From NCBI RefSeq assembly GCF_011299595.1, contig NZ_CP049867.1:868001-932000 (forward strand): a stretch of 64,000 bases of DNA, read 5' to 3'. The stretch is from Nocardioides sp. HDW12B (GTDB lineage Bacteria > Actinomycetota > Actinomycetes > Propionibacteriales > Nocardioidaceae). The notes under the pieces are model-generated. The model worked only from the letters and a program-made list of their open reading frames with translations, ran no database searches and was not told the origin of the DNA. This document shows, in pieces, positions 1 to 64,000 of the stretch (position 1 is its first letter; each line of letters opens with the position of its first letter). The position numbers and the translations under genes were made by a program.

Positions 1-246
1 ACCCGCTCCGAGCTCGAGGCGCGCCAGAGCTGGGCCGTCAACGGCGCTCGTCTGGCCGTGGCGTCGCCGTGGCTGGTGCTGCTGCTCATGTGCTTCCAGC
101 CGGAGGTGATCGCGCGCTACTCGTCCACGGCGGGCGTCGTCGTGCTCGTGACCGGCGCGGGGCTGTGCCTGCTGGCCTATCGCGTCATGCTGCGCATCGG
201 CCGGCTGCCCACCGAGCGGCGGGTCCTCGGGGAGGGAGCGGCATGA
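1..246 (+). CDS. tadB: Tad pilus inner-membrane protein TadB (3' end only)
   Basis: The reading frame is open from the first base and ends in TGA at 244-246. The visible 81 residues hold two hydrophobic segments and a short basic tail, as at the C-terminus of T2SF/GspF-family proteins. The stop overlaps the next start (ATGA), so the two genes are probably translationally coupled. TadB and TadC together form the inner-membrane platform of Flp/Tad pili. The call rests mainly on the tadC-tadE-tadG context because little of the protein is present. Confidence 0.75.
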   Translation, partial: TRSELEARQSWAVNGARLAVASPWLVLLLMCFQPEVIARYSSTAGVVVLVTGAGLCLLAYRVMLRIGRLPTERRVLGEGAA

Positions 247-1136
247 CCGGCGTCGTGCTCGGCCTGCTCGCCGGACTCGGGCTCTGGCTCGTGGTCGACC
301 GGGTCGCCGCGATGCGTCGCCCGGACTTCGAGGCGCGCGTGCTGCGCCACCTGCCCGACCTGCCGCACACCGGACTGCGTCCCGACCTGCCCCGGCGCGG
401 GGTGGTCGACGAGCTGCTGGGCCCGGTGATGCGGGGAGCCGCCCGTCGGCTGGAGTCGGTGGCGGGCGGTTCGGCGTCCATCACGCGTCGTCTGCAGCGT
501 GCCGACCTCGACCTGAGCCTGGCCGACTTCCGCGTGCAGCAGGTGGTGTGGGGGCTCACGGCCTTCGCGGTCACCACTGTCGGCGCCCTGCTGGTCGCGT
601 CGCGCGCGCCCGGTCGGGCGGTGCCGCTCGCCGTGCTGTGCGCGGTCGCCTTCGTGACCGGGGTGCTGCTGCGCGAGAACCGGCTCACCGCCCAGGTCCG
701 CCGCCACGAGCGGGCGGTGCTCACCGAGCTCCCTGCCGTGGCCGAGCTGATGGCCCTGGCGGTCGCGGCCGGGGAGGGACCGGTGGCCGCGCTCGAGCGC
801 GTGGTCGGCCGCAGCCGGGGTGCGCTGGCCGGCGAGCTGACCCGCGTCCTGGCCGAGGTGCGCACCGGAGCGCCGGTGGCCCGTGCCCTCGACGACTGGT
901 CGCGGCGCACCGGGCTCGCCCCGGTGGCCCGGTTCGCCAACGGACTGGCCGTGGCGCTCGAGCGGGGTACGCCGCTCGCCGACGTGATGCACGCCCAGGC
1001 CGGCGACGTCCGCGAGGCCCAGCGGCGCGAGCTCATCGAGTCCGGCGCCCGCCGCGAGGTCTTCATGATGGTGCCGGTCGTCTTCCTGGTGCTCCCCACC
1101 ACCGTCATGTTCGCGTTCCGGCCGAAAACGGAGTAA
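243..1136 (+). CDS. tadC: Tad pilus platform protein TadC with island-altered C-terminus
   Basis: This 297-residue T2SF-family membrane protein has an N-terminal TM segment, a helical cytoplasmic domain with the conserved ExxALA...GxGPVxAL pattern, central paired TM segments and a C-terminal hydrophobic segment reading FLVLPTTVMFAF. TadC proteins normally continue from there with a short PG...L tail. Here the frame reads RPKTE and stops. The missing tail (FAFWPGVVGLRLTT, stop) lies at 7769-7813 across the island. The island therefore replaced the last few codons with its own stop. The loss is about 11 residues after the final TM helix, so the protein may still work. It starts at ATG 243, overlapping the tadB stop. 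Confidence 0.85.
   Translation: MTGVVLGLLAGLGLWLVVDRVAAMRRPDFEARVLRHLPDLPHTGLRPDLPRRGVVDELLGPVMRGAARRLESVAGGSASITRRLQRADLDLSLADFRVQQVVWGLTAFAVTTVGALLVASRAPGRAVPLAVLCAVAFVTGVLLRENRLTAQVRRHERAVLTELPAVAELMALAVAAGEGPVAALERVVGRSRGALAGELTRVLAEVRTGAPVARALDDWSRRTGLAPVARFANGLAVALERGTPLADVMHAQAGDVREAQRRELIESGARREVFMMVPVVFLVLPTTVMFAFRPKTE
1110..1123 (+). repeat. Left boundary repeat of the island (attL-like)
   Basis: TTCGCGTTCCGGCC matches 13 of 14 bases of 7769-7782 (TTCGCGTTCTGGCC). Both copies encode the tadC residues FAF(R/W)P in the same frame, which makes them the two halves of a duplicated target. Confidence 0.75.
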
Positions 1137-1272
1137 CTAGAAACGCTGTGAGGTTGGCACGCGTTGGCGGACGGGACCCTGGCGAGGTCCGACCGACCAC
1201 GCTGAACCCGACGGATTGCTCGTCCCTTGCAGGGATCGGCGACAGGGCCCGGCCCTCAGGAGGGTTTCGTAT

Positions 1273-1278
1273 TACACT
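1273..1278 (+). promoter_or_regulatory. -10 element of the toxin-hsdR operon
   Basis: TACACT lies six bases before the GTG at 1285, which would place the transcription start on or next to the start codon (a leaderless mRNA). The surrounding TATTACACTTGCGC stands out against the GC-rich background. No convincing -35 box or ribosome-binding site is visible. Confidence 0.45.
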
Positions 1279-1284
1279 TGCGCT

Positions 1285-1545
1285 GTGCTTCGAATCCGTG
1301 ACTCGGCTCTACGTCACGGCTGTTCTAGGGAGGACATCTCTCATGCATACGACCTGTTCCTGATTGACCGGGTAATCGAGCCCGACACAGAACCGCCGAA
1401 GTTGTTGTTCGTCGGACCCGACGAGGCCGGGAACCTGCTCGAACTTGTCGGCGGTGAATTGAATGGCGAACTCTGGATTTGGCACGCGATGAAGTGCCGG
1501 CCGCAATACCTACAGCTTCTCGCCGGGGCGGGAAGGAAGCGATGA
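1285..1545 (+). CDS. Small toxin-like protein upstream of RHH antitoxin domains
   Basis: This 86-residue protein resembles small actinobacterial proteins that sit directly upstream of ribbon-helix-helix antitoxins (a BrnT/DUF4258-like look). It has an N-terminal RIRDSALRHGCSREDI.HA stretch, a short strand-rich middle (LLFVGP, LLELVG) and a C-terminal HAMKxRxxYLxLL motif. Family membership is judged by pattern only. I chose GTG 1285 because it starts the conserved region and follows a -10 box; an upstream in-frame ATG at 1216 adds 23 unlike residues. The TGA overlaps the ATG of the next gene (ATGA), the usual arrangement of coupled toxin-antitoxin genes. Partners of this kind are usually RNases, but no activity can be proven here. 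Confidence 0.65.
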   Translation: MLRIRDSALRHGCSREDISHAYDLFLIDRVIEPDTEPPKLLFVGPDEAGNLLELVGGELNGELWIWHAMKCRPQYLQLLAGAGRKR

Positions 1546-4523
1546 ACGAGAGGAGCTTCACCACGGAAACTGGTCACGTTCTCACGGACAACGAACTCAA
1601 CGCGCTCGCTGAAGAGGCTGAGCGCGGATACGACGTGACCAAGATGGTGCGCCGTCCTGGCCGTCCTCGCATGGGATCGGCTCCTGCGGCCCCGGTCCCG
1701 GTTCGGATGCCGGAAGACCTGCACGAGGCTGTGAAGGCACTCGCTGAGGCGGAGGAGACGTCAGTGAGTGAGCTCGTGCGTGACGCGCTAAGCGCTTACC
1801 TGCGGACCGAGGTCCCGCCACAAGTGCACGATCTCCACGGGCAGCCCGACAGCGAGGCAGCGATCCTCGCTCTAGTGGAGGAAGCAGAGTCTGGGTATCC
1901 CCTTGGCTCGCTTCAAAGGCGTCGCGGCTCGCGACGCAAGGGGCGAGCGCGCGTGTTCCCGGTACGGATGTCGCCGGAACTGCAGTCGGCAGTGGAGGCA
2001 CGGGCCGAGGCAGAGATGACGTCAGTGAGCGAGGTTGTCCGAGCGGCCCTTCGAGCGCGCCTCGAGAACGGGGGCGGGTCTGGACCACCAGGTGGGGGAG
2101 GAGCACACGCTACGCAGCACAGTCCCACCGAGGCGGACACTTGCCGCGACTATGTCTTACCGCGGCTGAAGGAAGCGGGCTGGGACGAGAGTCAGATCGT
2201 CGAGCAGTACCGAATCACGGACGGTCGGATCACCACTGTCGGCAAGAATCACCGACGAGCTATGCCGCTACGTGCGGATTACGTCCTCGAGTACCGACCG
2301 GGGCTGCCCATCGCAGTTGTCGAAGCGAAGCGCTACTACGCGATACCGGGCAAGGGCATGCAGCAGGCCCGGCGCTACGCCGGACTGCTGGACGTTCCGT
2401 TCGCCTACGCGACGAATGGCCGCGGCATCGTGGAGGACGACCGCAACACTGGTATCGAGCGAGCGGACATGGTCGGCTTCCCATCGCCCGACGCGCTATG
2501 GGCGCGGTACCGGGAATGGAGGGGGATCAATGAAAGCCCTGCCGCAGGCGAGGGCTTACTGATTCCGTTCAATAGGGATCTTCGGAACCCTGACGGCTCA
2601 GTCAAGGAACCCCGGTACTACCAGCGCACTGCGGTGAACCGCGCGGTCGCTTCCACTTTGAAGGGCGACAAGCGGCTCCTGCTCACGATGGCGACCGGGA
2701 CGGGAAAAACCTTCGTCGCTATGCAGATCGTATGGAAGCTGTGGAACGTTGCGTGGCGCCCGGGGCGGAATCCGCGAATCCTCTATCTAGCAGACCGGAA
2801 CATCCTGATCGACCAGCCGATTGAGCGAGAGTTCAAGCCTGCGTTCGGCTCCGGCGCAGGGTCCCCCATCTGGAAGCTGCAGGGCGAAGCCAAACTCGGT
2901 CGCGAGATCTACTTCGGCCTGTACCAGCAGCTTGCTGAGACGCGGAGCGACGATCCGATGTTCCGGCGCTACCCCAAGGACTACTTCGACCTCATCATCG
3001 TGGACGAGTGCCACCGTGGCAGTGCCCGAGCTGAGTCGTCTTGGCGCGCAATCCTTGAGTACTTCGCCAGCGCAACTCAGATCGGAATGACCGCGACCCC
3101 GAAGCGAGACGAGACGGTTGACACCTACGACTACTTCGGCGGCAAGCCACTGTTCGAATACACCCTCGCTTCAGGCATCGAGGATGGCTTCCTCGCGCCC
3201 TATCGAGTCCGTCGCGTGGTCCTTAGTCCAGACGCGCTGGGATGGACACCAACCAAGGGGCAACTGGACCTCCACGGTAGGGAGGTACCCGCGGGCTTGT
3301 ACTCGACAAAGGACTTTGAGCGCGTGGTTTCCCTGTTGTCACGAACCGAGGCGGCGGCGAAGCATCTAACCGACTATCTGCGCCGTACCGATCGCATGGC
3401 AAAGACGATCGTGTTCTGCGTGGATCAGGAGCACGCGGACCAGATGCGTCGCGCGATTCACAACGCCAACAGGGACTTGACCAAAGAGCATCCCAACTAC
3501 ACGGTTCGGATCGTGAGCGACGAGGGGGTCGTTGGCCAGGGCCACCTGAGCGACTTCGCGGATACGGAGCGAGAGTTTCCGGTGATCGCGACAACCTCTG
3601 AAATGCTCTCTACAGGCGTGGACGTTCCGACCGTGCGGAACATTGTCATCTTCCGCACCATCGGTTCGATGGCTCTCTTCAAGCAGGTCATTGGCCGAGG
3701 AACCCGCCTATTCCCGGACGAGGACAAGCTGTCCTTCGAGATCATTGACTACTCCGGCGCTACCGCTCTCTTCAGTGACGCGGAGTTTGACGGCCCGCCC
3801 GAGAAGGTGGTCCGCGAGGAAGTCGATGAGCACGGCGATGTAGTCGACAGCGCTGGGTCCGAGACGACCGAACCGGAGACAGAACCTGCTGGTCCTGCTG
3901 CCATTCCCAGCGACCCGGGGATCACTCCAGAGGACCTTGAGGGCGAGCCCCATTCGAAGTTCTACATTGACGATGCGCAGGTGTGGGTGACCGCTGAGGC
4001 CACTTACCAGCTCGATTCGGAAACCAACCGGCTTCGCCTCGTCGCGTACCGGGACTTCGTCGCCGAGACGGTGCGGGCACTGTTCCCCGAACCCACGGAA
4101 CTTCATTCGCTGTGGATGAGTCGCGTCGGTCGGAAGGACGTGCTCGAAGCCCTGATGGCTCATGGGATCGACGCGGATGAGATGATCGACCGAACGGGCC
4201 TTCGCGACGCGGACCCGCTCGATGTCTTGGTCCACTTAGCGTGGAACCAGCCACTTCGCAGTCGGTTGGACCGTGCACAGAGGGTTCGCCGAGACCGCGT
4301 GGCGTTCTTCGAGGAGTACCAGCCTGCCGCTCGGGAAGTCCTAACAGCTCTCCTCGAGAAGTACGCGCAGCACGGGATTACTGAGCTAGATGATCTGCAC
4401 GTGCTGCAGGTACCACCGCTTTCTAAGCTCGGGACGCCTGCCGAGATCGCCTCAAGGTTTGGCTCGCCAGCCGCCCTCCGGGCGGCCGTGGCTCGTCTGA
4501 GTGAACTTGTGTACGTCGCCTGA
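1542..4523 (+). CDS. hsdR: Tandem RHH antitoxin domains fused to type I restriction subunit HsdR
   Basis: This 993-residue protein begins like a stand-alone RHH antitoxin: an acidic start with ERGYDV, a GRPRMGS segment, and an RHH domain at residues 52-87. The same block recurs, diverged, at about 110-174 (second RHH at 139-174). A glycine-rich linker (177-187) leads into a normal HsdR. HsdR features are the PD-(D/E)xK nuclease (D246, E261-A-K263), Walker A TGTGKT 385-390, DECH 488-491, TATP 517-520, TGVDVP 691-696 and QVIGRGTR 715-722, then a C-terminal helical region. The frame is continuous, and no ATG, GTG or TTG occurs between the second RHH and the nuclease, so a separate HsdR start is unlikely. 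HsdR translocates DNA with ATP and cuts it. The RHH part may bind the operon promoter and neutralise the upstream toxin-like protein. Confidence 0.85.
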   Translation: MNERSFTTETGHVLTDNELNALAEEAERGYDVTKMVRRPGRPRMGSAPAAPVPVRMPEDLHEAVKALAEAEETSVSELVRDALSAYLRTEVPPQVHDLHGQPDSEAAILALVEEAESGYPLGSLQRRRGSRRKGRARVFPVRMSPELQSAVEARAEAEMTSVSEVVRAALRARLENGGGSGPPGGGGAHATQHSPTEADTCRDYVLPRLKEAGWDESQIVEQYRITDGRITTVGKNHRRAMPLRADYVLEYRPGLPIAVVEAKRYYAIPGKGMQQARRYAGLLDVPFAYATNGRGIVEDDRNTGIERADMVGFPSPDALWARYREWRGINESPAAGEGLLIPFNRDLRNPDGSVKEPRYYQRTAVNRAVASTLKGDKRLLLTMATGTGKTFVAMQIVWKLWNVAWRPGRNPRILYLADRNILIDQPIEREFKPAFGSGAGSPIWKLQGEAKLGREIYFGLYQQLAETRSDDPMFRRYPKDYFDLIIVDECHRGSARAESSWRAILEYFASATQIGMTATPKRDETVDTYDYFGGKPLFEYTLASGIEDGFLAPYRVRRVVLSPDALGWTPTKGQLDLHGREVPAGLYSTKDFERVVSLLSRTEAAAKHLTDYLRRTDRMAKTIVFCVDQEHADQMRRAIHNANRDLTKEHPNYTVRIVSDEGVVGQGHLSDFADTEREFPVIATTSEMLSTGVDVPTVRNIVIFRTIGSMALFKQVIGRGTRLFPDEDKLSFEIIDYSGATALFSDAEFDGPPEKVVREEVDEHGDVVDSAGSETTEPETEPAGPAAIPSDPGITPEDLEGEPHSKFYIDDAQVWVTAEATYQLDSETNRLRLVAYRDFVAETVRALFPEPTELHSLWMSRVGRKDVLEALMAHGIDADEMIDRTGLRDADPLDVLVHLAWNQPLRSRLDRAQRVRRDRVAFFEEYQPAAREVLTALLEKYAQHGITELDDLHVLQVPPLSKLGTPAEIASRFGSPAALRAAVARLSELVYVA

Positions 4524-4547
4524 TCGGACGAAGGAGTACGGAAACCC

Positions 4548-6626
4548 TTGACGGGAAAGAAGCGGACTGGATCGCCAACTTCGCCTCAAGCGAAGTTGGG
4601 GGGACTGATCAAAGCTGCGCGCGATGCGATGCGTAAGGACGCTGGTCTGAACGGCGACCTGGATCGCATACCTCAACTGGCGTGGCTCCTGTTCCTTAAG
4701 GCGTTCGACGCCCTTGAAGAGAACCGCGAGATAGTCGACGAGTCCTTCCGGCCATCAATCGAGGCGCCATATCGCTGGCGCGACTGGGCGGCAGACCCAA
4801 ATGGAGCCACTGGCGACGCACTACTGAAATTCGTTGACGGGTCGCTGTTGCCCTACCTGCGTGGGTTGAGCGGAGCGGGTGCTCACGATCCACGTGACGT
4901 CCTGGCTGCGGTCTTCAAGGAGACAAACAACCGTATGGTCTCGGGGTACCTACTCCGAGACGTCGTCAACAAGGTGAGTGAGATCAATTTTGCGTCTTCG
5001 GACGACATTCACACGATGGCGCACCTGTACGAGTCCATGCTGCGAGAGGTACGGGACGCGGCCGGCGATTCGGGCGAGTTCTATACCCCCCGACCCGTGA
5101 TTCGATTCATCACGCAACAGGTCGATCCCAAGTTGGGCGAGGTTGTTCTCGACCCCGCCTGCGGCACCGGGGGATTCTTGGTAGAGGCCCTCGAGCACAT
5201 GTCGATTGACGTGGAAACTGCCCGCCAGGGACAAGCATTGCACCAGGACCTGCGTGGCATTGAAAAGAAGCAGCTCCCGTTCCTGCTGGGCATGATGAAC
5301 CTCGTCCTGCACGGTGTCGGGCAACCCAATCTCGTACGCGGAAATGCGTTGTCAACGCCAATAACGCAGATCGGCAAAGCCCAGCGCGTGGATGTCGTCT
5401 TAACGAACCCTCCGTTTGGCGGTGCCGAGGAGGCGACTATTCAAGCCAACTTCCCGGCCGGTAAGCGCACGGCAGAGACTGCGTGGCTTTTCATCCAAGC
5501 AGTGATCCGTCGGTTGAAGGATGGAGGACGTTGCGGAATTGTCGTGCCAAACGGTGTTCTCTTTGGGGACGGCGTCGGAGCCAAGATAAAGCAGCAACTT
5601 CTTGAAGAGTGCAACTTGCACACAGTGTTGCGGCTTCCGGCTGGCGTCTTTGAGCCCTACACCGATATTCCCACAAACGTGCTCTTCTTTGATAAGGGGA
5701 GCCCGACCAAAGAAGTCTGGTTCTACCAGATTACGCCTCCCGAGGGGCGAAAGAAGTACACGAAGACGAAGCCGATGCACTTCGACGAATTTGCTGAATG
5801 CCAGGCCTGGTGGAGGGAACGCGCGGAGAATTCGCATGCTTGGCGGGTCCCTGTCCCCGACATCGAACAGAGCAACTTCAACCTGGACTTCCGAAACCCT
5901 CACTCGCCTGACGACCTCGCCCACCGCGCCCCACTCGACCTGATAGGTGAGGCCCTTGCGGCGGAGCGACAGCTCGTGACGCTCCTTGAGAAACTCGGCG
6001 CGGAGTCGTCCGCCGCCGTCGAGCCGGCCACGGCGGAAGACCGCAGGGCAGCGGGTTGGACTGAGGTGAAACTCGGTGACTTCCTGCGGGTAAAGTCGTC
6101 GACGGTATCGGTGGACCCGTCAGCCACCTACAAGATCGCCGGGGTCTATAGCTATGGCCGCGGCCTTATCGACCGCGGCGAGCTCCTCGGCTCAGAGACT
6201 TCGTACACGACCCTTGGGCGGCTCGAGAAAGACACGGTCGTCATCAGCAAGCTCGGTGCATGGGAGGGGGCTGTCGCAGTTGTAAGCGACCCATTCGCGG
6301 ACTACTACGTGTCGAGCGAGTTTCCACGCTTCGAGTTCTATTCCGACCTCACCGACGCGGCCTTCTTTGCTGGCCTCGCTCACTCGCCCTCATGCTGGGA
6401 AGCGATCGATCGAGTAACCCGAGGAAGCATGGCGCGCCGCAAGCGCACTACGCCTACACAGTTCCTTGAGACCCGTCTCTGGTTGCCTCCCAAGCCTGAA
6501 CAAGCCCGAGCGACGCGGCGACTAGCGTTGATCCAGCAACTGCGAGCGCCGCGCGATCTGGCCACCACCCGTCAGGATGCCCTTGCGCCATCAATCTTCA
6601 ACGGCCTCTTTTCAGGCGCGCGCTGA
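4548..6626 (+). CDS. hsdM: Type I methyltransferase HsdM fused to one HsdS-type target recognition domain
   Basis: This 692-residue protein joins an HsdM N-terminal helical domain (about 1-160), an N6-adenine methyltransferase domain and a specificity half-domain. The methyltransferase carries GEFYTPR 176-182, motif I DPACGTGGF 202-210 and catalytic NPPF 287-290. After about residue 500 one HsdS-like TRD begins (WTEVKLGDFL) and ends with a helix-rich tail. Normal HsdS has two TRDs; a single fused TRD implies a dimer reading a symmetric or half-repeated site, as in some type I and IIB/IIG-like systems. The start is TTG 4548, eleven bases after AAGGAG (4531-4536). It lies 24 bases after hsdR, so one operon. 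There is no separate hsdS. Confidence 0.88.
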   Translation: MTGKKRTGSPTSPQAKLGGLIKAARDAMRKDAGLNGDLDRIPQLAWLLFLKAFDALEENREIVDESFRPSIEAPYRWRDWAADPNGATGDALLKFVDGSLLPYLRGLSGAGAHDPRDVLAAVFKETNNRMVSGYLLRDVVNKVSEINFASSDDIHTMAHLYESMLREVRDAAGDSGEFYTPRPVIRFITQQVDPKLGEVVLDPACGTGGFLVEALEHMSIDVETARQGQALHQDLRGIEKKQLPFLLGMMNLVLHGVGQPNLVRGNALSTPITQIGKAQRVDVVLTNPPFGGAEEATIQANFPAGKRTAETAWLFIQAVIRRLKDGGRCGIVVPNGVLFGDGVGAKIKQQLLEECNLHTVLRLPAGVFEPYTDIPTNVLFFDKGSPTKEVWFYQITPPEGRKKYTKTKPMHFDEFAECQAWWRERAENSHAWRVPVPDIEQSNFNLDFRNPHSPDDLAHRAPLDLIGEALAAERQLVTLLEKLGAESSAAVEPATAEDRRAAGWTEVKLGDFLRVKSSTVSVDPSATYKIAGVYSYGRGLIDRGELLGSETSYTTLGRLEKDTVVISKLGAWEGAVAVVSDPFADYYVSSEFPRFEFYSDLTDAAFFAGLAHSPSCWEAIDRVTRGSMARRKRTTPTQFLETRLWLPPKPEQARATRRLALIQQLRAPRDLATTRQDALAPSIFNGLFSGAR

Positions 6627-6805
6627 AGGGTGCGACCCGGGGGGATGACCCCCCAAGGGTCGCTGCGACATCGGAGGTGGACAGCCGCTCACACATTGCC
6701 ACGGTTTCAGGGTCGTTTTTCTAGGCCAGCCAGGGCCATGTTCGCTTCCAGTCCTGCCCAGAACCGTCGTGTCGTGTCACTGAATCAAATGCAAGGGCGC
6801 GCGGT

Positions 6806-7666
6806 TCAGCGCGACCACGGGTGCCAAGCAAGCAGCGCTGTAATGATAACGCTGGCGACAAACAACACCGTTACGCCCGTCGGGAACGGTCCTCGACCCA
6901 GGGTGGCGGTCCGATTTTCCGCGTCGAAGAGAGGCGCAGATTCCTCGCTGCCAGCATAGAACGACTCCACCGTCATGCCCTCGCGGGAAGGGGTGCCTTT
7001 CAGTCGCACGTGCACTTCCTTTTCGGCGGCGTGATCTGCAACCTTTATCAACCACGCGCGGACCCCGGCCATTTCGTCGTCGTTCGCCAACGACTCCGCC
7101 AGATCGCGGAGTTCTGTAGGCGAAAATATCCGTCCGTCCTGCGTCTTCAATACCAGCCTCTTGCCGAAGCGATCTATCGACTTGAAGCGATACACGATGA
7201 CTTTGCCGAACGAATCAAATACGACCAGTCCTTTCGCCTGCGCGACTCGAGGGTCAAGTGAGTAGTGGAAGGTCGCATCCTTCGCGATTTCTAAGTGCAC
7301 TGGAAGGTCTGTAATGGGACTTGGAGGCGTTGGGTAGTCGTCGCCCCGGAAGCCGTAACTTTCACCATTGCGTACTTTATCCCCCCGCAGGCGCCAACGG
7401 GAGAGCCAGCCAGTCTCATGGACGAACATGATTCGCTCGAGGCCAACGGGACGTCGTCCAGTGTTCACGCACTTTATAGTTATTCCAGGCGTTGGATAAC
7501 CGATCCATTCGACGCGGATCTTGAGGCGGTAGCGATCGCGGTATATTGCCACCGCACTGAGTAGCGTCGACACGATGGCCGCATAGGCCGCGATAGCTAT
7601 CGTTACGAAGTCAAATGCGTTCGTGGTCTTGTCCACACGGAGACTGTACGCGGGCGCTCGGCCCAT
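6806..7666 (-). CDS. Two-TM membrane protein of the restriction island, function unknown
   Basis: This 286-residue protein is convergent with hsdMS and is the last gene of the island. A hydrophobic segment lies near residues 20-41, followed by YRDRYRLKIRVEW and a mainly beta-strand middle domain. A second TM segment lies near the C-terminus (about 260-282) and ends in HPWSR. The layout resembles small two-TM proteins of phage-defence loci, but I recognise no named domain. Codon usage is island-like (many A/T third positions). It could be a defence effector, an immunity protein or an unrelated passenger. The ATG at 7666 is assumed. Confidence 0.6.
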   Translation of the reverse strand: MGRAPAYSLRVDKTTNAFDFVTIAIAAYAAIVSTLLSAVAIYRDRYRLKIRVEWIGYPTPGITIKCVNTGRRPVGLERIMFVHETGWLSRWRLRGDKVRNGESYGFRGDDYPTPPSPITDLPVHLEIAKDATFHYSLDPRVAQAKGLVVFDSFGKVIVYRFKSIDRFGKRLVLKTQDGRIFSPTELRDLAESLANDDEMAGVRAWLIKVADHAAEKEVHVRLKGTPSREGMTVESFYAGSEESAPLFDAENRTATLGRGPFPTGVTVLFVASVIITALLAWHPWSR

Positions 7667-7768
7667 TCCGAGTGGCCGGTTGCAATGGAACAGGGCTTGC
7701 CACGCAACGAGCCAGTGGGGCTTCGGTGGAGGGTCAAGGCACCCACAGCAAGGTGCGGCTGCTACGGA

Positions 7769-7782
7769 TTCGCGTTCTGGCC
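7769..7782 (+). repeat. Right boundary repeat of the island (attR-like)
   Basis: TTCGCGTTCTGGCC is the second copy of the repeat at 1110-1123, with one mismatch at the tenth base. GC-rich, tad-type sequence resumes immediately to its right. Confidence 0.75.
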
Positions 7783-7813
7783 CGGCGTCGTCGGGCTGCG
7801 CCTGACGACGTGA
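7769..7813 (+). pseudogene. tadC: Stranded native 3' end of tadC
   Basis: These codons read FAFWPGVVGLRLTT and then TGA. This is the expected tail of an actinobacterial TadC and continues the island-proximal TTVMFAF of the left copy. It has no start of its own and is not translated as part of tadC. It marks where tadC ended before insertion, 54 bases before the DUF4244 gene. Confidence 0.8.
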
Positions 7814-7867
7814 CCCGCCGGTGACCCTGTGGCCCGGCGCCCCGACCTGTCAACGAAGGAGAACTCC

Positions 7868-8085
7868 ATGTCCGAACCGATCCGCCGTCTGGTGCTCGCC
7901 CTCGCCGGGCTGCTGGCCGCGGTCAGCGCCCTCGGCCGAGGTGGAGGGCGCCGCGACGATCGCGGCGACGTCCCCGGCTGGGTGCTGGTGACCGTCATGA
8001 CCGCCGGCTGGTCGCCGGGCTCTGGGCCGTGGCCGGCCCGGAGCTCGAGCGGATGCTGCGCCAGGCGCTCAACTCCGTCGCCTGA
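7868..8085 (+). pseudogene. DUF4244-type Tad pilin with a one-base frameshift
   Basis: From ATG 7868, behind GAAGGAG, the frame encodes an N-terminal region and the hallmark RGDVPGWVLVTVMTAG of DUF4244 proteins, small pilin-like products placed between tadC and tadE. After GCC GGC at 8003-8008 the expected helix LVAGLWAVAGPELERMLRQALNSVA is found only in another frame, ending in TGA 8083-8085. One missing base after 8008 restores one 72-73 codon ORF. Uncorrected, the frame runs to 8287 with low-complexity residues. This is either a real loss-of-function indel or a sequencing error. The next gene starts three bases after the restored stop, which supports the restored frame. Confidence 0.75.
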
Positions 8086-8087
8086 GC

Positions 8088-8498
8088 GTGCCCGCACCCG
8101 GTCCTGCCCGCAGCCTTCTCCGAGGCGGGGAGCGCGGCGCCGCGACGGTGGACTTCGTCCTCGTCGTGGTGGTCGTGGTCCCGTTGTTCCTCGGCATCCT
8201 CCAGGTCGGCCTCGTGCTCCACGTGCGCAACACCCTCACCTCCGCGGCGTCGGAGGGTGCCCGGTACGGCGCCCGGTTCGACCGTGAGCCGTCAGACGGC
8301 GCGGCCCGCGCCCGTGAGGCTGTCTCCGACGCCGTGTCGGGCCGGTTCGCGCGCGACGTCACCGCCCGGCGTACGACGCTGCAGGGCGCGCCCGCGGTGA
8401 CGGTCGAGGTCCGCGGGGAGGTGCCGGCGCTCGGGCTCTTCGGGCCGGCGTGGCCGGTGCGGGTGAGCGGCCACGCCGTGGAAGAGGTGGCGCCGTGA
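8088..8498 (+). CDS. tadE: TadE-like pseudopilin
   Basis: This 136-residue protein has a short basic leader with GGERGAATVDFVL followed by one hydrophobic helix (about 19-40) and the S.ASEGARYGA pattern typical of TadE/TadE-like minor pilins. It is predicted to be anchored in the membrane with its C-terminal domain outside. GTG 8088 lies two bases after the restored DUF4244 stop, and the gene end overlaps the next start (GTGA), so the tad genes are tightly coupled. Confidence 0.8.
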   Translation: MPAPGPARSLLRGGERGAATVDFVLVVVVVVPLFLGILQVGLVLHVRNTLTSAASEGARYGARFDREPSDGAARAREAVSDAVSGRFARDVTARRTTLQGAPAVTVEVRGEVPALGLFGPAWPVRVSGHAVEEVAP

Positions 8499-8959
8499 GG
8501 ACGCTCGTGACGCGCCTGCGCAACGCCCGGGAGGCCGAGGAGGGGACCGCCCTGGTCGAGGTCACCTGGTTGGCCCTGCTCCTGCTGGTGCCGCTGGTCT
8601 ACCTCCTGGTGGCCGTCTTCGACGTGCAGCGCGCGTCGTTCGGGGTGAGCGCTGCGGCCCGAGCCGCCGCCCGGGCCTACGCGCTGGCGCCCGACGAGGC
8701 GTCTGGCCGGGCCCGGGCGCAGCAGGCGGCGGCGGTGGCGCTGCGCGACCAGGGCCTCGACCCCGGCACCGTTCAGCTCGCGGTGTCCTGCTCGCCGAGC
8801 CCGGGCAACTGCCTGGCACCCGGCAGCGTGGTCGCGGTCCGGCTGTCGCACCAGGTGCGGCTGCCGCTGGCTCCTGAGGCGTTGGGTGGCGGGGCACCGT
8901 CGTTCCGGGTCGAGGCCGACCAGAGCTTCCCCTACGGCACCTTCCGGGAGGACCGGTGA
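8495..8959 (+). CDS. Second TadE/TadF-like pilus assembly protein
   Basis: This 154-residue protein begins at GTG 8495, overlapping the preceding stop. A leader with EEGTALVEVTW precedes a single TM helix (VTWLALLLLVPLVYLLVAVFD). The ectodomain has two cysteines in CSPSPGNC that may form a disulfide. The arrangement fits the second TadE-family gene of actinobacterial tad loci. The 3' end overlaps the next gene (GTGA). Confidence 0.75.
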   Translation: MRTLVTRLRNAREAEEGTALVEVTWLALLLLVPLVYLLVAVFDVQRASFGVSAAARAAARAYALAPDEASGRARAQQAAAVALRDQGLDPGTVQLAVSCSPSPGNCLAPGSVVAVRLSHQVRLPLAPEALGGGAPSFRVEADQSFPYGTFREDR

Positions 8960-9375
8960 GACGCGACGACGAGCGGGGCTCGGTCAGCGTGCTGCTGGTC
9001 GGGTTCTTCCTGATCGCGGTGCTGCTGGTGACCGTGGTGGTGGACGCCTCGGCGGCGTTCCTGCGGCGCCAGGAGCTGTCGGCGCTGGCCGACGGTGCGG
9101 CGGTGGCGGCGGCCGACGGGGTGGCGACCGAGCGGATCTACCTCGAGGGCGTGCCCGAGCAGGTGGCGATCGATCCGGCCCTGGCCCGCGCCGAGGTCGC
9201 GGCGTACCTCGCCCGCTCCGGCCGGCCCGCCGGCCTGCGCTACCGGGTCACGACGACCGCCGACTCCGTGCGCGTCGAGGTGAGCGCACCGCTCGACCTG
9301 CCCCTGGTGCCGCCCGGCTGGAGCGGCCGCACCACCGTCGCCTCCGAGGCCGGCGCCGTCTCGGTCGTCGGCTGA
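8956..9375 (+). CDS. TadG-like pilus-associated protein (helicase/secretion-neighbourhood TadE-like)
   Basis: This 139-residue protein starts at GTG 8956 with RRDDERGSVSVLLVGFF. One N-terminal TM helix (about 9-30) is followed by the DASAAFLRRQELSALADGAAVAAADG signature of TadG N-terminal / Rv3654c-like proteins. The rest is a small extracellular beta domain. It is the last gene of the rightward tad operon and is convergent with the collagen-tail gene, which ends six bases further on. Confidence 0.75.
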   Translation: MRRDDERGSVSVLLVGFFLIAVLLVTVVVDASAAFLRRQELSALADGAAVAAADGVATERIYLEGVPEQVAIDPALARAEVAAYLARSGRPAGLRYRVTTTADSVRVEVSAPLDLPLVPPGWSGRTTVASEAGAVSVVG

Positions 9376-9381
9376 GGGCGC

Positions 9382-10599
9382 TCAGCAGCCGGCCGGGCTG
9401 ACGCCCAGCGCGACGGTGCATGCCGAGGGCTGGGCCGGATAGCCGGGATCGCCTCGCGGCCCGCGGGGTCCGCGAGGGCCCGGCTCGCCGCGGTCGCCCT
9501 GCGGCCCGCTGTCGCCACGCGGCCCGGGGGCGCCAGGCGACCCCTCGTCGCCCTCAGGACCTCGCTTCCCGCGCTGCCCCCGGTCACCCTCGGGACCCTT
9601 GTCCCCGCGAGGTCCGATCTCACCCGTCGCCCCCGGGTCCCCGCGCGGCCCCTTGTCGCCGGGTGGTCCCTTGACCCCTCGAGCGGGCACTACGGACACC
9701 TCGGTGTCACCGTCCCCGCACGACGGGGCGTCCGGGTAGGTCACCTGGCCGGTCGGAGCGAGGCAGGCGATAGTGGCGTCCTCGCGGAGGTCGTCGGAGT
9801 CAGGACACGTGGGGAGCTTCTCGCCGAGGATCCACCCGGCGACCCTAAAGAGCGGTGGAGCGTCCAGTCGGTACCACGAGTCCGGACGGTCGCAGAGGAC
9901 GCGAGCGCCGACCGCAGGCAGCATGACCACGGCCGGGTCGTCGTCGGGATTGTTGGAGTCGGTCAGCAGGACAGGCGTGAAGTCACCCTCCTGCCCCAGG
10001 ACGTAGCCGTCGTACGCCGTCCCGTCTACGGCGACGACGCGCTCGTGAGGAAGCCAGGGGGTACTCAAGAGCGGCGCCGCGATCACCGTCAGTGTGACGA
10101 GCGACAGGGCTGCGAGGACGATGGGCACACGTCGGGAGAGCCGTGCTTGGTCACTGGGGTTCATCCGCCGCCACGCCCATAGCAGAATCAGCAGAGCGGC
10201 AGCCACCGCCGTCACGGTCCACGGACTGAGCATCAGCGCGACGAAGGCGACGAGCGGCACGCCGAATCGCAAGCCGATCAGAGAACGACGGCCTGCGCCC
10301 TGTCCGAGGAGGCCCCAGACGTGGGGGGTCCAGCTCACGAAGCCGACCACGACGCTCGCAACCAGGACGAGCAGCGTCGCCTCGACGAAGAGGGAGCTGA
10401 GGGCGGCCTCGGCGATGCCGGAGACCCCCATCTGGCGGACGATCTCGAGCGCGACCTCGCGGTCGAAGCGCGCGAGCACGAGGATGCGGAGCGCGAGGTA
10501 GATCGGCAGCACCGCGACGGCCACCCGCCACGCCCGTCCCCAGCCGGCCCACGAGACGGACCACGGCTCGGGACGGTCGAGGCGCGGGGTGAGGCTCAC
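9382..10599 (-). CDS. Multi-pass membrane protein with C-terminal collagen-like Gly-X-Y tail
   Basis: This 405-residue protein has at least five hydrophobic segments in its first 190 residues, then a compact extracellular part with four cysteines. A run of about 26 uninterrupted Gly-X-Y triplets follows (about residues 308-385, bases 9445-9678), rich in GPR, GDR, GPE and GDK. The cap is a short cysteine-containing tail. Collagen-like runs in bacteria form trimeric rods, often surface-exposed; trimerisation here is inference. GTG 10599 overlaps the preceding stop (GTGA) and directly precedes SLTPRLDRP; a longer frame upstream lies inside the previous gene. It is the third gene of a leftward operon. 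I recognise no named family for the membrane part. Confidence 0.7.
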
Positions 10600-11048
10600 G
10601 GGTTCTGCGGATCCGATCCCGCCGTCTCGGCCCCGTCGGATCGCTCGTCTTGGACGGGCCGGGCCACCCATCGGTGGACCCGGTGCACCGGCCAGCCGTC
10701 CTCACCGCGCAGCCGGACGCCCGGGTGGGGATCTCGGATCCGGCGGGACAACGGCGTACCGGGGTCCCACATCTTTCGTGACGGCTGCTCGGAGTCGAGC
10801 CGGTCGATCCACTGCCCGACCTCGGCGTAGGACGAAAAGGTGAGGTGCAGCTCGTAGACGACGGCCTCACCTGCGAGCAACGGCTGGAACAGCTCCGCGG
10901 CCGACGGTGACTGCCGAGGCTCCGCGACGAGGGACTCTCCAAGGGCGAGCAGCGACGTCGCGGCCTCACGGTCGTCACGCGGGACCTCGTAGCGCAGCAC
11001 CAGCCGGACCGAGGAGGCCCGCTCGCCGGGCTCGATGTTCACGCGCAT
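10596..11048 (-). CDS. Hypothetical protein, middle gene of the collagen-tail operon
   Basis: This 150-residue, probably cytoplasmic protein has no signal peptide or TM segment. It shows mixed alpha/beta character with many arginines and a C-terminal HRVHRWV region. The ATG at 11048 overlaps the upstream stop by one base (TGATG), and its own stop overlaps the next start, so all three genes appear translationally coupled. No known domain was recognised. Confidence 0.6.
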
Positions 11049-13561
11049 CAGGAGCGGCCGGGGAAGGCCGGGGTGGGGGTGCCGGGGCTGCCCTGGCTGA
11101 TGAAGGTCTGCGACTCGCGGTCACGCAGCCACGCGTCGACGACCCCGCGGGCGGGGGAGGAGACGTAGGCCGCCAGCCGCGCCTCGAGCTCACGGACCAG
11201 CTCGTCGCGGCTGATCCCGAGCGGCGGGGCGGTGATCTCGCCGAGGGCGGCCAGCTCGCTCGTCACCGCGAGGTGCCAGGGCTTGAGCCCGGGGTACACG
11301 CGGGCGCTCCGCGCGACCACGGTCAGCGCCCGCAGCCAGGACCCGGCGGCCGGGGGGAGGCCGATGCTCTCGAGCTGGTCCAGCGACGTGCGGCTCAGCC
11401 GGTCGATGGTGACGAGGCCCGCCGAGCGCAGCACGGTCGCGCACTCCGCGAAGGGGGCCAGCTCCAGCATGTCCTCCGGCAGCGGCCGGCCGAACGCCTG
11501 CCGGTAGGGGTTGGTCCGCGGAGCAAGCGGGTCGCCGGTCGCCTCGCCGGTCCGCAAGCGGGCGAGCTGGGGGTCGGCCTCGCGCCAGCGGGCCAGGGTG
11601 GGGTCGACGTCGGCGCACGCCAGGTGGCGTACGGCGATCGCGGCCTTGCCCGCCGACTCGGCCAGGAAGCAGCCGGCCGCGTAGTTGAGCCCGGGGCCGT
11701 ACTCCTCCGGCCGCCGCAGGCGCTCCGGGCCGGGCTTCCACCCCACGGCCGGGCACGCCGGCACGGAGCGGGTCAGCATCTCGGAGCTGCGCTGCAGCCG
11801 GCACCGGAACTCGTCGTCGACACCGGTGCCCGGGTCCGCGACCGCGGCCGTCAGGCGCTTCGCGTCCCGGGCCAGGCCGCGCAGCTGCGCCTCCAGCGCC
11901 TCGCTGGCGAAGCGGCGTTCCGCACCTGCGGCCTGGTCCCGCTCTTGGCGCAGCAGCGACGCCCGGTTGATCCCCACGGCGACCCGGGTGTGCAGCAGGC
12001 GGAGCCGCAGCGCCGGCTCGCGGCGTACGACGTCCGAGGCCAGGGCGCTGCCGAGCAGCTCGAGGTAGCGCCCGAGCTCCTCGCTCGATCCGGCCTCGCG
12101 GTAGAGGCTGTGCCAGTAGCCGACGAGGGCGAGCTGGTTGGCCGGGTCGAGATCGACCGCCTCGGCGAAGAGCGCCTGGGCGATGCTGCTGCCCCGGGGC
12201 TCCTGGGCGGCCAGGGCGTGCAGGGCGATGCTGCGGGCGACCGTCGCCCCCGCCAGGCCCTGCGTGATGCCGTGGGCGCGGGCAATGCGGGTGACGGCGA
12301 GGGCGGCCGGGAAGACACCGAGGTCGAGACCCTCCGTCGGGTCGGCGGCCCCGGCCGCCCCGGCTGTCGTGGGCACGTCGTACCGGAGGAACCCGAGCGC
12401 GGTCTGCCGGTCGACGCTCTGGGTGTCGACGAGGCGGTGGTTGCGCAGCAGGTCGACGACGAGGCTGTCGTCCTTCGCCGTGACGACCAGCCGCCACGGC
12501 GACGGCGCCCGCAGCAGCCGCAGCGCCCGCCCGAGCGCGGCGATCCAGGGGGTGCTCGACGTCTCGACGATCCCGACGTCCTCGAGCAGCTCGGCGTCGG
12601 TCCCCAGCGGGACCTCGATGCCGCCGGGCGTCGTCGGCGCGAGCCGGCCGACCAGGGACCGGAGGTGCTCCGGCGACGGCGCGCCGTCCCCGGTCGTCGT
12701 GATCGTCAGCCGGGCGCTCGCGCCCCAGTCGATGGCGAGCAGTGCCGCGGCGGCGACGCCCAGGAGGGTGGCGACCCCGAGCGTCGGCGTGAGCGGCGGC
12801 CCCTCCAGCGAGACGTCGAGCGAGAGCACCAGCCCGGCGACTGCGACCAGCCCGACCGCGGCCACCAGGGCGACCGCCGCACCGGACGAGGCCGCGTCGT
12901 CGTCACGGGCGGCGGCACGACGCCAGCCCAGGACGAGGATCAGCACGGTGGCGACCAGGACCGCGACCAGGCCGAGGTCGGTGCCCAGGTCGGTCCCCTC
13001 GCCGGACCACGCGGGGCCGGCCGCGATGCTGACGGCCTCGGGCAGGCCGACCAGGGACACGGCACCGCCCACCAGGGCGGCCCAGGCGACGTAGCGACAG
13101 GTGCGCCGCAACCACCGGGTGGTGCTGACGGGGTCGCTCACGTGCCGGCCGACGAGGCCGAGCAGCAGGCGCGCGAGCACCAGGACGAGGGCCAGCCAAC
13201 CGAGGACCACGGCCGCGAGGACCAGCCCCGGGTCGAGCCACTGCTCACGGAGGTCGGACCACCCCGCGTCGGCGTCCTGGGCCGGCGTGGTGGTCGCGTC
13301 GAGCTTGTCCTGCGCCTGGCGCTCCACGGCTGCGGCGTACTCCTCGGCACAGACCGGGGTCGTGCCGGCGGCGACCGGGTCGGCCTTGCGCAGCTCGGCG
13401 ATGCTCGCGAGCGCGGCCGCCGGGTCTCCGGCGTCCGTCAGCTGCTGTGCCGTCGCGCAGGCCGGCGACGTGGTCGCCGAGGCCGGCGACGGGAGCGCAA
13501 CGAGCAGCACGGCGACCAGCAGCAGCGTGGCCCCGAGACGGTGTTGGTGTGTCGACGTCAT
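11048..13561 (-). CDS. Large membrane protein of unknown function
   Basis: This protein of about 837 residues starts at ATG 13561, chosen because a clean signal-like segment (LGATLLLVAVLLVALPSPASA) follows; an in-frame GTG lies two codons upstream. A short cysteine-containing extracellular part precedes roughly five TM helices (about residues 110-290). A large soluble C-terminal region of some 540 residues follows, helix-rich and with many leucine, alanine and arginine residues. It is the first gene of the leftward three-gene operon. No catalytic motif was recognised; scaffold or sensor roles are equally possible. Confidence 0.65.
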   Translation of the reverse strand: MTSTHQHRLGATLLLVAVLLVALPSPASATTSPACATAQQLTDAGDPAAALASIAELRKADPVAAGTTPVCAEEYAAAVERQAQDKLDATTTPAQDADAGWSDLREQWLDPGLVLAAVVLGWLALVLVLARLLLGLVGRHVSDPVSTTRWLRRTCRYVAWAALVGGAVSLVGLPEAVSIAAGPAWSGEGTDLGTDLGLVAVLVATVLILVLGWRRAAARDDDAASSGAAVALVAAVGLVAVAGLVLSLDVSLEGPPLTPTLGVATLLGVAAAALLAIDWGASARLTITTTGDGAPSPEHLRSLVGRLAPTTPGGIEVPLGTDAELLEDVGIVETSSTPWIAALGRALRLLRAPSPWRLVVTAKDDSLVVDLLRNHRLVDTQSVDRQTALGFLRYDVPTTAGAAGAADPTEGLDLGVFPAALAVTRIARAHGITQGLAGATVARSIALHALAAQEPRGSSIAQALFAEAVDLDPANQLALVGYWHSLYREAGSSEELGRYLELLGSALASDVVRREPALRLRLLHTRVAVGINRASLLRQERDQAAGAERRFASEALEAQLRGLARDAKRLTAAVADPGTGVDDEFRCRLQRSSEMLTRSVPACPAVGWKPGPERLRRPEEYGPGLNYAAGCFLAESAGKAAIAVRHLACADVDPTLARWREADPQLARLRTGEATGDPLAPRTNPYRQAFGRPLPEDMLELAPFAECATVLRSAGLVTIDRLSRTSLDQLESIGLPPAAGSWLRALTVVARSARVYPGLKPWHLAVTSELAALGEITAPPLGISRDELVRELEARLAAYVSSPARGVVDAWLRDRESQTFISQGSPGTPTPAFPGRS

Positions 13562-13696
13562 GGTCACCCCCGAAGTCCGTAGCAATCGACGCTAGACCTG
13601 TTGCTTTCTTGTCGGCAGGGACCTAAGTACCTGTCTGGCCGGGTCGGGGTGAGCGCGGTCAGGAGGGCCCCCACCGACGGGGTAGCCTGGGCGATT

Positions 13697-14815
13697 GTGG
13701 CTGCCCCTGACCTCGAGACCCGTATCAAGCACCTGCGCGCGACGATGCACACCATCGAGCAGGTGCTCGACGTCGACAAGATGCGCCGGGAGATCGCCGA
13801 GCTCGGAGAGCAGGTCGCGGCGCCGGACCTGTGGGACGATCAGGCCAACGCCCAGCGCGTGACCGGCCGACTGTCGACCCTCCAGGGTGAGCTGGAGCGC
13901 TTCACCGGCCTCTCGGCCCGCCTCGACGACGTCGAGGTCATGGTCGAGCTCTCCCGCGAGGAGGGCGACGCCGAGGCGCTCGCCGAGGCCGAGAAGGACC
14001 TCGACCGCATCACCAAGTCCGTCGACGTCCTCGAGGTCCGCACCCTGCTGGCGGGGGAGTACGACGCCCGCGAGGCCCTGGTGACGATCCGGTCGGGCGC
14101 CGGCGGCGTCGACGCGGCCGACTTCGCCGAGATGCTCATGCGGATGTACACCCGCTGGGCCGAGCGCAACAAGTACGCCGTCGACGTCTACGACACGTCG
14201 TACGCGGAGGAGGCCGGCATCAAGTCGACGACCTTCGCCATCCACGCGCCCTACGGCTACGGCACGCTCTCGGTCGAGTCCGGCACCCACCGGCTGGTCC
14301 GGATCAGCCCCTACGACAACCAGGGCCGCCGCCAGACCTCGTTCGCCGCCGTCGAGGTGGTGCCGGTGCTCGAGCAGACCGACCACATCGAGCTGCCCGA
14401 GGAGGAGGTCCGCATCGACGTCTACCGCTCGAGCGGCCCCGGCGGGCAGAGCGTCAACACCACCGACTCGGCGGTCCGCCTGACCCACATCCCCACCGGC
14501 ATCGTCGTGTCCTGCCAGAACGAGAAGTCGCAGCTGCAGAACAAGGCCTCGGCGATGGTGATCCTCAAGGCCAAGCTCCTCGCCCGCAAGCGCGAGGAGG
14601 AGAAGGCCCACCTCGACGAGCTGCGCGGCGACGTCCAGGGCTCCTGGGGTGACCAGATGCGCTCCTACGTCCTGCACCCCTACCAGATGGTCAAGGACCT
14701 GCGGACCGAGTACGAGGTCGGCAACCCCGGCGCGGTCTTCGACGGCGACATCGACGGCTTCCTCGAGGCCGGCATCCGCTGGCGCCGCGGCGCCGACAAG
14801 GTCGAGGCGGGCTGA
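13697..14815 (+). CDS. prfB: Peptide chain release factor 2
   Basis: RF2 (372 residues) releases the peptide at UGA and UAA codons. The N-terminal helical domain is followed by the codon-recognition superdomain and the GGQ loop (G249-G250-Q251 in [10 protein letters not shown]), which reaches the peptidyl transferase centre. The tripeptide anticodon expected as SPF reads S204-P205-Y206. GTG 13697 is chosen because [10 protein letters not shown] matches the family start and TAGCCT (13683-13688) lies eight bases before it. No programmed frameshift site is present in the early codons. It is followed by ftsE, the usual actinobacterial order. Confidence 0.95.
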
Positions 14816-14838
14816 GCCCGGTCGGTCGGGGCAACACA

Positions 14839-14858
14839 CCCGGGATCGAGGTCCCGGG
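14839..14858 (+). terminator. Hairpin between prfB and ftsE
   Basis: CCCGGGA and TCCCGGG form a perfect 7-bp stem around a six-base loop. There is no T-run, so it may be a weak terminator or an attenuating hairpin rather than a full stop. A -10-like TAGACT (14878-14883) for ftsE follows. Confidence 0.4.
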
Positions 14859-14893
14859 ATCGGGCGGGCGGCGAACCTAGACTCCGAGACGTT

Positions 14894-15583
14894 GTGATCA
14901 CCTTCGACAGCGTCTCCATGGCCTATCCGGGGCAGCAGCGTGCCGCCCTGGAGGGCGCGACGGTGCACGTCTCCGAGGGCGAGTTCGTCTTCCTGGTGGG
15001 CGCCTCGGGCTCGGGGAAGTCGACGTTCCTGCGCCTGGTGCTGCGCGAGTCCGGACCGACCAGCGGCCGGATCGTCGTCGCGGGCCGTGACCTGGCCAAG
15101 ATGCGCAGCTGGCGCGTCCCGGCCCACCGCCGCCAGATCGGCACCGTCTTCCAGGACTTCCGGCTGCTGCCGAACAAGACCGTCCGCGAGAACGTCGCCT
15201 TCGCCCTGCAGGTCATCGGCACGCCGCGCGCGACCATCCGCCAGCACGTCCCGGTGGTGCTCGAGATGGTGGGCCTGGAGGGCAAGGGCGACCGCATGCC
15301 CGACGAGCTCTCCGGCGGCGAGCAGCAGCGGGTCGCGATCGCGCGCGCCTTCGTCAACCGCCCGCGCATCCTCATCGCCGACGAGCCGACGGGCAACCTC
15401 GACCCGAACACGTCGGTCGGCATCATGAAGCTGCTCGACCGGATCAACCGCACGGGCACGACGGTGGTGATGGCGACCCACGACTTCGGCGTCGTCGACC
15501 AGATGCGCAAGCGCGTCATCGAGCTCGAGGCCGGACACGTGGTGCGCGACCAGGCCCGCGGCGTCTACGGCTACCAACACTGA
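14894..15583 (+). CDS. ftsE: Cell division ABC ATPase FtsE
   Basis: This 229-residue ABC ATPase pairs with FtsX at the divisome and signals to peptidoglycan hydrolases. Seen: Walker [10 protein letters not shown] 36-44, Q-loop FQDFRLLP near 86-93, signature LSGGEQQR 139-146, Walker B/D-loop DEPTGNLD 163-170 and the H-loop ATHD. GTG 14894 lies ten bases after TAGACT. It stands 22 bases before ftsX, so cotranscription is expected. Confidence 0.95.
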
Positions 15584-15605
15584 CCACCCGAGCGCAGGAG
15601 CCACC

Positions 15606-16526
15606 GTGCAGCTGACCTACGTGCTGACCGAGCTGGGGAGCGGTCTGAGGCGCAACCTCTCCATGACCGTCGCCGTCGTCGTCACCCTCTTCGTGTCGCT
15701 GACCCTGGTGGGCCTCGGGCTGCTGCTCAACGCCCAGGCAGACAAGGCCGAGCAGTTCTGGGGTGACCGGCTCCAGGTCACGGTCTTCCTCTGCACCGAC
15801 AACTCCCCGGGGGCCGGCTGCATCGACGGCCGGGCCACGCCCGAGCAGCGCGCCGACGTACGCCGTGCGCTCGCCGCCAGCCCCGAGGTGGAGTCGTTCC
15901 GGTTCGAGACCAGCGACCAGGCCTACGCCAAGTGGAAGGACGTCTACTCCACGGGCGAGGAGACGCAGCAGCAGGTGTTCGAGGCGATCGAGCCCGACGA
16001 CCTCGCGGAGTCGTTCTGGGTGACGCTGAAGGACCCGCGCGAGTTCAGCACCGTCACCGACGACGTGGGCGCGCTCGGCGGCGTCAGCTCGGTCCGTGAC
16101 CTGCGGCAGGTGCTGCAGCCCATCTACTTCTGGATCAGCGCCTTCAAGTGGGGGGCCATCGGCATCGCCGGGCTGCTGCTGGTGGCGGCGCTGCTGCAGG
16201 TGGCGAACACCATCCGCCTCGCCGCGATGGCGCGGCGGCGCGAGATCGGCATCATGCGGCTGGTCGGCGCCTCGAGCCTCTACATCCAGCTGCCGTTCCT
16301 GCTCGAGGCGCTGGTCGCCGCGGTCCTGGGCATCGCCCTGGCGACGGGCGCGGTCGCCGGGTTCCTCTACTTCGTCGTCTACCGCCTGCTGCGGCCCAAC
16401 TCCAACATCGTGGCGTGGGTGGACTGGAACGACGGGGTGACGGCGGTCTACGCCATCGCGGCCGTCGGGCTGGCCCTGACGTTGGTCCCGACTCTCCTGC
16501 TGACCCGCAAATACCTCAAGGTGTGA
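15606..16526 (+). CDS. ftsX: Cell division membrane protein FtsX
   Basis: This 306-residue four-TM protein has one large extracellular loop between TM1 (about 20-42) and TM2 (about 180-200), then two closing TM helices. The loop contains CTDNSPGAGC, a probable disulfide. The cytoplasmic segment RREIGIMRLVGAS is the conserved FtsX coupling region. GTG 15606 follows GCAGGAG. In actinobacteria the loop binds and activates a peptidoglycan hydrolase; the M23 gene immediately downstream is the natural candidate. Confidence 0.95.
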   Translation: MQLTYVLTELGSGLRRNLSMTVAVVVTLFVSLTLVGLGLLLNAQADKAEQFWGDRLQVTVFLCTDNSPGAGCIDGRATPEQRADVRRALAASPEVESFRFETSDQAYAKWKDVYSTGEETQQQVFEAIEPDDLAESFWVTLKDPREFSTVTDDVGALGGVSSVRDLRQVLQPIYFWISAFKWGAIGIAGLLLVAALLQVANTIRLAAMARRREIGIMRLVGASSLYIQLPFLLEALVAAVLGIALATGAVAGFLYFVVYRLLRPNSNIVAWVDWNDGVTAVYAIAAVGLALTLVPTLLLTRKYLKV

Positions 16527-16576
16527 GAGGCGTCGGTTACGGTCGAGCCGACAACAATGTTTCTCGTGAGGTCACT

Positions 16577-17863
16577 GTGGTTCGCTCCTTCCCCCGCGCC
16601 ACCCCGTCCGCCCCTCCCACCCGGCCCGTGCTGCTCGTCACGGGTCTGCTGCTCGCGCTCGTCGCGGGCCTGATCTCCGCGCTGCTGCCGACCGCCGGCG
16701 CGGCGGACCTCGACGACCGCAAGGCCGAGGTCCAGCAGCGTCTCAAGCAGGCCGACCGGCACCTGGGCGAGTCCTCGTCCGAGCTGGCCGAGGCCACCCG
16801 GGCCCTGCTGCGCTCGCAGGCGGCGCTGACAGCCGCGCGCGAGAGGCTGGCCGCGACGCAGGCGGACCTGACCGCCGCCGAGGAGCGCGACGCCGCGATG
16901 CAGGAGCGGCTGGAGGCTGCCGAGGCGCGGCTGGTCCGCGCCCGAGCGGCCCTCGAGCAGGGCCGGCAGGACGTCGCGGAGCAGGAGGGCGAGCTGCGCC
17001 GCGTGGTGGTGGCCAGCTACCAGCAGGGCGACCCCGAGCTGCTCGGGCTGTCGATGGTGCTCACCACCCAGGACCCGGCCCAGCTCACCGGCCAGATGAA
17101 CACCAACAGCACCGTTGCCAACGTCGAGGCCGCCGTGCTCGACCAGGTCGAGGCCGCACGGGTGATGCTCGCCGTGCGCGAGGAGGAGACCGAGCAGGTG
17201 CAGGTCGAGGTCGAGGCCCGTCGGACCGAGGCGGCCGCCAACCTCGTCGAGAAGACCCGCCTCGAGGAGGCGGCCCGGGTCGCGACCGCCGAGGTGGCCG
17301 ACCTCGTCGGTGCCCGGCGCTCGGCCCGCGCGACCGCGGTCGCGGCCAAGCAGGCCGACCTGCGCGAGCTGTCCCGGCTGCAGGCCGAGCGAGACCGCAT
17401 CGAGCGGCTGATCCTGGCCCGCGCCGCGGCGACGAAGCGGGCCCAGGCCCGCGCCGCCGGCAGCAGCGACGGCTTCCTCGACCTCCCGGTCAGCGGCTGG
17501 ATGAGCAGCGACTACGGCTGGCGCACCCACCCGATCTGGGGCTACCGGTCCTTCCACGACGGGGTCGACTTCGGGGCGGGCTGCGGAGCGCCGGTCCGCG
17601 CCGCGGCGCCGGGCCGCGTGCTGTCGACGTACTTCCAGACCGCCTACGGCAACCGAGTGATCATCGACCACGGCGTCCAGCGCGGTGTCGGGGTCGCCAC
17701 CATCTCCAACCACCTCTCGTCCTTCGCCGTCTCGGCGGGGGAGCGGGTCGAGCGCGGCGAGGTCGTCGGCTACGTCGGCGACACCGGGTGGTCGACCGGG
17801 TGCCACCTGCACTACACGGTGCTCAACAACGGCACGGCCGTGAACCCGCTGAACTGGTTCTGA
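16577..17863 (+). CDS. EnvC-like M23 peptidoglycan endopeptidase
   Basis: This 428-residue exported protein has a signal anchor (about 18-41), a long coiled coil rich in A, E, R and L (about 46-290), and a C-terminal M23/LytM domain. The zinc-site motifs are complete: HxxxD in FHDGVDFG and HLHY near the end. Complete motifs suggest an active hydrolase, unlike degenerate EnvC, which only activates amidases. The coiled coil plus LytM layout and its place 50 bases after ftsX argue for control by FtsEX during septation. GTG 16577 was chosen after GAGG (16568-16571); a longer frame upstream overlaps ftsX and is spurious. Confidence 0.88.
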   Translation: MVRSFPRATPSAPPTRPVLLVTGLLLALVAGLISALLPTAGAADLDDRKAEVQQRLKQADRHLGESSSELAEATRALLRSQAALTAARERLAATQADLTAAEERDAAMQERLEAAEARLVRARAALEQGRQDVAEQEGELRRVVVASYQQGDPELLGLSMVLTTQDPAQLTGQMNTNSTVANVEAAVLDQVEAARVMLAVREEETEQVQVEVEARRTEAAANLVEKTRLEEAARVATAEVADLVGARRSARATAVAAKQADLRELSRLQAERDRIERLILARAAATKRAQARAAGSSDGFLDLPVSGWMSSDYGWRTHPIWGYRSFHDGVDFGAGCGAPVRAAAPGRVLSTYFQTAYGNRVIIDHGVQRGVGVATISNHLSSFAVSAGERVERGEVVGYVGDTGWSTGCHLHYTVLNNGTAVNPLNWF

Positions 17864-17908
17864 CCCGCGCGGGAGCAAACAGGTGGCGTGGCCTGAGAGA
17901 ATGGGGCC

Positions 17909-18385
17909 ATGGCAAAGGAGAAGGGGCGCAGCCTCATCGCGCAGAACAAGAAGGCGCGGCACGACTACGCCATCGAGGACACCTACGAGGCCGGCATCGT
18001 GCTGCAGGGCACCGAGGTGAAGACGCTGCGGGCCGGTCGCGCCTCGCTGGTCGACGGCTTCTGCGACATCGAGAACGGCGAGGTCTTCCTGCACGCCGTC
18101 CACATCCCGACGTACACGCAGGGAACCTGGACCAACCACGAGGTCCGCCGACGCCGCAAGCTGCTGCTCAACCGCGTCGAGATCGACAAGATCGAGGCGA
18201 AGATCCGCGAGAAGGGCTACTCGCTGGTCCCGCTGTCGATGTACTTCAAGGACGGCCGCGCCAAGGTCGAGATCGGCCTGGGCAAGGGCCGCAAGAGCTA
18301 CGACAAGCGCAACGCCATCGCCGAGCGCACCGCCAAGCGCGAGGCCGAGATCGCGGTGGGTCGCAAGTTCAAGGGCATGGGGTGA
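17909..18385 (+). CDS. smpB: tmRNA-binding protein SmpB
   Basis: This 158-residue small OB-fold protein carries tmRNA into stalled ribosomes for trans-translation. It has the family blocks [25 protein letters not shown], the R-rich RRRKLLLN region and the basic C-terminal tail ([10 protein letters not shown]...). ATG 17909 lies six bases after a GAGAAT -10-like box, so the mRNA may be leaderless. The stop overlaps the next gene. Its RNA partner ssrA lies about 9.3 kb downstream. Confidence 0.97.
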
Positions 18386-19296
18386 GCCTGGCCGCTGAGC
18401 CGCCGCTCGCGGACGCCGACGTCCCGGCCTGGTGGCAGCGCCTCGGCCTGCCCGGGCTGGTCGACGTCCACGTCCACTTCCTGCCGCCGCGCGTGCAGGA
18501 GAAGGTCTGGGCGCAGTTCGACGAGGCGGGCCCGCTGATCGGGCGGGAGTGGCCGATCCGCTACCGCGGCAGCGAGCAGGAGCGGATCGCCCAGCTGCGC
18601 GCGCTCGGCGTACGCCGCTTCTCGGCGCTGTCCTACGCCCACCGGCCGGGGATGGCCGAGTTCCTCAACGACTGGGCTGCCGACTTCGCCGACCGGGTGC
18701 CGGAGTGCCTGCGCTCGGGCACGTTCTTCCCCGAGGACGGGGTCGAGGACTACGTCGGCCGCCGGGTCGAAGCCGGGGTCGAGGTCTTCAAGGTCCACGT
18801 CCAGGTCGGCGCCATCGACCTGCGCGACCCGCTGCTCGACGCCACCTGGGGCCTGCTCGCCGAGGTCGGCACCCCCGTCGTGATCCACGCGGGGTCCGGC
18901 CCGGTCGCCACGCCCTTCACGGGCCCGGGACCGCTGCGCGAGGTGCTCGCCCGCCACCCGCGGCTGTGCGCGGTGGTCGCGCACGCCGGCGCCCCGGAGT
19001 ACGCCGAGTTCGTGCGGCTGGCCCTGGACCACGAGCGGTGCTTCGTCGACACCGCGATGGTCTTCACCGACTTCTTCTCCGAGGGCGGCGCCTTCCCGCC
19101 CGACCTGCTCGCCGAGCTGGGGGACCGGCCCGACGTGGTGCTGCTGGGCTCGGACTTCCCGACCCTGCCCTACCCCTACGCCCACCAGCTCGAGGCGTTG
19201 GAGCGGCTGGGCCTGGGGGACGACTGGCTGCGAGCCGTGTGCTGGGACAACGGGGTGCGCCTGTTCGGCGAGCCGTCGCCCGCCGGGCACGCGTGA
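18382..19296 (+). CDS. Amidohydrolase family protein
   Basis: This 304-residue TIM-barrel metal hydrolase of the amidohydrolase-2 type has the metal-binding VDVHVHF (H30, H32), a barrel histidine in [12 protein letters not shown] in [10 protein letters not shown] and the catalytic-aspartate motif GSDFP. GTG 18382 overlaps the smpB stop (GTGA), so it is coupled to smpB by position although the functions are unrelated. The substrate is unknown; relatives include decarboxylases and lactonases. Confidence 0.8.
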
Positions 19297-19388
19297 CAGG
19301 TCCTGCCGAGGCCCCCGTCGCGGGTTCCGAGGTCCGCAGGCCGTCCGCGAGCCGGTCGCGAGGACATGTATCCACTAACCTGACTGAC

Positions 19389-19928
19389 ATGGTTGACAAA
19401 GAACAGGGTCGCGACGGAGCCCCTCGTGGCGCGCTCTCCACCAACCAGGACCTCGACCCGGTCCAGCTGCGTGAGGCTTTCGGGGTCTTCCCCAGCGGGG
19501 TGGTGGCGGTCGCGGCCGAGGTCGACGGTCGCCGTACGGGCATGGCGGCGAGCTCTTTCACCTCGGTGAGCCTCGACCCGCCGCTCGTGTCGTTCTCCGT
19601 CGCCAACACCTCGCGGACCTGGCCCGACCTGCGGCGGGCGCCGCACCTGGGCCTGACCGTCCTGGCCGACCACCACGACGAGGTGTGCCGGCGCCTGGCG
19701 GGTCCGGTCGAGCACCGCTTCGACGACGTCCCGACGACCTCCGCGGACAACGGTGCCGTGACCCTCGACGAGGGGCTGGCCCGCTTCGACTGCACGATCT
19801 ACCGCGAGGTCGAGGCCGGCGACCACACCATCGTGCTGCTGCTCCTGCACGGCGTCGAGCGCACCGACACCTCGCAGCCGCTGGTCTTCCACCGCAGCGG
19901 CTTCGGCCGTCTCAGCGAGAGCGCGTAG
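19389..19928 (+). CDS. Flavin reductase-like FMN-binding protein
   Basis: This 179-residue protein has the FMN-binding split-barrel motifs: REAFGVFPSGVVAV near the start, MAASSFTSVSLDPPLVSFSV in the middle, and HTIVLLLLHGVE near the end. Such proteins supply reduced flavin to two-component monooxygenases. ATG 19389 follows TAACCT (19376-19381) by seven bases, so the mRNA may be leaderless. No monooxygenase partner sits next to it. Confidence 0.88.
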   Translation: MVDKEQGRDGAPRGALSTNQDLDPVQLREAFGVFPSGVVAVAAEVDGRRTGMAASSFTSVSLDPPLVSFSVANTSRTWPDLRRAPHLGLTVLADHHDEVCRRLAGPVEHRFDDVPTTSADNGAVTLDEGLARFDCTIYREVEAGDHTIVLLLLHGVERTDTSQPLVFHRSGFGRLSESA

Positions 19929-20009
19929 TCTCGACACGCAGTCGACAGCCATCCGGCCCACCGATATGCGCTAAAGTCTATCGACTAAGGCGACAATGAG
20001 GAGGGCGGC

Positions 20010-20933
20010 ATGACGGTGATCGACCTTCATCAGCACCTGTGGCCCGCGCCGCTGGTGGAGGCGCTGCGCGACCGCACGCACGCGCCGTACCTCCGGGGCT
20101 GGACGCTCACCACCGCCGGCGAGCCCGCGACCGAGCTGCGGCCCGCCGACCACGACGTCGCGCGCCGCATCGCGCTCGACGAGGCCGACGGCATCGAGCT
20201 GGCCTGTGTCAGCCTCTCCGCGCCGCTGGGCATCGAGGACCTGCCGCCCGACGAGGCCCAGCCGCTGCTCGACGCCTGGCACGCCGGTGCGGTGCTCCTG
20301 CCGGGCCACTTCGCGCCCTGGGCCTCGGTCGGGAGCCTCGAGCCCGACCTCGACGGGGTGCGCACGATGCTCGAGGGCCCGTTCGTCGGGCTCCAGCTGC
20401 CCGCCACCTCCCTGGCCGACCCGGACGGCTGGCTGGCGGCCGGCGAGGTGCTCCGGATCGCCGAGGAGACCGACCGGGCCGTGCTGGTCCACCCCGGCCC
20501 CAGCCCGGCGAGCTCCGGCACCCGGCCCGACTGGTGGGCGCCCGTCGTCGACTACACCGCCCAGCTCCAGGCGGCCTGGTGGGCCTGGCACGCGCTGGAC
20601 GGCCGCGCCCACTTCCCCCGCCTGCGGATCGTCTTCGTCGCCGGCGCCGGCCTCGCGCCGCTGCAGCACGAGCGGCTCGCCGCCCGCGGCGGACGCACCA
20701 CCACGGTCGACCCCGACGTGTACGTCGACACCTCGTCCTACGGCCCGCAGGCCCTCGACGGCCTGATCCGGGCCCTGGGCCTCGACGGCCTGGTGCTCGG
20801 CAGCGACCGTCCCTACGCCGAGCCCCTGGCTCACCTGCTCGACGACGCAGCCACCCGGCTGGTCCGCGTCGACAACCCGCGACGCGCGCTCGGCGCCCGT
20901 CTCGGCGTACCCACCCTGGAAGGAGTGGCATGA
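20010..20933 (+). CDS. Amidohydrolase paired with a cysteine-dioxygenase-like enzyme
   Basis: This 307-residue TIM-barrel protein starts with the metal motif IDLHQHLWP and carries the HPGP segment and the terminal GSDRPYAEP, matching the amidohydrolase-2 family. A FVAGAG segment replaces the more usual HxG, so the metal set may be altered. GAGGAGG precedes ATG 20010. An imperfect palindrome (AGTC TATC GACT, 19975-19986) overlaps a possible TAAAGT -10. The stop overlaps the next start (ATGA), which implies a joint pathway with the thiol-dioxygenase-like protein. Confidence 0.75.
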   Translation: MTVIDLHQHLWPAPLVEALRDRTHAPYLRGWTLTTAGEPATELRPADHDVARRIALDEADGIELACVSLSAPLGIEDLPPDEAQPLLDAWHAGAVLLPGHFAPWASVGSLEPDLDGVRTMLEGPFVGLQLPATSLADPDGWLAAGEVLRIAEETDRAVLVHPGPSPASSGTRPDWWAPVVDYTAQLQAAWWAWHALDGRAHFPRLRIVFVAGAGLAPLQHERLAARGGRTTTVDPDVYVDTSSYGPQALDGLIRALGLDGLVLGSDRPYAEPLAHLLDDAATRLVRVDNPRRALGARLGVPTLEGVA

Positions 20934-21475
20934 CCACCGTCATCGACGTACCCGCCCGCGCAGCGACCGGGCTCACCGGCTGCCTGGATCTCGACGCGTT
21001 GCCCGGTCGTGACCTCGACCAGGACGAGCTGCGGGCCCTGGCCTCCACCATCGCGCGCGACCCCGCCCGGTGGCGACACCACCTGGCCTTCGACGACGAC
21101 AACCGCGTCTACGTCTCGCTGCACCGCGACTCCCACGTGGACATCTGGCTGCTCTGCTGGACCCCGGAGAACGACACCGGCTTCCACGACCACGACGTCT
21201 CCTCGGGCGCCGTCGCGGTCGTCGACGGCACGCTGGTCGAGCACAACCTCGCGGTCGGCACGGAGACGATCGAGACCTTCGTCGACGGCGGGCACGTGTT
21301 CAGCTTCGGCCCCGACCACATCCACCGACTGACCTGCGCGGTGTCCGGATCGGTCTCGGTGCACGCCTACAGCCCGCCGCTGTGGCGGATGGGGCAGTAC
21401 GCCGTGACCGCCGACGGTCGCCTGCACCGCCACTCGGTGTCGTACGCCGACGAGCTGCGGCCGATCGAGACGTGA
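20930..21475 (+). CDS. Cysteine dioxygenase family (cupin) protein
   Basis: This 181-residue cupin of the type I cysteine dioxygenase family has iron ligands in TGFHDHDVSSGAV (two histidines) and DHIHRLTC (third histidine). Family members oxidise small thiols such as cysteine or 3-mercaptopropionate to sulfinates. The aromatic pair of the mammalian enzyme is not evident, so the substrate could differ. It is translationally coupled to the upstream amidohydrolase. An inverted repeat (GTGTCA...TGACAC, 21479-21501) follows and may end the operon. Confidence 0.82.
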   Translation: MTTVIDVPARAATGLTGCLDLDALPGRDLDQDELRALASTIARDPARWRHHLAFDDDNRVYVSLHRDSHVDIWLLCWTPENDTGFHDHDVSSGAVAVVDGTLVEHNLAVGTETIETFVDGGHVFSFGPDHIHRLTCAVSGSVSVHAYSPPLWRMGQYAVTADGRLHRHSVSYADELRPIET

Positions 21476-21544
21476 CAGGTGTCATGACGAACTCCTGACA
21501 CGCGGCTCATCCGCTCCGGGCGCCGGGGCGTGAGGCTGGGGGAC

Positions 21545-22513
21545 ATGGTGACGGACATGTCGATCAGGAGGAGCGCAGCGGCCATCGAGCTGCGCGGGCT
21601 GCGGCGCACGTTCGCGACCCGCGACGGCGAGGTCACGGCCGTCGACGGGGTGGACCTGACCGTCCGGCCCGGCGAGGTGGTCGCCCTGCTCGGCCCGAAC
21701 GGCGCCGGCAAGACCACCACGCTCGACGTGGTGCTCGGCCTCACGCAGCCCACGAGCGGCAGCGTGACCGTGCTGGGCGGCGGCGCCCGCGAGGCGGTCC
21801 GAGCCGGACGCGTGTCGGCGGTGCTCCAGACCGGAGGGCTGCTCGGCGACCTGACGGTGCGCGAGACCGTGCGCTTCATCGCCTCAACCTTCACCGCGAC
21901 CGGCCGCGACACGGCCTCGGTCGACGAGGTGCTCGAGCGGGCCGGCGTCACGCGGCTCGCCGACCGACTGGTCGCCAAGTGCAGCGGTGGCGAGCAGCAG
22001 CGGCTGCGCTTCGCCCTGGCACTGCTGCCGGACCCCGACCTGCTGGTCCTCGACGAGCCGACCGCCGGGATGGACGTCAACGCCCGCCGCGAGTTCTGGT
22101 CCGTGATGCACGCCGAGGCGGCCCGCGGGCGCACCGTCGTCTTCGCCACCCACTACCTGGAGGAGGCCGACTCCTTCGCCCAGCGGATCGTGGTGATGAC
22201 CGACGGCCGGGTCATCGCGGACGGCAGCGTCGAGGAGGTCCGCGCGCGGGCCACGGGACGCACCGTCACCTGCGACCTCCTGGACGTCATCGCCCTGGAA
22301 CGGCTCCGCGCCCACCCCGCGGTCGCCGCGGTCGCGGTGGACGGCGACCGGGTGAGCGTGCGCTCCTCCGACTCCGACGCCGTGGCGCGCCTGCTGCTCA
22401 CCGAGCTGGGCGGCCACCAGGTCGAGATCACCAGCGGGTCGCTCGAGGACGCCTTCGTGCACCTCACCCACGGCGACCGGCCCGTCCGCCGTACCACCGA
22501 GGAGGCCTCGTGA
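21545..22513 (+). CDS. ABC transporter ATP-binding protein (ABC-2 exporter)
   Basis: This ATPase of about 322 residues has Walker A GPNGAGKTT, signature CSGGEQQRL, Walker B LLVLDEPTAGMD and H-loop ATHYLEEAD. A C-terminal domain follows, typical of DrrA/NatA-type exporters. The start is uncertain: ATG 21545, ATG 21557 and GTG 21530 are all in frame. The 3' end overlaps the permease start (GTGA). It forms a four-gene operon with permease, histidine kinase and response regulator. Confidence 0.9.
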   Translation: MVTDMSIRRSAAAIELRGLRRTFATRDGEVTAVDGVDLTVRPGEVVALLGPNGAGKTTTLDVVLGLTQPTSGSVTVLGGGAREAVRAGRVSAVLQTGGLLGDLTVRETVRFIASTFTATGRDTASVDEVLERAGVTRLADRLVAKCSGGEQQRLRFALALLPDPDLLVLDEPTAGMDVNARREFWSVMHAEAARGRTVVFATHYLEEADSFAQRIVVMTDGRVIADGSVEEVRARATGRTVTCDLLDVIALERLRAHPAVAAVAVDGDRVSVRSSDSDAVARLLLTELGGHQVEITSGSLEDAFVHLTHGDRPVRRTTEEAS

Positions 22514-23271
22514 ACCCCACCATCCTCGCCCTCGAGCTGCGCCGCTTCGTGCGCGACCGCGCGAGCCTGTTCTTCATCGCGCTGCTGCCGGGCTTCTTCT
22601 ACCTGATCTTCGGGGCCGCGCAGGAGTACGCCGACGGCACCGTCGGCAACGGCAACGTCGCGATGTTCATCATGATCGCGATGGCGGCCTACGGCGCCGT
22701 GTCCGCGACCGTCGGGATCGGCGGCCGGGCCGCCACCGAGCGGCTCCAGGGGTGGGGCCGGCAGCTCGGGCTCACCCCGCTGAGCGACGCGTCGTACGTC
22801 GCGACGAAGACGGCGCTGGCGGTCGTGGTCGCCGCCGTGCCGCTGGCCGTGGTCTACGGGCTGGGTGCGCTGACCGGGGCGCGGGCGTCGTTCGGCGCCT
22901 GGGTCATCAGCTTCACGGTGCTGCTGGTCGGGGCGGTCGTCTTCGCGCTCTACGGGCTGTGCTTCGGCCTGCGGTTCCGCTCGGAGGCGGCGCTCAGCGC
23001 GGCCGGCGGGTCGATCGTCATCCTCGGCTTCCTGGGCAACATCTTCTTCCCGCTGTCGGGCACTTTGCTCGCCATCGCGAAGTTCACCCCGCTGTACGGC
23101 TACGTCGCCCTGGCTCGCTACCCGGTCACCGAGGGGGCGGTGCTCGACGGCAGCACGGGGGACCTGGTCCAGGAGGCGCTGTGGGTCCCGGTGGCTAACG
23201 TTCTCGCATGGACCCTGATCCTGGCGCTGGTGGCGACCTGGCTGGTGCGCCGCGGGCGGAGCCGGGGGTGA
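22510..23271 (+). CDS. ABC-2 type permease
   Basis: This 253-residue membrane protein has six predicted TM helices, a cytoplasmic N-terminus (LELRRFVRDR) and a loop after TM2 (ATERLQGWGRQLGLTPLSD), as in ABC-2 exporters. It partners the preceding ATPase; the cargo is unknown (drug, antimicrobial peptide or lipid). GTG 22510 and the 3' GTGA overlap with the kinase show tight coupling. Confidence 0.88.
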   Translation: MNPTILALELRRFVRDRASLFFIALLPGFFYLIFGAAQEYADGTVGNGNVAMFIMIAMAAYGAVSATVGIGGRAATERLQGWGRQLGLTPLSDASYVATKTALAVVVAAVPLAVVYGLGALTGARASFGAWVISFTVLLVGAVVFALYGLCFGLRFRSEAALSAAGGSIVILGFLGNIFFPLSGTLLAIAKFTPLYGYVALARYPVTEGAVLDGSTGDLVQEALWVPVANVLAWTLILALVATWLVRRGRSRG

Positions 23272-24392
23272 CGCAGAGCCCGCCCCCCGCGCCGCCCGAC
23301 GCAGCGGCGCCGGGCGAGCGGGACGACCCCTGGGCGCGCTTCGGCTGGGTGATGTGGGCGCCGTGGATGGTGTTCCTGGCGTTCCCCCTCATCGCGGCCT
23401 TCGAGGCCGACGTCCCGCCGGTCGGGCGCTGGTGGGTGGTGGCGCTGACCGTCGGGTTCGGGGGTGTCTACGCGGTCTCGACCCACCGGCTCTCGAGCGG
23501 CCGGAGCCGACCGGTGGGCGGCGTGCCCGAGTCCTACGTCGTGCTCGCCGTTCTTGTCCTCCTGACAGTTTCGACGGCGCCGGTGCTCGGCGCGGGTGCG
23601 CTCTCCTTCCTGCCCTTCATCCAGTCGTTCGCGATGTTCGGCCTGCCCCTGCCGTGGAACTGGTGGTTCACCGGCACGGTGCTGGTGGCGTCCCTCGTCG
23701 GCCTCGCGCTCACCCAGGACGCGGCGGAGTGGGTGTCCTTCGGCTTCATCCTCGTCGCGGTCACGCTCGGCACCGGGGCGGGCCGCTTCCTGGAGCAGCA
23801 GAGCGAGCAGTACGTCGAGGTGCGCGACGGGCTCGCGGTCAGCGCCGAGCGCGAGCGCCTGGCGCGCGACGTCCACGACGTGCTGGGCCACAGCCTGACC
23901 GTGGTGTCGGTGAAGGCCGACCTCGCTGCCCGCCTGCTCGAGGTCGACCCGGAGCGTGCTCGCTCCGAGCTGGAGGACATCCAGCGTCTGAGCCGCCAGG
24001 CCCTCGGCGAGATCCGGGCGACGGTCGGGGGACTGCGCGCCGCGCGGCTGGCCGACGAGCTGGTGGCGGCGCGGACCGCGCTGCTCGGTGCCGGGGTGGA
24101 GCCGGTGGTGCCCGACGACGAGCTGGTCGTCGACCCGCGCTACCGCACCGTCGTGGCCTGGGTGCTGCGGGAGGCCGTGACGAACGTGGTGCGCCACAGC
24201 GGCGCGCGGCGCTGCGAGGTGGTGCTGGCCCCGGAGGCGCTGGTGGTGCGCGACGACGGGCGCGGGCTCGACGGATCCCGCGAGGGCAACGGCCTGCGGG
24301 GGCTGCGGGAGCGGGTCGAGGACACCGGTGGCCTGCTCCGCCTGAGCAGCGGCGGGTCCGGCGCCGGGACCTGCCTGGAGGTGACCTGGTGA
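23268..24392 (+). CDS. Sensor histidine kinase, DesK/NarL-class
   Basis: This 374-residue kinase has an N-terminal membrane domain of about five TM helices and a dimerisation domain with the phospho-acceptor motif ARDVHDVLGHSL. The ATP-binding domain carries REAVTNVVRHSGA (N box) and RDDGRGLDG (G1), ending in GLRGLRERVEDTGG. This HisKA_3/HATPase layout usually pairs with LuxR-type regulators, as here. GTG 23268 overlaps the permease stop, giving VTQSPPP as N-terminus. The sensor lacks a large extracellular domain, so it may sense the membrane or the exporter itself. Confidence 0.92.
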   Translation: MTQSPPPAPPDAAAPGERDDPWARFGWVMWAPWMVFLAFPLIAAFEADVPPVGRWWVVALTVGFGGVYAVSTHRLSSGRSRPVGGVPESYVVLAVLVLLTVSTAPVLGAGALSFLPFIQSFAMFGLPLPWNWWFTGTVLVASLVGLALTQDAAEWVSFGFILVAVTLGTGAGRFLEQQSEQYVEVRDGLAVSAERERLARDVHDVLGHSLTVVSVKADLAARLLEVDPERARSELEDIQRLSRQALGEIRATVGGLRAARLADELVAARTALLGAGVEPVVPDDELVVDPRYRTVVAWVLREAVTNVVRHSGARRCEVVLAPEALVVRDDGRGLDGSREGNGLRGLRERVEDTGGLLRLSSGGSGAGTCLEVTW

Positions 24393-25003
24393 GCGAGCCG
24401 ATCCGCGTCCTGCTGGCCGACGACCAGGTGCTGGTCCGCGACGCCCTGGCGACGCTGCTCGACCTTGAGCCGGACCTGTCCGTCGTGGTGCGGGTGACCC
24501 GCGGTGACGAGGTGGAGGCCGCCGTCGCGCAGCACGCCCCCGACGTGTGCCTGCTCGACATCGAGATGCCGGGTCTCGACGGGATCGCGGCGTGCCGGGC
24601 GGTGACCGCACGCTTCAGCGACGTACGCGTGCTCATGGTGACGACCTTCGGACGTCCCGGCTACCTGACGCGTGCCCTCGACGCCGGCGCCACCGGCTTC
24701 GTCGTCAAGGACATCCCGGGGGACCAGCTGGCCGACGCCGTACGCCGCGTCGCCGCCGGTCACCGCGTGGTCGACCCCGCCCTGGCCACCGAGACGCTGC
24801 TGGGCGGGCGCAGCCCGCTCACCGAGCGCGAGGCCGAGCTGCTGCGGCTGGCGGTCGAGGGCACGCCGGTGGCCCAGATGGCCTCGCGGCTGTTCCTGTC
24901 GCCGGGCACGGTCCGCAACCACCTGTCCGCCGCGATCCGCAAGACCGGGACGACCACGCGGGTCGAGGCGGCGCGAGCGGCGCAGGACCGCGGCTGGCTC
25001 TGA
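24389..25003 (+). CDS. LuxR/NarL-family response regulator
   Basis: This 204-residue regulator has a receiver domain with the acidic pocket (LLADDQ), phospho-acceptor aspartate in LLDIEMPG, the switch threonine in MVTTFG and lysine in VVKDI. A C-terminal LuxR HTH follows (LTEREAELLRLAVEG...TVRNHLSAAIRKTG). It overlaps the kinase stop (GTGA) and probably controls this exporter operon, as in DesKR/BceRS-like loci. Confidence 0.93.
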   Translation: MSEPIRVLLADDQVLVRDALATLLDLEPDLSVVVRVTRGDEVEAAVAQHAPDVCLLDIEMPGLDGIAACRAVTARFSDVRVLMVTTFGRPGYLTRALDAGATGFVVKDIPGDQLADAVRRVAAGHRVVDPALATETLLGGRSPLTEREAELLRLAVEGTPVAQMASRLFLSPGTVRNHLSAAIRKTGTTTRVEAARAAQDRGWL

Positions 25004-25076
25004 CGGGGTCCGGTTCCGGGCAGGGTTCTCCCCAGGCGGCGCGTTCCTCTTGATCCGTCGGGCCTGGCGTATACAA

Positions 25077-25092
25077 TCGAATACATGTTCGA
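25077..25092 (+). promoter_or_regulatory. LexA (SOS) box overlapping the DUF222-HNH start codon
   Basis: TCGAATACATGTTCGA matches the actinobacterial SOS consensus TCGAAC-N4-GTTCGA except for one base (T for C). It lies just downstream of a -10-like TACAAT (25072-25077) and covers the ATG at 25085. LexA binding there would block transcription, and RecA-driven LexA cleavage after DNA damage would release it. 13E12/DUF222 genes are known members of the mycobacterial LexA regulon. Confidence 0.75.
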
Positions 25093-26908
25093 TCACGAAG
25101 CCTTGGACGACCTGGACCGGGTCGCGGCTTCGGACGCCCTGGCCGAGGTCCGGCGGCGGGTCCTGGCGGTGGAGGCCGAGCAGCTCTACCTCGCGGCCCA
25201 CTGGGCCGACCTGCACGCCCCCGAGTTCGTCAGCGACTGCCTCGACCTGCTTCCGGGGTCCCCGGCGCCCGGGGCCGAGGGCACCAAGCAGCTCGGTGGC
25301 GACGGCTGCCCGGAGATGAGCGAGTTCGCTGGCGTGGAGCTCGCCGCGCTGCTGGGTCGCACGACCGGGTCGGGCGAGGAGCTGCTCGTCGACGCGGTGA
25401 CGCTGCGGCACCGTCACCCGGGCCTGTGGCGAGGCATCCGCGAGGGCCGGGTGCGGGTGTGGCTGGCGATCCGCGCCGGCCGGCTGTGCACCTCGGCGCA
25501 GCTGACCCAGGAGCAGGCGCACTGGGTGGACGACCGGACGACGCCCTACGTGGAGACGCTGCCGCCCGGTCGCTACCTGGCGCTGGTCAGGGCGACGATC
25601 ATCGCCGCCGACCCGGCCGCCGCCGAGGAGCGGGCCAGGGCCGCCGAGCTGGCCCGCTTCGTACGGGCCGGACAGACCGACGAGCACGGACTGCGCACCC
25701 TCGTCGCCCGGGCCCGCGCCGGCGACGTGACCGTGCTCGTCGCCGTCATCGACCGGATCGCGGCGATCCTGTCCGACCGCGGTGACACCGACCCCGTCGA
25801 GGTACGTCGTGCCACGGCGCTGCGCGTCCTGGCCAACCCCGCCGAGGCCCTCCACCTGCTCACCTCGGCCGCGCTGGATCACCTCGACCCGGCCGCCGAG
25901 ACCGGCGACGCCACGGAGCCCGCCGACGAGACTGTGTCGGAGACAGGCAGCGTCGACCTGGTGGCGGAGCGGCGGGCCGCGGCGGCGGGGGAGCGTTCGG
26001 ACGGTCGCTTCGTCGGGCACCCCGAGGAGTGGATCGGCTGGATGCGCGACTCCTCCGGCGACTTCCTCCCGCACGCCTGCACGCGCCGCGACCTCCAGGA
26101 CACCGACCTCCGGGCTCCACGGGGCTGCGGCACCAGCCGATGGCCGGACGACCTTCCCCTCGAGCTGGACCTGCATCCGGCTCCGGGGCTCGCACCATCG
26201 CGACCACCAGACCCGCCGGATCCAGCAGCCGCAGCCGAGCGACAAGACCCGCCGGTCCCGCCAGGTCGGGACGGGGAGAGTGACCCAGCATCAGGGCTCG
26301 GTGGTGTCGACCTGCTGCGTGCCGTGGTGGTGAACGCCGAGCGCGCGGCGTCACGCCTGACACCGACCTGCGTCCTGCACGTCCACGCCAGCACGGAGTC
26401 CGTGACCACCGGCGCCGGAGTGGTCCGGGTCGAGGAGATCGGGCCCATGGTGGGGGAGCAGGCCCGGTCCTGGCTGACCGGTGAGCACGGCGGCACGAGT
26501 CCCGGGGTCGGGCGGATGCGGATCAGGGTGCAGCCGGTGCTGGACCCCGACCGCGTCGCACCGGTCGACCGCTACGAGGTGCCGGCCACGATGCGCCAGG
26601 CCGTGGAGGAGCTCCAGCCCTACAGCCCGTTCCCCTACGCCACCACGGCGTCGCGGCGGTGCGACCAGGACCACGTCGTCCCCTACCGGCCCCAGGGGCC
26701 CGCGGGGCAGACCCGCGTCGAGAGCCTCCAGCCGCTCGGGCGCCGCCACCACCGGGTCAAGACCTTCGGGTCCTGGCAGGTGGTCGGGGCCGAGCGCGGC
26801 GCGTACTGGTGGCGCACACCCACCGGGCACTGGTTCCACGTCGGCCCCGCCGGCACCCGCCCGATCGGCCGCGACCGCGATTTCGACAGCGCCCTCGGCG
26901 TCGCGTGA
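25085..26908 (+). CDS. DUF222 / HNH endonuclease-like (13E12 family) protein, SOS-controlled
   Basis: This 607-residue protein has an N-terminal DUF222 region of helical segments (DALAEVRRRVLAVEAEQLYLAAHWADLH, split across the family pattern). A variable proline-rich middle (about 320-400) precedes a C-terminal HNH-like zone with RRCDQDHVVPY and LGRRHHRVKTFG. Its closer resemblance is to long actinobacterial DUF222 proteins with a modified HNH. The gene begins inside an SOS box and appears leaderless. Nuclease activity and target are unproven; multicopy members are often viewed as mobile or damage-induced. Confidence 0.82.
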   Translation: MFDHEALDDLDRVAASDALAEVRRRVLAVEAEQLYLAAHWADLHAPEFVSDCLDLLPGSPAPGAEGTKQLGGDGCPEMSEFAGVELAALLGRTTGSGEELLVDAVTLRHRHPGLWRGIREGRVRVWLAIRAGRLCTSAQLTQEQAHWVDDRTTPYVETLPPGRYLALVRATIIAADPAAAEERARAAELARFVRAGQTDEHGLRTLVARARAGDVTVLVAVIDRIAAILSDRGDTDPVEVRRATALRVLANPAEALHLLTSAALDHLDPAAETGDATEPADETVSETGSVDLVAERRAAAAGERSDGRFVGHPEEWIGWMRDSSGDFLPHACTRRDLQDTDLRAPRGCGTSRWPDDLPLELDLHPAPGLAPSRPPDPPDPAAAAERQDPPVPPGRDGESDPASGLGGVDLLRAVVVNAERAASRLTPTCVLHVHASTESVTTGAGVVRVEEIGPMVGEQARSWLTGEHGGTSPGVGRMRIRVQPVLDPDRVAPVDRYEVPATMRQAVEELQPYSPFPYATTASRRCDQDHVVPYRPQGPAGQTRVESLQPLGRRHHRVKTFGSWQVVGAERGAYWWRTPTGHWFHVGPAGTRPIGRDRDFDSALGVA

Positions 26909-26966
26909 CATCCGGCCGTCACCTGAGCGTCATGCTCGTGGTGCCCACGCGTGGCAGGGTCGTGTC

Positions 26967-27620
26967 ATGACCTCACGCGAGGAGCTCCAGGACGCCACCG
27001 CGCAGCACCGTCGGCTCACGGCGGACCTCTTCGACGACCTCAGCGACGACGAGCTGGACACCGCGACGCTGTGCCCCGCCTGGACGGCCCACGCGATGGC
27101 GGCGCACCTGGTGATGCCGCTCGACGTGCCGCCGCTGCGGTTCGCGCTCGAGATCGCGCGCCACAAGGGATCGATGGACCGGGCCTCGGAGGCCGTGGTG
27201 GCGCGCTTGGCCGACCGTCCGATCGGGGAGCTGACGGCGGTGCTGCGGGAGAAGGCCGACGTCCACCCGCCGATCCCGGTCGTCGGCACCACCGGTCAGC
27301 TCGCGGACACCGCGATCCACCTCCGCGACGTCGCCCGGCCGCTGGGGCGCGACGACGACGTGCCGCTCACGAGCTGGCGGCTCGTCCTGGCGTTCCTGGT
27401 CACCCGGGCGGCTCAGATCGGCCACGCCCCGCGCGGGGTCACCCCCGGCCTGCGCTTCCGCGCCACCGACCAGGCCTGGTCGTGGGGCGAGGGTGCGGAG
27501 GTCGTCGGCCCCAGCGAGGCGGTCGCGCTCGGCATCGCCGGCCGCCCCGCGGCGCTCGTCGACCTCGACGGCCCCGGGCTGCACACCCTGCAGCGCCGTC
27601 TGGCGGGCCGCGGGGAATAA
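26967..27620 (+). CDS. Maleylpyruvate isomerase-like (DinB/mycothiol-type) family protein
   Basis: This 217-residue protein has the TIGR03083-type N-terminal helix bundle (LTADLFDDLSDDELDTATLCPAWTA, with the C-P-x-W motif) and the later HLRDVARPLG segment supplying a metal histidine. Family members bind a divalent metal and often use mycothiol; most have no assigned substrate. ATG 26967 is the first codon after the short gap behind the HNH gene. Confidence 0.8.
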   Translation: MTSREELQDATAQHRRLTADLFDDLSDDELDTATLCPAWTAHAMAAHLVMPLDVPPLRFALEIARHKGSMDRASEAVVARLADRPIGELTAVLREKADVHPPIPVVGTTGQLADTAIHLRDVARPLGRDDDVPLTSWRLVLAFLVTRAAQIGHAPRGVTPGLRFRATDQAWSWGEGAEVVGPSEAVALGIAGRPAALVDLDGPGLHTLQRRLAGRGE

Positions 27621-27702
27621 GGGGTCGGCCATGATCCGTTGGGACAGGTAGCATGGCCGCGTTGCCGTGCTCGCGCGAGCGGCGCGGATTGACAACTCAA
27701 GA

Positions 27703-28068
27703 GGGGCTGATCGGTTTCGACTTGGGACGTTTCGTTCCAGGGGAAGCGGGTCGAGGATCCAGGGTTATCTCGTTAACGATCTCTGGAAACCAATAACTGC
27801 CAACGCTAAGCGCAGTTCGTTCGCTCTCGCCGCCTGACGGCAGAGTGACGGGTCAGACTGAGGGCGCCTCCGCCTCAGAACCTGGCCTCATCTAGGAGGC
27901 TTGCTGGATCACGTGCGTCGAAGGCGTGCTCCGGGACTCAACTTCGACTGAGCCTGTCGGTGACGTGTCTGTACGAGCACCGGGGCTGAGAAAACGGTTG
28001 TACAGACTGCACCCGGAGAAGACCTGGCACTGCGCCGAAGGACGCGGGTTCGATTCCCGCCAGCTCCA
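27703..28068 (+). ncRNA. ssrA: Transfer-messenger RNA (tmRNA)
   Basis: tmRNA rescues stalled ribosomes together with SmpB. The tRNA-like ends pair as GGGGCTG (27703-27709) with CAGCTCC (28061-28067), including one G-U pair. The 5' GATCGGTTTCGAC and 3' GGGTTCGATTCCCGCC (T-arm) are classic. The resume codon GCC is at 27799; the tag reads ANAKRSSFALAA and stops at 27835-27837. The terminal CCA is not encoded. TAGCAT near 27648 could be the -10. The orientation is the same as smpB. Confidence 0.97.
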
Positions 28069-28084
28069 CGACAGCCCTCTGGCA

Positions 28085-28122
28085 GCGACGCCGCTCCGAC
28101 CCTCGGGTCGGGGCGGCGTCGC
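28085..28122 (+). terminator. Strong hairpin terminator of ssrA
   Basis: GCGACGCCGC-TCCGACC pairs with GGTCGGG-GCGGCGTCGC around a CTCG loop, giving about 17 base pairs with one G-T wobble, seventeen bases after the tmRNA end. A short TGTGT follows rather than a T-run. This is typical of high-GC organisms. Confidence 0.75.
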
Positions 28123-28168
28123 TGTGTCATCCCACCGTCCCTGGCACCGTCCTGGCACAGTGAGAGCC

Positions 28169-29305
28169 ATGCGCTCCACGACGACGTACGCCGTCCGGCT
28201 CGCGCTGGCTGCGTGCACCGCGGCGGGGCTGACCGGCTGCGGGGCCGGCGCCGAGGGTGGCTCGGAGGCGACCTCGCCCTCCGGCGACCGGCTCGACGCG
28301 GACCGCATGGGCGACGTGGCGCGGGACCCGTCGGCGAGCGCCGACGAGATCGTCGACGCCGGCCGCGCCGTCGACGCCGCCGCCTCCGGCGACACCGTGC
28401 TCGTCACCTACACCGTCGACCAGGGCACGAGCGAGGGCCGGTCGGCGGGCGCGTGGCGGCTCTACGACGCCGAGGGCGACGCGATCGCGACCGAGCGTGC
28501 CGGGGTGACCGAGGAGGGTGCGTCGACCCCCGACGTCACCGGGCTGCCGGACGGCTACCTGCTCCGCGAGAACCCGGGCGGGTCGCTGTGGCACGTGGCC
28601 GCCGACGGTGCGAGCGAGAAGGTCGCACGAGCAGACGGTCCGCAGCGGGCGCGCGCCGGCGACGTGCCGCTCGACGACGGCACCGCCCGGCTCTACCGGC
28701 CCGCCGACCGCACCGTCCTCGAGGCCGCCCCGGTGGCCGACCGGGACCGTCAGGGCTGGACCGTGACCGACGACGGGGTCCTCTGGCAGCAGCTCCTCGG
28801 ACGCAACGACCGGGTCCCGTTCGAGCGCAGCACCCCCGACGGCCGCTGGGAGCCGGCGGCGACGTACCGCTCGCGACCGGACCGGATCGTCACCAACCTC
28901 GCCCTCACCGCCGTCGGCGAACGGATCGCCCTCCCGCTCACCGCCGAGGGTGACGACCCCACGACCGCCTCGCTCGTCGGCCTCCTGGTCCGCGACGCCG
29001 ACGCCGCCCCGGGCAGCCCCTGGCAGGTCCTCGCCGCCCGCGACGTGCCCGGAGAGGGCTGGTGGGACGCGCGGCTGGCCGCGGTCGACGACACCACCGC
29101 CGCCGTCAGCACCTACGGGGACGCGCCCTACCTCGTCGACGTCACCGGCGGCGACGGGGGCTGGACCCGGATGCCGCTCCCGACCGACGAGGAGGGCTGG
29201 GTGGTCGAGTTCGACGGCGGGCGCGCCCACGCCACCCACAGCGACCACGCCGACGCCTGGGTCAGCGACGACCGCGGCGTCACCTGGGACCGCCTGCCCC
29301 ACTGA
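28169..29305 (+). CDS. Lipoprotein of unknown function
   Basis: This 378-residue protein has a basic N-terminus, a hydrophobic stretch and the lipobox LTGC (mature Cys near residue 24). The exported part has repeated strand-turn blocks ending in SDDRGVTWDRL, which recalls sialidase/BNR-type beta-propeller repeats. No catalytic motif is seen. It lies directly after the ssrA terminator as a separate unit; ATG 28169 was chosen because it starts the signal peptide. Confidence 0.72.
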   Translation: MRSTTTYAVRLALAACTAAGLTGCGAGAEGGSEATSPSGDRLDADRMGDVARDPSASADEIVDAGRAVDAAASGDTVLVTYTVDQGTSEGRSAGAWRLYDAEGDAIATERAGVTEEGASTPDVTGLPDGYLLRENPGGSLWHVAADGASEKVARADGPQRARAGDVPLDDGTARLYRPADRTVLEAAPVADRDRQGWTVTDDGVLWQQLLGRNDRVPFERSTPDGRWEPAATYRSRPDRIVTNLALTAVGERIALPLTAEGDDPTTASLVGLLVRDADAAPGSPWQVLAARDVPGEGWWDARLAAVDDTTAAVSTYGDAPYLVDVTGGDGGWTRMPLPTDEEGWVVEFDGGRAHATHSDHADAWVSDDRGVTWDRLPH

Positions 29306-29390
29306 GGCACGAGGACGGGGCCGAAGTCCCTGTCCGGCCGCCACGCAGCGGCGCACGCTGGGAGGAGCCCACCCCCGGGGGGAGCCCGCC

Positions 29391-30335
29391 ATGAGGAACC
29401 ACGTCGCCACCGCCTCGCGCGTCACCGCCGTCACCGCCCTCCTGACCGCCCTCGTGACCGCCGTCGCCGGCCTCCACGCGGGGCTCGCGACCGCCGCCGC
29501 CGCCGAGGTGCGGGTCTCGCTCACGACCTCGACCGCGACGTTCTACCCGCCCGTCGACGGCTACCGCGACCTCGCCCGCTTCACGGTCCGCACCGACCGG
29601 GCGTCGACGCTCTCGCTGCAGGTCCGCGAGGACCCCACCTCGCCCGTCGTGCGCACGGTGGCGATCGGCGCACGGCCGGCGGGCTTCCACGCCGCCAGCT
29701 GGGACGCCCGCGACGACCTCGGTGACCTCGTCGACCCGGGCGGGTACGTCGTGCGCGCCGTCGCGACCCGCCCCGGACGACCGACGCAGCGCACGGCGTA
29801 CACCTCCGTGCGGATGTCGTGGCGGCAGCTGGCGCCCCGCGCGAGCCGACACGTCGTGCCCGCCACCGCCTACCGCTCGGTCCGGGGCGAGTGCGGGGTC
29901 CTGCGGCACCTGGCCACGCCTGCCGGCGCCGTGCGGTTCGACATGGTCGAGCCGGAGGACTGCCCGATCGGCACCTCCGGGCGGCTGGAGGCGATGTACC
30001 GCTTCCGCGACTACCCGGCCGGCTTCGGCTCCCCGACGACCGTCATCCGGCCCCACGTCACCGTGGAGGCACGCGGCAACGACCCGGTCGGCTACGGCGC
30101 GCTCGGCCTCGAGACCTGGCTCGACCAGGGCGACGAGAGCGGCTGGGAGTGGTACTTCGACCCCTCCTCGGGCGACGACGGGATCGTCCGGATCGACACC
30201 GGCCTGCGCCACCACCAGGACACGGAGCGGGCGGTGCGCTTCTCCTTCTCCGGCTCGACCGGCGACGACTACGTGCTGGAGGACCTCGTCATCGACCTGG
30301 ACTGGCAGGTGCTGGTGCCCGCGCCGGCTCCCTGA
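29391..30335 (+). CDS. Secreted protein with FlgD/Ig-like domain
   Basis: This 314-residue protein has a long signal peptide (to about residue 38, ATAAAA). It is followed by an Ig-like beta domain with the pattern SLQVRE...WDARDDLGDLVDPGGYVVR, as in FlgD-type or CARDB-like folds. The C-terminal half is a second beta domain with two cysteines (GECGVLRH, EDCPIG). It is probably extracellular and non-enzymatic. GGGGGGAG precedes ATG 29391. Confidence 0.68.
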   Translation: MRNHVATASRVTAVTALLTALVTAVAGLHAGLATAAAAEVRVSLTTSTATFYPPVDGYRDLARFTVRTDRASTLSLQVREDPTSPVVRTVAIGARPAGFHAASWDARDDLGDLVDPGGYVVRAVATRPGRPTQRTAYTSVRMSWRQLAPRASRHVVPATAYRSVRGECGVLRHLATPAGAVRFDMVEPEDCPIGTSGRLEAMYRFRDYPAGFGSPTTVIRPHVTVEARGNDPVGYGALGLETWLDQGDESGWEWYFDPSSGDDGIVRIDTGLRHHQDTERAVRFSFSGSTGDDYVLEDLVIDLDWQVLVPAPAP

Positions 30336-30338
30336 TCG

Positions 30339-31343
30339 TCAGGACGGCAGCCCGCCGAACCCGAGGACCACGGCGTGCTCCGCGTCCCCGGTGGGTCCGT
30401 CGACGCGCGAGCACCCGCCGCCGACCGCGCACGTCAGCACCGCGGCGGTGTCGGAGGGCGCGCCCTCCTCGAGGTCGCGGGCGACCACGACGAACGTCGT
30501 GTCGTCGAGCCACCCCCCGACGCTCGCGTACGCCGAGCCCGTCACGACCCGCTCGGGGACACCACCGGCTGCGTCCACCGACGACACGACCCCCTCGTCC
30601 TCGAAGACCACCCGCGCGCCGTCGGGGGAGGCCCGGCCGGGGAGCCGGTCGAGCACGGAGTCGTCGACCTCGGCGCGTCCGCCCCCCACGGTGACGCCGA
30701 CGGGGGTGCCGCCCGCGGAGTCGTCGGCGACGACCGGGCGGTCCTGCCAGTCCACGACGAGGTCGCCGTCGAGGTCGACCCGAGCGATTTCGGTGGACAC
30801 GCCGCCGCGGGTGAAGACGTGCCTGTCGTCGTCGAAGCCCAGCACCGCCGGTGCGACCTCGGCGTAGGCGTCCTCGACGTCGTCGGTGCGCGAGCCGTTG
30901 CCGGTGGTGTCGCGCAGGACCGTCTCGCCGGACGCGGTGTCGACGACGACGACCTCGGCCACATGGTCCCCGCGCACCGTCCAGGGGCCGTGCTCGTAGT
31001 CGACGTAGCCGAGGTAGCGCCCGTCGGCGGTCGCCTTCAGGTCGCCGACACCGCCCAGGTCGGCGACCTCCTCGTCGCCCTCGGGCGACCAGCGCCACAT
31101 CGTGGCGTAGGACAGGTAGTAGATGCCGCCCTCGGTCGACACCAGCGAGTCGGCCTCTCGCTCGAGCGTGTGACGCTCGCCGTCCACGACGAGCTCGCGC
31201 CCCACGGCGTACACCAGCGCGCTCGGCGGTGCGGCCCGCTGACCGACGGGCACCTCGCCGTGGCCGAGCAGCGCCTTCCCCTGCACGACCGCCACGACGA
31301 GCAGCACGACGAGCAGGAACGACACGAGGGGACGTCGGCGCAT
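30339..31343 (-). CDS. Membrane-anchored beta-propeller-like protein
   Basis: This protein of about 334 residues begins with RRRPLVSFLLVVLLVVAVVQ, an uncleaved or cleavable anchor. It continues with repeated short strand motifs (YYLSYATMWRWSPEG, YLGYVDYEHGPW, ASPDGARVVF) that suggest a WD40/TolB-like propeller outside the cell. Two cysteines near the end may pair. It is convergent with the previous gene and divergent from the glycosylase. ATG 31343 is preferred over GTG 31349; the choice is uncertain. Confidence 0.62.
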   Translation of the reverse strand: MRRRPLVSFLLVVLLVVAVVQGKALLGHGEVPVGQRAAPPSALVYAVGRELVVDGERHTLEREADSLVSTEGGIYYLSYATMWRWSPEGDEEVADLGGVGDLKATADGRYLGYVDYEHGPWTVRGDHVAEVVVVDTASGETVLRDTTGNGSRTDDVEDAYAEVAPAVLGFDDDRHVFTRGGVSTEIARVDLDGDLVVDWQDRPVVADDSAGGTPVGVTVGGGRAEVDDSVLDRLPGRASPDGARVVFEDEGVVSSVDAAGGVPERVVTGSAYASVGGWLDDTTFVVVARDLEEGAPSDTAAVLTCAVGGGCSRVDGPTGDAEHAVVLGFGGLPS

Positions 31344-31362
31344 GATCACCTAGTCTCGCGCC

Positions 31363-32478
31363 ATGGCGGACGTCCCTCACCTGAGCCGCGCCGAGGCGCG
31401 CCGGATCGCCGTCCGCGCGCAGCTGCTGACCCTGCCCCGCCCCACCGACCTCCTCGCCACGGTGCGCCACCTGACGCTCGTGCAGCTCGAGCCGACCCGG
31501 CCGGTCGCCCCGAGCGCCGACCTCGTGCTCTGGAGCCGCCTCGGTGCGGCGTACGACGTGCGTGACCTGCGCGACGCGCTCGACGAGCAGCGGCTGGTCG
31601 AGCTCGACGGGGTGGCCCGCCCCGCGGAGGACATCGCGCTGTTCCGGGCCGAGATGGACGCCTGGCCCGGTCCGGAGCCCCGCAAGCCGTGGCAGGACGG
31701 CCTGCTGGCCTGGGTGGAGGCCAACAACGCCTGTCGCCTCGACCTGCTCGAGCGCCTCCGCGGCGACGGACCGCTGCCGGCCTCGCAGCTGCCCGACACC
31801 TGCGTGGTCCCGTGGCGCTCCAGCGGCTGGAACAACAGCCGCAACGTGCTCATGCTGCTGGGCCAGCTCGCCGGTCGCGGCGAGGTCGCCGTCGCGGGGC
31901 AGGAGGGCCGCGAGAAGCTCTGGGACCTCGCCGAGCGGATCTACCCCGACGTGCCCACGGTCCCGCTCGAGGAGGCGACCCGCGCCCGCGACGTACGCCG
32001 CCTGGCCGCCCTCGGCATCGCACGCGCCGGCCGGCGGGTGGTGCCGATGGAGCCGGTCGACGTGGGGGAGGCCGGCGTGACGGTGACCGTCGAGGGGGTG
32101 AAGGGTCGCTGGCAGGTCGACCCCGACGAGCTCGCGCGCCTCGACGCGCCCTTCGAGGGTCGGGCGGCGCTGCTGTCGCCGTTCGACCGGCTGCTGGCCG
32201 ACCGCAAGCGGACGACCGAGCTGTTCGCGTTCGACTACGTGCTGGAGATGTACAAGTCGGAGGCCCAGCGGCGCTGGGGCTACTACGCCCTGCCGGTCCT
32301 CCACGGCGACCGGCTGGTCGGCAAGCTCGACGCCCGCGCCGACCGTGACGCCGGCGTGCTCCGCGTCGCCGCGCTGCACGAGGACGAGCCCTTCGACGCT
32401 GACACCCGCGACGCCGTGCACGAGGAGGTCGCTGCCCTCGCCGACTGGCTCGGTCTGGCGCTCGACCTGCCCGGCTGA
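31363..32478 (+). CDS. YcaQ/AlkX-like winged-helix DNA glycosylase family protein
   Basis: This 371-residue HTH_42 (YcaQ/AlkZ) family protein carries SPFDRLLADRKRTTELF and YKSEAQRRWGYYALPVL near the end, the conserved family core. Relatives remove alkylated or cross-linked bases. The catalytic QxQ/QxD position reads Q41-L42-E43 (LVQLEP), a variant of the described motifs. ATG 31363 lies six bases after TAGTCT (31351-31356), so it is probably leaderless. It shares a short intergenic region with the leftward propeller gene. Confidence 0.82.
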   Translation: MADVPHLSRAEARRIAVRAQLLTLPRPTDLLATVRHLTLVQLEPTRPVAPSADLVLWSRLGAAYDVRDLRDALDEQRLVELDGVARPAEDIALFRAEMDAWPGPEPRKPWQDGLLAWVEANNACRLDLLERLRGDGPLPASQLPDTCVVPWRSSGWNNSRNVLMLLGQLAGRGEVAVAGQEGREKLWDLAERIYPDVPTVPLEEATRARDVRRLAALGIARAGRRVVPMEPVDVGEAGVTVTVEGVKGRWQVDPDELARLDAPFEGRAALLSPFDRLLADRKRTTELFAFDYVLEMYKSEAQRRWGYYALPVLHGDRLVGKLDARADRDAGVLRVAALHEDEPFDADTRDAVHEEVAALADWLGLALDLPG

Positions 32479-32506
32479 GTCGCGGCCGGGCGGGGATACT
32501 GACGCC

Positions 32507-33412
32507 ATGGGGCACGGTCACGCGCACACCACGGGCCACGCGGCTGGGAGGCACAGGTCGCGGCTCGCTGTCGCCTTCGCGCTCGTCGCGACGTTCTTCG
32601 TCGTCGAGCTGGTCGTCGGCCTGACCTCCGGCTCGCTCGCGCTGCTCTCGGACGCCGGCCACATGGCCGCCGACGTGGTCGCGCTCGGCGCGGCCCTCGT
32701 GGCCACCACGGTGGCCACCCGTCCCGACACCAGCGGCCGCCGCACCTACGGCTCCTACCGAGCCGAGGTGTTCGCCTCCGGGTTGGCCGTGCTGCTCATG
32801 CTCGGCGTCGCGGTGTACGTCGTGCTCGAGGCGGTCGCGCGGGCGGGTGACGAGCCGGAGGTGTCCTCGACGCCGATGCTGGTGGTCGGCGCCCTCGGGC
32901 TGGCCGTCAACGTCGCCGCGATCGGGCTGCTGCGGGCCGGCTCGCGCGACTCGCTCAACGTGCGCGGCGCCTACCTCGAGGTGGTCGCCGACGCCGCCGG
33001 CAGCGTCGGGGTGATCGCCGCCGGCGTGCTCGTCGGGCTCACCGGAGACGCGGTGTGGGACACCGCGGTCGCCGTCGCGATCGGCGTCTTCGTCGCGGTC
33101 CGCGCCGTGCCGCTGGGACGTCAGGTCCTCGCCGTGCTCGGTCAGCACGCCCCCGCGGGTCTCGACCTCGACGCGGTGGTGGCCGACCTGGAGGCCGTCC
33201 GCGGGGTCGAGGACGTCCACGACCTGCACGCGTGGACGCTGACCTCCGGGATGCTCGTCGCCACGGCCCACCTGGTGGTCGCCGACACCGTCCCTCCCCA
33301 GCAGGCGCTGGACGCGGCGCGCCGGGTGCTGCGCGAGCAGCACGGCATCGAGCACGCCACCGTCCAGGTGGAGACCCACGCCTCGGCGGAGTGCCACGAG
33401 ATCGACTGGTGA
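32507..33412 (+). CDS. Cation diffusion facilitator (CzcD/ZitB-like metal exporter)
   Basis: This 301-residue CDF exporter has a histidine-rich N-terminus (GHGHAHTTGHAAGRHR), six TM helices, metal-site motifs SDAGHMAAD (HD...D of TM2) and EVVADAAGS (TM5), and a C-terminal cytoplasmic metallochaperone-like fold with DVHDLHAWTL. Such proteins export Zn2+, Cd2+ or Co2+ in exchange for protons. ATG 32507 follows GATACT by six bases; leaderless. Confidence 0.92.
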   Translation: MGHGHAHTTGHAAGRHRSRLAVAFALVATFFVVELVVGLTSGSLALLSDAGHMAADVVALGAALVATTVATRPDTSGRRTYGSYRAEVFASGLAVLLMLGVAVYVVLEAVARAGDEPEVSSTPMLVVGALGLAVNVAAIGLLRAGSRDSLNVRGAYLEVVADAAGSVGVIAAGVLVGLTGDAVWDTAVAVAIGVFVAVRAVPLGRQVLAVLGQHAPAGLDLDAVVADLEAVRGVEDVHDLHAWTLTSGMLVATAHLVVADTVPPQQALDAARRVLREQHGIEHATVQVETHASAECHEIDW

Positions 33413-33425
33413 GACCGGGGCGGCC

Positions 33426-34343
33426 TCAGGAGAGGCCAGCCCGCCAGCTCCGGCGGCGCAGCCGTGTCGTCGCGCCGGTCGCGACGGCCACGCCGACGAC
33501 CGCGACCACCAGCCCGACCACCTCCCGCGGCGTCAGCGTCTCGCCGAGCACCAGCCACGCCATCACCGCGGTGACGGGTGGCATGAGGAAGAAGACGCTG
33601 CCGGCCGCGCCCGCCCCGCCGGCGCGCACGAGCGTCCCGAGCAGCAGCAGGCCCACGATCGAGTTGACGACCGCGAGGTAGCCCAGCGCGACCACCGCGC
33701 CGCCGGGGTGGCGGACCACGTCGGTGCCCTCGAGCAGCAGCGCCGCGAGGTAGAGAGGAGGAGCGGCGGCGGCGAACTGCACCGCCGCCGACCACAGCGG
33801 GTCGGGGGCGTGCCCGATCCAGCGCTGCCCGAGCGTGCCGAGGCTCAGCGCGAGCGTGCTCACCACGCCCAGCACCACCCCGAGCAGCCCGCCCGCGCCC
33901 TGCACGTCGGGGCCGAGCACCAGCAGCACCCCGGCCACCCCCACGACGAAGCCGACCAGCTGGACCCGCCGGAGCCGCTCGCGCAGCAGGACGGCGGCCA
34001 GCACCGCCGTCAGCACCGGGCTCAGCGAGTGCATGAGGGCGCCGAGGGTGGCGCCCAGGCCGGCGTCGAAGGCGGCGTACATCGCGCCGAACTGCAGGCC
34101 GTTCATCACCACCCCGACCGCGCCGATGCGGGCCGCGACGCCGAGCGGCATCCGCGGCCGGCCGCGCAGCGCCCACGCCAGCGCGGCCGCCAGCACCGCC
34201 GCGATCGCGAACCGGGCGGCCACCAGGGTCACCGGGGCCATCTGGTCCACGCCGTACGGCCCGGCGATGTAGCCCGAGGACCACACGAGCACGAACGCGC
34301 CGAGCGGCACCAGGGGCAGCGTCTCCGGCGGGCGGTCAGCCAC
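33426..34343 (-). CDS. EamA-family (DMT) transporter
   Basis: This 305-residue protein has ten TM helices in two EamA repeats (RhaT/YdcZ-like), with GYIAGPYGVDQMAP at TM1 and LGETLTPREVVG near the end of repeat two. It is a metabolite exporter or importer with unknown substrate. GTG 34343 overlaps the GNAT gene stop, so the two leftward genes are coupled. Confidence 0.87.
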   Translation of the reverse strand: MADRPPETLPLVPLGAFVLVWSSGYIAGPYGVDQMAPVTLVAARFAIAAVLAAALAWALRGRPRMPLGVAARIGAVGVVMNGLQFGAMYAAFDAGLGATLGALMHSLSPVLTAVLAAVLLRERLRRVQLVGFVVGVAGVLLVLGPDVQGAGGLLGVVLGVVSTLALSLGTLGQRWIGHAPDPLWSAAVQFAAAAPPLYLAALLLEGTDVVRHPGGAVVALGYLAVVNSIVGLLLLGTLVRAGGAGAAGSVFFLMPPVTAVMAWLVLGETLTPREVVGLVVAVVGVAVATGATTRLRRRSWRAGLS

Positions 34344-34803
34344 GCGCCATCGGCAGGTGGGGGATGCCGTCCTCGAGGAACTCGTCGCCGGTGACGAGGA
34401 AGCCGAAGCGGGCGTACCACGCCCGCAGGTGGGCCTGGGCGTGGATCTCGGTGCGCCGGTCCCCGACCACCTCCAGCGCGGCCGTCACCAGGACGGCCGC
34501 CAGGCCGCGTCCTCGGTGGGCCGGATCGGTGACCACACGCCCGATGGCGGCGTGGTCGCCGTCGTCGAGGATCCGCAGGTACGCCGCCGGGCGGGTGGGC
34601 TCCGCCTCGATCCACAGGTGCACCGTGCCGGGCTCGAGGTCACGGCCGTCGAGGTCGGCGTAGACGCAGTCCTGCTCGACGATGAACACCCGCTCGCGCA
34701 GCACGAGGATGCGGTACGCCGTGACCGGGTCGAGCTCGGCGTACGACGCCCGACGGACCTGGGGGACGTCCGGGGGGACGTCGGGGGACGGCGGTGGGCT
34801 CAC
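34336..34803 (-). CDS. GNAT-family acetyltransferase (ElaA-like)
   Basis: This protein of about 155 residues has the ElaA pattern: LRERVFIVEQDCVYADLDGRD, then IGRVVTDPAHRGRGLAAVLV (acetyl-CoA binding loop R-G-x-G-L/A) and AQAHLRAWYARFGF. It transfers acetyl groups to an unknown acceptor. GTG 34803 (SPPPSPDVPP) is preferred; an ATG eleven codons upstream is also in frame. The stop overlaps the EamA start. Confidence 0.83.
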   Translation of the reverse strand: MSPPPSPDVPPDVPQVRRASYAELDPVTAYRILVLRERVFIVEQDCVYADLDGRDLEPGTVHLWIEAEPTRPAAYLRILDDGDHAAIGRVVTDPAHRGRGLAAVLVTAALEVVGDRRTEIHAQAHLRAWYARFGFLVTGDEFLEDGIPHLPMARG

Positions 34804-34842
34804 CCACCTATCGTGGCCGACCCGGACGGCGCCCAAACCGGG

Positions 34843-35997
34843 CTACGGGGCCGCACGACGCTTCTCCGCTCGCTTCTCGACCTGGTCGATGCGGCTGCTC
34901 GCCGTGGTCAGGCCGATGGCCGAGGTCTCGAGCGGGTCGGTGAGCCGACCGCTCGAGCCGTCGTAGCGCCGGTAGCCCGAGAAGATCACGTTGCGCGGGC
35001 CGTCCGGCATCCGTCGCCCGACGACGTGCAGCGCGCCGACGCCACCCAGCGGCGACGGTGCCGGCTGCAGCAGCCACGACTCGCCCGGGTCCTCGCCGCG
35101 AGCCGGACGCCACACGACGCGGGCGTCGCCCGGGGCCCAGCAGCGCCATCCCTCCCGGCAGGACTCCGGCTCCGCCCAGCGCGGCATCGTGGGCACGGCC
35201 GCCACGTCGAGGACGCCGGGCCCGATCGGCCCGTCGGCGCGCTCCAGCCGGACGCGGCCGCCGACGGCGCCCTCACCGAGGTCGGCGGCGACGGGGGAGG
35301 GGCCGAGGTAGCGCCAAGCCTTCGTGCCCTTCGCGATCATGAAGGTGCCGGCGAGACCGGCGCTGGTCTGCGGGACCCGGTCGAGCGAGCCCGGCTCGGG
35401 CTCGCCGCCCTCCCAGTCGTCGAGGTCGTCGCCGGCGGCGACGACCTCCTCCGAGACCAGCGGCCGCAGCCGCTCGTCGGCGACGACCGCTACCAGGTCG
35501 TCGACCGTGAGCGGGAGCTCGACCTCGCGGGGGTCGCCGTCGAGCGGTGGCCCCGCGCTGCGGGCCCGCACCGTCGCGCCGTCCCGCTCGGTCCACACCG
35601 ACCAGCCGCCGGGGTCTTCTACGGTCGCCTCGCTCCAGCCGAGACGGACACCGCCGCCGAGGTCGGCGCACTCGGGCGAGACCGTCGCGCGGCAGGACGG
35701 CATCCGGCCGTCAGGGGTGATGCTGACCTGGACGAGGTCTGCGTCGCCGTCGCCGTCGGCGTACCAGAGGTCCGCGGCGACGTAGCCCGCCGGGTCGGTC
35801 TCGTCGACGTACGTCGCCCTGCGGGCGCCGGTGTCATCGGGCAGGTGGTCGAGCGCGACCGCCGCGACGGCGCGCGCGGTGATCGGGGTCGAGCCCCGCG
35901 GGTCGACCGCGTCGACCGTGTCGCCGCCGTCGCCGCCGCCGCTGCACCCGGCCAGGGCCAGGGCGGCGACGGCGACGAGAGCGGCGCGGGACCTCAC
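34843..35997 (-). CDS. Lipoprotein of unknown function
   Basis: This protein of about 384 residues has a clear lipobox (LALAGC) near residue 18, then a long hydrophilic, acidic exported domain with four cysteines (PSCRATVSPEC; ESCREGWRCW). GTG 35997 overlaps the phoX-like stop (GTGTGA), suggesting co-expression. No catalytic motif is visible. Confidence 0.68.
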   Translation of the reverse strand: MRSRAALVAVAALALAGCSGGGDGGDTVDAVDPRGSTPITARAVAAVALDHLPDDTGARRATYVDETDPAGYVAADLWYADGDGDADLVQVSITPDGRMPSCRATVSPECADLGGGVRLGWSEATVEDPGGWSVWTERDGATVRARSAGPPLDGDPREVELPLTVDDLVAVVADERLRPLVSEEVVAAGDDLDDWEGGEPEPGSLDRVPQTSAGLAGTFMIAKGTKAWRYLGPSPVAADLGEGAVGGRVRLERADGPIGPGVLDVAAVPTMPRWAEPESCREGWRCWAPGDARVVWRPARGEDPGESWLLQPAPSPLGGVGALHVVGRRMPDGPRNVIFSGYRRYDGSSGRLTDPLETSAIGLTTASSRIDQVEKRAEKRRAAP

Positions 35998-37481
35998 ACG
36001 CCGATCTTGCTCCACGGACCCCAGATCGCGAAGGTCATCCCGGCGCTGGCCTGGATGTTGACGAACAGGGTCTTCCCGTCGGCGCTGAACGTCGACCCGG
36101 CGAACTCGTCGCCGAAGCGGGGCGTGCCGTCGGGACGGGTCAGGCGGTTGAGCGCGATGTCCCAGATCCGGCCCTGGCGGGTCAGCCCGCGCAGGTAGTT
36201 GTCGCCGCTGCTGTCCTCGCAGACCACCAGCGTGCCGCTGCGCGACGTGGTGACGTTGTCGGGGAAGTCGAGCACCTCCGGGCCGGGGGACTGGAAGACG
36301 CAGGTCAACGTCTCGCTGCGCACGTCGTAGGCCCAGACCTGGCCGTAGCCCTTGCCGTAGCCGCGCACCGGGTCGTCGGCCTTGGTGCCCGACTCCTGCG
36401 CGCCGCCGGCCTGGGTGGAGGTGAAGTAGACGACGCCGTCCTCATAGATCTGCCCCTCCAGGCGCGAGAAGTACGCCGCGCCCTTCGCCCGGCCCTGGTC
36501 GCCGACGAAGACGATCGCCTCGTCGTTCGCGGTCGGCGCGGTCTCGCCCGGGGTGTAGTCGTAGAGGACGTCCGGCTCGTCGATGCGGACCCACTCGACC
36601 TTGTAGCGACGCCCCGGCTTCTGCTGACCCTCGAGGTGGGCGTTCGGCTGGTTCGTGACCGCCAGCATCTCGAGGACGCCCTCGTTGTCCAGGGAGCCGG
36701 TCTTCATCGGGTTCTGCTTCGGCGTGTAGCGGTAGTAGCCGGAGGCGAAGCCGAAGTTGTCCTCGGTCAGGTAGAGACGCCCCTCGCGCGGGTCGAAGGC
36801 GACCGCCTCGTGGGCGAAGCGTCCCGCCTGCGTGATCGGCTGCCGGTTCGACTGGCCACCGGCCGGCACCTCGAAGACGTAGCCGTGCGGCTTCTCCAGG
36901 GTGGTGTTCGGGGCACCGGTGAAGTCCGGGCCGACGTCGGGACCGTTGACGGTCTCCTCGCAGGTGACCCAGCTGCCCCAGGGCATCTGTCCGCCGGAGC
37001 AGTTCATCATCGTGCCGTTGAGGCTGGTGAAGGCGCTGAGCACCTCTCCGGTCGCGGTGGTGCGGATGGTCGTGGTGCCACCGCCGGCCGCGGCGTCGTA
37101 CGGCGTGCCGGGGCCGAAGGCGCCCACGGGGTTGTTGACCTCGTGGTTGCGCACCAGCGTCGTGGTGCCGCCGGAGCCGGGGAAAGCGCCCATGCCGTCG
37201 TGGCGACCGGGCAGCTTGGTGCCGTCGTCGAGCACGACCGGGGTGGTGGTGTCGTGGAAGGAGCGGTAGGAGAAGCCCTTGGGCAGGTGCAGGCGGACGA
37301 CGCCGTCGCGCTCGTCGGCGACCGGTCCCAGCTCGACAGCGCGCGGCCTGCCCCCTCCCTTGCGGCCCGAGGGGCGGGCCTCGGCGGCAGCGAAGCCGGC
37401 GAAGGGTCCGGCCAGGGCGGCAGCGGCGGCACCGGCTCGGAGCGCTGTACGGCGGTCGACGTCAGGGGTCTCGGAATCCAT
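35994..37481 (-). CDS. PhoX-type (DUF839) secreted phosphatase-like protein with Tat signal
   Basis: This 495-residue protein has a Tat-type N-terminus (DRRTALRAGAAAAALAG) and the DUF839 core: LVRNHEVNN, GGTTTIR, CGGTTTP-like SLNGTMMNCSGG, WGSWVTCEET, HGYVFEVP, GRFAHEAVAFDP, LTEDN and CEDSSGDNYLRG. PhoX enzymes are Ca/Fe-dependent alkaline phosphatases exported folded. Some DUF839 proteins lack proven phosphatase activity. It is divergent from padR with a short control region. Confidence 0.85.
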   Translation of the reverse strand: MDSETPDVDRRTALRAGAAAAALAGPFAGFAAAEARPSGRKGGGRPRAVELGPVADERDGVVRLHLPKGFSYRSFHDTTTPVVLDDGTKLPGRHDGMGAFPGSGGTTTLVRNHEVNNPVGAFGPGTPYDAAAGGGTTTIRTTATGEVLSAFTSLNGTMMNCSGGQMPWGSWVTCEETVNGPDVGPDFTGAPNTTLEKPHGYVFEVPAGGQSNRQPITQAGRFAHEAVAFDPREGRLYLTEDNFGFASGYYRYTPKQNPMKTGSLDNEGVLEMLAVTNQPNAHLEGQQKPGRRYKVEWVRIDEPDVLYDYTPGETAPTANDEAIVFVGDQGRAKGAAYFSRLEGQIYEDGVVYFTSTQAGGAQESGTKADDPVRGYGKGYGQVWAYDVRSETLTCVFQSPGPEVLDFPDNVTTSRSGTLVVCEDSSGDNYLRGLTRQGRIWDIALNRLTRPDGTPRFGDEFAGSTFSADGKTLFVNIQASAGMTFAIWGPWSKIGV

Positions 37482-37518
37482 CGCGCCACCCTAGGCGGCG
37501 ACACGCGCATCAGAAAAT

Positions 37519-37554
37519 ACTTGGTATGCACCTACTCGGTATGCATACTCAGTA
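37519..37554 (+). promoter_or_regulatory. PadR control region: repeats and palindromes at the promoter
   Basis: ACTTGGTATGCA (37519-37530) and ACTCGGTATGCA (37534-37545) are direct repeats with one mismatch, 15 bp apart. GTATGCATAC (37539-37548) is a perfect palindrome, and TACTCAGTA (37546-37554) is a near one. A CATACT -10 (37544-37549) sits six bases before ATG 37556. Together they are the likely autoregulatory PadR operator. Confidence 0.6.
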
Positions 37555-37555
37555 C

Positions 37556-38149
37556 ATGTCCATCAAACACGGGTTGCTCGCCCTGCTCGAGCGGGAGCCG
37601 ATGTACGGCTACCAGCTGCGTCACGAGTTCGACACCACCACCGGGTCCACCTGGCCGCTCAACGTCGGCCAGGTCTACACGACCCTGGCGCGCCTCGAGC
37701 GCGACGGACTGGTCGAGCCGCAGGAGGAGGACGCCGAGGGTCGCGTCCGCTACGCCATCACCGACACCGGGCGCGACGAGCTCGACGCGTGGTTCGCCCA
37801 CCCCGTCGTGACCTCGGACCGCCCGCGCGACGAGCTGGCCATCAAGCTGGCGCTCGCGGTGACGGTGCCCGGCATCGACGTCGGCGAGGTCATCCAGCGC
37901 CAGCGCGCGGCCAGCATCACCGCCATGCAGGACCTCACCCGCCTCAAGACGGGCGGGACGGGCGAGATCTCGTGGACGCTCGTGCTGGAGTCGATGCGCT
38001 TCAGCCTGGAGGCCGAGATCCGCTGGCTCGACCACTGCGAGACCACGCTGGCGCGGGCGGCGCACCAGCGCGACGCCACGGCAGGCGCCACCACGGACAC
38101 CGACCCCTCGCCGACCCGCTCGATCCGCACGCCAGGAGACCGCCGATGA
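37556..38149 (+). CDS. PadR-family transcriptional repressor
   Basis: This 197-residue protein has an N-terminal winged helix MSIKHGLLALLEREPMYGYQL (characteristic start), LNVGQVYTTLARLERDGLV as recognition helix, then a C-terminal dimerisation helix domain. PadR repressors usually leave DNA when they bind a toxic ligand and so induce a neighbouring exporter. ATG 37556 fits the family start; an upstream ATG at 37526 would lie inside the operator. ATGA overlap couples it to the ABC genes. Confidence 0.9.
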   Translation: MSIKHGLLALLEREPMYGYQLRHEFDTTTGSTWPLNVGQVYTTLARLERDGLVEPQEEDAEGRVRYAITDTGRDELDAWFAHPVVTSDRPRDELAIKLALAVTVPGIDVGEVIQRQRAASITAMQDLTRLKTGGTGEISWTLVLESMRFSLEAEIRWLDHCETTLARAAHQRDATAGATTDTDPSPTRSIRTPGDRR

Positions 38150-38907
38150 ACGCCGACCTGACCTCCACCCCCGCGCCGGGCCAACCGGCGCTCGAGATCG
38201 TCGACGTCAGCCGCATCCACGGTCGCGGCGACGCCGCCGTCCACGCCCTGCGCGGGCTGCACCTGAGCGTGCAGCCTGGCGAGATGGTCGCCGTCATGGG
38301 CCCCTCCGGCTCCGGCAAGTCGACCCTGCTCAACCTCGCCGGTGGCCTCGACCAGGCCACCGCCGGACGCGTGCGGGTGCAGGGCCACGAGCTGGGCTCG
38401 CTGTCGAAGGGCGAGCTGGCGCAGGTGCGCCGCCGGATGGTCGGCTACGTCTTCCAGGACTACAACCTGATCCCCAGCCTGACCGCGGGCGAGAACGTCG
38501 CGCTGCCGCTGGAGCTGGACCGGGTCAAGGCCCGGCGCGCGGCCGAGCTGGCCGCCGCCGCGCTCGAGGAGGTCGGGCTGGGCGGCCTGGACGGCCGGTT
38601 CCCCGACGACCTCTCGGGCGGTCAGCAGCAGCGCGTCGCGATCGCGCGCGCCGTCGTTGGGGAGCGCAGCCTGATCCTGGCCGACGAGCCGACCGGCGCC
38701 CTGGACTCCGACACCGGCGAGCAGGTGCTCGCCCTGCTGCGCGCGCGCTGCGACGCCGGGGCGGCGGCGCTGCTGGTGACCCACGAGGCCCGCCACGCCG
38801 GCTGGGCCGACCGGGTGGTGTTCCTGCGCGACGGCGCGGTCGTCGACGAGGCGGGGTCCACCGTCACTCCCGACGCGTTCCTGTCCGGCAGCGGGTGGGG
38901 CCGGTGA
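38146..38907 (+). CDS. MacB-type ABC transporter ATPase
   Basis: This 253-residue ATPase has Walker A GPSGSGKST, Q-loop FQDYNLIP, signature LSGGQQQRV, DEPTGALDSDTG and VTHEARHA. This is typical of MacB/LolD-type systems that act with FtsX-like permeases. It overlaps padR (ATGA) and the permease (GTGA). Expression is probably controlled by PadR. Confidence 0.93.
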   Translation: MNADLTSTPAPGQPALEIVDVSRIHGRGDAAVHALRGLHLSVQPGEMVAVMGPSGSGKSTLLNLAGGLDQATAGRVRVQGHELGSLSKGELAQVRRRMVGYVFQDYNLIPSLTAGENVALPLELDRVKARRAAELAAAALEEVGLGGLDGRFPDDLSGGQQQRVAIARAVVGERSLILADEPTGALDSDTGEQVLALLRARCDAGAAALLVTHEARHAGWADRVVFLRDGAVVDEAGSTVTPDAFLSGSGWGR

Positions 38908-41522
38908 GCCGCATGATCGGCCACTGGCGTCCGGTGCTCCGGATGGCCCGCCGTGACCTCCGCCGCCACCCGGTCCGCGCCCTGCTGACCTGCCTGCTGG
39001 TGGCCCTGCCGATGGTGGCGGCCACGGTCGCCGCGCTGGCCTCGGCCAACTCCGAGTACACCCGCGACGTCGAGGCCACCGAGCAGATGCGGCAGGCCGA
39101 CGGCGTGGCCGTGGTGTCCTCCTGGTCCCGGCTCGACCGGCGCGAGGCGCTGTGGCTGAACACCTCCAGCACCGGTGGTCCCGCGCAGCGGCGCGACGCC
39201 GGCTCCGTGGAGGTCGGCCCCCTGCTGCCCCTCGGCTCCACGGCCACGGCCGTGCCGCAGCAGCGTGACGTCCCCCTGCCCACCGGGGGGATGGGCCTCG
39301 TCGAGTTCGCCGACCTCGACGACCCGCTGTTCGCCGGGGGTGCCGAGCTGACCGGGGGCCGGGCCCCCTCCGCGCCCGACGAGGTGGCCGTCACCGAGGC
39401 CGCCGCCGACGAGCTCGGGCTGCTGACGAGCGACGGCGACCCGGCCGACGAGGCCCTCCTCGCGGTCGCCGACGGACCTCCGCTGGAGGTGGTCGGGGTC
39501 GTCTCCGGCGCGGACTCCTACGGTCCGGCTCTGGGCCTCGTGGCGCCGCTCGACAGCCGCCTGGCGCCCAGCGACCCGCAGCGTCCGCGCTACCTGGTCG
39601 AGCTGCCCTCGCTGCCGCGCAGCGAGCTCAAGGAGCTGCAGGGCTCGCTGGCCGCCGCGGGGATCGCGTTCAGCCCGCGTGACTACGTGCTGCACCCCGC
39701 CGCGTGGGAGGGGCGCGGGGGCTTCGACGTCACCGAGGCTCCGGACCTGACGCACCTCGTCGTCGGTGCGCTGGTGATGCTCGTCGGGATGCTCGAGGTC
39801 GTGCTGCTGGTTGGCGCCGCCTTCGCCATCGCCGCCCGCCGCCAGGTCCGCGACCTCGGGCTGCTGGCCGCCAACGGCGGCGCCCGGTCCGACCTGCGCC
39901 GGGCCCTGCTGGCCCAGGGGCTCGTGCTCGGGGGCGTGTCCTCGGTGGTCGGCGTCGGGCTCGGCGTCGTCGCCTTCCTGGAGGGCGTGCCGCTCTGGGA
40001 GCGGCTGCTGGACCGGACGATGTACCGCACCGAGGTCGACGTACCCACGCTCGCGGTGGTCGCGCTGCTCGGCGTCGTGACCGCCGTCGTGGCGGCGCTG
40101 CTGCCGGCGTGGAGCACAGCGCGGCTCAGCCCGGTGGCGGCGCTGTCGGGGCGCTTCCCGGTCAAGCCGGGCGAGGCCCGGGCCCACCGGGGTGCGTTCG
40201 TCCTGCTCGGCGGTGGGCTGGTGCTGACCCTGGCCGGCGGCTGGTTCACCGCCCGGGCGTTCGCGCCGCGGGCCGAGGAGAACCCGCTGCCGCCGTTCGT
40301 GGCGGGACTGGGGCTGGTCCTCATGGTCGTCGGAGCGATCTGGGCGACGCCGTACGTCGTGCGCGTGGTCGCCGGTGCGGGGAAGGGGCTGCCCCTCGCG
40401 GGTCGCTACGCCTTCCGCGACGCCGGGCGGCACCGCTTCCGCTCCGCTGCGGCCGTGATGGCGCTGACCATCACCGTCGCCGGTGCCGTGCTCAGCGGCT
40501 TCGCGTTCTCCTCGGCGGCCGCGATCCAGGAGCAGCAGGGTGGCTACCAGCCCCCGAACTCGCTGGTGCTCTACGGCGACGACACCGCGGCCGCCACCGC
40601 GACCGTCGAGGAGGTCTACGGGCCGGTCGAGCCGGTCCGGACCCGCGGCATCCAGCTGCCCCGCGCCGACACCCCGAAGGCGCGAGGCGTTGCGGCCGAC
40701 CGGTCCCTGGTGGTGCCCGGCGCCCCCCAGGGTGTGCGGATCACCGACCCCGGCTCGCTGGCCGTCCTCGTCGCAGCGGCGGACCGCGAGGCGGCCGTCA
40801 CCGCGCTGGAGGACGGCGGACTGGTCGTCCTGGCGGGGACGGGCGTGCCCGACAGGGACGTCGCCGAGCTGAAGGCACGCGGGCGCACGACGGCGCAGCT
40901 CGCGGTGGACCGCCTTCCCCAGACCACGGTCTCCTCCGGGCTGGCGGTCGACTCCGACGCCGACCTCCTCGGCAACGCCTTCGTCAGCGAGGCCACGGCC
41001 GAGCGCGTGGCCGGCCAGGCGCTCTCCGGGCGAGGCGACTTCGCCCAGACGCTCCTGGTCGGCGGGGAGCCGTTCACCCAGGACGTGCTCGACCGGTTGG
41101 AGGTCTACGGGATCTTCGGCCAGAGCGACGACCCGCAGCAGCTGCGGGCCGAGCAGGCGCAGTACCTCGGGCTGGTGGTCGCCGGCCTGCTCAGTGCCCT
41201 CGTCGTCGGCATCGCGGTGGCGATGGCGTCGGCCGAGAGCCGCGACGACGTCGCCACGCTGGCCGCGGTCGGGGCCGGGCCGTGGCGACGGCGCTCGCTG
41301 GGCGCGATGCACGGGCTGTTCCTCGGCATCGTCGGCTGCGTGCTCGGGCTCGCGGTCGGCGTACCGTCCGGGCTGGCGTTCACCCAGGTCGACGGGCTGC
41401 CCGGCGTCGACGTCCCGTGGCTGTCGTCGCTCGGCACGGTCGCCAGCGTGCTCGTCCTCGGCCTGGTGGCCGGGTGGCTGGTGACCCCGTCGCGGCTGCG
41501 TCTGACGCGTCGGACGGCGTGA
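38904..41522 (+). CDS. FtsX-like ABC permease
   Basis: This 872-residue permease has two FtsX/MacB-type units: an N-terminal TM and large extracellular domain, a central block of TM helices (about 280-430), a second extracellular domain, and four final TM helices. AARRQVRDLGLLAANGGARSDLRRA and AESRDDVATLAAVGAGPWRRRSLGAM are the coupling motifs. It works with the preceding ATPase to handle envelope substrates such as antimicrobial peptides. GTG 38904 overlaps the ATPase stop. Confidence 0.88.
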   Translation: MSRMIGHWRPVLRMARRDLRRHPVRALLTCLLVALPMVAATVAALASANSEYTRDVEATEQMRQADGVAVVSSWSRLDRREALWLNTSSTGGPAQRRDAGSVEVGPLLPLGSTATAVPQQRDVPLPTGGMGLVEFADLDDPLFAGGAELTGGRAPSAPDEVAVTEAAADELGLLTSDGDPADEALLAVADGPPLEVVGVVSGADSYGPALGLVAPLDSRLAPSDPQRPRYLVELPSLPRSELKELQGSLAAAGIAFSPRDYVLHPAAWEGRGGFDVTEAPDLTHLVVGALVMLVGMLEVVLLVGAAFAIAARRQVRDLGLLAANGGARSDLRRALLAQGLVLGGVSSVVGVGLGVVAFLEGVPLWERLLDRTMYRTEVDVPTLAVVALLGVVTAVVAALLPAWSTARLSPVAALSGRFPVKPGEARAHRGAFVLLGGGLVLTLAGGWFTARAFAPRAEENPLPPFVAGLGLVLMVVGAIWATPYVVRVVAGAGKGLPLAGRYAFRDAGRHRFRSAAAVMALTITVAGAVLSGFAFSSAAAIQEQQGGYQPPNSLVLYGDDTAAATATVEEVYGPVEPVRTRGIQLPRADTPKARGVAADRSLVVPGAPQGVRITDPGSLAVLVAAADREAAVTALEDGGLVVLAGTGVPDRDVAELKARGRTTAQLAVDRLPQTTVSSGLAVDSDADLLGNAFVSEATAERVAGQALSGRGDFAQTLLVGGEPFTQDVLDRLEVYGIFGQSDDPQQLRAEQAQYLGLVVAGLLSALVVGIAVAMASAESRDDVATLAAVGAGPWRRRSLGAMHGLFLGIVGCVLGLAVGVPSGLAFTQVDGLPGVDVPWLSSLGTVASVLVLGLVAGWLVTPSRLRLTRRTA

Positions 41523-41569
41523 GGCTCCGTCAGCCTGGGCGGTCCGGGGGGACCACCTAGGCTGAGGGG

Positions 41570-41998
41570 ATGACCAGCGGGTGCCTCTTCTGCGCGATCG
41601 TCGCGGGGGAGGCACCCGCTCACGTCGTGCTGGACGAGCCCGAGCTGGTCGGCTTCCTCGACGTCCGCCCGGTCTTCAAGGGTCACGTGCTGCTGGTGCC
41701 GCGCGCGCACGTCGTGACGCTGCCCGACCTGCCGGCGGCGCTGCGCGACCCGTTCCTGGAGGCGGGTCAGCGGCTGGCCTCGGTCATGACGACGGACCTG
41801 GAGGCGCAGGGGTCGTTCGTCGCGATGAACAACACCGTCTCCCAGAGCGTGCCGCACCTGCACCTGCACGTCGTACCGCGGACGAAGGGGGACGGGCTGC
41901 GGGGCTTCTTCTGGCCGCGCACGACGTACGCCGACGAGGCCGAGGCGGCGTCGTACGCCGAACGGATCAGGAGCGGCTTGCGGGCGCCGGGGAGCTGA
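41570..41998 (+). CDS. HIT-family hydrolase
   Basis: This 142-residue protein has the histidine triad HLHLHVVPR (His-x-His-x-His) and the N-terminal CLFCAIVAGEAPAHVV, as in bacterial HIT/Hint-like nucleotide hydrolases, which act on AMP-linked phosphoramidates or dinucleoside polyphosphates. TAGGCT (41558-41563) six bases before the ATG suggests a leaderless mRNA. Its 3' end overlaps the convergent PAP2 gene by 32 bp. Confidence 0.93.
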   Translation: MTSGCLFCAIVAGEAPAHVVLDEPELVGFLDVRPVFKGHVLLVPRAHVVTLPDLPAALRDPFLEAGQRLASVMTTDLEAQGSFVAMNNTVSQSVPHLHLHVVPRTKGDGLRGFFWPRTTYADEAEAASYAERIRSGLRAPGS

Positions 41999-43001
41999 CC
42001 GCGTCCAGCGGCGAACGTCTCCGGAACGCGTTGCCCGTGCCCTTGGCCGCGATCCAGACGCCGGCCGTGCCGAGCAGCGCGCCGCCGAGGGCGTCCACGG
42101 CGAAGTGCCAGCCCAGGTAGACGGTGGCGACGACGGTCAGCACGAGGAAGACCCAGAGGAAGACGCGCAGCGCCCGGTGCAGCCGCAGCAGCTCGGCCAT
42201 CAGGCACATCGTCACGCAGATGCCGACGTGGAGGGACGCGAAGGCGGCGATGGTCTGCACGGCCTGGGTCGTGAACGGGTTGACCAGCACGTCGTGCCGC
42301 TCGGCCATCATCATGTCCTGCAGCCCGGTCACGTCGGTGCGGGGCAGGTCGGCGAACATCTCCGGGCGCGAGTAGATCGGACCGAGCGTGGGGACCGCGA
42401 AGTAGGTCGCGGCGCCCAGCACCCAGTCGACCGCGATGGCGGTGACGTACCAGGCGCCGGCGCGCGTGTTGCGCGACCACACCAGCGCGAGTGCGAGCGA
42501 GGCCGGCACGAACGCGATCCACGCGATGTAGACGAAGGAGAGGAAGTGGGCCGCGGCGCCGGTGCCGAGCCAGGCGTGCAGCACCTCGGCCGGCTCGTGG
42601 CCGAGGAAGAGGATGCGGTCGACGTCCTCGAGGAAGCCGTCCCACAGGTGGGTGTTGACGAAGGGCACGAAGGACTTGAGGTTCCGGAACGACGCGTAGG
42701 TGAGGTACCACGCGCCGAGGCCGACGAGCGCGAACTTCACGTGCGCCAGGTGCCACCGCTCGCGGACCACGGCGGTGAAGTGCGGCCACGCCCGCACCGG
42801 GTTGCGAGCCCGCCAGAGCGCGCGGGGGACGACGTCGGCCAGGAAGGCGAGCAGGAGGATGCCCGGCAGCCTCAGCCAGGTGGGTCCGGCGACGCTGTCG
42901 GGATCGCGGACCGGGAGGTCGTAGATCCAGGCCATGACCAGCGTCAGGGCACCCATGGCCAACGCCACGTAGGCGGCGAAGCGGAAACCCTCCCTCTGCA
43001 T
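41967..43001 (-). CDS. PAP2-superfamily (inositolphosphotransferase-like) membrane protein
   Basis: This 344-residue, six- to eight-TM protein ends with PAP2 signature residues in ASLHVGICV and YLGWHFAVDALGG (catalytic histidines and aspartate). The shape matches actinobacterial AUR1/inositol phosphoceramide synthase-like proteins rather than short phosphatases, so a phospholipid head-group transferase role is plausible. ATG 43001 was chosen over an upstream GTG-led extension that lacks hydrophobicity. It is divergent from the SDR gene. Confidence 0.8.
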   Translation of the reverse strand: MQREGFRFAAYVALAMGALTLVMAWIYDLPVRDPDSVAGPTWLRLPGILLLAFLADVVPRALWRARNPVRAWPHFTAVVRERWHLAHVKFALVGLGAWYLTYASFRNLKSFVPFVNTHLWDGFLEDVDRILFLGHEPAEVLHAWLGTGAAAHFLSFVYIAWIAFVPASLALALVWSRNTRAGAWYVTAIAVDWVLGAATYFAVPTLGPIYSRPEMFADLPRTDVTGLQDMMMAERHDVLVNPFTTQAVQTIAAFASLHVGICVTMCLMAELLRLHRALRVFLWVFLVLTVVATVYLGWHFAVDALGGALLGTAGVWIAAKGTGNAFRRRSPLDAVSSPAPASRS

Positions 43002-43126
43002 GGGGCCGAGAATACCGTCGCGGGGCTCCCTGAGCGCGCACCGACGGCGCATGGCAGGGTGCCCTCTGGAGCCCACCGGGGCCGGGTCGTCGCCGATCGT
43101 CGTCGTACAAGGAGAAGAGAGCAGCA

Positions 43127-43882
43127 ATGAACCGTTACGCAGGTCGGGTCGTCGTCGTCACCGGAGCGGCCCGAGGCATCGGCGCCGGAACCGCTCAGCG
43201 CTTCGCCGACGAGGGTGCCCGCGTGGCCGTGCTGGACCTCGACGAGTCCGCCGCCTCGGCCACCGCGCAGGGTCTCGGTGCCGAGAAGGCCGTCGGCCTG
43301 GCCTGCGACGTCTCCGACGCCGCCGCCGTCGAGCGCGCCGTCTTCGCCGTCGTCGAGGAGCTCGGCTCCATCGACGTGCTGGTCAACAACGCCGGCATCA
43401 CCCGCGACAACCTGCTGTTCAAGATGTCCGAGGACGACTGGGACCTCGTGATGAACGTGCACCTCAAGGGCGCCTTCCTCATGAGCCGCGAGGCGCAGAA
43501 GCACATGGTGCCGGCGAAGTACGGCAAGATCCTCAACCTCTCCAGCGTCTCCGCACTCGGCAACCGCGGCCAGGCAAACTACTCCGCGGCCAAGATGGGC
43601 GTCCAGGGCTTCACCCGGTCGCTGGCCCTCGAGCTCGGCCCCTTCGGCATCAACGTCAACGCGATCGCCCCCGGGTTCATCGTGACCGAGATGACGGACG
43701 CCACCGCCGTACGCCTGAAGATGGAGCCGGAGGAGCTGCGCCGCCTGAACGCGGAGGCCAACCCGGTCCGCCGTGTCGGTGCGCCCGAGGACATCGCGGC
43801 CGCTGCCGCGTTCCTCTGCAGTGACGAGGCGTCGTACATCACCGGTCAGACGCTGTACGTCGACGGCGGCGCGAAGGTCTGA
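43127..43882 (+). CDS. FabG-like short-chain dehydrogenase (3-oxoacyl-ACP reductase type)
   Basis: This 251-residue SDR has the NAD(P) motif TGAARGIGAGTA, NNAGITRDN, catalytic S in LNLSSVSALGNRGQANYSAAK (S-Y-K), and PGFIVTEMT. It reduces ketones, most likely 3-oxoacyl thioesters. AAGGAG precedes ATG 43127. It is a lone gene; no fatty acid synthase genes are adjacent, so a housekeeping FabG or polyester-related reductase are both possible. Confidence 0.85.
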   Translation: MNRYAGRVVVVTGAARGIGAGTAQRFADEGARVAVLDLDESAASATAQGLGAEKAVGLACDVSDAAAVERAVFAVVEELGSIDVLVNNAGITRDNLLFKMSEDDWDLVMNVHLKGAFLMSREAQKHMVPAKYGKILNLSSVSALGNRGQANYSAAKMGVQGFTRSLALELGPFGINVNAIAPGFIVTEMTDATAVRLKMEPEELRRLNAEANPVRRVGAPEDIAAAAAFLCSDEASYITGQTLYVDGGAKV

Positions 43883-43966
43883 CGCGAGGCGCCGCGCGCC
43901 TTCCTCGGTCCTCCACGGAACCGAGGGAGGCGCTGCGGCGTCCGACCGGTGAGTGAGGGGGTGCCG

Positions 43967-44400
43967 GTGCGGGTCGTCTGGTCGCTGGTCGCGCTGCTCG
44001 CCCTCGGAGTCGGGGGGGCAGCGAGGGTGCCGGGTGCACGGACGTCGGAGGGATCGAGGGCATCGCGGTCGAGGTCTCACGTGGGCTCTTCGTGACGACC
44101 GGAAGTCTCGCCGTCGAGGTGTGCGATGCGGGCGACTGCGCGTCGGCGACGACGCGGCTGGGACGCGTCCCCGGTGGTCCCGTCGCTCGCGAGGCCGTCG
44201 TCACCTTCGACGAGCTGGGGCGGGACTTCGAGACCGGTGAGGTCACCGTGACCGTCCGGCTGTCCGACGCGCGCGACGCGACCGTCGCCATGGCCGAACG
44301 GCCCGTCGAGCTGACACCGTTCTTTCCGAACGGCGCGTCCTGCGACGGAGACGGCTACGTCAGTGGCCAGCTCCGGATGACGACGGCCGACCGTCGCTGA
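43967..44400 (+). pseudogene. Small secreted/lipoprotein with a frameshift in a G-tract
   Basis: GTG 43967 opens a signal-like segment (RVVWSLVALLALGVGG) in frame 2. The rest of a plausible exported protein (GCTDVGGIEGIAVEVSRG..., to 44400) is in frame 1. One extra G in the seven-G run (44012-44018) would join them and give a single ORF with Cys after the signal. As written, the first frame stops near 44094. This could be a real indel, a slippage-prone tract or a base-calling error. The function is unknown. Confidence 0.45.
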
Positions 44401-44845
44401 GCCCCTCTGTGGAGGAGGACGCGCCTCGTGCGCGGTGATCTGCACCGCGACGGGAGGCGAGGAGCGCCGCTGCAGCCAGGAGGACAGCCGCGCCCACCTC
44501 GGCGGCCCCGAGAGCGGCGACGCGCTCCCACGAAGCGGCTCGGCAGGGGCCGTGCGCGGGCGAGAGGACGGGGCCGGCGTCCGTCGTCACCCAGGCCGAG
44601 CCCTGCAGGGCTCCCCACGCGCTCCCGCACTGGACCTCTCCAGGTCGGGCGCTGTCGATGGTGGCACTGACGGCCTGGACGGGCAGCGTGAGCCAGATGC
44701 AGCAGAGGAGCAGCGAGGCGAGGCAGGCGAGAGCCCCAGGACGCGCCCTCGGTCGATCGCCCGAGCGCCGCGTCACGACCGCCGTCGCTGCGCCCACCAG
44801 GAACGCGCCGGCAGTCACCCACGCGAGCGCGAGAGCCAGGCTCAT
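44360..44845 (-). CDS. Small membrane protein, function unknown
   Basis: This 161-residue protein has three or four hydrophobic segments (start LALALAWVTAGAFLVGAATAVV, LACLASLLLCCIWLTLPV, and ALGAAEVGAAVLLAAAALL), two extracellular cysteines and a serine-rich tail. It is convergent with the frameshifted gene, overlapping it by about 40 bp. No family was recognised. Confidence 0.55.
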   Translation of the reverse strand: MSLALALAWVTAGAFLVGAATAVVTRRSGDRPRARPGALACLASLLLCCIWLTLPVQAVSATIDSARPGEVQCGSAWGALQGSAWVTTDAGPVLSPAHGPCRAASWERVAALGAAEVGAAVLLAAAALLASRRGADHRARGASSSTEGLSDGRPSSSGAGH

Positions 44846-44900
44846 CCGTCGAGACTAGGGGAGTGCCACGGTCGCGGCGGGAGCGTCGAGCGACTCGTGC

Positions 44901-45209
44901 TCATTCTCCGAGGAAGGTGCCGTCCGGCGCGACGACGAACGTCGTGGTGAGAGGGGCGAAGGCCCGCCAGCCGCGTCCGTCGTCGATGGCGACGAACATC
45001 CGCAGGGTCCTGGCTTTCTTGTCGTCCCAGAGCGCCTCGATCTCGACCTGGTACCAGATGCCACTGGCGCCTGTGACGTCCTCGCAGTCCGGCCGGAGCA
45101 GCCAGGTGTCGCGGAGCTCCTCGTAGGACTGGTCGCGCAGCTGCATGACGCGTCGGTCCAGTACGGCTCGCGCCTCCACCTCGTCCACGGTCGCATCATG
45201 GCACGGCAT
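44901..45209 (-). CDS. Hypothetical cytoplasmic protein
   Basis: This protein of about 102 residues starts at ATG 45209 (MPCHDATVDEV), since the longer frame reaches into the DUF222 promoter. It looks like a SnoaL/NTF2-like small domain: an initial helix (LDRRVMQLRDQSYEELR) then strands (IWYQVEIEALWDDKKARTLRMFVAIDDG...). The role is unknown. It is divergent from the HNH gene at 45321. Confidence 0.55.
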   Translation of the reverse strand: MPCHDATVDEVEARAVLDRRVMQLRDQSYEELRDTWLLRPDCEDVTGASGIWYQVEIEALWDDKKARTLRMFVAIDDGRGWRAFAPLTTTFVVAPDGTFLGE

Positions 45210-45320
45210 CCGGCGGTCGCGCGCCGGGTTTTGTCCACAGCACAAATTCGTTGCCATCAGGCTGTGGATTGTGCGGTTTCCGGGGGTCATTGTGTCGGAG
45301 GTCCCTGGCAGAGTCAGTCC

Positions 45321-46778
45321 ATGGAGCCCTTCACCCACGCGGCCGCGGACGACGGATCCGCGTCGATCAGCGCCGGCGGTGACGCAGCCTCAGGAGCAGG
45401 TGTTGACGCGGACGCTGTGGCGGTCGCCGGCGCAGACGCCGGAGTGTGGCCGTTGGAGGGGCGGTGGCGTGGCTTCTCGTCGGTGGAGGTGCGGACTCAG
45501 CGGGTGCACCGCTTCACCGGGCGCCTGGTGGCCGCGGTGGCCGACGCGACTGCGGGTGGGGTCGATGGTGTCGCGGTGGGGTGTCTGAGTGCGGCGGAGG
45601 CGGGGGAGGCGGTGCTGGAGCTGGGCGAGGTGATGGCCCGGTTGAAGGGGCTGCAGCTCGCCCTGCTGGCCCGAGCCGACGAGCAGGACGTCAGCACGTG
45701 CGCTGACGGCGGTCCGGCGGCGGTGAACACCGCGGCGTGGTTGTCCCACCGCGGGCTGGTCGCGGGTCGGGTGGCGCGCGGTGAGGTGCGCCGGTGCCGG
45801 GAGCTGACCGGACAGTACGCCGCGACGGGGTCGGCGTTGTTGGCCGGTGACCTCGACGTCGCGCAGGCCGAGGTGATCGTGTCGTCGTTGAACCGGTTGC
45901 CGGGGGATCTGGAGGTCGAGGACCGGGTGCGGGCGGAGAAGGTGATGCTCGCCGAGGCGGCCCGGCTGGATGCGGAGCAGCTGCGGGTCGTGGGGCGGCG
46001 GTTGCTGGAGGTGATCGCACCCGAGGTGGCGGAGGAGGTCGAGGCGGCGCGGTTGGCGAAGGAGGAGGATGCGGCGGCGGCGCGGACGTGGTTGACGACG
46101 TGGGACGACGGTGAGGGCACCACGCACCTGAACGTGAAGCTGTCGACCCGTCATGCGGACATGTTGAGGGCGGCGTTGCACGCGATCGCGAACCCCGGCC
46201 TGGCCGATGCGATCTGCCGCACCGAGTCCTCGCCGTCGCCGAAGCCGGGGCCTCGGATCCTGGGCGAGGCGTTCTGCCGGCTGCTGGAGACCCTCGACGT
46301 CGACAGGGTCCCGCAGAACGGGGGGATGAGCGCGACGGTGGTGGTGACGATCCCGCTCGCGACGCTGCACGGTGGGCTGGAGGCGGCGACGTTGGACACC
46401 GGCACCCGGCTGAGTCCGGGTGAGGCACGGAGGATGGCGTGCGACGCCGGCCTGGTCCCGGTGGTGCTGGGTGGGCGCAGTGAGGTCCTCGACCACGGGC
46501 GGGCACGGCGGTTGTACTCCCGGTCGCAGCGGTTGGCGATGGCGGTGCGGCAGGACTTCCGCTGCGCTGCTGAGGGGTGTGATCGCCCGAGTGGCTGGTG
46601 CGATGCGCACCACTTGAGGCCCTGGTCGACCGGCGGCCGCACCGACCTGGCTGACGGGGTGCTGCTGTGCGGGCGGCACCACACCTTGGTCCATCACCCC
46701 GACTACACCGTGCGCCGAGGCTCCGGCTGGCGCCTGAGCATCGTCCGCACCCCACGCGACACCCCCCGACGCCAATAG
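45321..46778 (+). CDS. DUF222 / HNH endonuclease (13E12 family) protein
   Basis: This 485-residue protein has the DUF222 domain (about 50-340, including LARADEQDV and VNTAAWLSHRGLVAGRVARGEVRRC segments) and a full C-terminal HNH: RCAAEGCDRPSGWCDAHHLRPWSTGG... followed by CGRHHTLVHH. This is the common actinobacterial multicopy family. Unlike the one at 25085, I see no SOS box at its start. ATG 45321 was chosen; upstream codons are unlike the family. Confidence 0.88.
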   Translation: MEPFTHAAADDGSASISAGGDAASGAGVDADAVAVAGADAGVWPLEGRWRGFSSVEVRTQRVHRFTGRLVAAVADATAGGVDGVAVGCLSAAEAGEAVLELGEVMARLKGLQLALLARADEQDVSTCADGGPAAVNTAAWLSHRGLVAGRVARGEVRRCRELTGQYAATGSALLAGDLDVAQAEVIVSSLNRLPGDLEVEDRVRAEKVMLAEAARLDAEQLRVVGRRLLEVIAPEVAEEVEAARLAKEEDAAAARTWLTTWDDGEGTTHLNVKLSTRHADMLRAALHAIANPGLADAICRTESSPSPKPGPRILGEAFCRLLETLDVDRVPQNGGMSATVVVTIPLATLHGGLEAATLDTGTRLSPGEARRMACDAGLVPVVLGGRSEVLDHGRARRLYSRSQRLAMAVRQDFRCAAEGCDRPSGWCDAHHLRPWSTGGRTDLADGVLLCGRHHTLVHHPDYTVRRGSGWRLSIVRTPRDTPRRQ

Positions 46779-46822
46779 CGGCCGCCCCGAACATCGGAAC
46801 TCCCCGGGCGAAGCTTCTCAAC

Positions 46823-46894
46823 GGGCAGATCGAGAAGCACGCGCGGATGGCGGAGCACGCGCAGATGGCGGAGCACGCTCAGATCGAGAAGATC
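46823..46894 (+). repeat. 18-bp tandem repeat, about four units
   Basis: Units begin at 46823, 46841, 46859 and 46877 (for example GCGCAGATGGCGGAGCAC at 46859). The central two differ by one base and the outer two share CAGATCGAGAAG. It lies at the 3' end of the leftward membrane-protein gene. GCTTCTC (46813-46819) and GAGAAGC (46832-46838) form an inverted repeat across its edge, which may act as a terminator. Confidence 0.6.
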
Positions 46895-47121
46895 GCCACC
46901 GTGGGCAGAGCGATCGCCGCGGCGGCTATGACCAGGGTGACGGTGCCGAGCGACCGGCTGCGCACGTCCGTGCGGGACACGAGGCCCAGCACCACCGCCA
47001 GGGCGCCGACGAGGTAGGCGAGCGGGCTGAAGAAGTAGGTCGCCGCCAGCACGAGGCTGAGCACAGCCAGCCCCAGCGCCATCCTCCCCAGGACCCGGGG
47101 GTCGGGCTCCGACGTTCGCAC
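46879..47121 (-). CDS. Small two-TM DUF4190-like membrane protein
   Basis: This protein of about 80 residues has RMALGLAVLSLVLAATYFFSP and TVTLVIAAAAIALPTVAIF as TM helices around a VLGLVSRTD loop, a pattern seen in small DUF4190-type proteins. GTG 47121 follows GGGGAGC. The far longer frames upstream are repeat-derived. The role is unknown. Confidence 0.5.
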   Translation of the reverse strand: MRTSEPDPRVLGRMALGLAVLSLVLAATYFFSPLAYLVGALAVVLGLVSRTDVRSRSLGTVTLVIAAAAIALPTVAIFSI

Positions 47122-47216
47122 GCGCGCTCCCCTCGGGTCTCTGGCGCCCCGCGGTCGTGGGCGACGTCGTACGACGGTAGCGGCGAGTGGGACCCGGGGG
47201 TGCCGGAGGTCCAGTT

Positions 47217-47289
47217 CCGACGCCGACCCCACGGTCCGACGCCGACGCCACGGTTCCGACGCCACGGTCCCGACGCGGACCCCACGGGC
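47217..47289 (+). repeat. Degenerate GC-rich tandem repeat before the sigma-factor gene
   Basis: Units of about 19-20 bp built on CCGACGCCGACCCCACGGT start at 47217, 47236 and 47270, with a shortened unit at 47256. They sit in the region between the divergent small membrane protein and the sigma gene, which holds no other gene. Confidence 0.6.
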
Positions 47290-47378
47290 CCGGCATCGAT
47301 CCCGCGGCGTGGTCGGTGATGAGTTCTGACGTCCGCCGCCGTCTTACCTGTGACACCCCGAGACGGAAGGATGACGCG

Positions 47379-48461
47379 ATGACGGCGGACACGGTGATGG
47401 AGCAGATGGTGACGGAGGAGAGCGACGTGGGTGACCTGGGCGATCTGGGCGAGCTCGACGAGCCGGCGTTCTCGGCGCTGGCGGAGCGGCACCGCCGCGA
47501 GCTGCACGTGCACTGCTACCGCATGCTCGGCTCCTTCGAGGACGCCGAGGACACGGTGCAGGAGACGTTCCTCCGGGCCTGGCGGCGGCGGGAGACCTAC
47601 GAGGGGCGCTCGACGTTCCGCGCCTGGCTCTACCGGATCGCGACCAACGCCTGCCTCGACCTGCTCGCGCGGCGCCGGCCGGAGCCGGCGACCGGCGGGG
47701 AGGTGCCGTGGCTGCAGCCCTATCCCGACCGACTGCTCGACGAGCTCCCCGCGGCCGGGTCCGACGAGCCCGAGACGTCCGCCGTCGCCCAGGAGACGAT
47801 CGAGCTGGCCTACCTGGTCGCGGTGCAGCACCTGGCCCCGCGCCCGCGGGCCGCGCTGATCCTGCGCGACGTGATCGGCTGGCCGGCCAAGGACGTCGCC
47901 GAGCTGCTCGGCGACTCCGTCAACTCCGTCAACAGCGCGCTGCAGCGCGCCCGCGCAGGCATGCGGGAGCACCTGCCCGCCGAGCGGCAGGACTGGACGG
48001 GCGGCGACGGCGACGCCGCCACGCGCGACCTCGTACGGCGCTTCACCGAGGCCAGCGTGGCCACCGACATCACCACCCTCTCGAGCCTGCTGCGTGACGA
48101 CGTCCGCTGCTCGATGCCACCGACCCCCGGCCTCGACGTCGGCCGCGACGCGGTGGTGAGCTCCTGGCAGCAGGACGGCTTCACCGACCTCGGACGGATG
48201 CGGACCGTCTTCACGACTGTGAACCGCCAGCCGGCCGTGGCGGCGTACCTCTGGCGGGAGAAGGACGACGCCTACCTCCCGCTGACGATGGACGTGCTGC
48301 GCATCAGCGGTGGCCTGGTCACGGAGATCGTCATCTTCCACGCCGACCAGTTCCCGCGGCTCGGGCTGCCGGAGCGGCTGCCCGCCGAGACCCCCGCCGA
48401 CGCCCCTGCCGACGGTCCCGCCTACGGCCTCGCCGCCGACGTCACGGAGCAGCCGTCGTGA
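47379..48461 (+). CDS. ECF sigma factor with C-terminal SnoaL-like domain
   Basis: This 360-residue protein has sigma-70 region 2 (HRRELHVHCYRMLGSFEDAEDTVQETFLRAWRRRETYEG...), region 4 (LAPRPRAALILRDVIGWPAKDVAELLGDSVNSVNSALQRARAGM), then about 150 residues of SnoaL/NTF2-like domain. No anti-sigma gene is adjacent; in this class the tail itself controls activity. GGAAGG precedes ATG 47379. The stop overlaps the next gene (GTGA). Confidence 0.9.
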   Translation: MTADTVMEQMVTEESDVGDLGDLGELDEPAFSALAERHRRELHVHCYRMLGSFEDAEDTVQETFLRAWRRRETYEGRSTFRAWLYRIATNACLDLLARRRPEPATGGEVPWLQPYPDRLLDELPAAGSDEPETSAVAQETIELAYLVAVQHLAPRPRAALILRDVIGWPAKDVAELLGDSVNSVNSALQRARAGMREHLPAERQDWTGGDGDAATRDLVRRFTEASVATDITTLSSLLRDDVRCSMPPTPGLDVGRDAVVSSWQQDGFTDLGRMRTVFTTVNRQPAVAAYLWREKDDAYLPLTMDVLRISGGLVTEIVIFHADQFPRLGLPERLPAETPADAPADGPAYGLAADVTEQPS

Positions 48462-48898
48462 GCGGGCGCCGGACGCGCGGCGTGGTCGTCACCGGCCTGC
48501 TCGCTACGGTCGTCGCGGCGGCCCTCACCGCTGCCTGCGCGGCGCTGGCCCGGACTCTCGGGGTCGACTTCGAGGTCGTCGAGGGCGAGCCGATCCCGGT
48601 GTCGGGCATCGCTTTCGTCACCGGGGTGTTCTCCGTCGCGGGCGTCGGCATCGCCGCGGCCCTTCACCGCTGGAGCGCCCGCCCCGCGGAGCGGTTCCTC
48701 TCGGTGACCCTGTCGTTGACGGCCGTCTCGCTGGTGCCTCCGCTGCTCTCCGGGGCCGCGGTGTCCACCGTGGTCACCCTCGTCGGGCTGCACCTCGTCG
48801 CCGCAGCCGTGATGATCCCCGCGCTGGCCCGCCGCCTGCGCGGCTTCGCCGCGACCAGCGACGAGCCGGAGCCTCGTCCGCTCCAGCGGCAGCGCTGA
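48458..48898 (+). CDS. DUF6069-like four-TM membrane protein, sigma-factor partner
   Basis: This 146-residue protein has four TM helices with short loops (TGLLATVVAAALTAACAAL first, LVGLHLVAAAVMIPALA last). It is translationally coupled to the sigma factor by GTGA overlap, so it is likely a target or modulator of it. No enzymatic motif is present. Its 3' end overlaps the convergent gene by about 125 bp. Confidence 0.72.
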   Translation: MSGRRTRGVVVTGLLATVVAAALTAACAALARTLGVDFEVVEGEPIPVSGIAFVTGVFSVAGVGIAAALHRWSARPAERFLSVTLSLTAVSLVPPLLSGAAVSTVVTLVGLHLVAAAVMIPALARRLRGFAATSDEPEPRPLQRQR

Positions 48899-49556
48899 CG
48901 TCGCCCTCGCGTGCCCGCCGGCGGCCGGCCGCCCCGCCGACTCCGGCCGCCAGCAAGCACGCACCGGCGCCGACGGTGAGCACGCCGGAGACGGCCTCCC
49001 ACCACGGTCGGGCCTCGGACGAGCCGTTGGCGTAGGTGAGGGCGGCGACGAGCGGGCTCGCGAGGAGCAGCAGGACGCACGCGGCTCGCGCCCACCCGCG
49101 GGCGCCGAGGCCGAAGCGTACGAGCAGGGCGGGAGGCCACAGGAGCCACAGGTACACGGCGAGGGCCGCGGTCACCGGACGCACGACGTCACCGCTCGTC
49201 CCGGAGAGCAGCGTGGCGACGCCGACGGCACTCTGGGCGAGGACCGCGCCGGTCAGCACGACACGGGCGACCCGACCGGGGCGGCGGCCGGTGGTGGCCC
49301 AGGGCAGCAGGGCGAAGGCCACCGCGAGCACGAGCAGGGAGACGCCGGCCAGCTCGGCGGCGGACCCCACGGGCTCCCAGCCGGTGGTCGGGGCCAGGAA
49401 GTCGAAGCGGTGGTCCTGCCGGGCGAGGCACGCGCGGCTGTCCCCGGCGCCCCACGCGCACGCCTCGGCCCACCGCTGCCACGAGGCGGCGGCCATCAGC
49501 CCACCGGCCGCGACCAGCAGCAGACCTGACCCGATCCTCGGAACCTGCAGCGCCAT
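48774..49556 (-). CDS. Multi-TM membrane protein, function unknown
   Basis: This 260-residue protein has six predicted TM helices (SGLLLVAAGGLMAAASW first), an extracellular loop with two cysteines, and a basic C-terminal tail of some 50 residues that overlaps the DUF6069 gene. The overlapping tail is low-complexity, so the true end could be further upstream if a start or stop was misread. ATG 49556 was chosen at the first hydrophobic helix. Confidence 0.55.
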   Translation of the reverse strand: MALQVPRIGSGLLLVAAGGLMAAASWQRWAEACAWGAGDSRACLARQDHRFDFLAPTTGWEPVGSAAELAGVSLLVLAVAFALLPWATTGRRPGRVARVVLTGAVLAQSAVGVATLLSGTSGDVVRPVTAALAVYLWLLWPPALLVRFGLGARGWARAACVLLLLASPLVAALTYANGSSEARPWWEAVSGVLTVGAGACLLAAGVGGAAGRRRAREGDVSAAAGADEAPARRWSRRSRAGGGPARGSSRLRRRGAARRG

Positions 49557-49724
49557 GACTCCCCGTCCTCCGCGTCCCAGTGTGCGACGCCCGGGCAAGG
49601 TCGGAAGCCCGACAGGGAGCGCCTGGCGGCTCCCGGCGGAACCTGTCAGCTCTCGGGCGGGTGTCCGAATCCCCCCGGGGTGTCGGGCCGGGCGACGCCG
49701 ACGCGCGGTGGGATGCTGGGCGGC

Positions 49725-50780
49725 ATGTCGCGAGCGCTTCCCCCTGCCCGTACGCCCCAAACGTCCGCCCCCGCCCGGTCCCGCCGTACGGCGACCGCCG
49801 CGGTCCTGCTGCTGACGGCGAGCCTCGCGCTGGCCGGGTGCGGTGGTGAGGACGAGCCCGAGGAGGCGTCGCCCGAGGCGGCCGCCGTCGAGGGGGAGAC
49901 CGTCCTCGAGTCCGGCCCGGTGCTCAACCCGCTGAACGGGCTCGAGCTCGAGGCGCAGCCCGCGCGGCCCGTCCTGACGGTCAAGATGGACAACAGCTCG
50001 GCCAGCGCCCCGCAGGTCGGGCTGAGCAAGGCCGACCTCGTGACCGAGGAGCTCGTCGAGGGCGGCATCACCCGGCTCGCGGTCTCCTACTACTCCGCCA
50101 TTCCCGAGAACGTCGGACCGGTCCGCTCCATGCGCGCCACCGACATCGGGATCGTGCAGCCGCTCAAGTCGACCCTGGTCACCAGCGGAGGGGCCGCGGT
50201 CACCGCGGACCGCATCGGCGAGGCGGGCATCCGGGTCATCAACGAGAGCGGCACCGGCTTCTACCGCGACGAGAGCCGCAGCGCGCCGTACAACCTGTTC
50301 AACACGCTGACCGAGGTGGCCGACAAGCTCAAGCCGGTCGACCCGCCGGAGCCCTACCTGCCGTTCAGCGACGAGGGCGACCTCCCGGCCGGCAAGCCCG
50401 CGAAGGGCCTGAGCGCGGTCTTCTCGCAGGGGCACACGACGTCGTTCACGTTCGGCGACGGGGTGTGGACCAACACCAACAGCTTCGCCGCCGACGGCGA
50501 CACCTTCGAGCCCGAGACGGTGCTGGTGCTGCGGGTCCAGGTCGGCGACGCCGGCTACACCGACCCCGCCGGCTACCCCGTCCCGGAGACCAAGTTCACC
50601 GGCACCGGTGCGGCGCAGATCTTCCACGACGGCGAGGTGGTCACCGGCCGCTGGGTCAAGGACGGCCTCGACGACACCATCGCGCTGGAGGTGGGCGGCA
50701 AGGAGGTCTCGCTGCCCGCCGGCAAGGTGTGGATGGAGCTGGTGCCGGCCCAGGGCGGGTCGGTGCAGGTCCAGCGCTGA
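49725..50780 (+). CDS. DUF3048 (YerB-like) lipoprotein
   Basis: This 351-residue protein has a lipobox LALAGC near residue 39, then the DUF3048 core: NPLNGLE, RPVLTVKMDNSSASAPQVGLSKADLVTEELVEGGITRL, and S.IP.NVGPVRSMRATDI. The fold is known from YerB; its function remains unclear (cell-envelope related). ATG 49725 is preferred to ATG 49713 because the signal peptide follows. It is convergent with tetR. Confidence 0.88.
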   Translation: MSRALPPARTPQTSAPARSRRTATAAVLLLTASLALAGCGGEDEPEEASPEAAAVEGETVLESGPVLNPLNGLELEAQPARPVLTVKMDNSSASAPQVGLSKADLVTEELVEGGITRLAVSYYSAIPENVGPVRSMRATDIGIVQPLKSTLVTSGGAAVTADRIGEAGIRVINESGTGFYRDESRSAPYNLFNTLTEVADKLKPVDPPEPYLPFSDEGDLPAGKPAKGLSAVFSQGHTTSFTFGDGVWTNTNSFAADGDTFEPETVLVLRVQVGDAGYTDPAGYPVPETKFTGTGAAQIFHDGEVVTGRWVKDGLDDTIALEVGGKEVSLPAGKVWMELVPAQGGSVQVQR

Positions 50781-50814
50781 GGCGTACGCCGAGCCCGCGG
50801 GGCCGGCGCCGCCC

Positions 50815-51408
50815 TCAGTCGTCGAGCAGGGACCGGATCCCAGCCAGCACCAGGACCACGGCGCCCTCGGCGTCGTCGGCCGCCTGCTGGGGGTCGGGGG
50901 CCTGGGCGACGGCCGAGGCCGTGGCCGACATGGCCCCGAAGAACAGCCGGGTGAACGCGGCCAGCTGGGACTCGGGGAGGTCGTAGGGAGAGAGCAGCCC
51001 GCCCACGATGTCCTGCACGAGCCCGTAGGTGCTGCGCTCCTCCTGCTCGCGGAACCGCTCGTAGCCGAGCACGACCGGGCCCTCCAGGATCACGATGCGG
51101 CGGTACTCCTCACCCTGGGCGACCGTCAGGAACTCGCGCAGCCCCACGAGGGCGCGCTCCCAGGGATCGGCGACGTCGGCGATGCGGGCGCGGATCCGCT
51201 CCCGGGCGTCGTCCTCGACGGTGGCCAGCACCTCGCCGTACAGGTCCTGCTTGCCGCGGAAGTGGTGGTAGAGCGCGCCCTTCGTAACGTCCGCGCCGGC
51301 CACGATCTCCTCGAGGCTGGTGGCGGCGAAACCCTGGCGCGCGAAGAGGTCACGCGCCACCGAGACCAGGGCGCGCTTGGTGTGGGCGCGGCGCGCGCGA
51401 ACCGTCAT
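50815..51408 (-). CDS. TetR-family repressor
   Basis: This 197-residue protein has an N-terminal HTH (TKRALVSVARDLFARQGFAATSLEEIVAGADVTKGALYHHFRGK) and a helical ligand-binding domain. It shares a divergent control region with a 51-aa gene that contains a perfect 14-bp palindrome at 51504-51517. It probably represses itself and that gene. ATG 51408 is chosen over an extension that runs through the operator. Confidence 0.9.
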   Translation of the reverse strand: MTVRARRAHTKRALVSVARDLFARQGFAATSLEEIVAGADVTKGALYHHFRGKQDLYGEVLATVEDDARERIRARIADVADPWERALVGLREFLTVAQGEEYRRIVILEGPVVLGYERFREQEERSTYGLVQDIVGGLLSPYDLPESQLAAFTRLFFGAMSATASAVAQAPDPQQAADDAEGAVVLVLAGIRSLLDD

Positions 51409-51503
51409 CGCCCGAGCATAGGCGCCGGCGCCGGTGGGGGAGCGACCGTCGTCACAGGGCCTGTGCGCGGGATCACCGCACGGATCCCTCCGGTTCCGTA
51501 CTG

Positions 51504-51517
51504 ACGGTACGTACCGT
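51504..51517. promoter_or_regulatory. TetR operator palindrome
   Basis: ACGGTACGTACCGT is a perfect 14-bp inverted repeat located between the divergent tetR and small-protein genes. Spacing to both starts is compatible with repression of both. Confidence 0.7.
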
Positions 51518-51573
51518 GGGTATGTATCCACCGGTGGGGCCGAACGGCCCCGGCGAGAGACAAGGAGACTGCG

Positions 51574-51729
51574 ATGACCGAGCAGAAGAACGCTCAGCAG
51601 TTCGCCGACCGGCTGCGCACGGCCCTCGGCAAGCAGAGCCGACGCCGAGCCGGCGACCTGCGTCGTCGGACCGGCAGCAGCACCCGCAGCTTCGCGGACC
51701 GCCTGCGCAGCTCGCTCGACGTGCGCTGA
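51574..51729 (+). CDS. 51-residue basic protein under TetR control
   Basis: This short gene begins MTEQKNAQQFADRLR and ends SLDVR, with a twice-used FADRLR motif (residues 10-15 and 40-45) around an arginine-rich middle. AAGGAG (51562-51567) lies seven bases before the ATG. It is the only gene facing TetR across the palindrome. No known family was recognised; a peptide, adaptor or membrane-peripheral role is possible. Confidence 0.6.
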   Translation: MTEQKNAQQFADRLRTALGKQSRRRAGDLRRRTGSSTRSFADRLRSSLDVR

Positions 51730-51919
51730 CCCGCACCACCTGATCCACCGGGCCCCGGCCGGTCGCCGCTCACGGCGCCGGGCCGCCTCCCTCGGCCTGC
51801 GCGTCCCTCCCTCCCAGGAGTGGCCGCCGTCGGGGTCCGGTCACGGGACCGACGCGGTCCTACCGATGGGTACCGGCTCGGGGTCCCGTCGGACCCGCCG
51901 GGCGTGAAACGATGCGGCC

Positions 51920-53311
51920 ATGGCAGCCGCGCCCAGCATCTCGTACTCGATCACCGTCCGCCTCGAGGTCCCCGCCGGAGGCTCGGCGATCAGCCACCTC
52001 ACCTCCTGCGTCGAGGAGACCGGCGGCATCGTGACCGCCCTGGACGTCAGCGCCTCGGGCACCGACCGCCTCCAGATCGACGTGACCTGCGCGGCCAGCG
52101 ACACCGACCACTCCAAGCGCATCGTGCAGCGCCTCGGCGAGCTCGACGGCGTCACCGTCGGCAAGGTCTCCGACCGCACCTTCCTCATGCACCTCGGCGG
52201 CACGATCGAGATGGCCTCGAAGCACCCGATCCGCAACCGTGACGACCTGTCGATGGTCTACACCCCCGGCGTCGCCCGGGTCTGCGAGGCGATCGCGGAG
52301 AACCCCGACGACGCGCGCCGCCTGACCGTGAAGCGCAACTCTGTCGCCGTCGTCACCGACGGCTCCGCCGTCCTCGGGCTGGGCAACATCGGGCCCGCCG
52401 CCGCGCTGCCGGTCATGGAGGGCAAGGCGGCGCTGTTCAAGCGCTTCGGCGGCATCGACGCCTGGCCGCTGTGCCTCGATACCCAGGACTCCGACGCGAT
52501 CGTCGAGATCGTGCGCGCCATCTCGCCGGGCTTCGCGGGCATCAACCTCGAGGACATCTCCGCCCCGCGCTGCTTCGAGATCGAGGCACGGCTGCGCGAG
52601 CTGCTCGACATCCCGGTGTTCCACGACGACCAGCACGGTACGGCGATCGTGGTGCTGGCCTCGCTGCGCAACGCGCTGAGGGTGGTCGGCAAGGAGCTCA
52701 GCGACGTCCGCGTCGTGATGTCGGGCGCCGGCGCCGCCGGCCAGGCGATCCTGCGGCTGCTGCTGGCGGCCGGCGCCTCCGACGTCGTGGTCGCCGACAT
52801 CGAGGGCGTGGTGCACGAGGGCCGCGAGGACCTGCACGACTCGCTGCGCTGGCTGGCGGAGGCGACCAACCCCGAGGGCCTGACCGGCACGCTGGCCGAG
52901 GCGCTGTCGGGCGCCGACGTGTTCATCGGCGTCTCGGCGCCGAACATCCTCACCGGCGAGGACGTGGCCTCCATGGCGGACAAGAGCATCGTCTTCGCGC
53001 TCGCCAACCCGGTGCCCGAGATCGACCCGGGCATCGCCCGCGAGCACGCCGCGGTCGTGGCGACCGGCCGCTCGGACTACCCGAACCAGATCAACAACGT
53101 GCTGGCCTTCCCCGGGGTCTTCCGCGGCCTGCTCGACTCGCACGCGCGCACCATCGACACCGAGCTGCTGCTGGCCGCGGCCAAGGCGATCTCGGACGCG
53201 GTGCACCCCGACGAGCGCAACGCGAACTACATCATCCCCAGCGTCTTCCACAACGAGGTCCACCAGTCGGTGGCCGCCGCGGTGCGCGCCGCCGCCGGGG
53301 CCGAGCGATGA
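51920..53311 (+). CDS. NAD(P)-dependent malic enzyme with N-terminal ACT domain
   Basis: This 463-residue protein oxidatively decarboxylates malate to pyruvate. An ACT-like regulatory domain fills the first 80 residues (SITVRLEVPAGGSAISHLTSCVEE...). The malic enzyme core carries YTPGVARVC, DGSAVLGLGNIGP, GGIDAWP, NLEDISAPRCFEIE and HDDQHGTAI, with a Rossmann motif GAGAAGQAI. The ACT domain suggests amino-acid or small-ligand control. ATG 51920. Confidence 0.93.
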   Translation: MAAAPSISYSITVRLEVPAGGSAISHLTSCVEETGGIVTALDVSASGTDRLQIDVTCAASDTDHSKRIVQRLGELDGVTVGKVSDRTFLMHLGGTIEMASKHPIRNRDDLSMVYTPGVARVCEAIAENPDDARRLTVKRNSVAVVTDGSAVLGLGNIGPAAALPVMEGKAALFKRFGGIDAWPLCLDTQDSDAIVEIVRAISPGFAGINLEDISAPRCFEIEARLRELLDIPVFHDDQHGTAIVVLASLRNALRVVGKELSDVRVVMSGAGAAGQAILRLLLAAGASDVVVADIEGVVHEGREDLHDSLRWLAEATNPEGLTGTLAEALSGADVFIGVSAPNILTGEDVASMADKSIVFALANPVPEIDPGIAREHAAVVATGRSDYPNQINNVLAFPGVFRGLLDSHARTIDTELLLAAAKAISDAVHPDERNANYIIPSVFHNEVHQSVAAAVRAAAGAER

Positions 53312-53333
53312 CGACGGCGGGCCGGCCTCCGGC

Positions 53334-53942
53334 ATGACCGGCGGGGTGGGGGAGCCCGGGCCGGCCGGCGGGGCCGACCCCGGCCCGCTGCTGGGGAAGG
53401 GCCGTCTGCTCGTGGCGACCCCCCAGCTCCTCGACCCCCACTTCGACCACACCGTGGTCCTGCTGCTCGACCACGACGACGAGGGCAGCCTCGGGGTGGT
53501 GCTCAACCGACCCACCGGGGTCGGCGTCTCGACCGTGCTCGACGAGTGGTCCGAGCAGGTGGACGGCCCGCCCGTGCTGTTCGAGGGGGGGCCGGTCAGC
53601 CCCGACGCGGCCCTGGCCCTCGCGGCGCTGGCCGGGGACGGTCCGGCCGACCCGGTCGGGTTCCGCCGGCTCTTCGGCAGCACCGGCGTCATGGACCTCG
53701 ACACGCCGCGCGAGCTGCTCGACCCGCGGGTGGTGCGGCTGCGGATCTTCGCCGGGTACGCCGGCTGGGGCAGCGGCCAGCTCCTCGCCGAGGTCGAGGA
53801 GGGGTCCTGGCACGTCGTGGACTCCAGTCCGGGCGACCCGTTCTGCCCGCACCCGGACAAGCTCTGGGCCGAGGTGCTGCGCCGGCAGCCCGGCTCGCTC
53901 GCGTGGGCCTCCACGCGGCCCTCCGACCCGACCCTCAACTAG
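53334..53942 (+). CDS. YqgE/AlgH family protein
   Basis: This 202-residue protein has the family blocks GRLLVATPQLLDPHFDHTVVLLLDHD, GVVLNRPTGV, LFEGGPVSPDAALAL and LRIFAGYAGWGSGQLLAEVEEGSW. It is a widespread protein of unknown biochemical role. It lies 22 bases after the malic enzyme gene, so it may share its transcript. Confidence 0.92.
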   Translation: MTGGVGEPGPAGGADPGPLLGKGRLLVATPQLLDPHFDHTVVLLLDHDDEGSLGVVLNRPTGVGVSTVLDEWSEQVDGPPVLFEGGPVSPDAALALAALAGDGPADPVGFRRLFGSTGVMDLDTPRELLDPRVVRLRIFAGYAGWGSGQLLAEVEEGSWHVVDSSPGDPFCPHPDKLWAEVLRRQPGSLAWASTRPSDPTLN

Positions 53943-54024
53943 TCCGGCGACACGCCCGGGACCTGGTCGGTGTCCGCCCGCCGGTGCGTCACCGGGGCCG
54001 GTCGGCGACGTATGCTCGGTGGCT

Positions 54025-54273
54025 GTGAGCACACAGCTGAGCCCCGGAGCCGAGACGGTCGAGGACCGCCGTACCCAGACCACCGAGGGGGGCGACCACG
54101 AGCGCTTCTCCCACTACGTGGAGAAGGAGAAGCTCACCGAGGCCATGGTCATGGGCACACCCGTCGTGGCGCTGTGCGGCAAGGTCTGGGTGCCCAGCCG
54201 CGACCCGGAGAAGTTCCCCACCTGCCCGGAGTGCAAGGAGGCGTGGGAGCAGCTGAAGAAGGACGAGGACTGA
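54025..54273 (+). CDS. DUF3039 small zinc-binding protein
   Basis: This 82-residue protein has a C-terminal metal-binding site (histidine in ERFSHYV, CGKVWVPSRD and CPECKEAW). Such proteins sit next to the DEAD helicase in actinobacteria. GTG 54025 is eight bases after TATGCT (54011-54016), so it is probably leaderless. It may modulate the helicase that follows 49 bases later. Confidence 0.88.
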   Translation: MSTQLSPGAETVEDRRTQTTEGGDHERFSHYVEKEKLTEAMVMGTPVVALCGKVWVPSRDPEKFPTCPECKEAWEQLKKDED

Positions 54274-54322
54274 GCACGCTGCGACGCCCCAGCCCGACCT
54301 CCCCTCCGAGCACCAGGACGAC

Positions 54323-56140
54323 GTGACCTCCCCCTCCTCGCCTTCTGCCCTCCCGCTCACGCCCGCTCTCCCGCCCGCCTACCCCGACCGCGCCGCCTGG
54401 GGCACCGCCACCAAGCTGCGCGCGTGGCAGACCGAGGCGCTGACGCAGTACTTCGAGGCGCTGCCGCGTGACTTCCTCGCGGTCGCCACGCCCGGCGCCG
54501 GCAAGACGACCTTCGCGCTGACGGTCGCCGCCGAGCTGCTCAGCCGGCGGCTCATCGAGCGCGTCACGATCGTGGCCCCCACCGAGCACCTCAAGACCCA
54601 GTGGGCCGAGGCGGCGGAGAAGGTCGGCATCGCCGTCGACCCGTCGTACGCCGGCGGCAAGGGCCGCACGAGCAAGGAGTACGTCGGCGTCGCCGTCACC
54701 TACGCCGGTGTCGCGGCGAACCCGCTCGCGCTGCGGATCCGCACCGAGCGCTCCAAGACGCTGGTGATCCTCGACGAGATCCACCACGCCGGCGACGCGC
54801 TGTCGTGGGGGGAGTCGGTGCGAGAGGCCTTCGAGCCGGCGCACCGGCGGCTCGCGCTGACCGGCACGCCGTTCCGCTCGGACGTCAACCCGATCCCGTT
54901 CGTGGGCTACGCCCCCGGCGCCGACGGGGTGCCGCGCAGCGTGGCCGACTACAGCTACGGCTACGCCCGGGCGCTCGCGGACCACGTCGTGCGACCGGTG
55001 CTGTTCCTGGCCTACTCCGGCGACATGCAGTGGCGCACCCGCGCCGGCGACGAGGTCGCCGCCCGGCTCGGCGAGCCGCTGACCAAGGACCAGTCGGCGC
55101 AGGCGCTGCGCACCGCGCTGGACCCGCACGGCGCCTGGATGGCGTCGGTGCTGGCCGCCGCCGCCCGCCGCCTCGACGAGGTACGTCGTCACGTGCCCGA
55201 CGCGGCCGGGCTGGTGATCGCCAGCGACCAGGAGTCGGCCCGCTCCTACGCCCGGCTGCTGGCCGAGCTGACCGGCGAGAAGCCGGTGGTGGTGCTCTCC
55301 GACGAGAAGGCGGCGTCGAAGAAGATCGCGGAGTTCACCGAGTCCGACGACCGGTGGATGGTCGCGGTGCGGATGGTCTCCGAGGGCGTCGACGTGCCGC
55401 GGCTGGCGGTCGGCGTCTACGCCACCGTGACGACCACGCCGCTGTTCTTCGCCCAGGCGGTCGGCCGCTTCGTGCGGGCCCGCAGGCGCGGCGAGACCGC
55501 CTCGGTGTTCCTGCCCTCGACGACGTCGCTGCTGGCCCTGGCCAACGAGCTGGAGCTGCAGCGCGACCACGTGCTCGGCCGCACGGTCGCCGACGAGGAC
55601 GACATCTTCGCGGCCGAGGACGAGCTGCTGGCCCGCGAGCAGGCGGCCGAGAACGCCTCCGCGGAGGAGCAGCTCATGCCGTTCCAGGCGCTGGGGTCGG
55701 AGGCCCGCTTCGACCGGGTGCTCTACGACGGCGGCGAGTTCGGCCATGCCGGCGAGGTCGCGGTCGGCTCGGAGGAGGAGATGGACTTCCTCGGCATCCC
55801 CGGGCTGCTCGAGGCCGACCAGGTCCGCGACCTGCTCCGCAACCGGCAGTCGGCGCGAGCGGCGGCCCAGAAGGCGGCCCAGGCACGGCGTACCCCCGAC
55901 GAGGAGGCCGCCGCGGTCGAGAAGGCGCGGGCCCGCGTCAGCACCCACGAGCGGCTGGCGATGCTGCGCCGCGAGCTCAACGGCCTCGTCGCCGCCTGGC
56001 ACCACCGCAACGGCCAGCCGCACGGCGTGACCCACACGGTGCTGCGCAAGGAGTGCGGCGGTCCGGTCGCCTCGCTGGCCTCCGAGGAGCAGCTCCAGGC
56101 GCGGATCGACAAGATCCGGGACTGGGCCGTCGGCCGCTGA
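54323..56140 (+). CDS. Superfamily 2 DEAD/DEAH-box helicase
   Basis: This 605-residue helicase has motif I ATPGAGKTTF, motif Ia VAPTEHLKTQW, motif II LDEIHH, motif III LTGTPFRSD, motif V SEGVDVPRL and motif VI QAVGRFVRARR. A long C-terminal acidic and helical region follows (about 400-605). It is ATP-driven and likely acts on DNA or RNA-DNA substrates. GTG 54323. It is paired with DUF3039 and not part of the type I island. Confidence 0.92.
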   Translation: MTSPSSPSALPLTPALPPAYPDRAAWGTATKLRAWQTEALTQYFEALPRDFLAVATPGAGKTTFALTVAAELLSRRLIERVTIVAPTEHLKTQWAEAAEKVGIAVDPSYAGGKGRTSKEYVGVAVTYAGVAANPLALRIRTERSKTLVILDEIHHAGDALSWGESVREAFEPAHRRLALTGTPFRSDVNPIPFVGYAPGADGVPRSVADYSYGYARALADHVVRPVLFLAYSGDMQWRTRAGDEVAARLGEPLTKDQSAQALRTALDPHGAWMASVLAAAARRLDEVRRHVPDAAGLVIASDQESARSYARLLAELTGEKPVVVLSDEKAASKKIAEFTESDDRWMVAVRMVSEGVDVPRLAVGVYATVTTTPLFFAQAVGRFVRARRRGETASVFLPSTTSLLALANELELQRDHVLGRTVADEDDIFAAEDELLAREQAAENASAEEQLMPFQALGSEARFDRVLYDGGEFGHAGEVAVGSEEEMDFLGIPGLLEADQVRDLLRNRQSARAAAQKAAQARRTPDEEAAAVEKARARVSTHERLAMLRRELNGLVAAWHHRNGQPHGVTHTVLRKECGGPVASLASEEQLQARIDKIRDWAVGR

Positions 56141-56160
56141 CCGCGGGCCGGCTGCCCGGG

Positions 56161-56637
56161 TCAGCGGGGGTGCGCCCCCGGGCCCGGTACGGCGACCACG
56201 TCGCGGGGGTCGGCGATCTCGTGACCGGCCCAGCAGCGCAGGACCGGAGCGACGTGCTCGCCGCAGTCGCGGTGGGTGAAGGAGACCGGCGGGCCCTCCG
56301 GGTCGGCCAGGTAGCGGTCGCCCCACTGCGCGAGCGCCACCATGACGGGGTAGAGGTCGAAGCCCTTGGCGGTGAAGCGGTACTCGAAGCGCTCGCGCTC
56401 GCCGGGCTCGCGGTAGGGATGGCGACGCAGGATGCCGGCGTCGACCAGGCTGCCGAGCCGGTTGGTCAGCACCTGCCGCGGGATGTCGGTGTGGCGACGC
56501 ATGTCCTCGAACCGCCGCACCCCGTTGGCGACCTCACGGATGACGACGAGGGACCAGCGCTCGCCCAGGGTCTCCAGGGTGCGGCCGATGGTGCAGTTGT
56601 CGACCGAGAAGGCGAGGGCGGGGGGAGAGGTGGCCAT
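56161..56637 (-). CDS. HxlR-family transcriptional regulator
   Basis: This 158-residue winged-helix regulator has CTIGRTLETLGERWSLVVIREVANGVRRFEDM at the start and PRQVLTNRLGSLVDAGILRR as recognition segment. A conserved N-terminal Cys (residue 15) may make it redox- or electrophile-sensitive, as in other HxlR proteins. It faces the thioesterase gene across an inverted repeat. Confidence 0.92.
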   Translation of the reverse strand: MATSPPALAFSVDNCTIGRTLETLGERWSLVVIREVANGVRRFEDMRRHTDIPRQVLTNRLGSLVDAGILRRHPYREPGERERFEYRFTAKGFDLYPVMVALAQWGDRYLADPEGPPVSFTHRDCGEHVAPVLRCWAGHEIADPRDVVAVPGPGAHPR

Positions 56638-56649
56638 GCAGGCAGTCTA

Positions 56650-56666
56650 AGTCTGTTTGACAGACT
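56650..56666. promoter_or_regulatory. HxlR operator candidate
   Basis: AGTCTGTTTGACAGACT has perfect 7-bp arms around TTG, between the divergent hxlR (start 56637) and thioesterase (start 56692) genes. A TACCCT -10-like box for the thioesterase is at 56672-56677. Confidence 0.6.
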
Positions 56667-56691
56667 CAGGCTACCCTGACAGGCTCGGTCC

Positions 56692-59047
<2,356 letters not shown>

Positions 59048-59054
59048 CCACCCC

Positions 59055-59120
59055 GCGAAGCGTCGCGTGTGTACGCGCGAAGCGTCGCGTGTGTACGCGC
59101 GAAGCGTCGCGCATGTACGG
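59055..59120 (+). repeat. 22-bp tandem repeat downstream of hpd
   Basis: GCGAAGCGTCGCGTGTGTACGC occurs twice perfectly (59055-59076, 59077-59098), then once with changes near its end (59099-59120). It fills the gap between the hpd stop and the convergent DUF4873 gene and may form terminator-like structures. Confidence 0.85.
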
Positions 59121-59128
59121 CCGAGACG

Positions 59129-59473
59129 TCAGGCGTGCAGTTCCCACGGGAATGGCGGGCGCCCGCTCCCGCTGACCCGGAAGCGGCCCCACGGGTCGGG
59201 GTCGCTCAGGCGCGCGACGCTCTCGCCGTACGACGTGCGCAGGCGGACCTGGGCGCCCGTGCGCAGCGGACCGCCGGGGCGTGTGGCCTCGGCGAGCGAG
59301 TCCGAGCGGACCCGGCCGTACCAGTGGAACCGCCCGTCGAGCGGCTGGAAGGCGCCGCGCAGGTCGGCGTCGACGCTGACCACGACGTCATCGGTGCGGA
59401 CCTGCGCCGGGCCGGTGTAGCCCTCGCCGTCGTGCAGGTCGACAGCGCTCTCGTCGGCAACGGGCGAGGTCAT
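59129..59473 (-). CDS. DUF4873 domain protein
   Basis: This 114-residue small beta-rich protein has GYTGPAQV, LRGAFQPLDGRFHWYGRVR and GRFRVSGSGRPPFP, the DUF4873 pattern often linked to monooxygenase or oxidoreductase loci. It overlaps the tetR stop (ATGA), so it is cotranscribed with it and opposite the diiron oxygenase. Confidence 0.8.
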   Translation of the reverse strand: MTSPVADESAVDLHDGEGYTGPAQVRTDDVVVSVDADLRGAFQPLDGRFHWYGRVRSDSLAEATRPGGPLRTGAQVRLRTSYGESVARLSDPDPWGRFRVSGSGRPPFPWELHA

Positions 59474-60159
59474 CGCGTCTCCTGGGGGCGGGGCGTGAGC
59501 GGCCCGACGGGGTTCTGGGTGAAGTACTCCTGGCTGATGCCGTCGACCGCGTGCCACACGAACGCCGACAGGTAGTCGGCCACCGCGGCACGACTCATCG
59601 TCTGCCGCTCCAGCCACCACTCGGCCGTCGAGACGCCGAGGCCGACCATCGCGTGCGCCCACGGCTCGGCCCCGCCGGCGTCGAAGCCGGCCTTGCGCAG
59701 CTCGTCGCCGAGGAGGCGGGCCAGGATCGCGGCGACGGCGGCCTTGCCGTCGGCGACGGTGCCGCCGATGGCGCCGCCGTGGTGGCGCACGGCCAGCAGG
59801 AAGACGTTGCGGTGGGTCTCGACCTCGGCGAGGTAGGCGGCCGTGCCGCGCTCCACCCGCTGCCGGGGCGGCAGGTCCTCGGCGATGACGTCGGTGAGGA
59901 CGGCCAGGATGCGGTCGCTCTCCCAGCGGGCGACGGCGGCCAGGAGGTCGTCCTTGTCGGTGAAGTAACGGTAGAGCACCGGCTTCGAGACCCCGGCGCG
60001 CAGGGCGATCTGGTCGATGTGCACGTCGGGGCCGTGCTCGGTGATGGCGGCGACCGCGGCGGCGACGAAGTCGGCACGCCGGGCGTCGCGGTGGGCGTCC
60101 CAGCGGCTGCTGCGGCCGTCACCACCGGATCCGCGGATTCCCTTGACGGAGGGGGGCAT
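59470..60159 (-). CDS. TetR-family repressor next to a diiron oxygenase
   Basis: This 229-residue protein has an HTH (ADFVAAAVAAITEHGPDVHIDQIALRAGVSKPVLYRYFTDKDDL) and a C-terminal domain with AVRHHGGAIGG and STAEWWLER. ATG 60159 lies just before a GTTAC-N5-GTAAC repeat. Expected to repress its own operon and the divergent oxygenase. Confidence 0.9.
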   Translation of the reverse strand: MPPSVKGIRGSGGDGRSSRWDAHRDARRADFVAAAVAAITEHGPDVHIDQIALRAGVSKPVLYRYFTDKDDLLAAVARWESDRILAVLTDVIAEDLPPRQRVERGTAAYLAEVETHRNVFLLAVRHHGGAIGGTVADGKAAVAAILARLLGDELRKAGFDAGGAEPWAHAMVGLGVSTAEWWLERQTMSRAAVADYLSAFVWHAVDGISQEYFTQNPVGPLTPRPQETR

Positions 60160-60181
60160 GTCGGCGACATTATCACTAAGC

Positions 60182-60196
60182 GTTACTCGAGGTAAC
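60182..60196. promoter_or_regulatory. TetR operator candidate
   Basis: GTTACTCGAGGTAAC has 5-bp inverted arms around TCGAG and lies between the divergent tetR (60159) and oxygenase (60217) starts. Confidence 0.55.
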
Positions 60197-60216
60197 ACCT
60201 AACCGCAGGAGAGTTC

Positions 60217-61098
60217 ATGACCGTCGTCGACGACTCCGTGGCCACCCGGCTGCTCCGCTCCAGCGCCCGTCACAGCTACGACCCCGAGGTCGACCTCGAC
60301 TGGTCCGCGCCCGAGGTCGAGGGGATGTGGTGGATGCAGCCCGAGCGGGTCTCGCTCTACGGCACCGAGCTGTGGGACTCGCTGACCCGCGAGCAGCAGG
60401 TCGAGCTGTCGCGCCACGAGGTCGGCTCGATCGTCCACATGGGCTGGTGGTTCGAGGTGATCCTCATGCGCGGCCTGCTCCGGGAGGCCTACCGCAGCGA
60501 CCCCCGCAGCGCCCGCACCCACTACCTGCTGACCGAGGTCGCCGACGAGTGCCGTCACTCGACGATGTTCGGCCGGGCCATGACGAACGCCGGCGTCCCG
60601 GCGTACGGGCCCCCGCCGCGGCTGCAGCGCCTCGCCGACTGGAGCAGCGTCGTGCTGCACGGCCCGAGCCTGTACGCCGGCGCGCTGCTCGTCGAGGAGA
60701 CGCTCGACCGGTGGCAGCGCGAGTCGATGCACGACGAGCGGGTGCAGCCGCTGACCCGCATGGTCAACCGCATCCACGTCATGGAGGAGGCGCGCCACGT
60801 CACCTTCGCCCGCGACGAGCTCACCACGAGCGTCGCCGGGCTGTCCCGGCTCGGCCTGATGCACCACCAGGCAGTGATGGGCCAGGTCGCGTACGGCGCG
60901 ATGCGCTGCCTGATCCACCCCCAGGCGTACGCCGCCGTCGGCATCGACCCGTCCGAGGGTCGGCGTACGGCGATGGCGAACCCGACCTACCAGGCGACCC
61001 TGCGGTGGATGGGGGAGAAGGTCATGCCTTTCTTGCAGGAGAACAAGATGGTGGCGCGCCCGCACCTGAAGTGGTGGCAGGGCTCGCACCTGCTCTGA
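60217..61098 (+). CDS. AurF-type diiron oxygenase
   Basis: This 293-residue protein has carboxylate-bridged diiron motifs: a first Glu in SRHEVGSIVHMGWWFE, EVADECRHSTMF (ExxH type), VEETLDRWQRE and VMEEARHVTFARDEL. AurF-like enzymes N-oxygenate arylamines or hydroxylate other substrates. The substrate is unknown here. GCAGGAG precedes ATG 60217; control by the divergent TetR is likely. Confidence 0.88.
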   Translation: MTVVDDSVATRLLRSSARHSYDPEVDLDWSAPEVEGMWWMQPERVSLYGTELWDSLTREQQVELSRHEVGSIVHMGWWFEVILMRGLLREAYRSDPRSARTHYLLTEVADECRHSTMFGRAMTNAGVPAYGPPPRLQRLADWSSVVLHGPSLYAGALLVEETLDRWQRESMHDERVQPLTRMVNRIHVMEEARHVTFARDELTTSVAGLSRLGLMHHQAVMGQVAYGAMRCLIHPQAYAAVGIDPSEGRRTAMANPTYQATLRWMGEKVMPFLQENKMVARPHLKWWQGSHLL

Positions 61099-61597
61099 GG
61101 GCGTCCAGGACCTGGGCGGTGGCAGAGGCGGTGTCCGTGGTGTCGACGAGCAGGCGGTCGCCGTCGCGCTGGACGTCCCACGGCTGCCACTCGCCGTGCT
61201 CGACGTCCTCCCAGCTGGGGACCACGTGGCCGGGGATGTCGGCGGTGCGGGACTCGACGCGGCGGCGGTGCTCCTCGGGGTCAGGGAGCGCAGTCTCGAC
61301 GTTCACCAGCCGTGCCTCGGCCCGGTCCGCGGCGTCGCGCCACGACGCGCGGGCCTCGGCGACCGGGTTGACGGCGTCGACGACGACGGTGCTGCCGAGC
61401 AGGAGGTTCGACACCGCCAGCTCGTGGACGACGGCGTAGCCCCCGACGCCCACCTCCACGCCGACGCGGGCCAGCGCGGTCTCGGCGGCGTCCACCCGCA
61501 GGTAGCAGGCGCCCAGGCGGCGGGCGATCTCGCGGGCGATCGTCGTCTTGCCCGTCCCGGGGCGGCCAGACAGGACGATCAGGGTCCCGTCGCTCAC
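61022..61597 (-). CDS. AAA/kinase-like P-loop protein
   Basis: This 191-residue protein has Walker A SGRPGTGKTT (about 10-19) and AREIARRLGACYLRVDAAE; later VVVDAVNPVAEAR resembles zeta-toxin/kinase-like Walker B. It probably phosphorylates a small molecule. GTG 61597 overlaps the preceding stop. Its 3' end overlaps the convergent oxygenase by 77 bp. Confidence 0.75.
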   Translation of the reverse strand: MSDGTLIVLSGRPGTGKTTIAREIARRLGACYLRVDAAETALARVGVEVGVGGYAVVHELAVSNLLLGSTVVVDAVNPVAEARASWRDAADRAEARLVNVETALPDPEEHRRRVESRTADIPGHVVPSWEDVEHGEWQPWDVQRDGDRLLVDTTDTASATAQVLDALRAGASPATTSGAGAPPSCSPARKA

Positions 61598-62409
61598 GAC
61601 AGGCGAGCCTCGACCGACGGCAGCCAGCGGCGGACGCGCGCGAGGGCGTCGGAGCCGAGATCGGCGCGGACGGTGTGGAGGTCGGCGGATCCGGCCAGCA
61701 CGGCTCGGGCCTCGTCCGCCTCGCCGTCGAGGACCAGCCGGACGGCGAGCAGCAACGCCTCCGGGTCGAAGCCGGTGACGGCGTGGTTCGGGCCGGTGAA
61801 GCGGATCGCGACCTCGCGGTCGAGGGCGGCGTCGACCGCCTCCACCACCGCGGGCGCCAGGGCCGGGCCCTGGCCGGCGGTGCGGAACGACACCGTCAGG
61901 TCGGCCATCGCGACCTCGTCGAGCGCGGCCAGCCAGCCGGGCCGGCCGACGCCCTCGAGGGGCAGCCCCACCGATACGTGGGTGGCGTCGGGGTCGTCGA
62001 GCCCGGCAAGGGTCTGCTCCGCCGCCGCCGTCGTACGTCGCGCCGCTCCCGCCAGGTCGTCGAGGTCGCGCAGGGTGGTGGACAGGGTCCGCAGCCGAGC
62101 GCCGGCGATCCGGGAGGCCCACTGGGATGCCGGTTCGATGCCGCCGGCGCCACCGGAGACGACGACCGTGAGTGCCAGGGGGTCGGAGGAGGCTCCGGAG
62201 AGCAGGTCGGCGAGGGCCGGCAGCATCGGGTCGGGGACGACCAGGGACCCGACCAGCCCTCCCGGCGTGAGCCGCTGCCGGTGGCGTGCGACCGCGTCGG
62301 CCAGCGAGGCCACGCCGGCGCCGGAGGGTGGCTCGAGCAGGGTCGCGTCGTCGACGAGTCCGGCGTGCTCGGGCGCCACCTCGGGCGCGTCGGGTCCGTT
62401 CGTTGACAC
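61594..62409 (-). CDS. Hypothetical protein, function unknown
   Basis: This 271-residue soluble protein is rich in Ala, Leu and Asp, with GGAGGIEPASQWASRI and AIRFTGPNHAVTGFDPEALLLA. I recognise no family. The start is GTG 62409 (STNGPDAPEV), next to the leaderless-looking hmgA promoter; the two genes are divergent. It is coupled to the P-loop gene (GTGA). Confidence 0.6.
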   Translation of the reverse strand: MSTNGPDAPEVAPEHAGLVDDATLLEPPSGAGVASLADAVARHRQRLTPGGLVGSLVVPDPMLPALADLLSGASSDPLALTVVVSGGAGGIEPASQWASRIAGARLRTLSTTLRDLDDLAGAARRTTAAAEQTLAGLDDPDATHVSVGLPLEGVGRPGWLAALDEVAMADLTVSFRTAGQGPALAPAVVEAVDAALDREVAIRFTGPNHAVTGFDPEALLLAVRLVLDGEADEARAVLAGSADLHTVRADLGSDALARVRRWLPSVEARLS

Positions 62410-62438
62410 CCCTCGGACCCTAGTCCACGGTGGGGTCC

Positions 62439-63764
62439 GTGGCTTACTACCGGCAGGTCGGCGACGTCCCCCCCAAGCGGCACACCCAGTTCCGCGACGA
62501 GCACGGCGCGCTGCGCTACGAGGAGCTGATGGGGGAGGAGGGGTTCTCCTCCGACTCCAGCCTGCTCTACCACCGCGGCGTGCCCTCGGCGATCGTCGAC
62601 AGCCAGGTCTGGGAGCTGCCCGACCTCACCACCACCCCGAACCACCCGCTCAAGCCGCGTCACCTCAAGCTGCACGACCTGGGGGTCTCGACAGGCTCGA
62701 CCACCGAGAACGGCTCGACCACCGGGGACGGCTCGACCACCGGGAACGGCTCGACCACCGACGCCGTCACCGGCCGCCGGCTGGTCCTGGGCAACGGTGA
62801 CGTCCGGATCTCCTACGTCGTCGCGACCGAGCCGTCGCCGCTCTACCGCAACGCGGTCGGTGACGAGTGCGTCTTCGTCGAGACCGGATCCGGCACGGTC
62901 GAGACGGTCTTCGGGGTGCTGTCGTACCGGGCCGGCGACTACGTCGTGGTCCCGCGCGCTACCACCCACCGCTGGGTGCCGGCCGAGGAGAGCCGGCTCT
63001 ACCCGATCGAGGCCAACAGCCACATCGCCCCGCCGAAGCGCTACCTCTCGAAGTACGGTCAGCTCCTCGAGCACGCGCCGTACTGCGAGCGCGACCTGCA
63101 CGGCCCGACCGAGCCTTTTCTTGTCGACTCGACAACCGACGGGGTCTCGACAGGCTCGACCACCGGAGACGGCTCGACCGACGTCTATGTCAAGCACCGC
63201 GGCTCCGGCCCGAGCGGGCTGGTCGGCACGCGGATGACCTACGCGACGCACCCCTTCGACGTGGTCGGCTGGGACGGCTGCCTCTACCCCTACACGTTCA
63301 ACGTCGAGGACTACATGCCGATCACCGGCAAGATCCACCAGCCGCCGCCGGTGCACCAGGTCTTCGAGGGCTGGAACTTCGTGATCTGCAACTTCCTGCC
63401 GCGCAAGGTCGACTACCACCCGCTGTCGATCCCGGTGCCGTACTACCACTCCAACGTCGACTCCGACGAGGTCATGTTCTACGTCGCTGGCGACTACGAG
63501 GCCCGCAAGGGAAGCGGCATCGGGCGCGGCTCGATCTCGCTGCACCCCGGTGGGTACGCCCACGGGCCGCTGCCGCAGGCGATCGAGGCGTCGCTGGGGG
63601 CGGAGTACTTCGACGAGACCGCGGTCATGGTCGACACCTTCCGGCCCCTCGAGCTCGGGGAGGGCGCGCTCGCGTGCGAGGACCCGGCGTACGCCTGGAC
63701 CTGGAGCGGGCGCGGCCCGGACTCCCGCCTCGCGGCCCCCGCCGACCCCACCCAGGAGAGCTGA
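62439..63764 (+). CDS. hmgA: Homogentisate 1,2-dioxygenase with two in-frame repeat insertions
   Basis: This protein of about 441 residues opens the aromatic ring of homogentisate to maleylacetoacetate. Iron-site motifs are YYHSNVDSDEV (His, Glu) and GGYAHGP (His). Two loops are enlarged by repeat-encoded GSTTGD/GSTTGN-type residues (bases 62682-62765 and 63141-63180). GTG 62439 (AYYRQVGDVPP) is preferred; GTG 62430 is in frame. TAGTCC (62421-62426) suggests a leaderless or near-leaderless mRNA. Confidence 0.93.
   Translation: MAYYRQVGDVPPKRHTQFRDEHGALRYEELMGEEGFSSDSSLLYHRGVPSAIVDSQVWELPDLTTTPNHPLKPRHLKLHDLGVSTGSTTENGSTTGDGSTTGNGSTTDAVTGRRLVLGNGDVRISYVVATEPSPLYRNAVGDECVFVETGSGTVETVFGVLSYRAGDYVVVPRATTHRWVPAEESRLYPIEANSHIAPPKRYLSKYGQLLEHAPYCERDLHGPTEPFLVDSTTDGVSTGSTTGDGSTDVYVKHRGSGPSGLVGTRMTYATHPFDVVGWDGCLYPYTFNVEDYMPITGKIHQPPPVHQVFEGWNFVICNFLPRKVDYHPLSIPVPYYHSNVDSDEVMFYVAGDYEARKGSGIGRGSISLHPGGYAHGPLPQAIEASLGAEYFDETAVMVDTFRPLELGEGALACEDPAYAWTWSGRGPDSRLAAPADPTQES
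62682..62765 (+). repeat. 18-bp repeat array inside hmgA (copy 1)
   Basis: After GGGGTCTCGACA, four 18-bp units starting GGCTCGACCACCG run from 62694, 62712, 62730 and 62748. They stay in frame and encode GSTTEN, GSTTGD, GSTTGN and GSTTDA. Confidence 0.85.
63141..63180 (+). repeat. Repeat inside hmgA (copy 2)
   Basis: GGGGTCTCGACAGGCTCGAC repeats the first copy, followed by one full and one shortened 18-bp unit, in the same reading frame (GVSTGSTTGDGST). Confidence 0.85.
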
Positions 63765-63768
63765 GCCC

Positions 63769-64000
63769 GTGCCGACCTACGTCGCCTTCCTGCGCGCCAT
63801 CAACCTCGGCGCCACGCGCAAGCTCCCGATGGCGCTCGTAAAGGAGCACCTGCCTGCGGCGGGCTACACCGACGTCGACACCTACCTGGCCACCGGCAAC
63901 GTCCGCGTCACCACCGGCGCCCGGTCGGCGGCCAAGGTCCGCGCCGACCTGGAGAAGCGCTTCGCCGACGCGGGCGGCTTCGAGGTGCCGACCGCGGTGC
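63769..64000 (+). CDS. DUF1697 family protein (5' part)
   Basis: GTG 63769 opens a frame reading PTYVAFLRAINLGATRKLPMA, the typical DUF1697 start, with TYLATGNV further on. It runs off the window end after about 77 residues. It is five bases from the hmgA stop and may share its transcript. Function unknown. Confidence 0.85.
   Translation, partial: MPTYVAFLRAINLGATRKLPMALVKEHLPAAGYTDVDTYLATGNVRVTTGARSAAKVRADLEKRFADAGGFEVPTAV

Follow-up and report, generated by a model that had tools for sequence, protein, structure and literature searches.

Two ribbon-helix-helix modules fused to the restriction subunit HsdR behind a RelS-like toxin gene: a candidate toxin–antitoxin module joined to a type I restriction operon in Nocardioides

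Introduction

Can the antitoxin of a toxin–antitoxin pair become a physical part of a restriction enzyme? Surveys of the RelE and HicA families describe toxin–antitoxin fusions and a fusion of SMC with HicA (PMC11980606, PMC10865869), and the word HsdR is absent from their main texts. BrnT-type and other pairs are reported to adjoin type I restriction systems in islands of the E. coli type (review PMC12707154). The question is raised by a locus of Nocardioides sp. HDW12B, for which an initial annotation made from the DNA letters proposed that a small toxin-like gene is followed by a single ORF in which two antitoxin modules of the ribbon-helix-helix (RHH) type continue into a complete HsdR. 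The antitoxin would thus be carried by the restriction subunit itself. We have re-examined the locus and searched for its relatives.

The window, i.e. the whole stretch of 64,000 nt that was analysed, covers positions 868,001–932,000 of NZ_CP049867.1, the single contig of a 4.19 Mb genome. All coordinates are relative to the window.

Results

The operon lies on an island inserted in a pilus locus

The features of the locus are the following, with the basis of each assignment in brackets:

1137..7867, no strand, lower-GC island inserted in a Tad pilus locus (GC profile, comparison with congeners)
1265..1278, + strand, TTTCGTATTACACT, promoter/operator-like motif of the toxin–RHH family (20 bases before the toxin start)
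1285..1545, + strand, RelS-like toxin gene, 86 aa, GTG start (RelS homology)
1542..4523, + strand, RHH1-RHH2-linker-HsdR fusion, 993 aa (ORF, domain matches, alignment with the L002 locus)
1542..1832, + strand, RHH1 module (arm and ribbon-helix-helix), residues 1–97 (domain matches)
1833..2069, + strand, RHH2 module (arm and ribbon-helix-helix), residues 98–176 (family comparison)
2070..2126, + strand, Gly/Pro-rich linker, residues 177–195 (ORF, alignment)
2127..4523, + strand, complete HsdR of the EcoAI/FtnUII family (NCBIfam; Pfam HSDR_N, ResIII and EcoEI_R_C)
4548..6626, + strand, HsdM fused to one HsdS half, TTG start, TRD at about 6066–6536 (domain matches)

The GC content of the island is 0.56–0.67 in steps of 500 bases, whereas that of the flanks is 0.73–0.78. 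On the left the T2SSF gene of the Tad locus, recognized by a Pfam match, ends at 1136; on the right a small gene without Pfam match begins at about 7868 and is followed by TadE at 8088. Since the Tad genes on both sides are direct neighbours in 4/4 other genomes of the genus, the island is an insertion. Its + strand carries ORFs of 86 aa, 993 codons and 692 codons, and a re-check of the ORFs gave the coordinates and lengths originally annotated, including the ATGA overlap in which the ATG of the fusion lies over the stop codon of the small ORF. The minus strand of the right end of the island contains an ORF of 286 aa (6806–7666) with no match in Pfam or PHROGs. The C-terminal part of a further minus-strand ORF of 429 aa (9382–10671) consists by eye of a collagen-like Gly-X-Y repeat.

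The 86-aa protein is homologous to the toxin RelS

The 86-aa protein has no match of its own in Pfam, NCBIfam or PADLOC. A profile built from 25 members of its family, on the other hand, matches the RelS toxin (PDB 9SDC) with E=2.3e-14, and the window toxin on its own does so with an E value of 2.3e-5. A PHROG called toxin is matched by 21 of the 25 members. The set leaves out L013 and L031, which are split or broken, the weak L016, duplicates and 13 weaker loci (L044–L056), while L074 and L075 were fetched later and stand outside it. RelS is of proven toxicity, adopts a fold like that of RelE and BrnT and cleaves 16S rRNA within the anti-Shine–Dalgarno region; the mutants K9A, H10A and H64A are described as having lost most of their toxicity (PMC13284704). 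At these three positions the window toxin has Arg, His and His. Within the family of 25, position K9 is occupied by Lys in 22 proteins and by Arg in the other 3, H10 is His in 24, and H64 is His in all 25. On this homology the 86-aa protein, initially described as toxin-like, is a member of a proven toxin family.

The sole exception at H10 is the toxin of a second fusion locus, L002 (L002:4167-4424), which has Lys, Arg and His at the three positions and may be inactive because Arg replaces the catalytic His10. Of all observations, this one speaks most strongly against a reading of the operon that centres on the toxin.

An assignment to BrnT was considered and rejected, as nothing in the window passed the Pfam BrnT cut-off; 6/25 family members match this model weakly, with a best E value of 0.005. 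A Foldseek search of the PDB with a model of the toxin (mean pLDDT 52) gave no match at E<=0.001, the best one (0.29) being unrelated, in a PDB set up to 8 April 2026 that may lack RelS; with a model of such low confidence this result carries no weight.

Two RHH modules are continuous with a complete HsdR

Both N-terminal RHH copies that had been recognized in the 993-codon ORF were recovered, Pfam RHH_1 matching twice with the second copy at about residues 137–172. Both modules also retain the arm found ahead of the RHH in free-standing antitoxins. The HsdR part is indeed complete: residues 196–991 align with positions 2–767 of the 768 in the NCBIfam model of EcoAI/FtnUII HsdR (NF046051; 912 bits, with the cut-off at 550). 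A separate start for the nuclease had been considered absent, and in the window there is in fact no in-frame ATG, GTG or TTG between codon 162, inside RHH2, and codon 241, inside the nuclease; the start-like codons 138, 143, 151, 159 and 162 all lie inside RHH2. In the L002 fusion the linker contains GTG codons, at 203/204. A structure model of RHH1, RHH2 and the start of the nuclease, computed from a two-row alignment, has a mean pLDDT of 40 and gives only a rough placement of helices.

Downstream, the predicted HsdM-TRD protein was likewise recovered, HsdM and one HsdS half forming a single ORF of 692 codons. A complete HsdS with two TRDs is thus not present, only a single half fused to HsdM; a Rhizobium relative of the HsdR has a separate HsdS of 385 aa. 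It is possible that two such halves would together make a symmetric target. The fusion of HsdM with an HsdS half is not common to both fusion loci, L002 having HsdM and an HsdS-like ORF apart.

Free-standing relatives pair the toxin with the same RHH family

A toxin homologue was found in 42 of 246 genomes of the class, and 30 of the 51 places with such homologues were taken as loci, the window's own among them. In the 16 loci with a strong toxin match (E <= 5e-23; L027, L028 and L030–L043, the window excluded) an RHH gene of the same family is adjacent in every case, whereas none of the 13 weaker loci (L044–L056) has one beside the toxin. The toxin family is therefore not tied to RHH throughout, and the partners in the weaker loci may be of another kind. 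When RHH matches were the starting point, the toxin adjoined in 8/9 loci (weakly in L016; L014 is without), and the plasmid loci that were fetched have it beside the RHH gene in 3/3 cases; L028 and L010 are one and the same locus. Either gene can come first in the free-standing pairs. A toxin gene next to a gene of a DNA-binding antitoxin family, the arrangement of a type II toxin–antitoxin system, is thus found.

In the NCBI annotation, the two proteins of one free-standing pair appear as 'ribbon-helix-helix' and as 'toxin'; in another pair, the toxin is listed as a 'hypothetical protein'. A 2.7-kb plasmid from an uncultured bacterium (L022:35-516) carries a toxin that is unannotated in the listed record, together with a diverged RHH partner. 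A first toxin scan of viral contigs gave nothing; a later scan gave L075, with a toxin followed by an RHH gene (L075:2894-3415), so that phages may be a vehicle of the free-standing pair.

The two modules of the fusion are the only strong members of the RHH family in the genome that holds the window, a third match being weak (E=6e-4). The original proposal that an antitoxin resides in the restriction subunit is supported in so far as the RHH modules belong to the family usually found next to close relatives of the toxin.

A family motif precedes the toxin gene

The motif TTTCGTATTAC occurs upstream of both fusion operons and of most free-standing pairs. In the two fusion loci the same 14 bases, TTTCGTATTACACT, lie at the same distance of 20 bases before the toxin start, and close variants are found near the first gene of most free-standing pairs, whichever gene leads. 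At least 10/12 positions of the consensus TTTCGTATTACG are matched in 22 of 29 loci and in 0 of 1902 control windows, where it is the contrast with the controls and not the exact score that counts as evidence, the consensus having been read from the loci on which it was scored. Among free-standing loci 20/27 reach this value (the misses are L008, L009, L015, L016, L022, L039 and L042), and the window motif matches 11/12 of the family consensus. The window version has no second copy in the genome, even with one mismatch allowed, and is therefore not a general promoter. A promoter had been expected near 1260–1290, and the motif at 1265–1278 falls within this interval, although a sigma-70 scan called no promoter at the motif. 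There are no inverted repeats of 8 or more bases at the promoter. The TACACT within the motif could be a −10 box of an mRNA that starts at the toxin GTG; the toxin gene looks leaderless, while the antitoxin-HsdR gene has a Shine–Dalgarno sequence.

The fusion recurs in a distant genome

A search for further N-terminal RHH-HsdR fusions with the upstream ORF, which the initial annotation had advised, led to L002, a contig of a Mycobacterium MAG with the same order: a toxin-like gene, an RHH-RHH-HsdR fusion and HsdM, followed by an HsdS-like ORF as a gene of its own. Its fusion has 1007 aa and is 69% identical to that of the window, and the toxins are 66% identical. L002 may be situated on a mobile element, as the ORFs upstream in this contig have matches in phage families, one for replication initiation and one for a WhiB-like regulator. 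Trees join the window and L002 for the toxin (support 100/99), for HsdR (100/98) and for RHH1 (96/81), whereas the two RHH2 modules do not group together. The simplest reading would be one ancestral fusion, with the origin of RHH2 unsure.

Between the two loci amino-acid change is lower than silent change for the toxin (dN and dS, respectively, of 0.26/1.42), RHH2 (0.43/1.11), the nuclease (0.18/1.33) and the rest of HsdR (0.21/3.4). For RHH1, the linker and HsdM dS is saturated; the linker has diverged, its 19 aligned codons giving a dN of 1.33 and its alignment containing 16 gap columns.

Within the sets searched, the fusion was found in two genomes only. The window fusion is confined to its own genome among 293 genomes of the order, 394 of the class and 396 of the phylum, and that of L002 to its own among 301 of its family and 296 of its order; these sets overlap, and 6–8 candidates per genome were scored in most searches. 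Other genomes above threshold (14, 3 and 5 in the order, class and phylum searches) matched through the RHH alone or the start of HsdR. In one of them, L025, the match extends into the RHH2 region across three stop codons and no RHH was found there. A pattern scan of genome contigs, which required exact stretches of 8 residues, gave three relatives with the L002 fusion among them. Matches were seen in 50 of 72,556 plasmid records and in one phage, none covering 80% of the query, and no fusion was seen in either set. Viral contigs gave no fusion either, the whole-fusion query leading to 7 loci that match its RHH end only. The HsdR belongs to the same family (NF046051) as that of the EcoAI/FtnUII type I systems, but 13/13 unfused relatives examined, mostly with 1.5 kb on each side, have neither RHH nor toxin nearby.

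In the open-access literature (PMC), no antitoxin-HsdR fusion is described among the matches listed. To this extent the earlier statement that no example had been described still stands; L002 nevertheless provides a second natural example.

Discussion

The architecture is rare but recurrent, and its parts come from known families. As judged from these sequences, the best explanation is a type II toxin–antitoxin module that has merged with a type I restriction operon. RelS homology, the pairing with RHH genes in the family and the upstream motif make the RHH part very probably an antitoxin and autorepressor, and we put the probability that it is the cognate antitoxin/repressor of the toxin, now carried by HsdR, at roughly 0.85. 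As for the toxin being held by HsdR as an intact chain, the odds are somewhat better than even.

The binding, neutralisation, repression and trigger that we infer would proceed as follows. RHH antitoxins bind DNA as paired dimers. In the fusion, both modules would pair within one chain and bind TTTCGTATTAC, such that a single HsdR could bind DNA alone and repress its own operon. The arm before each RHH would hold and silence the toxin, which would be harmless only while HsdR is present; the arms might cover the active site of the toxin, as the first helix of the antitoxin RelI covers that of RelS (PMC13284704). The odds that these two activities are combined in the intact chain appear about even. 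If HsdR were lost, be it by loss of the gene, phage anti-restriction or degradation of the ClpXP type, the operon would be derepressed, the toxin freed and translation stopped. The outcome would be addiction to the restriction system as well as a second line of defence once restriction has been overcome. This scheme may also contain a latch: if the toxin cuts the anti-Shine–Dalgarno region as RelS does, synthesis of antitoxin and HsdR would stop while that of the seemingly leaderless toxin would continue.

Type I enzymes are inhibited by phages. In E. coli, the HsdR subunits of types IA and IB are degraded by ClpXP during restriction alleviation (PMC3874165, PMC12707154), as is that of EcoKI (PMC4231737); type IB has EcoAI as its prototype (PMC3874165, PMC12707154). 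By analogy with anti-restriction, which acts as the trigger for PrrC in the EcoPrrI system, ClpXP degradation or phage inhibition of the type I enzyme could be the trigger here; that HsdR loss is the biological trigger seems to us a tentative proposition, with slightly less than even chances. The strictest version, in which HsdR is at once nuclease, repressor of the operon, the toxin's only antitoxin and its own guard, any removal of it freeing the toxin, is rather doubtful.

The known systems resemble the locus in different respects. RelS–RelI (Rv2663–Rv2664) has a homologous toxin and the toxin gene first, but as described in the cited source RelI is an HTH-like antitoxin of a distinct type, neither RHH nor joined to a restriction enzyme, and the authors state that they found no inverted repeats upstream (PMC13284704). 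An antitoxin of the RelI type is thus not what the window contains, its candidate antitoxin being RHH. BrnT–BrnA also has the toxin first and an RHH antitoxin second, and BrnT and RelS are reported to have fold and catalytic positions in common (PMC13284704), although the window toxin is without a Pfam BrnT match. The free-standing actinobacterial pairs, e.g. on the Rhodococcus plasmid pLP337, contain the same toxin and RHH families and the same motif but a single RHH module and no restriction enzyme. EcoPrrI–PrrC is similar only in the way it works, a translation-stopping nuclease being silenced by a type I enzyme (PMC3874165, PMC12707154); PrrC is an unrelated anticodon nuclease, and the HsdR has no antitoxin domain. 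The island with RptR, a type I system and DarTG2 places a toxin–antitoxin pair and a repressor within a type I operon, but these are separate proteins and RptR is not RHH (PMC12255303).

Several alternatives have to be weighed. The RHH pair might have been captured for regulation only, making HsdR an autorepressor that limits restriction, for instance on entry into a naive host, with the toxin mainly a co-repressor and a weak or dead poison. Such a role would be in line with the motif conserved in both fusion loci, with the L002 toxin without an H10 equivalent and with the existence of dedicated repressors of type I operons such as RptR (PMC12255303). We consider it unlikely, since the window toxin retains H10, H64 and a basic residue for K9, the toxin has diverged between the loci under purifying constraint (dN 0.26, dS 1.42) and both RHH modules have kept the arms of free antitoxins.

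The fusion might also act as a polyprotein, in which a protease cuts the flexible linker to yield an ordinary RHH-RHH antitoxin and HsdR, the fusion serving to fix their ratio and timing. In its favour, the linker is Gly/Pro-rich and diverged, but no cleavage motif is conserved by eye and the frame is open across the linker in both loci, which makes processing improbable. RHH modules generally bind DNA and could merely tether HsdR to it or bridge subunits, with the toxin as a hitchhiker, but this is very improbable given that toxin and family motif accompany the fusion in both loci. Finally, a sequencing or assembly error that joined two genes, which the initial annotation had named as a possible refutation and for which nothing but the rarity of the fusion speaks, can practically be dismissed because the genome is a single contig and an independent MAG assembly (L002) contains the fusion in frame as well, 69% identical to that of the window.

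The merged toxin–antitoxin and restriction module remains the best explanation even though Arg at H10 in L002, the absence of same-family RHH at all weaker loci and the different antitoxin of RelS speak against it, as do structure models of low confidence, a motif consensus taken from the scored loci, the small number of two fusions and possible cleavage of the linker. A guard or addiction function, which we infer, is the leading and best-fitting reading: its recurrence in another, distantly related bacterium is suggestive of a system that would poison the cell if its cutting subunit is lost.

In the cases known from the cited work antidote and nuclease are separate proteins, whereas here they seemingly form one chain, and the question whether losing restriction stops the cell would become addressable through a single protein. 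The locus offers a concrete case in the debate on whether toxin–antitoxin modules serve defence or addiction, and it shows a route by which the promoter motif of an antitoxin can come to precede a restriction operon.
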